In this document: one piece after another, positions 1-26,237 of the stretch
Layout: the number at the start of each line of letters is the position of its first letter
Position numbering within the stretch: the stretch's first letter is position 1
Source: a virus
IMG/VR virus record: IMGVR_UViG_3300046355_000240
Coordinates: 1-26,237 of that record
Strand: one strand, 5' to 3'
DNA: 26,237 nucleotides
Translations under genes and position numbers: made by a program
Notes under the pieces: generated by a model
Databases searched by the model: none
What the model was told of the DNA's origin: nothing
The model's input: only the letters and a program-made list of their open reading frames with translations

Positions 1-625
1 ATGTTGATGCTGAACCTGCATTTCCGTTAACACAACCACCTGATGGGTTTGCTTGGCCACCTGCGCCACCTGAATATAAGGAACCAAAAAAATCGCCAGC
101 TATTGATGATGTACCACCAGTACCACCTGCACCACCTGCAGAGCCGTTGCCTGCACCTGCACCGCCTCGACCACCGCCGGCAACTAATAATATTCCGTCA
201 GAACTAGTTACATCTGAAGAACCGCCTATACCACCTTGTGTTGTGGAAGCTGTTACTACTGCAGCCGGTGCACCAACGTTTATCGATAATGATGATGCAG
301 AAGATATTCCAATATGACCACTGATAATACCTCCACCACCACCACCGCCACCGCCACCACCGGAACAAGACTGGTCGCAACACCATCCTGTACCACCACC
401 ACCACCTGCACCACACATTAAAACAGCTAGATGTGTGGTATTTGGTGGAATATTGTATGTGTAACTACCGGGTGTAGTATATGTTGTAGTTGCTCCGTTA
501 CCACCTTGTGTGCCGGCTAAACGTCTAACTGCTGCATCATTAAGTGTGATAGAGGATGTAGATGTATAACCTAATTCAGTGTTGATATCCGACGCTTGAA
601 TTTGTCCAGATGATACTATCGTCAT
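1..625 (-). CDS. Glycine-rich tail fibre tip / adhesin (partial, C-terminus beyond window)
   Basis: The frame is open from an ATG at 625 to the window edge (208 codons), so the C-terminus is missing. The start overlaps the stop of the preceding gene as TAATG. Residues 1-40 (MTIVSSGQIQ..., ITLNDAAVRRLAG) look like a short attachment segment of a kind seen in fibre proteins of T4-like phages. Residues about 48-70 (YTTPGSYTYNIPP) are the usual lead-in to a glycine-rich domain. The rest is mostly Gly, Ala and Ser, with 11 consecutive Gly at 89-99. Polyglycine-rich tips are known in phage adhesins such as the gp38 type, so I infer a receptor-binding role at the fibre end. Unusually for this class it has Cys at 71, 82, 83, 87 and about 198. 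The 223-aa protein at 2021-2692 has the same lead-in plus Gly-rich layout behind a different N-terminus. Family assignment is by composition only. Confidence 0.8.
   Translation of the reverse strand, partial: MTIVSSGQIQASDINTELGYTSTSSITLNDAAVRRLAGTQGGNGATTTYTTPGSYTYNIPPNTTHLAVLMCGAGGGGGTGWCCDQSCSGGGGGGGGGGGIISGHIGISSASSLSINVGAPAAVVTASTTQGGIGGSSDVTSSDGILLVAGGGRGGAGAGNGSAGGAGGTGGTSSIAGDFFGSLYSGGAGGQANPSGGCVNGNAGSAST
329..361 (-). repeat. Polyglycine triplet tract (11 Gly codons)
   Basis: Eleven consecutive GGN codons, mostly GGT with two GGC and one GGA, encode residues 89-99 of the glycine-rich tip. On the plus strand this reads as an ACC/GCC triplet run. Such tracts can change length in frame by slippage. 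Confidence 0.8.
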
Positions 626-879
626 TATGTGCTCTCTTTAATTGGAATCCATTTACCTAATGGACATTCCGCTGACTTTATTCTAGCTTTGAGTTCTGTT
701 AAACAACCACATACAGAACACTTATCGATTCCAAATACAGTTGTTTTTCTGTCACATGAACCACAGATGGCCAAACGTTCCGCAGCCGATAGTGGATCAT
801 TGATGTTGGCAGCTGGAGTCATCGAAATACGTTTTTCGATGTTTTCTCTTGACAAATAATCGGGCATTTCATCACTCAT
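625..879 (-). CDS. Small protein with a four-cysteine zinc-ribbon-like motif
   Basis: This 84-aa protein starts at an ATG that overlaps the stop of the 100-aa gene (ATGA) and ends in a TAATG overlap with the glycine-rich tip gene, so it is translated within the fibre cluster. It has CGSC at about residues 39-42 and CSVCGC at about 54-59, with a further Cys in AECPLGKW near the end. The spacing CxxC-x11-CxxC fits a small structural zinc site. Small proteins with ICxxC ... CxxCGC ... CPxGKW are common as hypothetical proteins near tail genes of T4-like marine phages, but I know of no assigned function. It could be a minor fibre component or an assembly factor; both are guesses from position. 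Confidence 0.8.
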   Translation of the reverse strand: MSDEMPDYLSRENIEKRISMTPAANINDPLSAAERLAICGSCDRKTTVFGIDKCSVCGCLTELKARIKSAECPLGKWIPIKEST

Positions 880-1178
880 TTTAAACCTTTGTTTACTATA
901 TAATTGAATATTAGATTACCCACAAAAGATTCTTCTTCCTCTGTCAATTTCATGGAATTTATATCTTGAACTAGTGAGGAATTCCAAGGCTTCAACAATT
1001 TATATGTAAAGAATAATTTTTGCATATCATCATTGATAATCGTATATGATTGTGTTAAATCAAAAATTAGGCCTTTGTAATCTCCTTGCAGTACTTCCAA
1101 TCTAGGAGCACTAAATTCACCCTCAGGGTGAAAAAAAGTATAATCTCTATTTAATAATAATTCTTCTGTGTTCATCAT
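876..1178 (-). CDS. Hypothetical protein in fibre cluster
   Basis: This is a 100-aa protein I do not recognise. Two adjacent ATGs (1178 and 1175) could start it. An AGG lies 5 bases before the first and 8 before the second, so the second (99 aa) has the more usual spacing. No membrane segment, signal peptide or repeat is visible. The sequence is mixed alpha/beta in character with an acidic middle (KLTEEEESF) and a helical-looking C-terminus. It begins 17 bases after the stop of the S74 fibre gene and overlaps the zinc-ribbon gene by 4 bases, so it is probably co-expressed with fibre tips. A role as a tip-specific chaperone or adaptor is possible but only positional. Confidence 0.75.
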   Translation of the reverse strand: MMNTEELLLNRDYTFFHPEGEFSAPRLEVLQGDYKGLIFDLTQSYTIINDDMQKLFFTYKLLKPWNSSLVQDINSMKLTEEEESFVGNLIFNYIVNKGLK

Positions 1179-1195
1179 ATATACCTATCTATTAC

Positions 1196-1948
1196 TTATT
1201 TTTTTAATTCGTCAATTTGTTTTTTCAATTCTTTTATTGATTCTATAATTAATGGAACCAATCTTTCATATCTTACAGTTAAATACTGTTCATCGATAGG
1301 TGCAGGTGCCACAACTTCCGGCATTACTTCTTGAACTTGTTGTGCAGAAACACCAACTTCTCTAACAGGTTCATAACCTAATTGCTGTGCAGTTTCATTG
1401 GCTTCATAATAGAAACCACTTAATGTCATTAATTTATCCAACGCATTATCAATATTGCCTAATTTTGTTTTCAATCTATCATCAGAGTAGTAAGCAGTAA
1501 TGTTGTTAGTCGCTCGGATTTCTCCTGCTGTTCCTGAAGCCGCAGTACCAACACCCATTGAACCAAACTGTACACTAGATGATGTTGCGACTGCTTGGCC
1601 AATAGCAACCGTTGGTGCAGTTGCAGTACCTCCAATGGTAACACCAGTACTTGCACTAACCGAAGCAACTTTAGTATCAGCTGTTGTAATACCAAGAGAA
1701 CCTCTATCATAGGCTGATTTAACACTACTTGGTGTAGCAGCAGTTGTTGTACTAGTAGAACTTATAGAATCTGTTAATTGAACAACACCTGTTTGAGATG
1801 TTGTTGCTGAACGTATGGTATTATTTGTTGCTAAAGTAATACGTCCTTGAGAGTCCACCGTGGTTACAGGAATAATAATTGTACTACCGTATGTTCCTGC
1901 GGTCACACCTGTGTCGGCCAATACAGAACTTGTAATTTTTGTTGTCAT
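1196..1948 (-). CDS. Tail fibre tip with C-terminal S74 intramolecular chaperone
   Basis: This 250-aa protein is in three parts. Residues about 1-50 carry a fibre-like IPVTTVDSQGRITLAT stretch. Residues about 53-80 (TGVVQLTDSISSTST..., TPSSVKSAYD) match the tail-fibre repeat common in T4- and lambda-type side fibres. The C-terminal ~100 residues match the peptidase_S74 / intramolecular chaperone domain: YSDDRLKT at 154-161 with the Ser155/Lys160 pair typical of the self-cleaving site, then VGVSAQQVQEVMPE, YLTVRYERLVPLIIESI and a lysine-rich coiled-coil end. In this family the domain drives trimer folding and is then cleaved off before the Ser. The first part would therefore be a mature trimeric tip of about 154 residues. 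The start is supported by an AAGG upstream (AAGGCAATAATAA before the ATG) and a late-promoter-like box at 1975-1982. It is the first gene of the last transcription unit in the window. Confidence 0.9.
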   Translation of the reverse strand: MTTKITSSVLADTGVTAGTYGSTIIIPVTTVDSQGRITLATNNTIRSATTSQTGVVQLTDSISSTSTTTAATPSSVKSAYDRGSLGITTADTKVASVSASTGVTIGGTATAPTVAIGQAVATSSSVQFGSMGVGTAASGTAGEIRATNNITAYYSDDRLKTKLGNIDNALDKLMTLSGFYYEANETAQQLGYEPVREVGVSAQQVQEVMPEVVAPAPIDEQYLTVRYERLVPLIIESIKELKKQIDELKK

Positions 1949-1974
1949 TTATTATTGCCTTTTATAACCTTAAA

Positions 1975-1982
1975 TATTTATG
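1975..1982 (-). promoter_or_regulatory. Late-promoter-like box CATAAATA upstream of the S74 fibre gene
   Basis: The minus strand reads CATAAATA, one base from the T4 late consensus TATAAATA, in one of the few real gaps (1949-2020, 72 bp). Transcription would start near 1969, about 20 bases before the ATG at 1948. This leaves room for the AAGG ribosome site and would let the tip genes be expressed separately from the long baseplate unit. No clear GC-rich terminator hairpin lies in the gap. Confidence 0.5.
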
Positions 1983-2020
1983 TTTAATCTTTTTATACTG
2001 GTTTCAATAATGATTTATGC

Positions 2021-2692
2021 TTACCAAGCAAAATATACACGACCAGCAGCACCTGGATTTCCTGGAGCAGTAAAGTCGTTTCCGCCCGAACCACCTGTAC
2101 CATAGCCAGAGCCGTTGTTACCACCAACGCCACCAGTTGCAGAAGGGAATGCTCCGTCACCACCAGCTACACCGTTAGGAGAACCACCAGCACCACCAGG
2201 AGGAGATGAATCCCCACCAAAAATATATGATTGGCCACCACCGCCACCCGTAGCTACGTTACCATCTATTGCTGAATTACCGCCTGACCCGCCTAGTGCT
2301 TGAGAGTTGTAGCCAGAACCAGCACCACCGCCACCCACAACAATAGTCAATACTTGACCAGGAGTGACAGAAATATTAGTGTCTATTTTACCGCCTGAAC
2401 CACCGCCACCACCACTGACAACAATCTGACCGTTATAGAAAGTACCACCGCCACCGCCACCACCACCTACAATTTGCGTTGAGATGTTATAGATACCGTT
2501 AGGTACAGTCCAGTAATATGTACCAGGACTGGTATAGTTCAAAGCCCCAGTAGATTCAGGGAAAGATTTTTGCCACACCCCGTTGTTGTTTACCCAAACA
2601 GCTTTTACGGTTTTCCAAACACCAGCATCCTTAACAAAGATTTGTTTTGAAGGTGAAAAGACACCTGCGTTTTTAACGTAAATATTAGGCAT
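2021..2692 (-). CDS. Glycine-rich fibre-associated protein
   Basis: This is a 223-aa protein starting with MPNIYVKNAGVF. The ATG at 2692 overlaps the stop of the large fibre gene as TAATG. An in-frame TTG 15 bases upstream is a poorer start. Residues 1-45 hold three copies of a short V(K/N)xxGVW-type unit (YVKNAGVF, FVKDAGVW, WVNNNGVW), a motif known from N-termini of phage tail proteins. Residues about 52-65 (YTSPGTYYWTVPNG) lead into a glycine-rich domain from about 76 to the end, with 8 Gly at 76-83 and many GGGG/GGSGG turns, closing on GAAGRVYFAW. This layout is typical of glycine-rich tail domains that pack as polyglycine-II-like sheets. I infer a fibre tip or decoration coupled to the 1065-aa fibre. 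Receptor binding is likely but unproven. Confidence 0.85.
   Translation of the reverse strand: MPNIYVKNAGVFSPSKQIFVKDAGVWKTVKAVWVNNNGVWQKSFPESTGALNYTSPGTYYWTVPNGIYNISTQIVGGGGGGGGTFYNGQIVVSGGGGGSGGKIDTNISVTPGQVLTIVVGGGGAGSGYNSQALGGSGGNSAIDGNVATGGGGGQSYIFGGDSSPPGGAGGSPNGVAGGDGAFPSATGGVGGNNGSGYGTGGSGGNDFTAPGNPGAAGRVYFAW
2444..2467 (-). repeat. Polyglycine triplet tract (8 Gly codons)
   Basis: Eight consecutive GGT/GGC codons encode residues 76-83 of the 223-aa glycine-rich protein. The composition matches the tracts at 329-361 and 3577-3600, which makes in-frame slippage or recombination between the fibre genes possible. Confidence 0.75.
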
Positions 2693-5600
2693 TAGACTAG
2701 ATACCAAACATCACCGTTAGAACCACCAGAAGGACCTCCTGTAGACACGGTTCTGGTACCATATCCATTAGTACCCAAAGAGGATACTGTTAATGAGTTA
2801 ATTGTTCCATTAGTAATAGTTGCACCACTAATTGTCTTGTTTGTTAAAGTAGCTGATGCAGCTCTTTCACCTATAACAAAAGCTGTAGTAGCTATTTGTG
2901 TTGTGTTGGTGCCTCCTGCAGCTGTAGGAGCAACAGGTGTTCCAGTGAAAGTTGGACTAGTAAACATTGTAGCTTTACTTTCATTAGTAACACTACCTAA
3001 TCCAACTTTAGTTGCTGTTATTGTTAACCAAGATGGGTCTGTATAGGATCCTGTTGTGTAAACACCATTTGTTACGGTACCTGCATTACCTGAAATACTA
3101 TGACTAAATGTATTTCCACTTTGATTTAAAGCATTTTTAACAAATGATGTTGTTGCAAAATGAGTATTTGATGCATTTGTATCAACGGTTAAACCAATTG
3201 TTTGTCCTGTAAATGTTGCACCCGCCACTGCAGCTTTTCTGCTTTCCAAACTATCAATTGCCAACTGAATCGTATTTGCTGAAGCAGGTATTGAACCTGT
3301 TACAGGACCATAAGTAATATTATTAGCGTAATATGGATTTATAATATAACCATCAACTTCAATTAAGACTGCATCTCCGTTCTGTGGTGCAGAAGTAAAT
3401 GAGATTGTTGAATTAGAAACGTTGGCTGAATATTCAGATTCGAATTGTCTAACACCATTAATATATGCACGAAGTTGCGTACCTGTGTTAAATGTTGGTG
3501 TGGCAAAATTGGTTTGACCGTTGGTGTTAGCTGTATAAGATAAACGAGTCGAATTAATTGTTGTTCCTGGAGTAGCACCGCCGCCACCACCGCCACCACC
3601 AGCTGCCCAATAGTAATTACCAGGACCGCCTGTTGTTAAAACATAACCAGCTATTGTACCTGTTGGTAATAAAGTTGTTAATGCAGATGCAGCCGATGTT
3701 GTTCCTGTTCCACCTTGTGCTAATGCTAAAGGTGAAGTCAATATCAATGAGTTAAATGTTGGATTGGCTGTTGTTCGTAAATCTTGTGGTGTGTTAAGTG
3801 TTAAAGTATTACCAGAAGCCGAAGAAAGAACTCCATTTGTTGAATTTATTGTTATTGAACCTGCTGTAGGTGTTAAAGAACCTGTTGTTCCTACAATATT
3901 ATTGGCTGCTGTATTAGCTCTAGAGTATGCAGTATTGGCATAAACTTCTGCGGCTGCGGAACCTATATTATGGGTTGAGGTTCCATCAAAATATGTCCAT
4001 CTATCAGAGGATTCATTCCACAACAATTGAGCGTTTGCACTTGTACCACGAGCAACTTCAATACCGGCACTTTCGGATGGTGTTGTATTTTGATTAATAT
4101 CAGCATTCAAAGTGATTATATTATCACCAAGATTTACTGTTGTTGTATTTGCATAGAATGTTTGACCAGTAACAATTAAATTGCCAGTAATATTCACATC
4201 ACCGGAAAGTGTTCCACCAGTTCTAACGAAAAATGTTGAATCAACATAAGATTTCATTGCACTATTGGCAGAAGTAACAAATGCATTTGTAGAAACCAAA
4301 TTGGCATCTATGTATTGTTTCATGTCACTATTAGCGGTAGAAATTGCACTTGTTAATATAGAAACATTGGCATCTACATATTGTTTCATTGCACTATTAG
4401 CTGTAACAATACGAGTGTTTAGAGTATTAGCTGCAGCTGCAGTTGAAATTGCAATTGAAGAACTATTTGTTAAATCACTAGTTAATCTTCCAGCATCTAA
4501 AATTTGAAAGAATACTGTATTAGCTGGATCGGTAGATAAATCCCAATATCTTTGAGATTCGTTCCAACGAACTGAAGCATTTTGAGAAACAGAGTTGGCC
4601 AATGATAGACTATTATTTGTTCTATATGTACCCAAAATCGTTGTTTGGTTTGGAGTAGCAACGGAAAGAATTAATTGGTTTGAATTATAAACAGTATTAC
4701 CGTTAATTGTAAAATCTCCACCAACAGATAAATTACCAATAACTTGTCCTGTGCTAAATTGTGCAGTTCCAGTAACATCTAACGCACCGCCAATATCAAC
4801 ACGACCTGATGTTCGGATTGTTCCAGCATGTGTTAATCCTGTTGTAACTAAATTTCCAGATGTTGTATTACCAGTAACATTCAATGTTGTTCCAACAGTT
4901 GCAGCTGAACCGATATCAGCACGAGCAGTTGTTCTTAGTGCTCCAGTTTGAACCAATCCTGTTGTTACCACATTACCAACAGTAGTATTACCAGTAACAT
5001 TCAATGTTGTTCCTATGGTTCCTAGACCAGAAACTCTTAATGTTCCGGACGAAACCACATTCGATGTTGTTAGATTACCAACCGCAGTATTACCTGTTAC
5101 AGATAATGTTGCACCTACAGTAGCATTTCCAGTGATTGTTGTGTTGCCTAATGTTGATGTCGTAATTGTGGCTGTATTAACGAAAGCCAAATTAGAATTT
5201 AATGTGTTTACATTTCCTGTAACAATGATGCCTGTCGAGATGTTACAAATATCAACATTTGCTTTTATTGAAGTTAAATTTTGAACATTGCCTGTTGTTA
5301 TTGTTGCTATGCTTATGGTAGATAATGTGACTATTTCTTCACCAATTGTCGCTGAAGTAATATCTGTGTTTGTGGATGTCAAATCTGTAATAGTCGCTGT
5401 GTTTACTTTTGCAACACCAGTATTTACATATAAAACATCACCCGTTCCATTTATTCTTAAAAGTCCACCAATAGATTGACTTCCACCAACAGATACGTTT
5501 GAGTTTGCTACTATGTTATTTGTTGTCAGCGTTCTTGTAACTTGCATATTGCTATTCACAAGAGCATTATTCGAAACTAATAAAGAAGCTCCAGGTCCAC

Positions 5601-5889
5601 GAACAGTTAATACACCACCAACAGTAACATTACCTGTTGCTGTTTCTTGTGCGCCAATTGCAATATCACCACCAACCGAAACGTTACTTTGGAATAAAGC
5701 AGAGTTTGAAACTTGTAATGCAGTACCATTTGCAGTGATAACTACTTGAGAGTTTCCACTAACAGTTAATATACCATTAGATTTAGTATAATTACCAGTT
5801 TCTAAATTATTGAGAGATGTGGCTTCTTGATTGGTCTGAATTCGCCATTCATCAATAGTATTTGTTCTGCTTATAATTGGAATTGACAT
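2692..5889 (-). CDS. Large repetitive tail fibre protein
   Basis: This 1065-aa protein begins SIPIISRTNTIDEWRIQT, an N-terminus I associate with fibre proteins of T4-like marine phages; it probably anchors to the baseplate through the DUF4815 protein. An AAGG overlapping the stop of the 76-aa gene supports the ATG at 5889. Residues about 40-450 are beta-rich repeats built on TLxVTGNTTVGNxxTTG and SVGG/DIGG units, suggesting a long trimeric beta-helix shaft. The motif (L/V)RWNESxxxW / LWNESSDRW occurs twice, each time followed by a shaft restart. Around 500-570 are three (M)KQY(V/I)DAN units. Eight Gly lie in a row near the middle of the C-terminal half (3577-3600). The C-terminal region has two phage-fibre ATT(A/S)FV units and ends GGPSGGSNGDVWYLV, a typical fibre end. 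No cysteine-rich or S74 domain is seen, so tip folding or specificity may depend on the downstream small proteins. Confidence 0.9.
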   Translation of the reverse strand: MSIPIISRTNTIDEWRIQTNQEATSLNNLETGNYTKSNGILTVSGNSQVVITANGTALQVSNSALFQSNVSVGGDIAIGAQETATGNVTVGGVLTVRGPGASLLVSNNALVNSNMQVTRTLTTNNIVANSNVSVGGSQSIGGLLRINGTGDVLYVNTGVAKVNTATITDLTSTNTDITSATIGEEIVTLSTISIATITTGNVQNLTSIKANVDICNISTGIIVTGNVNTLNSNLAFVNTATITTSTLGNTTITGNATVGATLSVTGNTAVGNLTTSNVVSSGTLRVSGLGTIGTTLNVTGNTTVGNVVTTGLVQTGALRTTARADIGSAATVGTTLNVTGNTTSGNLVTTGLTHAGTIRTSGRVDIGGALDVTGTAQFSTGQVIGNLSVGGDFTINGNTVYNSNQLILSVATPNQTTILGTYRTNNSLSLANSVSQNASVRWNESQRYWDLSTDPANTVFFQILDAGRLTSDLTNSSSIAISTAAAANTLNTRIVTANSAMKQYVDANVSILTSAISTANSDMKQYIDANLVSTNAFVTSANSAMKSYVDSTFFVRTGGTLSGDVNITGNLIVTGQTFYANTTTVNLGDNIITLNADINQNTTPSESAGIEVARGTSANAQLLWNESSDRWTYFDGTSTHNIGSAAAEVYANTAYSRANTAANNIVGTTGSLTPTAGSITINSTNGVLSSASGNTLTLNTPQDLRTTANPTFNSLILTSPLALAQGGTGTTSAASALTTLLPTGTIAGYVLTTGGPGNYYWAAGGGGGGGGATPGTTINSTRLSYTANTNGQTNFATPTFNTGTQLRAYINGVRQFESEYSANVSNSTISFTSAPQNGDAVLIEVDGYIINPYYANNITYGPVTGSIPASANTIQLAIDSLESRKAAVAGATFTGQTIGLTVDTNASNTHFATTSFVKNALNQSGNTFSHSISGNAGTVTNGVYTTGSYTDPSWLTITATKVGLGSVTNESKATMFTSPTFTGTPVAPTAAGGTNTTQIATTAFVIGERAASATLTNKTISGATITNGTINSLTVSSLGTNGYGTRTVSTGGPSGGSNGDVWYLV
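3577..3600 (-). repeat. Polyglycine triplet tract (8 Gly codons) in the fibre
   Basis: Eight GGT/GGC codons between YYWAA and ATPG of the 1065-aa fibre form a glycine linker between two halves of the C-terminal region. Its base composition matches the glycine tracts in the two downstream tip genes. Confidence 0.75.
4865..5013 (-). repeat. Near-tandem 120-bp repeat units in the fibre shaft
   Basis: A 29-base segment (plus strand begins GTATTACCAGTAACATTCAA) occurs identically at 4865-4893 and 4985-5013, exactly 120 bp or 40 codons apart. It encodes the TTLNVTGNT core of the shaft repeat. A diverged third copy starts at about 5087, 102 bp further on. This suggests recent unit duplication. Confidence 0.75.
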
Positions 5890-5897
5890 TTATTGCC

Positions 5898-6128
5898 TTA
5901 AACTTTATTCGTTAACAGTTGTTTTAACAAGTCTTTAATATCACTAATATCTTTAGACAAACTCTCTACTTGAGATTTTATTGTATTTATCTCATCATTT
6001 TTTGAATTTATTTTGGATGCTAGTTTTTTTCTTGCTTCATTTTCACGAAGAACATTTTGGTTGACCGTTAATAGAGCTCTATTTTCGGTATTTTTTACAA
6101 ATTGTCCACCTTCTACTTTTACTAACAT
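5898..6128 (-). CDS. Small coiled-coil protein between DUF4815 protein and fibre
   Basis: This is a 76-aa protein. After MLVKVEGGQFVKNTENRALL, residues about 25-72 form a continuous charged helix with heptad-like hydrophobic spacing (INSKNDEINTIKSQVESL, DISDIKDLLKQLL), so a coiled coil is likely. Its ATG follows the stop of the 2055-aa gene by one base and its stop overlaps the ribosome site of the 1065-aa fibre gene, so it is translated with both. Short conserved proteins ending in DIKxLLxQLL occur at this place in T4-like cyanophages as hypothetical proteins. Its size and helical nature recall the T4 fibre chaperone gp57A (about 79 aa), but I see no sequence match. A chaperone or a small trimeric connector are both possible. 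Confidence 0.85.
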   Translation of the reverse strand: MLVKVEGGQFVKNTENRALLTVNQNVLRENEARKKLASKINSKNDEINTIKSQVESLSKDISDIKDLLKQLLTNKV

Positions 6129-6129
6129 A

Positions 6130-9100
6130 TTATTCTGCCGGTAATGCGATAATACGCAAATCTTTAATTTTGGGAACTATAGATTTATCATTTGAAGTCA
6201 TAACAATTTTAATTGCAAATGTTTTAAATGAATCATATGTTGTTCCACTCTCTGTCGTATATGTAATAGAATTTGTTGTCAATGATGGTTTATATTCATA
6301 TTCACGGAAATCAAATTCATTAATGGAAGGTGTAACTGTCGGATTGTAACATTCCATTTTCACATAAGGTCTATCTTTAAAATCGGTAGTATCGGTTGAA
6401 GAAAGAATCTTATAGAATACTTCAATTTCAGAACTACCTTGTTTATTGGCAGACAAGAATATGCGTAAATCACCAGCATCAAAACCATCAGCCAATGTGA
6501 TTGGTTTTGTGATATATTTAGCATCACAAATACCACCACCAGAATCATATTCACTATTTAAAACGATTGAGGCATTTGAGGTAACATTCGCAGTTGTTCC
6601 TGTATTTGGATATGATATTGTAAAGTCGTCTGTATAACCACTACCAGATGATGCCACATTGATACCGATTACATTTCCTTTAACACCATCTACAATTAGA
6701 TAGATTTCAGCTCCTGTGCCAGTGGATGACGTTACGGTAATAGTATTAGAATTAGAATATCCAGAACCTGGGGCAATGATATTAAAATCACTGGCTTCAA
6801 TAACACCATCATCGATAAAGTTTTCCCAAGCATTTAGGTAAACAGATTCTAAAGAAACAACAGGTGATATTGCATTGTCACTTGAAGCCATTTCAATGTT
6901 CACTGAGAAATCACCTTGATTTCTAATTTCTTTTCTACGAGAACCAACAACATATAAGTCATCCTGTCCCATACTATAAGTTACATATGGAGAGAAAGAA
7001 CGATAGGTTGTTTCTTTAGGTAACCCAATAGGTTTAGAAATAAATGTATGATTCAATTTAATTGGTGCATTAGTCAATGTATCTAATGAAGTTTCAACCA
7101 AACGGAATTTATCTAAAGGATAAGTTTGTGTTTGAACTTCAGATTGTAATGAGAAATTAGCTGTCGATGTTGAGAACACACAACGGTTCATTACAAACAT
7201 CATATCTTCATTGATAATAGGCACATATTCCATGGAGTTTTGTGATTTATACAATGTACCAACATAAGGGTTAACACCAACAAATTCATTACGTGTTGTA
7301 GTTGCACCCTTTTCTGCTACCCACATTGTATAATCTGGAGAATCAGTCATTACAACTAAAGCATACAGGCCTGGTTTCAAGAAAACAGGTGTAGAAAACT
7401 TAAAGTTTGTTTTTGTTGAAGCAATAGTTGCACTTGGTGAATCTGATACATTAATTTGTGATGGATACTTTGATACAACCGATTCAGGATACCAAAAATC
7501 TGTGTGTGGTGCACCATTTATGGTTGGTCTAATTTGAATTGTTACAGGTAAATTACTATCATCTACATTCTTAAAGAATAAATCAACTGAATCTAAGAAC
7601 ATGCCATTTGGATAAACTTGAGGATCCACATAGAATGTTTGTGCCAATGGATCTATTGCCCAAGCAGCAGTAATTCTTGTTTGAACTGTTGATGAAATTA
7701 ATTGTGGTGATGTTGTAGTACCAACAACCTTTGGTGCAACACCCACATTATATACAGTATCAACTAGAGTTGTTTTATTAACTTTAACACCTGAAGCTAC
7801 ATAGGAATGTTCAGCAAATGAAATTGCATCGGTATCGTAAGTATTATTGAATGATTCTGATACACGGAAGTTTCTTTCACCGGAACGGAATGTTGCCGCT
7901 GGTGGGTAGAAAGCACCAGATACTTGGCCAAATCTATTAGATTTGTTTGTTCCAAAACTATATGTAAAAGATTTATTTGTTGTTCCTAAATTGCCACTCA
8001 CGACAGCAACTTTAGATGTTGTGTTATAACTCACAACACTCAATGGAGTTCCTAAACCAATTTCTGAACCGGTTTCATGTATCAAATAGATTGTATTGCC
8101 AGCAATATTTACAGATGGAGCATCCGACGCTAAAGTGACAGAACTATTAGATACATTTGTAGTTAGACGACCTGAGCGATGTTCATTCACTGAAGAAATG
8201 GTAGCTATTGTTCCAGAATCTAAACCGAAAATGAACTTATTTGCAAGAGGTTTGCCTGTTTCATTTACGAGGAAAGCAGTATTTGTACCAATTTCTTTTG
8301 CAGACATTGTTACTAAATCATAACTTGTTCCACCATTAATAAAGCTGGCTGCATTGGCAGCCAAGTCAGAAATAGTATTTGCAATCAATATTTGTTCACC
8401 CGATAAAAATCCAGACGATACATTTAATGTTACTTTATTAGGAACTATTACATATTGGTTGACAGATACATCATCAAAGAATGAATAGAATGTTGTATTA
8501 GGTCTTACACCTTCAGAAGTGAAAATAATTTGACGAGGTTTAACATATGGTTGAATTGCCAAATCAGTAACAAATGTGCCAGTGTCTACTTCAGTTGTAG
8601 ATGTTGTAATTTGTTTTTGTTTTGATTCTGCACCTGCTGATAACCAAACTTGGTCACCTGATGTTCGAAGATTACCCCAAACATTTCCACCTAACCAAAC
8701 ACCATTCCGAGAGAAATCGATGTGTTTAGTTGTATACCACTTAGAGTCTATAGTTTTAGCGAATGGACTGTTCTTATCGTCAGCCCATTGTTTATTATTG
8801 TCTGCAATGTATTTAAATGCGTCATTAATGAAATTAAAAGCAGATTCAATTCCTTGATTAGAATTCAAAGTGACTCTAGCTGTTTTATCTGTATCTACAT
8901 CACCTGCAAATTCAGGAAATAATTTTAATTGCCCTTGAAAATTTGCAAATAAAGCAGCAGCAATTGGTGTTGTTTTTGTGGCATAAGGTTGTTTTGCAAA
9001 TTCAGTTGTTGTGTAATCCAACATTAAAAGTTTTTTCTCACCAGTACCAACAATATTAAATGCTCCAGAACAAGCGCCTGAAATTAATTTCATCTTAAAT

Positions 9101-12100
9101 GTTCTCATTAATGAAGCTGGTTTTAATTCACCATTTTCAATTAAACAACGGTTGTCATATCCAACATCTGAATAAGTTGCTTGAGAATCTGTTGTAGAAA
9201 AATTATCAACAAGAATACCATATTTTGAACGTTCTAAACCATTTGCATCTAAAACTTTAGTTGCAGCTGCATTTTTTTCTAAAGAATCCAATGCAACATA
9301 GTATTCCAATTGTTTAACACGGGTATCGAATGTTCCAATATCACGCATTGTGTAACGGCGATTGTTTTTAAAATCTGCACGAACATCTTTTACAGATTCA
9401 GTGTAAGCAGGAATATTCATAGTGTAAATCAACATATCAGTATCGCCTATAGGAGGCGCTATAGGTGATACAGAAGATTTACCTTTAATAACTGAAAACT
9501 CACGTGAGGGTTTTACAACCAATTGGTCAACACGACCAAGATAATACTCAAATGACGCAATACTTGTCAAATCTGGATCCGGATTAACCGCACCCGAAAG
9601 TGTGGTGCCACCGATGGCACGTGTAGGTCTAAAATCTAACGCTGAACGCAGTTGAACTAATTTACTGTCTGAACTATTATCAAACACTGATATTTCATCA
9701 TATGTAAAATTAGAACCAGGTTTCAAATAAGAATCTACTGTAAACAAACCATCATTTTGTGGAGATGGAGCTGATTGATGTTTCAAATATTTGTATTGAA
9801 CATAAATCTTACCTTTTGGTGAACTATAACCACGTTTCAATTTGATTGTTGCATGGTCATAATGTGTTTTCTTTTGTCCATTATTAAATTCATAATTGTC
9901 GGTAACATCGTATGTTGAAGATGAAAGCATAGCTGTTGTTACATTAGAACTTGTTGACAATGAATCAGTAATGCGAACAATTTCATATACATCAGGTACT
10001 TGTAAACTCACTGCAACACCTGGTGTTTTTAAGTTGGTCAATGATGTTCCATTTTCAAAAAATGTAGAACCAATATCTTCATAAACCACACCACCAGTAA
10101 ATGATGTCTTTGTTGCTGAATTAGCAGCTTCTAGTGTATCTGCACCACCCAATTCAAATGGAACTTTTGCATGTAAATCTGCGCCAGTTGTTAATGGAAT
10201 TAATTGTTTACCACGCAAAGCACCTGTTGATGAATTATCAGCATTGTTAATTTTGCTTGTAATTAAAAAGTCTGCTCGAACACCAGCTGTGTTGAAATCA
10301 ATATCCAATGTGGTTGAACTTACTTTAGTTACCGTAAATAAGTTGTTAGCCAAAGAACAAATAGTATTTGGAGTAATTCCTGATGTTCCGTTTGAAGCTG
10401 AATCTGAACGAATAAAACAAATAATATTATCTAAAATAACTGAATCGGAAAGAGTTGAACCTGTCGAACCAAAATTAAATGTATCTGTACCTTCAGTTGT
10501 AATAGTAATAATACCATCACCACCCGATAACTTATTTGAATATACTTTACGTGTAAATAAATCCAAATTTGAAATAGTTCCAGCTTTGATTGCATCAAAT
10601 GGCAAATCAAAAATTAATGCGGAACGATTTGGTTCTGTAATAAATGCATATCCAGTGGTTGTTTCTTTAGAATCACTATTAATATTACCACCAAACAATA
10701 TTGAAGTGCCATTCCTATTAATAACAGATTCAGCAACTTTAAAATCAGGATCAATAGAGAATGTGTTAGAAGCTGGAATGAAAGGTAAAGCAGAAGCCAG
10801 TGTTATAGTATTAGCTGTTGTACTGGATTGTGTAATTAAAATTGGTGCTAAACTTGAACCACCAGCATCAGTGATACGGAAATACATATTTGCGTATGTG
10901 TTTGCTGGAGCTGTTGCTGACCAAGATGATGGAACTTTAACTACAGTTGTTGTCGAACCACTAGATGGTAGTGTTCCGGTAATTGGAGTATTATTTACAT
11001 CGAATACATTAACGGTAAATGAATGTGTTGTTCCAACATCAGTTGTTGTAGCATCATTATACTTCATCATACTGGCACGTAACGTACCAATCTTTGTTGA
11101 GTTATAAGCTGTTGTTGTTGAAACATTCACACTAGTAATAGGAACAGAATGAATATCTAATTGTGTAAACGCACTGATATCTAATGAACCACGAATTGTA
11201 TCCAATACGATTGAACTAGTATAGTTTGTGGCAATATCATAATCTGAAACACTTGTTGTTTCACGAGCTCTATCTACTTCAATTGTCGTTGGTGCAATTG
11301 TTTGGTATTCATATCCACCAACATACGCTTTACCTGGATCCAAAATGGCATTAAATTTACCATTAGCTGAATCTCCTTCTTCCAAAGAAATAACAAATGG
11401 GTCGACCGTATAATTTCCAGACTCATCATATGTTCTTCGAGCAAGAGTTTTTTCAATTTCAGAATATATTGGGTAATCAATCTCTTTTGTTTTAACACCA
11501 TCGACCAAACGAATAACTTCAAAAAATGAAGATTCATCAGCAGAATCTAATGTTCTTTTAGCTAGTGTTGTTTGTATTTGATAACGATTAGCTCCTGGAG
11601 CTTGATAATTAAATGCACCTTGAGCTGGATCCAATAATGAAGTGTCATCAACTTCATCAATAATTGTGTCATCAAATTCAATACCAATTTTATATGAAGG
11701 TAATGAATTGATTGTTGTTGAATTATATCCTATTCTATAAAACAATTCAACAACTAAAAATTGTGGTACAACTTTAACGAATTGTCCTTTAAAATAATAT
11801 ACACCTTCTTGAACTGAAGCAATATATGAACGACCTACGGCATTGGCAGAACGTAATGATGCAAAAATATTTTGGCCAGATATTTTTAATTCATCATTTT
11901 CAGAAAAAACATCACCTGACAAATATTTAACAACTAAAATTGGATTCGCAGAAGTTGTATCAACAGCAACAACTTTTGCACGAACTGATTTAGATGAATT
12001 GTAAGAAATAATTGTTTTGTCTAAAAAATCTGATGGAACAATATCTTGATTATCATACTGACTATTCAGTGTAATGTAATTTGCTTTATCATCTAATGAT

Positions 12101-12297
12101 ATTTTACCACCAACAATTGGACTACCACTTTTGAAAATGTGATTACCAAATTTTTCAATTTGGTTTTGAAGAATGGTTTGAATTTGAGTTAATTCACGAG
12201 CTTGAACTGAATATCCAGGACGGAATAATACTCGCATGAAGTTTTTATCTTCATCAAAATCATCAAAATATGGGTCGTAATTGAAAAGAGTGGTCAT
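6130..12297 (-). CDS. Giant DUF4815-type baseplate/fibre connector protein
   Basis: At 2055 aa this is the longest gene in the window. The N-terminus (TTLFNYDPYFDDFDEDKNF, RVLFRPGYSVQARELTQIQ, LQNQIEKFGNHIFKSGSPI) matches the DUF4815 family of T4-like marine phage structural proteins, covering roughly the first 600 residues. The middle is Ser/Thr/Asn-rich and probably beta. A receptor- or carbohydrate-type jelly-roll segment may lie around 1500-1650 (WAIDPLAQTFYVDP, FLKPGLYALVVMTDSPDY), which is inference. Residues about 1836-1905 hold a GSGY beta module also found in gp6, gp8 and the 923-aa protein. The C-terminal ~140 residues (YITKPITLADGFDAGDLRIF, IVPKIKDLRIIALP) close the protein. A strong GAGGAA ribosome site (12301-12306) precedes the ATG. 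Lying between gp8 and the fibre, where T4 has gp9-gp12, it is the best candidate for the wedge rim that holds the fibre. Confidence 0.88.
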   Translation of the reverse strand: MTTLFNYDPYFDDFDEDKNFMRVLFRPGYSVQARELTQIQTILQNQIEKFGNHIFKSGSPIVGGKISLDDKANYITLNSQYDNQDIVPSDFLDKTIISYNSSKSVRAKVVAVDTTSANPILVVKYLSGDVFSENDELKISGQNIFASLRSANAVGRSYIASVQEGVYYFKGQFVKVVPQFLVVELFYRIGYNSTTINSLPSYKIGIEFDDTIIDEVDDTSLLDPAQGAFNYQAPGANRYQIQTTLAKRTLDSADESSFFEVIRLVDGVKTKEIDYPIYSEIEKTLARRTYDESGNYTVDPFVISLEEGDSANGKFNAILDPGKAYVGGYEYQTIAPTTIEVDRARETTSVSDYDIATNYTSSIVLDTIRGSLDISAFTQLDIHSVPITSVNVSTTTAYNSTKIGTLRASMMKYNDATTTDVGTTHSFTVNVFDVNNTPITGTLPSSGSTTTVVKVPSSWSATAPANTYANMYFRITDAGGSSLAPILITQSSTTANTITLASALPFIPASNTFSIDPDFKVAESVINRNGTSILFGGNINSDSKETTTGYAFITEPNRSALIFDLPFDAIKAGTISNLDLFTRKVYSNKLSGGDGIITITTEGTDTFNFGSTGSTLSDSVILDNIICFIRSDSASNGTSGITPNTICSLANNLFTVTKVSSTTLDIDFNTAGVRADFLITSKINNADNSSTGALRGKQLIPLTTGADLHAKVPFELGGADTLEAANSATKTSFTGGVVYEDIGSTFFENGTSLTNLKTPGVAVSLQVPDVYEIVRITDSLSTSSNVTTAMLSSSTYDVTDNYEFNNGQKKTHYDHATIKLKRGYSSPKGKIYVQYKYLKHQSAPSPQNDGLFTVDSYLKPGSNFTYDEISVFDNSSDSKLVQLRSALDFRPTRAIGGTTLSGAVNPDPDLTSIASFEYYLGRVDQLVVKPSREFSVIKGKSSVSPIAPPIGDTDMLIYTMNIPAYTESVKDVRADFKNNRRYTMRDIGTFDTRVKQLEYYVALDSLEKNAAATKVLDANGLERSKYGILVDNFSTTDSQATYSDVGYDNRCLIENGELKPASLMRTFKMKLISGACSGAFNIVGTGEKKLLMLDYTTTEFAKQPYATKTTPIAAALFANFQGQLKLFPEFAGDVDTDKTARVTLNSNQGIESAFNFINDAFKYIADNNKQWADDKNSPFAKTIDSKWYTTKHIDFSRNGVWLGGNVWGNLRTSGDQVWLSAGAESKQKQITTSTTEVDTGTFVTDLAIQPYVKPRQIIFTSEGVRPNTTFYSFFDDVSVNQYVIVPNKVTLNVSSGFLSGEQILIANTISDLAANAASFINGGTSYDLVTMSAKEIGTNTAFLVNETGKPLANKFIFGLDSGTIATISSVNEHRSGRLTTNVSNSSVTLASDAPSVNIAGNTIYLIHETGSEIGLGTPLSVVSYNTTSKVAVVSGNLGTTNKSFTYSFGTNKSNRFGQVSGAFYPPAATFRSGERNFRVSESFNNTYDTDAISFAEHSYVASGVKVNKTTLVDTVYNVGVAPKVVGTTTSPQLISSTVQTRITAAWAIDPLAQTFYVDPQVYPNGMFLDSVDLFFKNVDDSNLPVTIQIRPTINGAPHTDFWYPESVVSKYPSQINVSDSPSATIASTKTNFKFSTPVFLKPGLYALVVMTDSPDYTMWVAEKGATTTRNEFVGVNPYVGTLYKSQNSMEYVPIINEDMMFVMNRCVFSTSTANFSLQSEVQTQTYPLDKFRLVETSLDTLTNAPIKLNHTFISKPIGLPKETTYRSFSPYVTYSMGQDDLYVVGSRRKEIRNQGDFSVNIEMASSDNAISPVVSLESVYLNAWENFIDDGVIEASDFNIIAPGSGYSNSNTITVTSSTGTGAEIYLIVDGVKGNVIGINVASSGSGYTDDFTISYPNTGTTANVTSNASIVLNSEYDSGGGICDAKYITKPITLADGFDAGDLRIFLSANKQGSSEIEVFYKILSSTDTTDFKDRPYVKMECYNPTVTPSINEFDFREYEYKPSLTTNSITYTTESGTTYDSFKTFAIKIVMTSNDKSIVPKIKDLRIIALPAE

Positions 12298-12314
12298 TTA
12301 TTCCTCGTGGCCTC

Positions 12315-13643
12315 TTAGAAACTTAATATGAATTTAATTCTGTCTGTTTGGTCTGCATCTCTACTAACAGGCAATTTATCGGATATGTATAATACTTTTC
12401 CAGAGTATGGATGCAAAGTTGGGTTTACTGAAGAGGTTGCAACACGTATCGAACCACTTGTGAAACCTTTTAAAGCTTGGTTTGTATTTAATGTTCCTGT
12501 AATATTATTTACATAAACATAATTTTCAATTTCATCAAACGAGATAACTTCTGCTGTAAAAGTAGCATCATTAAATGTTGTGCCTTGATAAACAACCTCA
12601 TCGTTACTAAAGTCACCTAATCCAGGTGATGTTTTTATTTTAGTATATAGTGTATATGATTTTTTTGAAGCTAATGTTTTTGTTTCATATTCATAAGGAT
12701 TTGAAACTACAAATATTTGTCTGAATTCATTATCGGTTGGATATACACCAGATTCAGTACCATCAAATTCAACATTAAACATAACTGTTGAAGCTCCCAA
12801 TTCATAAACAGGGTCATATCCATGCCCATCATGTGGCGCAATACTCACTATAGCTGATGCTCCACTTCCTATACCGCCAGGAACGTCAGTAAATAATAAA
12901 GTTGCACTGGTATAATCTTGACCTCTATTTTGAATAATAACATCTTGCACTTGTCCGTTCACAACATTGGCTTTTAGAATAGCACCAGAACCATCACCTA
13001 CAACACTAATAATTGATTGTGTTGAACCATCGGTATAATTATTACCGGAATTGGTTATGTTTACAACATCAATAGAACTTGGTATTGCAGATGCTCTTAC
13101 AAACTTATTATTTACTACGGGCATCCAATTTTCATCTGTAAATTTTTGTTTTTGTACAGAAGAAATTGTGTACATATATTTCCATTTATAACCATCTGCT
13201 GTTGCAACATATGGTTCTTCCAATGATGTTGCGGATAAAGTTAACTCAGGTTCATTGGTTGATGCGGTTCCAACAGAAACATTTGAAAGGCATTTAAACA
13301 CCTGGTCTTTAGAATTCAATACATAAAAATTTGAAGTTGATTCATAAGTATTATATACAGTATTTGATACCCAATCATTTCTTTCGACAACTAATGAAGA
13401 GTTTTCAAATGATAATTGTTTTACAAAAATAGCTTTTTTATACAAATCATTATAATCATTATCAGTAACTCCTGGTGTTGGAACATTTTCCACACCTGAG
13501 TTCCAAGGCAACTGTTGGCCCAATACAACATAAATGTATGATTTTTTATCTATTGGAAGATATGAATTTGCATTAACATCAGTTAGGTTTTGAACCTGTT
13601 TGGCTAATGAAATTTTAAAGTTTTTGGTTAATATTGATGACAT
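12315..13643 (-). CDS. 8: Baseplate wedge protein gp8-like
   Basis: This 442-aa protein is recognised as the gp8 wedge subunit of T4-like marine phages. The N-terminal part has YIYVVLGQQLPW, a VVERNDWVSNTVYNTYES segment, NFYVLNSKDQVFKCLSN and GYKWKYMYTI. The C-terminus has YSGKVLYISDKLPVSRDADQ followed by IKFIL, as in the family. In T4, gp8 (334 aa) is a dimer joining gp10, gp7 and gp6 in the wedge. The extra length here is largely residues about 191-270, a GNNYT/GQDYT beta module shared with neighbouring wedge proteins. A second shared unit (VVYQGT ... TFTAEV) lies at about 349-402. It starts 8 bases after the 923-aa gene. No good Shine-Dalgarno is seen, but an AATAAATA lies 5 bases before the ATG. 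Confidence 0.88.
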   Translation of the reverse strand: MSSILTKNFKISLAKQVQNLTDVNANSYLPIDKKSYIYVVLGQQLPWNSGVENVPTPGVTDNDYNDLYKKAIFVKQLSFENSSLVVERNDWVSNTVYNTYESTSNFYVLNSKDQVFKCLSNVSVGTASTNEPELTLSATSLEEPYVATADGYKWKYMYTISSVQKQKFTDENWMPVVNNKFVRASAIPSSIDVVNITNSGNNYTDGSTQSIISVVGDGSGAILKANVVNGQVQDVIIQNRGQDYTSATLLFTDVPGGIGSGASAIVSIAPHDGHGYDPVYELGASTVMFNVEFDGTESGVYPTDNEFRQIFVVSNPYEYETKTLASKKSYTLYTKIKTSPGLGDFSNDEVVYQGTTFNDATFTAEVISFDEIENYVYVNNITGTLNTNQALKGFTSGSIRVATSSVNPTLHPYSGKVLYISDKLPVSRDADQTDRIKFILSF

Positions 13644-13651
13644 AATAGTAT

Positions 13652-16423
13652 TTATTCAAACTTTTGGACTAAAGTTGTTACAAATGATGAATTTGTTGAA
13701 AATGAAGTATCTACCAAAATAGTATTGGCATTTACAAAAGTTACAGTTTTGGTATCATTAAATACCAAATTGATTGTTACACCAGTATCATCAACATTGA
13801 TGGTATTTTGTGTTTGTATACTGGTTTCACTAATCACATTAGAAACCGTTTCTGTATTACCTGTGGATAACACGATGATATCACCTTCAATAATATCATT
13901 AATAAAGTTACTTGAAACTCCAATAATTGTATTACTTCCGGATGTTGTATTTGCTGTACCTAAAATTCGTTTAGAAACAGAAGTTAAGGTTACAATATCA
14001 CCAACACTTATTGAAGAAACTAAATTTGCAGAAGTGTTTGTGGAAACCATATTGTTTCCACCATTAGCTATATTAAATGTATCTGAAATTGTTAACTCTA
14101 TAATTCCCACATCAGTTAAAAATTTGGATACAGACTCACTATTTTCATCAATTCTGTTAATGAATGTTTTTGTTCCTGTTGGATGAACAATATTATTTAA
14201 AGCATTTCTAAATTGGTTATAGTCTTTTTTGGTATTAATTACATAAGAGAAATTATGATATTTGTCACCATCCTGTATTTTTTTGTCCGAACTAACATGA
14301 CCGTCTGTATTAATATACAAACCAGGCAATCTAATCAATCCATTTTCAAATTCTGCGGTAGCCTTAGCTTGGCCATCACCATAATAAGAAATGCTCACAA
14401 CATTAGCACTAACCAAACCATCATCGGAAATCAAAGGTTGTGTAGGATTTAAAAGGCCTTTATAATCAAAAATACGAAGAAAACCATCATCCAATATAAA
14501 TTCATCAACCATAGCTGTAAATGTTGTATTGGTATTTGATGTTCCTTGATACACTTTTGTATTCGAAACAAATAATTGACCAGGTGTTACATTAGAAACT
14601 GCCATATCAGCATTTCTAAGTGATATTGTTGGAGCTGATGTATAGTCATATCCATAACTAACAACACGTAGTTTTGATATTGAACCAATTCGAGATGTTG
14701 TTAAATCTAAAGTTTCTCCATCTCCAGTTATTTCTAAAATTTGCAATACAGCATTAGAACCTGAAGCTGTATCAATTGTGATTGTTGGAAAATTATCTTT
14801 AGTATAACCTTCACCACCAATTACATAGTCAGGTGTTTGTAAAAATTCAACAGTTTTAATTCCATTATTACCAGCATGAACTTCTTTAACTCTAGCATTA
14901 GCACCATATCCTGTTCCACCAGTAAATATTAAATATTCACCAACAGCATAATCTTCACCACCATCAACAATGTTTATTCTACCTAATGAACCTAAATTTC
15001 TCAAATCGCAACGTGATACTTTATAAACAGCAACACCACTAATATCATTAGGAAATGCTTCAGAAAATGATATTGTATTATTGGTTACAGCAGTAACCAT
15101 TTTAAGTTCTTCATATCTGTTCAATACAAATAATCTTACGGTGTCACCAATATCAAAACTTAAAGTCAAATTCTGAGTATTATCGGTAATTTGAGATGTT
15201 CCTTTGATGATATTGACAGACGGATTAATCAATATATCATCTTTATCCTCACAATAAAAACTATAAACATCAACAGATGGCTTTGTTCTATAACCACCAC
15301 CAGAACCGTCAATAGTTACAAAAGATATTGGATAAACGTTAAAAGAAGAAAATGTTGAAATTGAATTAATTGCATTATTTTCAACATTAGAAATTGGTGT
15401 TGTTAATAGTGTTTCTATAAAAGTTTCCGATACATTTATTGTTCGGTATACAGTATCATCCAACAAACTAATTTTCGCTCTTGCTTCTGTACCAAAAGAT
15501 GCACCTTCAAAACCGTTAGAAAAGTCTATAATGGATGTTTTTGGATGAACTACTGGGTCACGAAATCCAAATCCACCATTAGAAACAATAACGTCAGTAA
15601 TACCACCAGAAGTTGTTTCACCAACATATGCAATTGCACCAATTGGTGTATTTGCAACAGGATTTAAACCACCAACAATTGTTACGGGGTCTCCAGAATA
15701 ACCTGTTGTTACATCATAAGCCGAATAAAATAATCCTCTATTTTGAGGATCAATTTTTATTTCCGATAATGCACCAATTAGACGAGCACTAACAGTAACA
15801 TCATTTGTTCCATCATTATATGTTGCAAAAACCGTTTCTCCCGTTTGAAATAATTTCTGTACGTTTGAAATGTAAACTTCAATATAAGAAATACCCAATT
15901 GTCTGTCAACAGAACGAATTACTTTTTCAACAAGAGCTGTTGCTTTTGATAATTCACCAGTTAATAAACACTTTTGAATATTAAAAATATTATTATCATT
16001 GGTGTCTAACCGTAATGCTAACGGCAAAACCCATTTACCATCAGAAGCAATTAGAATATCATCTTTAGGATAATAGATATCAATTTCTTCATTATATAAA
16101 GCTCTAAATAAAAATTTTAAAGAATTAGGAGTGCCTTTAGAAGAATAAAATTGATTTATTAATTTTATAAATTTTCTTTTATCTAATGTAATAGATTGTG
16201 GAAAATATGGCAAAAATTCTTTTTGAATTTCTTCAATATAAAAATCTGTGGCCAAATCAACATCTTGAGCACTTTTTAATTCATCAGCTGCCTTAATTAC
16301 ATTACCAGATTGTTCTAACCATTCATAATATTTTTCTAAAAAAGTTACAAATGTGGAATATTCACTTCGAACAAATTCTGGAAGTTGTTGACTAACTAAT
16401 GAAGATATTAAAAAATTACTCAT
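13652..16423 (-). CDS. Baseplate wedge protein in the gp7 position
   Basis: This 923-aa protein lies between gp6 and gp8, where T4 carries gp7 (1032 aa, the clamp of the wedge core). The first ~130 residues (LPEFVRSEYSTFVTFLEKYY, FYSSKGTPNSLKFLFRALYN) are alpha-helical and typical of large structural proteins at this locus in T4-like marine phages. I do not see convincing sequence identity to T4 gp7, so the name is positional. Residues about 275-320, 365-390 and 480-605 contain repeats of a GGFGF/GGGY/GYDY beta module shared with gp6, gp8 and the DUF4815 protein. A VYQGT ... TFTAMV unit at about 622-677 is shared with gp8. The C-terminus is Ser/Thr/Asn-rich with a repeated GTANTTSGSNTIIGVS-type strand pattern. 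Its ATG overlaps the gp6 stop as ATGA, which fits coupled, stoichiometric production of wedge parts. Confidence 0.85.
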   Translation of the reverse strand: MSNFLISSLVSQQLPEFVRSEYSTFVTFLEKYYEWLEQSGNVIKAADELKSAQDVDLATDFYIEEIQKEFLPYFPQSITLDKRKFIKLINQFYSSKGTPNSLKFLFRALYNEEIDIYYPKDDILIASDGKWVLPLALRLDTNDNNIFNIQKCLLTGELSKATALVEKVIRSVDRQLGISYIEVYISNVQKLFQTGETVFATYNDGTNDVTVSARLIGALSEIKIDPQNRGLFYSAYDVTTGYSGDPVTIVGGLNPVANTPIGAIAYVGETTSGGITDVIVSNGGFGFRDPVVHPKTSIIDFSNGFEGASFGTEARAKISLLDDTVYRTINVSETFIETLLTTPISNVENNAINSISTFSSFNVYPISFVTIDGSGGGYRTKPSVDVYSFYCEDKDDILINPSVNIIKGTSQITDNTQNLTLSFDIGDTVRLFVLNRYEELKMVTAVTNNTISFSEAFPNDISGVAVYKVSRCDLRNLGSLGRINIVDGGEDYAVGEYLIFTGGTGYGANARVKEVHAGNNGIKTVEFLQTPDYVIGGEGYTKDNFPTITIDTASGSNAVLQILEITGDGETLDLTTSRIGSISKLRVVSYGYDYTSAPTISLRNADMAVSNVTPGQLFVSNTKVYQGTSNTNTTFTAMVDEFILDDGFLRIFDYKGLLNPTQPLISDDGLVSANVVSISYYGDGQAKATAEFENGLIRLPGLYINTDGHVSSDKKIQDGDKYHNFSYVINTKKDYNQFRNALNNIVHPTGTKTFINRIDENSESVSKFLTDVGIIELTISDTFNIANGGNNMVSTNTSANLVSSISVGDIVTLTSVSKRILGTANTTSGSNTIIGVSSNFINDIIEGDIIVLSTGNTETVSNVISETSIQTQNTINVDDTGVTINLVFNDTKTVTFVNANTILVDTSFSTNSSFVTTLVQKFE

Positions 16424-18495
16424 GAAGTTTTTTGTATTTTAACAGTAATACTTGTTGGATCTTCAGGATCCAAAACTAACATTTTATTTAGTTTAGATTG
16501 TATAATGTTGACATCAGGTCTCATATGTACCATAATATCTTTAAAATCATTATTTACACCAGTGGGATTAAATGATGTTAATGTAATTTTACCCAATACA
16601 TAGTCTACTACACCTGCAACACCATTATTTCTATTTTGATTAATTACAACTTTTGTATTTGTACTGGAAGTTTCATCTAACTTATAGTAAGAAATTCTTA
16701 ACTGGCCGTAACGTCCTTCCAATACAGCAGTTGCAGCGCCTAATGTTCCGCCACCACCCACTATTTGAATAGCTGCTGATGTATAACCGATTCCTGGATT
16801 AGTCACAGTAATTTTTGACAATTTACCATTAACAATAGTGGCAACAGCTGTTGCGCCTTGTCCGTCACCTATAATATTGACGGTTGGTGTTGTTGTATAT
16901 CCATAACCTGGATTTGTTACGGTTACAGATTCCAAACCACTAAATGATGATGGAATTTCTTCAAAAAAACATTCACGGGTAATACCTTCCTCATCAACCA
17001 TATTAAATGTTGGTGAAGAATAAAAATTATCTTCAGTTGTTCCTTTTCTTAATTGCATGCCAAAATCCAACACATAACTATCGGAATTAATTAAATCGGG
17101 TCTAAATTTTTTGGCTACAAACAATTCAATTTCATTTGAAATAATAGAACGACTATAATTATCAATTTGTCCTTCTAGATTAGAATATCTAAAGTAAGAA
17201 TTAAACCTATTCAATTCAGTATCAGCAAAATTTTGAATTATATTTTTAATATTTGTTTTTAAATCTGATTCAGATTGTGTTGTTTTCGTTGGGTCATAAA
17301 ATACTTTTGTTTCAACTTTTAAATAGTTATAATCAATATCAACTATTTCAGGTGTTACTGTCATTATACTCATTGGCTTAAGAATATATTCCTTCACATA
17401 CTCCTTTTCAGTATCAGTAACTTCGAAACCTAATTTTGGTTTAGCTGAAACAAATACTTTACCGTAAACTGGTGGGTCGTTTTCTTCACCACCCCAAACA
17501 TTGACAGATTCAAATGATGGGTACTTTTGTTGAATTAATTTAATATAATCATTTTTAGTTACAGCACGATTTTGCGATAAGAAGTTTAATGGAGCTGCAT
17601 ACTTAATTTGGTCAACGGTTTCTCTTTCAGAACCACCAGAAGCTTTTGAAATTGAACTAACAACAATATTAGAATATCCTAATATTGAAGAAGTTGCAAC
17701 AAAATTATTTGCACCGTTAGCAGTACTACCATTTGTTGTCAAATAATTCAAAGTAACATATGCGCCATCAGGTAATTTTTTACCTAATACATCATCACCA
17801 AAATAAATTTGGTAATTTCCGTTTTGTCCTTCTTGTAAATAATAAACTTCTGAATCAGATGATACTTGTAAAACATCTTGTGCTTGATTATAGATTACAA
17901 TTTCACTATTTGATTTTGATGGTCTTACAGCAACAGTTAAAGTTGAAGTATCAATGTTTTGTTCAGGTATTTCAAATAATTGTTTAGGATTTGTTGTTTG
18001 AGAATGTGTAAAGTTGTATGTTACATACTTACCTTCATAAACATCCAAACTACTAAAAACAAAATTATTTCCTGTTTTAGATACCGTTTTATCTTCTATC
18101 GTTACAAAATTATAAGATTGATTGTCAATTTGGTTTGAAAGGAAAATAAATCCTTTTGGTATTGTCAGTGAACCGGTATTCGAACTACCAGAATCCACTG
18201 TGACTTGAATGATAGCTCTTGGAGCTGATACGGAACGAGGAGTATATCCTAATTTTTTGGCATGTGAAACAACAGAATTACGTAACATAGCAGAATCAAG
18301 AAATGATTCATTTGCTACCATATTTAAGTAGTATGAATTATAATGGGTATTGTAAGCAAGAATATCTAAAAGAATATTCAAACCTGCACCCTCAAAATCA
18401 TAATCTTGAAATTCGGTTTGTTGTTTTAAAAAGTTTTTAAGGTTAGTTTTGATTGTATCAAAATCAAGACTAGCTACATTTAAACGGTCTGCCAT
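16420..18495 (-). CDS. 6: Baseplate wedge protein gp6 (baseplate J-like)
   Basis: At 691 aa it is close to T4 gp6 (660 aa). The N-terminus (LDFDTIKTNLKNFLK, FEGAGLNILLDILAYNTHYN, YYLNMVANESFLDSAMLRNS, HAKKLGYTPRS) is diagnostic of gp6 in T4-like phages. The central part (APLNFLSQNRAVTKNDYI, YPSFESVNVWGGEENDPP) is the baseplate J-type core. gp6 dimers link neighbouring wedges into the inner ring around the hub. Residues about 520-594 carry a two-copy GYGYTTTPT / GIGYTSA glycine-tyrosine module not found in T4 gp6. The C-terminal HMRPDVNIIQSKLNKMLVLD segment resumes the family pattern. It begins 2 bases after the gp25 stop. The gene order gp25-gp6 is conserved across contractile tails. Confidence 0.95.
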   Translation of the reverse strand: MADRLNVASLDFDTIKTNLKNFLKQQTEFQDYDFEGAGLNILLDILAYNTHYNSYYLNMVANESFLDSAMLRNSVVSHAKKLGYTPRSVSAPRAIIQVTVDSGSSNTGSLTIPKGFIFLSNQIDNQSYNFVTIEDKTVSKTGNNFVFSSLDVYEGKYVTYNFTHSQTTNPKQLFEIPEQNIDTSTLTVAVRPSKSNSEIVIYNQAQDVLQVSSDSEVYYLQEGQNGNYQIYFGDDVLGKKLPDGAYVTLNYLTTNGSTANGANNFVATSSILGYSNIVVSSISKASGGSERETVDQIKYAAPLNFLSQNRAVTKNDYIKLIQQKYPSFESVNVWGGEENDPPVYGKVFVSAKPKLGFEVTDTEKEYVKEYILKPMSIMTVTPEIVDIDYNYLKVETKVFYDPTKTTQSESDLKTNIKNIIQNFADTELNRFNSYFRYSNLEGQIDNYSRSIISNEIELFVAKKFRPDLINSDSYVLDFGMQLRKGTTEDNFYSSPTFNMVDEEGITRECFFEEIPSSFSGLESVTVTNPGYGYTTTPTVNIIGDGQGATAVATIVNGKLSKITVTNPGIGYTSAAIQIVGGGGTLGAATAVLEGRYGQLRISYYKLDETSSTNTKVVINQNRNNGVAGVVDYVLGKITLTSFNPTGVNNDFKDIMVHMRPDVNIIQSKLNKMLVLDPEDPTSITVKIQKTS

Positions 18496-18497
18496 TT

Positions 18498-18902
18498 TTA
18501 TCTAACTCGTTCTAAAAAGAATTCTATTGTTATTGGTTCTGTTCTGTTGATAATATAAAATTCCATGCCCACACGGAACGCACTATTATCAAAATTTGGT
18601 GAAACATTTACTGTTGTTAAATTAACTCTAGGTTCGAAATTTTTAATTGTTTGTTGTATTTCTCTTTGAATTGCCGCAGCTGTAATATTGTCCATATTTT
18701 CAAATAATAATTTTTGAATATTTGAACCTAGGTCTGGTTGAAACGGCCTCTCATAATGGTTCGTCAAAATTAAATTTTTAACCGAATTAATAACAGCCAT
18801 TTCATCAATATTTTTATTGATGTCCTTTTTGACAGGATGTATTGTGAAATTTAAGTCTAAATCTCTATACTGTCTTGCAATATTTGTTTTTACTGTTGCC
18901 AT
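18498..18902 (-). CDS. 25: Baseplate wedge protein gp25
   Basis: At 134 aa it matches the length of T4 gp25 (132 aa). It shows the family pattern: an early YRDLDLNFTIHP stretch, AVINSVKNLILTNHYERPFQPDLGS in the middle, the conserved EPR core motif (NFEPRV) and a beta C-terminus (MEFYIINRTEPI). gp25 homologues are in nearly all contractile injection systems and hold the inner wedge core and sheath start together with gp6, which follows immediately. The ATG lies 7 bases after the stop of the 293-aa gene, in CATAAATAACAG-ATG, with no obvious Shine-Dalgarno. Confidence 0.95.
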   Translation of the reverse strand: MATVKTNIARQYRDLDLNFTIHPVKKDINKNIDEMAVINSVKNLILTNHYERPFQPDLGSNIQKLLFENMDNITAAAIQREIQQTIKNFEPRVNLTTVNVSPNFDNSAFRVGMEFYIINRTEPITIEFFLERVR

Positions 18903-18909
18903 CTGTTAT

Positions 18910-19791
18910 TTATGAGTTTAACCGGGTAAGAAGTTTGTTGGAACCAATATAATTTTGTAATAGATTATTAGCTGTGGCGCCAGTATTACTGAATATTTTT
19001 AATTGAGAATATTCATCCACAACAGCTCTAGAATTAGTATAAAAGTTTTCATCATGGGTTCTGCGGAAAGCAAGATTTGTATTGATTGTTGTTATGTTAT
19101 TAGACATATTTTGAACTACGGATAACGACAAATTTGATGTTCTTACGAATGGGTCGGTTGTAGCATCCGTTCCACCACCCGTAATAGTTATACTATTACT
19201 AATTGTAGTATAATAACTTGAGATGTTTGAATAGAGCGAATCTAATTCATTCTCAATCAGAATACTAGTAAAACTACCCATAATGGGTGAATTATTTGAA
19301 ATGTTATCGGATTGATTAGTCAAATACATCATCATCTGACCAGTCGACATAGCAGTTTCATAGTGTGGTAACAAAGCTGTATCAGCACCTGTTTCTGGAG
19401 ATGCACTCAACGGTGTTACTCCAGATATTCTATTTGTATGGGCGATGAATAATCCACCATTATTACTTCCAATATTTGCAGATAACGTATTTATGGTATT
19501 AAATAATGTTGTTATTTCACCTGTTGTTCCTGATACCGCTTCAGTATTTGTTGATGGATTTGGTGACAATAGTGCAACCAATGTATTACTTGTATTTCTA
19601 ATATTTTGGGTTACTGTCGAAACAGGATTTGTAAAATATCCACCAACATCATTATTAGCTATGTCTTGTTGAGCCCAATCTGGTAAAAGACTAGGTACAG
19701 TATTCATGAATGATTGTGTATTACTAGATAATTCAAAAACTGAATTACTTGTCGTTTGAAAATTATATTGCAGTCTATCAAAAATTCCCAT
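18910..19791 (-). CDS. Unassigned structural protein between spike and gp25
   Basis: This 293-aa protein opens MGIFDRLQYNFQTTSNSVF and is rich in Asn, Ser and Thr; it contains SLLPDWAQQDIANNDVGGYF and an MSTGQMMMYLTNQSDN segment in the middle. It has no signal peptide and no clear membrane segment. Helices rich in Asn/Thr (TQNIRNTSNTLVALL, NMSNNITTINTNLAF) suggest an extended or coiled structure. An AAGGAA ribosome site overlaps the stop of the spike gene. Its place between the spike and gp25, inside an otherwise fully baseplate unit, argues for a hub or spike-associated virion protein. T4 has no counterpart at this place that I recognise. It could also be an assembly factor like T4 gp26, gp28 or gp51, but there is no sequence support. 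Confidence 0.8.
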   Translation of the reverse strand: MGIFDRLQYNFQTTSNSVFELSSNTQSFMNTVPSLLPDWAQQDIANNDVGGYFTNPVSTVTQNIRNTSNTLVALLSPNPSTNTEAVSGTTGEITTLFNTINTLSANIGSNNGGLFIAHTNRISGVTPLSASPETGADTALLPHYETAMSTGQMMMYLTNQSDNISNNSPIMGSFTSILIENELDSLYSNISSYYTTISNSITITGGGTDATTDPFVRTSNLSLSVVQNMSNNITTINTNLAFRRTHDENFYTNSRAVVDEYSQLKIFSNTGATANNLLQNYIGSNKLLTRLNS

Positions 19792-19799
19792 AATATTCC

Positions 19800-20567
19800 T
19801 TATACCATTGGTAGAATAGGTGTTCCTGTCATTCCTCTTGGAGCAGGATGTATATGTGTTTTGTAAATATTTGTATTAACTGTGTCTGTCATTAACACAG
19901 CTGTCATTAATCCAAATGTTCCAATTGGTGCATCAACTAAAGCTAAAGAAGTAATGGGACCAACAGAAAAAATACCTAAAGGTCCAGAATAAACACCAGT
20001 ACCAGCATTAACACGAGTTTCAGCTGTAACAATATCAGCTGCAACAGAACCGGCAACTACCAAATCAGACGCAACTGTTACATTATCAGCAGCTGCAATA
20101 CGAACCGCACCACCAAAATTTTCATTAGCAGTGATTGATATATCTTCGTCACCTGAAATTGAAATATCTCCAACCACACGTTGATTCATTTTGCCTGCAA
20201 CTTCAAGGTTATAATCACCTTTAACCGACATATTAAAATCTTTAAGAACTTGCATATTGCAATCACCCTCAACGGTAATATTGCAAGTCCCCTTTATTAA
20301 AACATTTTTATTCTTTATGGTAATTTCATATCCATCACCGTAAACTTTATGAACTTCATCACCATTGGGGTGCATTTCAATAAATGTTCCGGAACGATGT
20401 TGTAATCTAACTCGCTCTCTTGACGGTGTATCATCCATTTCAAATGAATGACCTGATTCAGTTAGAGTAATATTATTGTATGGATAAACGGGCTGATAAT
20501 CGGTATTGGCTGCCGATTCAGGTTCAGTCCAAAGATTATTTGATGGTGGTTGGTTTAGTGTTGACAT
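19800..20567 (-). CDS. Tail spike needle, gp5 C-terminal (VgrG-tip-like) beta-helix protein
   Basis: This 255-aa protein matches the C-terminal part of T4 gp5 and of VgrG tips. TESGHSFEMDDTPSRERVRL and HRSGTFIEMHPNGD (residues about 36-70) are the conserved entry. They are followed by short V(K/E)G-type repeats (ITVEGDCNMQV, MSVKGDYNLEVAGKMNQRVVGD) that form a triple-stranded beta-helix. Residues 238-240 are H-I-H near the C-terminus (KTHIHPAPRG), like the HxH iron-binding tip of P2 gpV-type spikes. In T4 this needle is made as the end of gp5 and cleaved off; here it is its own gene, starting at a TAATG overlap with the OB-fold gene. It would sit under the hub and pierce the outer membrane. 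The stretch 150-230 is unusually Ala/Val-rich and less regular. Confidence 0.9.
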   Translation of the reverse strand: MSTLNQPPSNNLWTEPESAANTDYQPVYPYNNITLTESGHSFEMDDTPSRERVRLQHRSGTFIEMHPNGDEVHKVYGDGYEITIKNKNVLIKGTCNITVEGDCNMQVLKDFNMSVKGDYNLEVAGKMNQRVVGDISISGDEDISITANENFGGAVRIAAADNVTVASDLVVAGSVAADIVTAETRVNAGTGVYSGPLGIFSVGPITSLALVDAPIGTFGLMTAVLMTDTVNTNIYKTHIHPAPRGMTGTPILPMV

Positions 20568-21901
20568 TATGGTGCTTGTAAATTTGTTAATGTAGATACT
20601 ATTGCATTATTACTACTAGTTGTATATGAATTTATGTAGGTGTTTGCGGCCTCAACTTCCGATTGATTAACAGGCACCAATAATCCAGTAGTTGCAACAT
20701 CAATAACTACTTGAGCACCAGTAAAAGCAATTTGTGCGCTTTCAACTGTATCGTAAAAAGCATCAGCAGCATCAACAGCTGCAAGTATAGTATCACCAAC
20801 TTCAATTCCAAGACCTTCTTTGAATCCAGAAACAGTATCAAATAAAACTTGTTTAATCAATTTCAACAATTTCAAATAACAGTCATTCAACATCTTCAAA
20901 AATCTTTCAGGCAAGTTTAATAACCAAGTAATCATAGCACGAATTTTGGTAATATATGCCAATACATATTTTTCAAAATCAATGATTGGTTGAATAATTT
21001 CTTTTTGTATTCTTCGCAACTCACGAGCAAAAGCTTTCAGTGTATTCAATATCCAAGAATACTGACCTGTTGCATCTGAAAACCCTAAAGCTTTCATAAC
21101 TTTGCGTATCATTTCACGAATTTCATTTGCTAATGCTTTAGTATATTTTTTAAGGTTAATATTCTTTTGCATTTCAGAAACGAAATCACAAACGTGTGCA
21201 AGGTCGTTGTTGTTCTTATTAATCGTTGTACCTTCAAGCACACCACGACCTAATCTAGAAATTGTTGGTTCGTTCTGTTTATAAAATACCACATCTGAAG
21301 GAGGTACTGGGTCGCCGTTTACATCTTCTTGTTTTCTTTCATCTTGCCAAGGTTGACCAGGTTTTTTATTTAAATTTGATTTAATTTTTGAAATCTGAGA
21401 TTCCAAATCAGATATAACTTTTTGTTGAGTAACAATTTGTTTAGATAAATTATTTCTTAAACCGTTAGGTGACACAAAAGCTGCACCGCCGGCATTTTCA
21501 GTAGTTTTCTGATTAAGTAAAACTTGTAATTTCTGTTTCTCAACGACCAATTGAGCTTCAAGTATTTTTAATTGCTCAGAATCGTTTGTAACTTCTCTTG
21601 GTTCATTTGTTAATATACCAGGAAATACACCCATGATAATAGGCATCTGTGCATTATGTCCATCTAAGAAATAACCAGAAACCCAATCACCTTCTTTAGG
21701 TAATGAAATTGATTTTGAATTATTAACAGGAAGTAAAATTTGAGCCCATGGCAAATCACTAACGGGAACTTTATTCTCATTCTCATCATGCCAACCAAAT
21801 ATTCTTACTTTACATCTACCAACGTTGGCTGGGTCTTTTCGGTCAACAATTACACCTGTCCACCAAATAAAACCATTTTTACCAGCAAAATCTCTTTCCA
21901 T
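20567..21901 (-). CDS. 5: Baseplate hub gp5 OB-fold protein without lysozyme
   Basis: Residues about 7-95 of this 444-aa protein match the gp5 N-terminal OB fold (NGFIWWTGVIVDRKDPANVG, VRIFGWHDE, SDLPWAQILLPV, EGDWVSGYFLDGHNAQMPII, MGVFPGI). In T4 a lysozyme domain follows; here no lysozyme motif is seen. Residues about 105-175 instead form a charged coiled coil (LKILEAQLVVEKQKLQVLL), then a Pro-rich linker. Residues about 240-360 form a helical region with an amphipathic, hydrophobic stretch at 312-355 (ITKIRAMITWLLNLPERF, LKLLKLIKQVLF). The end (365-444) is Ala/Val/Thr-rich. T4-like cyanophages also have a gp5 lacking lysozyme, so this is probably a lineage trait. It should trimerise with gp27 and carry the separate spike encoded next. 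Its ATG follows the gp27-like stop by 3 bases. Confidence 0.9.
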   Translation of the reverse strand: MERDFAGKNGFIWWTGVIVDRKDPANVGRCKVRIFGWHDENENKVPVSDLPWAQILLPVNNSKSISLPKEGDWVSGYFLDGHNAQMPIIMGVFPGILTNEPREVTNDSEQLKILEAQLVVEKQKLQVLLNQKTTENAGGAAFVSPNGLRNNLSKQIVTQQKVISDLESQISKIKSNLNKKPGQPWQDERKQEDVNGDPVPPSDVVFYKQNEPTISRLGRGVLEGTTINKNNNDLAHVCDFVSEMQKNINLKKYTKALANEIREMIRKVMKALGFSDATGQYSWILNTLKAFARELRRIQKEIIQPIIDFEKYVLAYITKIRAMITWLLNLPERFLKMLNDCYLKLLKLIKQVLFDTVSGFKEGLGIEVGDTILAAVDAADAFYDTVESAQIAFTGAQVVIDVATTGLLVPVNQSEVEAANTYINSYTTSSNNAIVSTLTNLQAP

Positions 21902-21904
21902 TTA

Positions 21905-23230
21905 TTATTTCTTCTTTTTAGTTGAGTCAGTTGCAACTTCAATTACTGTTTCATGTTTATCAAATCTAATAATATGTCGTACACCAGTAATGATGTATTT
22001 ACCACTTAATGATTCATCCACTCCATCAACACCTTGTTCGATAAATCGATTAGGTATTTCCAACTCAGCATTATTTCCAGAAGCCAAAGAAAAATTACCA
22101 GGTAGTGTTAATTTAATTCTTCGTTGCATCAAATTAGCAAAGATAACTTTTCTCTGTAAAATATAATTATGCGAATCATCAATATAAGTAATTGACTTTG
22201 AATCTTTTTCTTTTAAATATTTACTCTCTTTGCGTTTTTCTTGAAAAGGATATAGAGTAACTCTAGAATCATACATCTGAGTTGCAATTGTACCTTCTTT
22301 ATTAAAAACATTTGTATTGATTGCTGAATCATTGGCATGTTTTTTTGTCAAACCATATATTTTATCAAATGACATTTCTTGAACTTGAACCGTTCTAGTT
22401 AATGGGTCAAAACCAATAAACTTACCAGCATAAACACCACTCTGTATATTTTCGGCCATATTAAATTGAGAAATAATTTTTATATCTCTAGCACCATAAA
22501 CTTCATCACTTATGTTTGTTTCTCCATTTAATTCGGAAATGTTTTTTGTTCCGTATGTAATTTTATAGAATGGTTCATATGATAACAATGTACCCAAAGA
22601 CATAAAATTATAACCTATTTGTGTTTGCCAAAACAAATAATCTGGAGTTCCAGCTTCACTAATAGCTCTTTTTGTTATTGTTTGAATAGCATCAAATGGT
22701 GATAGATTAGGTACAACAAAATTGTGATTACCTTTTGTTGGTTCCATATTAGCTATACCAGACTTCTTACCATCTATTATGGTTTCATATGGAACTTGTA
22801 AATGATTATTTAAAATTTTAACAACCATATCAAAATGAGTACCAGTATATGATTGTCTTATTTTCTTTTGTTCAGATAAAATATATTCCTCAGACACAAA
22901 ATGTAATGTATAAATTTCAGATTTTTGATTTAATTCTTTCCTATCTGTTAATTTATAGATTACAAATCGTTTTTTAAAAAACATACTTCCTGGATTATTT
23001 GAATCTTTAAGTATATCAATTTCAATATACTCAGACCCATCAAATTGCATTTTTGTGGCAAAACCAATGGCATCACGAATAACAATATTTCCAGACATAC
23101 ATGGCATCAACAAATTATCAAAAATATTCAACTCTTCAAAAATGGAACGAATATCAAAGCCTAAACGACCATCTCTGGTCGTAATTGCCAACTTCTGTAT
23201 ATTAAATTGTGTGGATTGTAAAATTGCCAT
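21905..23230 (-). CDS. 27: Baseplate hub protein gp27-like
   Basis: This 441-aa protein resembles the gp27 / gpD / VgrG N-terminal hub fold. Its N-terminus has FDIRSIFEELNIFDNLLMPC and a SGNIVIRDAIGF strand, followed by YTLHFVSEEYILSEQKKIRQ and GTHFDMVVKILNNHL. The C-terminus has LPGNFSLASGNNAELEIP and LSGKYIITGVRHIIRFDKHE, the usual tube-ring closing strands. T4 gp27 is 391 aa. It forms a trimeric torus that adapts the six-fold tube to the three-fold gp5 spike, and the gp5 gene lies directly downstream. The ATG overlaps the gp53 stop as TAATG, with no separate ribosome site, so its translation probably depends on gp53. The protein ends in a lysine run (TKKKK). Confidence 0.85.
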   Translation of the reverse strand: MAILQSTQFNIQKLAITTRDGRLGFDIRSIFEELNIFDNLLMPCMSGNIVIRDAIGFATKMQFDGSEYIEIDILKDSNNPGSMFFKKRFVIYKLTDRKELNQKSEIYTLHFVSEEYILSEQKKIRQSYTGTHFDMVVKILNNHLQVPYETIIDGKKSGIANMEPTKGNHNFVVPNLSPFDAIQTITKRAISEAGTPDYLFWQTQIGYNFMSLGTLLSYEPFYKITYGTKNISELNGETNISDEVYGARDIKIISQFNMAENIQSGVYAGKFIGFDPLTRTVQVQEMSFDKIYGLTKKHANDSAINTNVFNKEGTIATQMYDSRVTLYPFQEKRKESKYLKEKDSKSITYIDDSHNYILQRKVIFANLMQRRIKLTLPGNFSLASGNNAELEIPNRFIEQGVDGVDESLSGKYIITGVRHIIRFDKHETVIEVATDSTKKKK

Positions 23231-23871
23231 TATTCAAATATATTTTTAAATTCTTCTTCAACAGTCTGAATAAATTCTGGTTTTAAAAGTTTAATTTGTC
23301 TTTTCTTTTCGTTCTCATCAATTTCATATTCATAATAAGTTTTTGTTGATTTAGTTACATCAACTCTAATATTTTTACCGTTTTGTAAAGTATATGTTGT
23401 TGATGATGGACTCACATTTGCATAAGTGTCGGAATCTATTTGTATGGTGTTTGAATAGGATTCATCCAATTCAGGATTATATTGTAATTCTTTTTTATAG
23501 TATGAATGTATATTTTGTTGCGACCATGCCAATCCAGTAAATCCATTAGATGTGTTAGCCTTTGGTTCATACTTATTATCAATCATTTTGATTAAACTTC
23601 TCTGTTCAATAGGCCAATCAACTAAAGGATTAAGAATATCATTTAATGCCAATATAATCCAATGTCTTTCAGATGAACCATAAATTTGATGTGCCAACAT
23701 TTCCGGTGTTTCACCATCGGTAATCACATATTCATAATAAACAACCGAATTATTTTTAAATGAATCTTCGAATGTGAACTTCGACATGATGTTTGTTACA
23801 ACATCAATACTGGTTTTATTTTCATCTAGATTATAATATGTTTGCGGAAAGTAATTAAAATATTTTGCCAT
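23230..23871 (-). CDS. 53: Baseplate wedge protein gp53
   Basis: At 213 aa (T4 gp53 is 196 aa) it shows the family signature: MAKYFNYFPQTYY at the N-terminus, YYEYVITDGETPEMLAHQIYG and SSERHWIILALNDILNP, a LysM-like fold segment. gp53 is the last wedge component and clamps adjacent wedges together during star-shaped baseplate assembly. The middle insert (about 125-175, Ser/Thr/Tyr-rich) is less conserved. Residues from about 180 are charged and helical. A GGGGA ribosome site lies just inside the end of gp48, whose stop is 2 bases before this ATG. Confidence 0.92.
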   Translation of the reverse strand: MAKYFNYFPQTYYNLDENKTSIDVVTNIMSKFTFEDSFKNNSVVYYEYVITDGETPEMLAHQIYGSSERHWIILALNDILNPLVDWPIEQRSLIKMIDNKYEPKANTSNGFTGLAWSQQNIHSYYKKELQYNPELDESYSNTIQIDSDTYANVSPSSTTYTLQNGKNIRVDVTKSTKTYYEYEIDENEKKRQIKLLKPEFIQTVEEEFKNIFE

Positions 23872-23873
23872 GA

Positions 23874-25094
23874 TTATTCCCCACCCGTACCATCACCAGA
23901 TGAATCCACACTACCCATATAACTGGAACTTAACATATCTACTCCTGTACCTGAGAGATTTCTAGTGTCTAAATGTGATTTTGTTAAATATTCTGTTTCC
24001 ATGAATTGTAAACTTAATTGTATAGCTACTGGCATACCAGTTCTTCCTAATGAAGCGTTTATCTCACCAGGAACTTCATAAGTTGCAAAACCACCATTAG
24101 GTGCATAGTTTACTTCAATTGATTGTAAAACACAAGTTGAGATTTCAGGTATATTTGGATTAATACCTCCATTATAATAAAATTCAATATCAAATTCTGA
24201 AGGTGGTATTAGAAAGAAACCTTTAGATTCTTTTCTTACTTCTGGAGCTTGGTGAAATTTTAAACGACTTAAAATGCTTTGAACTTCTCTTGCTTCTTTT
24301 TCAGACCTAGGATAAAACATAAAATCAAATCTGAATGTTCTAAATTCCGGTGAAGTATATAATAATTCCAATTGAGGATTTGTAACCATACCAAATCCAG
24401 CTGCAAAAGCAAATTTACCTATATCACCCAATTTATTGGCTGCATAATTTGCCAAATATGGAGACAAATTCTGAACGAGTGCTTTAGTTGCATCGGCACC
24501 AGGATTTCTTTTCAAAGTATCAGCAGTTGAAACTCCAGCTGCAAGAACAGCGGCAGGTAATCCAGTTAATGAAACGGAATTATATGTTTGATTGTGTTGA
24601 AAATTTAATGTATCAGGCATATACAGAGCAATGGTGTCTGTTGTGCGTTTAATTGTTCTTGCACCAGCAATACTTGAAGCAGCTTTCCATCCAGCTTTCA
24701 ACCCCTCTTCAGCTGCACCAGCAAAATCTTTAAGTACTCCAGATGTGGAATTAATAGCTGAACCATATAAATCTTTAGCTCCTTGAACCACACTGGTTTT
24801 ACCAATTGTTTCAAAAGCAACACCAGCATTAGTTAAAGGAGTATCATATCCATACTTTCTACGGTTTGCAATAACTGTTGGGTCATCACCAGTGGTTTGA
24901 GAAGGAAATTGTGTGTTTATTTGTTGGTTGATATGAATGACCATGTAATGGCCTCTATCATAATTGCCAATATCTTCCGGATATCTCAGAATGTTAGATT
25001 CATAACCTCCACCCACTAATTGTGAGGAGGCTTTACCTTTTCTATTGGAGTCGCTTTTACCGAATTTGATGTCTGTGAGAGTAAATAGTGCCAT
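23874..25094 (-). CDS. 48: Tail tube cap / baseplate-tube junction protein gp48
   Basis: At 406 aa it resembles gp48 of T4-like marine phages (T4 gp48 is 364 aa). Supporting segments are NILRYPEDIGNYDRGHYM and VIHINQQ near the N-terminus and a tube-fold C-terminus: FRTFRFDFMFYPRSEKEA, SILSRLKFHQAPE, FFLIPPSEFDIEFYY and CVLQSIEVNYAPNGG. The middle (about 95-215) is an Ala/Gly-rich insert. gp48 sits on the hub and starts tube polymerisation together with gp54, which is not in this window; the two share the fold, so gp54 remains a less likely alternative name. It is the first gene after the divergent late promoter and has an AGGA ribosome site 6 bases before its ATG. Confidence 0.85.
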   Translation of the reverse strand: MALFTLTDIKFGKSDSNRKGKASSQLVGGGYESNILRYPEDIGNYDRGHYMVIHINQQINTQFPSQTTGDDPTVIANRRKYGYDTPLTNAGVAFETIGKTSVVQGAKDLYGSAINSTSGVLKDFAGAAEEGLKAGWKAASSIAGARTIKRTTDTIALYMPDTLNFQHNQTYNSVSLTGLPAAVLAAGVSTADTLKRNPGADATKALVQNLSPYLANYAANKLGDIGKFAFAAGFGMVTNPQLELLYTSPEFRTFRFDFMFYPRSEKEAREVQSILSRLKFHQAPEVRKESKGFFLIPPSEFDIEFYYNGGINPNIPEISTCVLQSIEVNYAPNGGFATYEVPGEINASLGRTGMPVAIQLSLQFMETEYLTKSHLDTRNLSGTGVDMLSSSYMGSVDSSGDGTGGE

Positions 25095-25117
25095 TTTAGT
25101 CCTATAAGTTGACTACA

Positions 25118-25125
25118 TATTTATA
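25118..25125 (-). promoter_or_regulatory. T4-type late promoter for the baseplate operon
   Basis: The minus strand reads exactly TATAAATA, the late consensus recognised with phage factors gp55, gp33 and gp45 in T4. Transcription would begin near 25112, about 18 bases before the gp48 ATG at 25094, leaving space for its AGGA site. It lies in the only 30-bp gap between the divergent genes gp48 and gp4, and its first base on this strand is also the A of the gp4 start codon. Confidence 0.75.
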
Positions 25126-25574
25126 TGACTTTCGGTAACAAAACCTATAAGGGTATCTTTAAACCTAAGAACCCAGCCAAATATAAAGGTGATGCGAACA
25201 ATATCATCTACCGTTCTTCTTGGGAAGTGCGAGTGATGAAGTATTTTGACGACCATCCACAGGTAGTATGGTGGGCTTCAGAAGAATTGGTAATTCCTTA
25301 CTACAATCCAATTGACAATAAGATGCACAGATACTTTCCTGATTTTGTAGTAAAGATGAGAAAGAATAATGGTTTAGTTATGACTTATGTGATTGAAGTA
25401 AAACCACATTCTCAAACTAAACAACCGGAAAGAAAAAGAAAGACACAAAAGTTCATTAACGAACAAGTAACTTATATTGTCAATCAATCAAAGTGGAAAG
25501 CTGCTGATGAGTTCTGTCATGAACATGGATGGGAATTCAAGATACTAACTGAAAAGGAACTTGGATTATACTAA
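25125..25574 (+). CDS. 4: Head completion protein gp4 (PD-(D/E)XK-like nuclease)
   Basis: At 149 aa it equals T4 gp4 (about 150 aa). It has the family's YRSSWEVRVMKYFD segment, then RYFPDFVVKM and YVIEVKPHSQTKQP. Together these give a nuclease-type site: Glu34, Asp73 and Glu91-x-Lys93. In T4, gp4 is needed to complete the filled head before tail joining and is thought to trim packaged DNA ends. It is divergent from gp48. No good Shine-Dalgarno precedes the ATG at 25125. A TATAAGTT at 25103-25110 is a weak late-box candidate for it. Its stop overlaps the stop of the convergent HNH gene by 2 bases. Confidence 0.93.
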   Translation: MTFGNKTYKGIFKPKNPAKYKGDANNIIYRSSWEVRVMKYFDDHPQVVWWASEELVIPYYNPIDNKMHRYFPDFVVKMRKNNGLVMTYVIEVKPHSQTKQPERKRKTQKFINEQVTYIVNQSKWKAADEFCHEHGWEFKILTEKELGLY

Positions 25575-26053
25575 CCGTGATTAGCAAATTTACCGTGGTG
25601 TAAATCTCTCGCTTCCGTTATAACTAATTCAGCTAGTTCCAAATCATCATATTTACCTAATTTAAGTCTTTTTGAATTAACCATCAATTGTGGCCACCAT
25701 TTCTTACTACCTTTATGCCAAATAATACCTTTTATTCCAGACTTATTGTTTGAACTTATTTTACGATTGTGCATATTTTGATTGTGACTGCACTCTCTTA
25801 GGTTTTCAATTTTATTATTTAATGGGTCACCGTCTATGTGGTCTATGAATTTGGGAGTGTATCCGTGATGTAGAGTGAATATTATGCGATGGACTTTGTG
25901 TCTTTTACCTTGAATTCTGACCACACGATAACCACTAGAATGATAAACTCCAGCTTTAGTTCCTGGTTTCATTCCATTGGGAGAACCTTTTTTCCAATAT
26001 ATTTGTCCATCTATATAATAGAAAAGGTTTTCTAATTCTGTTTTAGTAAGCAT
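25571..26053 (-). CDS. HNH homing endonuclease with AP2 DNA-binding domain
   Basis: This 160-aa protein shows the free-standing homing endonuclease layout of T4-like phages. An N-terminal part runs to SSGYRVVRIQGKRHKVHRII. The HNH core is His55, then FIDHIDGDPLNNKIENLRE with His72, Asn80 and Asn84. The C-terminal AP2-type domain covers about 103-155 (KSGIKGIIWHKGSKKWWPQL, KLGKYDDLELAELV). All key residues look intact, so it is probably active and mobile, cutting an allele that lacks it near gp4 or the next gene. It faces gp4 tail to tail. Upstream, TTGACC and TATAAT 15 bases apart resemble a host-type promoter, but the -10 touches the ATG, so this is weak. No phage late box precedes it. Confidence 0.93.
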   Translation of the reverse strand: MLTKTELENLFYYIDGQIYWKKGSPNGMKPGTKAGVYHSSGYRVVRIQGKRHKVHRIIFTLHHGYTPKFIDHIDGDPLNNKIENLRECSHNQNMHNRKISSNNKSGIKGIIWHKGSKKWWPQLMVNSKRLKLGKYDDLELAELVITEARDLHHGKFANHG

Positions 26054-26152
26054 TATAGGTAATTATTTGAAAGGTCAACACCACTACTTATAATATTTTA
26101 ACATAGAAAATGCAAACTTTCCAGGCAAAGGTGAAGGCAATTATAATATGGA

Positions 26153-26160
26153 TATAAATA
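26153..26160 (+). promoter_or_regulatory. Late-promoter-like box TATAAATA before the last gene
   Basis: This is an exact TATAAATA on the plus strand. With T4 geometry the start point would be near 26166, essentially at the ATG (26165) of the following gene, giving a leaderless or almost leaderless message. The sequence is consensus, but its closeness to the ATG makes the role uncertain. Confidence 0.45.
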
Positions 26161-26164
26161 CATC

Positions 26165-26237
26165 ATGGCATACCTCTTAGACCGTATCAAAAAACAACTA
26201 TCGGAAAAAACTTTGGAACGAGGTTCCAACGCTTACC
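26165..26237 (+). CDS. Start of a plus-strand gene (partial, 24 codons)
   Basis: The ATG at 26165 opens MAYLLDRIKKQLSEKTLERG and stays open to the window edge. It is a basic, helical N-terminus. The gene runs in the same direction as gp4 beyond the homing endonuclease. No Shine-Dalgarno is visible, and a TATAAATA lies 4 bases upstream. In relatives gp4 neighbours other head- or tail-completion genes (gp2, gp3), so such a role is possible, but the fragment is too short to name. Confidence 0.6.
   Translation, partial: MAYLLDRIKKQLSEKTLERGSNAY

Follow-up and report, generated by a model that had tools for sequence, protein, structure and literature searches.

A T4-type baseplate locus with separate genes for the OB-fold adaptor and the needle, a helical family in the lysozyme position, and wall digestion probably encoded in the hub operon

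Introduction

How does a T4-like phage open the bacterial cell wall if its gp5 carries no lysozyme? In phage T4, puncturing and wall digestion are coupled in one gp5 chain, which is later cleaved. The question is raised by the IMG/VR virus record IMGVR_UViG_3300046355_000240, which we analyzed over its full 26,237 bases (hereafter, the window). The window is the whole IMG/VR entry and most likely a genome fragment. A first-pass annotation, made from the letters alone, proposed that gp5 is here divided into two genes, that a long helical region replaces the lysozyme, and that the phage must cross the wall in another way, either through disturbance of membranes by the helical region or through a wall-degrading activity encoded elsewhere. 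We favor, with a probability of about 0.64, the reading that the locus encodes a T4-type cell-puncturing device minus its muralytic enzyme, in which the helical domain (HEL) would be structural and the wall would be digested by a protein of the hub operon.

Results

Organization of the locus

The minus strand of the window carries a T4-type baseplate operon consisting of cap48, gp53, a gp27-like hub gene, the OB-fold gene gp5N, the needle gene, u293, gp25, gp6, and further wedge and fibre genes (Table 1). The gp27-like gene (phrog_350) lies directly upstream of gp5N, matching the gp27 hub neighbourhood of T4 gp5. The relatives of u293 are 265-304 aa long and were found as 323 matching stretches in IMG/VR; u293 had no accepted PHROG family and no matches in isolates. 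The tail-fibre genes, at 1196-5889 and 2-625, encode glycine-rich proteins, a 1065-aa repeat protein and a Peptidase_S74 chaperone-type fibre. Beyond the baseplate operon, the window continues in the order seen in its relatives, up to the start of gp2 (MAYLLDRIKKQLSEKTLERGSNAY) at its very end. The genes gp4 and gp2, adjacent in most relatives, are separated here by an HNH gene, which is likely a homing endonuclease.

Table 1. Features of the window, in its coordinates, and wall hydrolases at the hub operons of related contigs (G numbers)
Feature	Position	Strand	Remarks
gp5N, OB-fold hub adaptor + helical hairpin + HEL domain, 444 aa	20567..21901	-	counterpart of T4 gp5*, HEL in lysozyme position
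OB fold, gp5N residues about 10-102	21596..21874	-	VIA Z 11.5 to T4 gp5; phmmer
Optional antiparallel helical hairpin, gp5N residues 104-178	21368..21592	-	AlphaFold pLDDT about 97; nearest homologues lack it
HEL domain, gp5N residues about 205-444	20570..21289	-	invariant N231, H236, C238, G279, L330, P331, C341
TAATG stop-start overlap	20565..20569	-	lies near the position of the T4 Ser351/Ala352 maturation cleavage
gp5C triple beta-helix needle, 255 aa	19800..20567	-	PHROG and PDB matches
gp27-like hub protein, 441 aa	21905..23230	-	phrog_350, E 3e-74; homologue in Ochrobactrum phage OC annotated from HHpred to 1WTH chain D
u293, conserved protein between spike and gp25	18910..19791	-	position constant in loci covering it
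gp4 head completion protein	25125..25574	+	first gene of divergent operon
HNH endonuclease gene	25571-26053	opposite	inserted between gp4 and gp2
gp2, first 24 codons (MAYLLDRIKKQLSEKTLERGSNAY)	26165..26236	+	cut by record end
GH24 lysozyme (G008, G010)			large hub-operon gene, about 6 kb upstream of OB, opposite strand
GH19 (G002, G004, G022)			large hub-operon gene
VgrG3-like C-terminal domain (G007)			match at edge of cut-off
phiKZ gp144-like lytic transglycosylase (G020)			large hub-operon gene
Lytic transglycosylase (G014)			weak match
M23 (G017)			large hub-operon gene
M23 (G011)			gene next to large hub-operon gene

The OB fold and the needle are encoded by separate genes

Both open reading frames of the proposed gp5 pair were confirmed in coordinates, length and strand, as was the TAATG junction, which reads ...GCA CCA TAATG TCA... 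and gives an overlap of one base. The assignment of the two chains also stood. Residues 9-102 of the 444-aa chain are the T4 gp5 OB fold: they matched gp5 in the PDB (phmmer, E 6e-10) and gp5 families in PHROG (E 7e-31), and were modeled by AlphaFold with a pLDDT of about 90 and superimposed on T4 gp5 over 91 residues at 2.3 A. The 255-aa chain is a gp5C beta-helix needle with matches in PHROG (1e-43) and to phage spikes in the PDB (1e-18); its Gp5_trimer_C match falls below the Pfam cut-off. Where T4 makes a precursor chain that is cleaved, the record has two genes.

The maturation cleavage of T4 gp5 takes place between Ser351 and Ala352 (PMC3004832). In the PDB search, the alignment of the needle starts with its residue 15 at T4 residue 378, so that the needle gene begins about 13 residues downstream of the T4 cut. 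Thus, the gene boundary yields about the same two chains as proteolysis does in T4.

We then considered 94 distinct complete HEL proteins, collected from IMG/VR in searches with gp5N, the HEL alignment and the u293 alignment. A separate spike gene followed HEL in 93 of these, and HEL-spike fusions were found in none (0/94), so that the split is more than chance or sequencing error. A sequencing error is ruled out as its origin, given that numerous independent contigs repeat the split and have proper start codons. The OB fold and HEL were fused in 33 of the 94 and encoded separately in 61, with at least 4-6 switches between the two states on the HEL tree, the branches of which are long and the details unsure. 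The order cap48-gp53-gp27-OB-HEL-spike-u293-gp25-gp6 was constant in the loci spanning it. Some of the loci with OB and HEL split carry an extra gene of 70-75 aa between the two (L008:637-849, L013:3503-3718, L031:3502-3720 and contig G010 (L229)).

The lysozyme is missing from gp5

As proposed, the helical region stands where T4 gp5 holds its lysozyme, and neither chain contains a lysozyme or peptidase recognizable in Pfam, PHROG or the PDB. Phage_lysozyme matched neither chain, and the PDB matches to gp5 cover the OB and spike regions only. This absence concerns gp5 and cannot be extended to the whole phage, since the record stops short of the neighbouring gene that matters.

HEL is a conserved helical domain

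Two structural details of the earlier description had to be revised. Residues 105-175 of gp5N, read before as a coiled coil, are predicted instead to form an antiparallel two-helix hairpin (residues 104-137 and 146-178). This hairpin is optional: the window and a few relatives have the insert, and the closest homologues, of 370-373 aa, lack it. Residues 312-355, described as strongly amphipathic, are a hydrophobic stretch with 18-residue hydrophobic moments of 0.3-0.6, against the highest values of 0.74-0.77 at residues 283-306. The AlphaFold model of the 444-aa chain, built with 69 rows of relatives, combined a confident OB fold and a very confident hairpin with low-confidence helices beyond them. 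Modeled alone, HEL gave four long helices with a mean pLDDT of 62.7; such low confidence can happen, and would fit, if the domain folds only in an oligomer.

No related family emerged for HEL. Sequence searches of Pfam, PHROG and the PDB returned no accepted family and no accepted hydrolase, tblastn with three different HEL members against 50,697 phage records returned nothing at E 0.05, and a pattern-based search of 84,980 prokaryote species, each represented by one genome, recovered no relative. Structure searches of the PDB and BFVD with the low-confidence models of the 444-aa chain and of HEL found no match to the HEL fold: for the HEL model (pLDDT 62.7), Foldseek listed no match below E 1, and the best VIA hit (Z 7.5 over 69 residues) was to unrelated helices, with no lysozyme listed. 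Judged from these comparisons, HEL is a new protein family. The hidden lysozyme or peptidase fold sought in residues 180-360 did not appear either in this low-confidence model (pLDDT 62.7), in which a divergent enzyme may have gone unrecognized.

An alignment of 63 HEL sequences under 90% identity revealed a signature, N-x4-H-x-C-D ... G ... LP-x9-C, of which N231, H236, C238, G279, L330, P331 and C341 are invariant in 63/63 and D239 nearly so. The invariant H-x-C-D...C residues suggest a structural metal site or a cysteine lock (disulfide). Against the structural reading, the invariant His and Cys could be catalytic: HEL would then be an unrecognized peptidoglycan or membrane enzyme that acts through His236, Cys238, Asp239 and Cys341 and replaces the lysozyme in place. 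Besides the invariance of the H/C/C residues, this proposal can draw on the position, where relatives have hydrolases: T4 its lysozyme, the Melnitz OB protein a VanY-like match, and Ochrobactrum phage OC both Phage_lysozyme2 and M15. However, no Pfam, PHROG or PDB family is accepted for HEL, the all-helical model has no fold match and HEL contains no HExxH or M15 motif, and we consider an enzymatic HEL quite unlikely. A search pattern based on the spacing of the T4 lysozyme catalytic residues was discarded as a hydrolase test; it was too crude and also missed the GH24 domains.

Another possibility is that HEL is a helical linker that serves only for spacing and is a homologue of the middle part of gp5 in marine cyanophages (about residues 215-450). 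The two occupy the same position, a PHROG 1922 match spans residues 4-358 of the window protein, and the best hhalign alignment pairs collinear regions. However, the hhalign probability was 3-9%, and reversed decoys scored as high or higher in both directions, so that homology to the cyanophage middle regions was dropped. Furthermore, the cyanophage alignment did not show the invariant residues of HEL, and their strict conservation in HEL (N, H, C, G, L, P and C) argues against a mere spacer. We regard this explanation as improbable.

The hydrophobic character of the domain bears on one of the two routes envisaged at the outset, namely, that HEL itself breaches the envelope, its long amphipathic or hydrophobic helices inserting into or disturbing the membrane, with no need for a virion wall enzyme. 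The high hydrophobic moments at residues 283-306, the hydrophobic stretch at 312-355 and the conservation of HEL throughout the clade would agree with such a role, as would weak matches of a few HEL members to PHROG tape-measure profiles. However, a similarly weak match, that between HEL and cyanophage gp5, was reproduced by reversed sequences, and periodicity alone can thus give matches of this kind. Together with the findings on wall hydrolases described below, which make its premise unnecessary, this renders membrane disturbance by HEL an unlikely explanation.

Relatives encode wall hydrolases in the divergent hub operon

In the relatives, the divergent operon comprises gp4, gp2 (phrog_429), the tail tube gene (phrog_45), a hub gene (phrog_150) and a gene for a large protein, followed by gp32 on the other strand. 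The large gene adjoins the hub gene in all 15 contigs that cover the place (15/15), about 6 kb upstream of the OB gene, and encodes proteins of 456-793 aa, the N-termini of which belong to related families across the 15 contigs. Wall hydrolases with library support were found at 10 of the 15 loci, one of them a weak match, and were encoded in the large gene, or, in one case, in its neighbour (Table 1). With a hydrolase at 10/15 loci, no membrane-active HEL is needed to account for passage through the wall, and a wall-degrading activity encoded elsewhere is favored over disturbance of membranes; for the phage in the window, this is by inference. In the other five contigs (G009, G012, G013, G019 and G023, of which G009 and G023 are near-identical), the large gene had no library hydrolase match; some of the five looked lysozyme-like by eye and were left uncounted, and a PDB search with a profile built from the G009/G019 domain gave no match.

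Searches with the single families M15_4, M15_3, M23, VanY, NlpC/P60 and SLT detected none of these in the large contigs of the clade. These negatives are misleading because the enzymes found later belong to other families or lie in other contigs. A Pfam scan of most structural open reading frames of contig G001 showed no hydrolase among the 25 families listed out of 26; this contig starts at gp2 and does not have the relevant gene. It does encode a separate GH19-like protein of 208 aa (G001:106586-107212, in L126), far from the baseplate genes, which is probably the lysis endolysin.

The operon position and hydrophobic segments of the large protein suggest that it is part of the virion. These two features and a single weak PHROG tape-measure match, in G002, make it at most a putative tape measure. 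Isolates carry a hydrolase domain like that of G008 on proteins whose annotation reads ejection or internal virion protein.

The window stops short of the corresponding gene. The distance from the OB start to the record end is 4.3 kb, and in the relatives the large gene begins 5.6-7.1 kb from OB; thus, the enzyme gene, if present in this phage, lies outside the record. The closest relatives of the window (L004-L007) are likewise too short to show it. From synteny, we infer that this phage has a hydrolase gene there.

Discussion

A possible mechanism of entry

The structural reading can be described as a sequence of steps. The 444-aa gp5N would be the counterpart of gp5*, with its OB fold under the gp27-like hub and the C-terminal HEL in the lysozyme position, and the 255-aa chain would correspond to gp5C. 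With a gene boundary close to the T4 cut, the needle would be made as a chain of its own from the outset and held without covalent bonds. HEL, which is conserved whether fused to the OB fold or encoded alone, is most likely not an enzyme but a structural helical module around the top of the needle or between the hub, the needle and the tape measure. The OB-HEL trimer would sit under the hub and hold the separately made needle; upon contraction, the needle would pierce the outer membrane. The wall would be opened by the hydrolase on the hub-operon protein, which would be carried along with the tube or with what the tube contains. Wall digestion is most likely carried out by the large protein of the gp4-gp2-tube-hub operon, the hydrolase domain of which is interchangeable among the relatives and presumably present in this phage. 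A more elaborate version, which we put forward tentatively and hold to be possible rather than probable, would make HEL a helical collar or gate, locked by metal or by cysteines, at the needle top and the hydrolases exchangeable cartridges on a separate hub-operon protein, with puncturing and digestion evolving independently in a large uncultured T4-like group.

This group of related phages appears to have uncoupled the needle from wall digestion, with a needle gene of its own, a conserved helical family, and an enzyme elsewhere that changes type among the relatives. From such loci one could learn, as from a natural experiment, what the OB-needle assembly requires apart from an enzyme. They also offer for study a new family that is marked by an invariant H-x-C-D...C signature, and a hint as to where the entry hydrolase may sit in T4-like phages with a hydrolase-less gp5.

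Comparison with known systems

The locus shares with T4 gp5 (gp5*/gp5C) the OB fold under the hub, a triple beta-helix needle that is separate from the OB chain, and the upstream gp27-like gene. It differs from T4 in having two genes instead of proteolysis, in carrying the GH24 lysozyme in neither chain, and in placing HEL and an optional helical hairpin where the lysozyme would be.

Lysozyme-less gp5 was named in the first-pass annotation as a feature of T4-like cyanophages, and Pfam agrees: the gp5 proteins of the marine T4-like cyanophages (Kyanoviridae) ACG-2014b, S-CREM1 and S-BM3 contain no Pfam hydrolase and, like the locus described here, have a long middle region between the OB fold and the needle. 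However, gp5 of the Kyanoviridae is a single chain of about 770-910 aa, and its middle region matches HEL no better than reversed decoys do. The gp5 of Pelagibacter phage Mosig (QOI69089) likewise combines an OB fold and a needle with no lysozyme but is one short chain of 361 aa with little between the two.

The isolated Methylophilales phage Melnitz (MZ577095-98) has a split gp5 of its own, in which the OB gene (346 aa) shares one base with the spike gene (667 aa). In contrast to the window, Melnitz has a VanY-like match in the OB chain, an M15-like match in the spike and no HEL, and its split gp5 is not beside a gp27-like gene in the deposited map. The VanY-like and M15-like matches (L042:7986-11029) stand against the statement in the Melnitz paper that there are no lysin-like genes besides gp67; gp5 is not mentioned in that paper. 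Ochrobactrum phage OC carries M15 and Phage_lysozyme2 in the interval between OB and needle or in the needle tail, whereas the HEL clade has no recognizable hydrolase there.

Wall hydrolases that reside on a tail protein other than the spike, as in the relatives of the window, have precedents: virion wall hydrolases are known on tape-measure or hub proteins, in TM4 and T5 and on the hub of A-1(L) (PMC1796659, PMC6116005, PMC10966104). Unlike in these phages, the type of hydrolase in the relatives of the window changes between related phages on the hub-operon protein, the tape-measure identity of which is putative. Thus, a hydrolase on a tail protein is a known kind of mechanism, and what appears to be new is its occurrence together with the HEL family and a gp5 that is split and free of enzyme.
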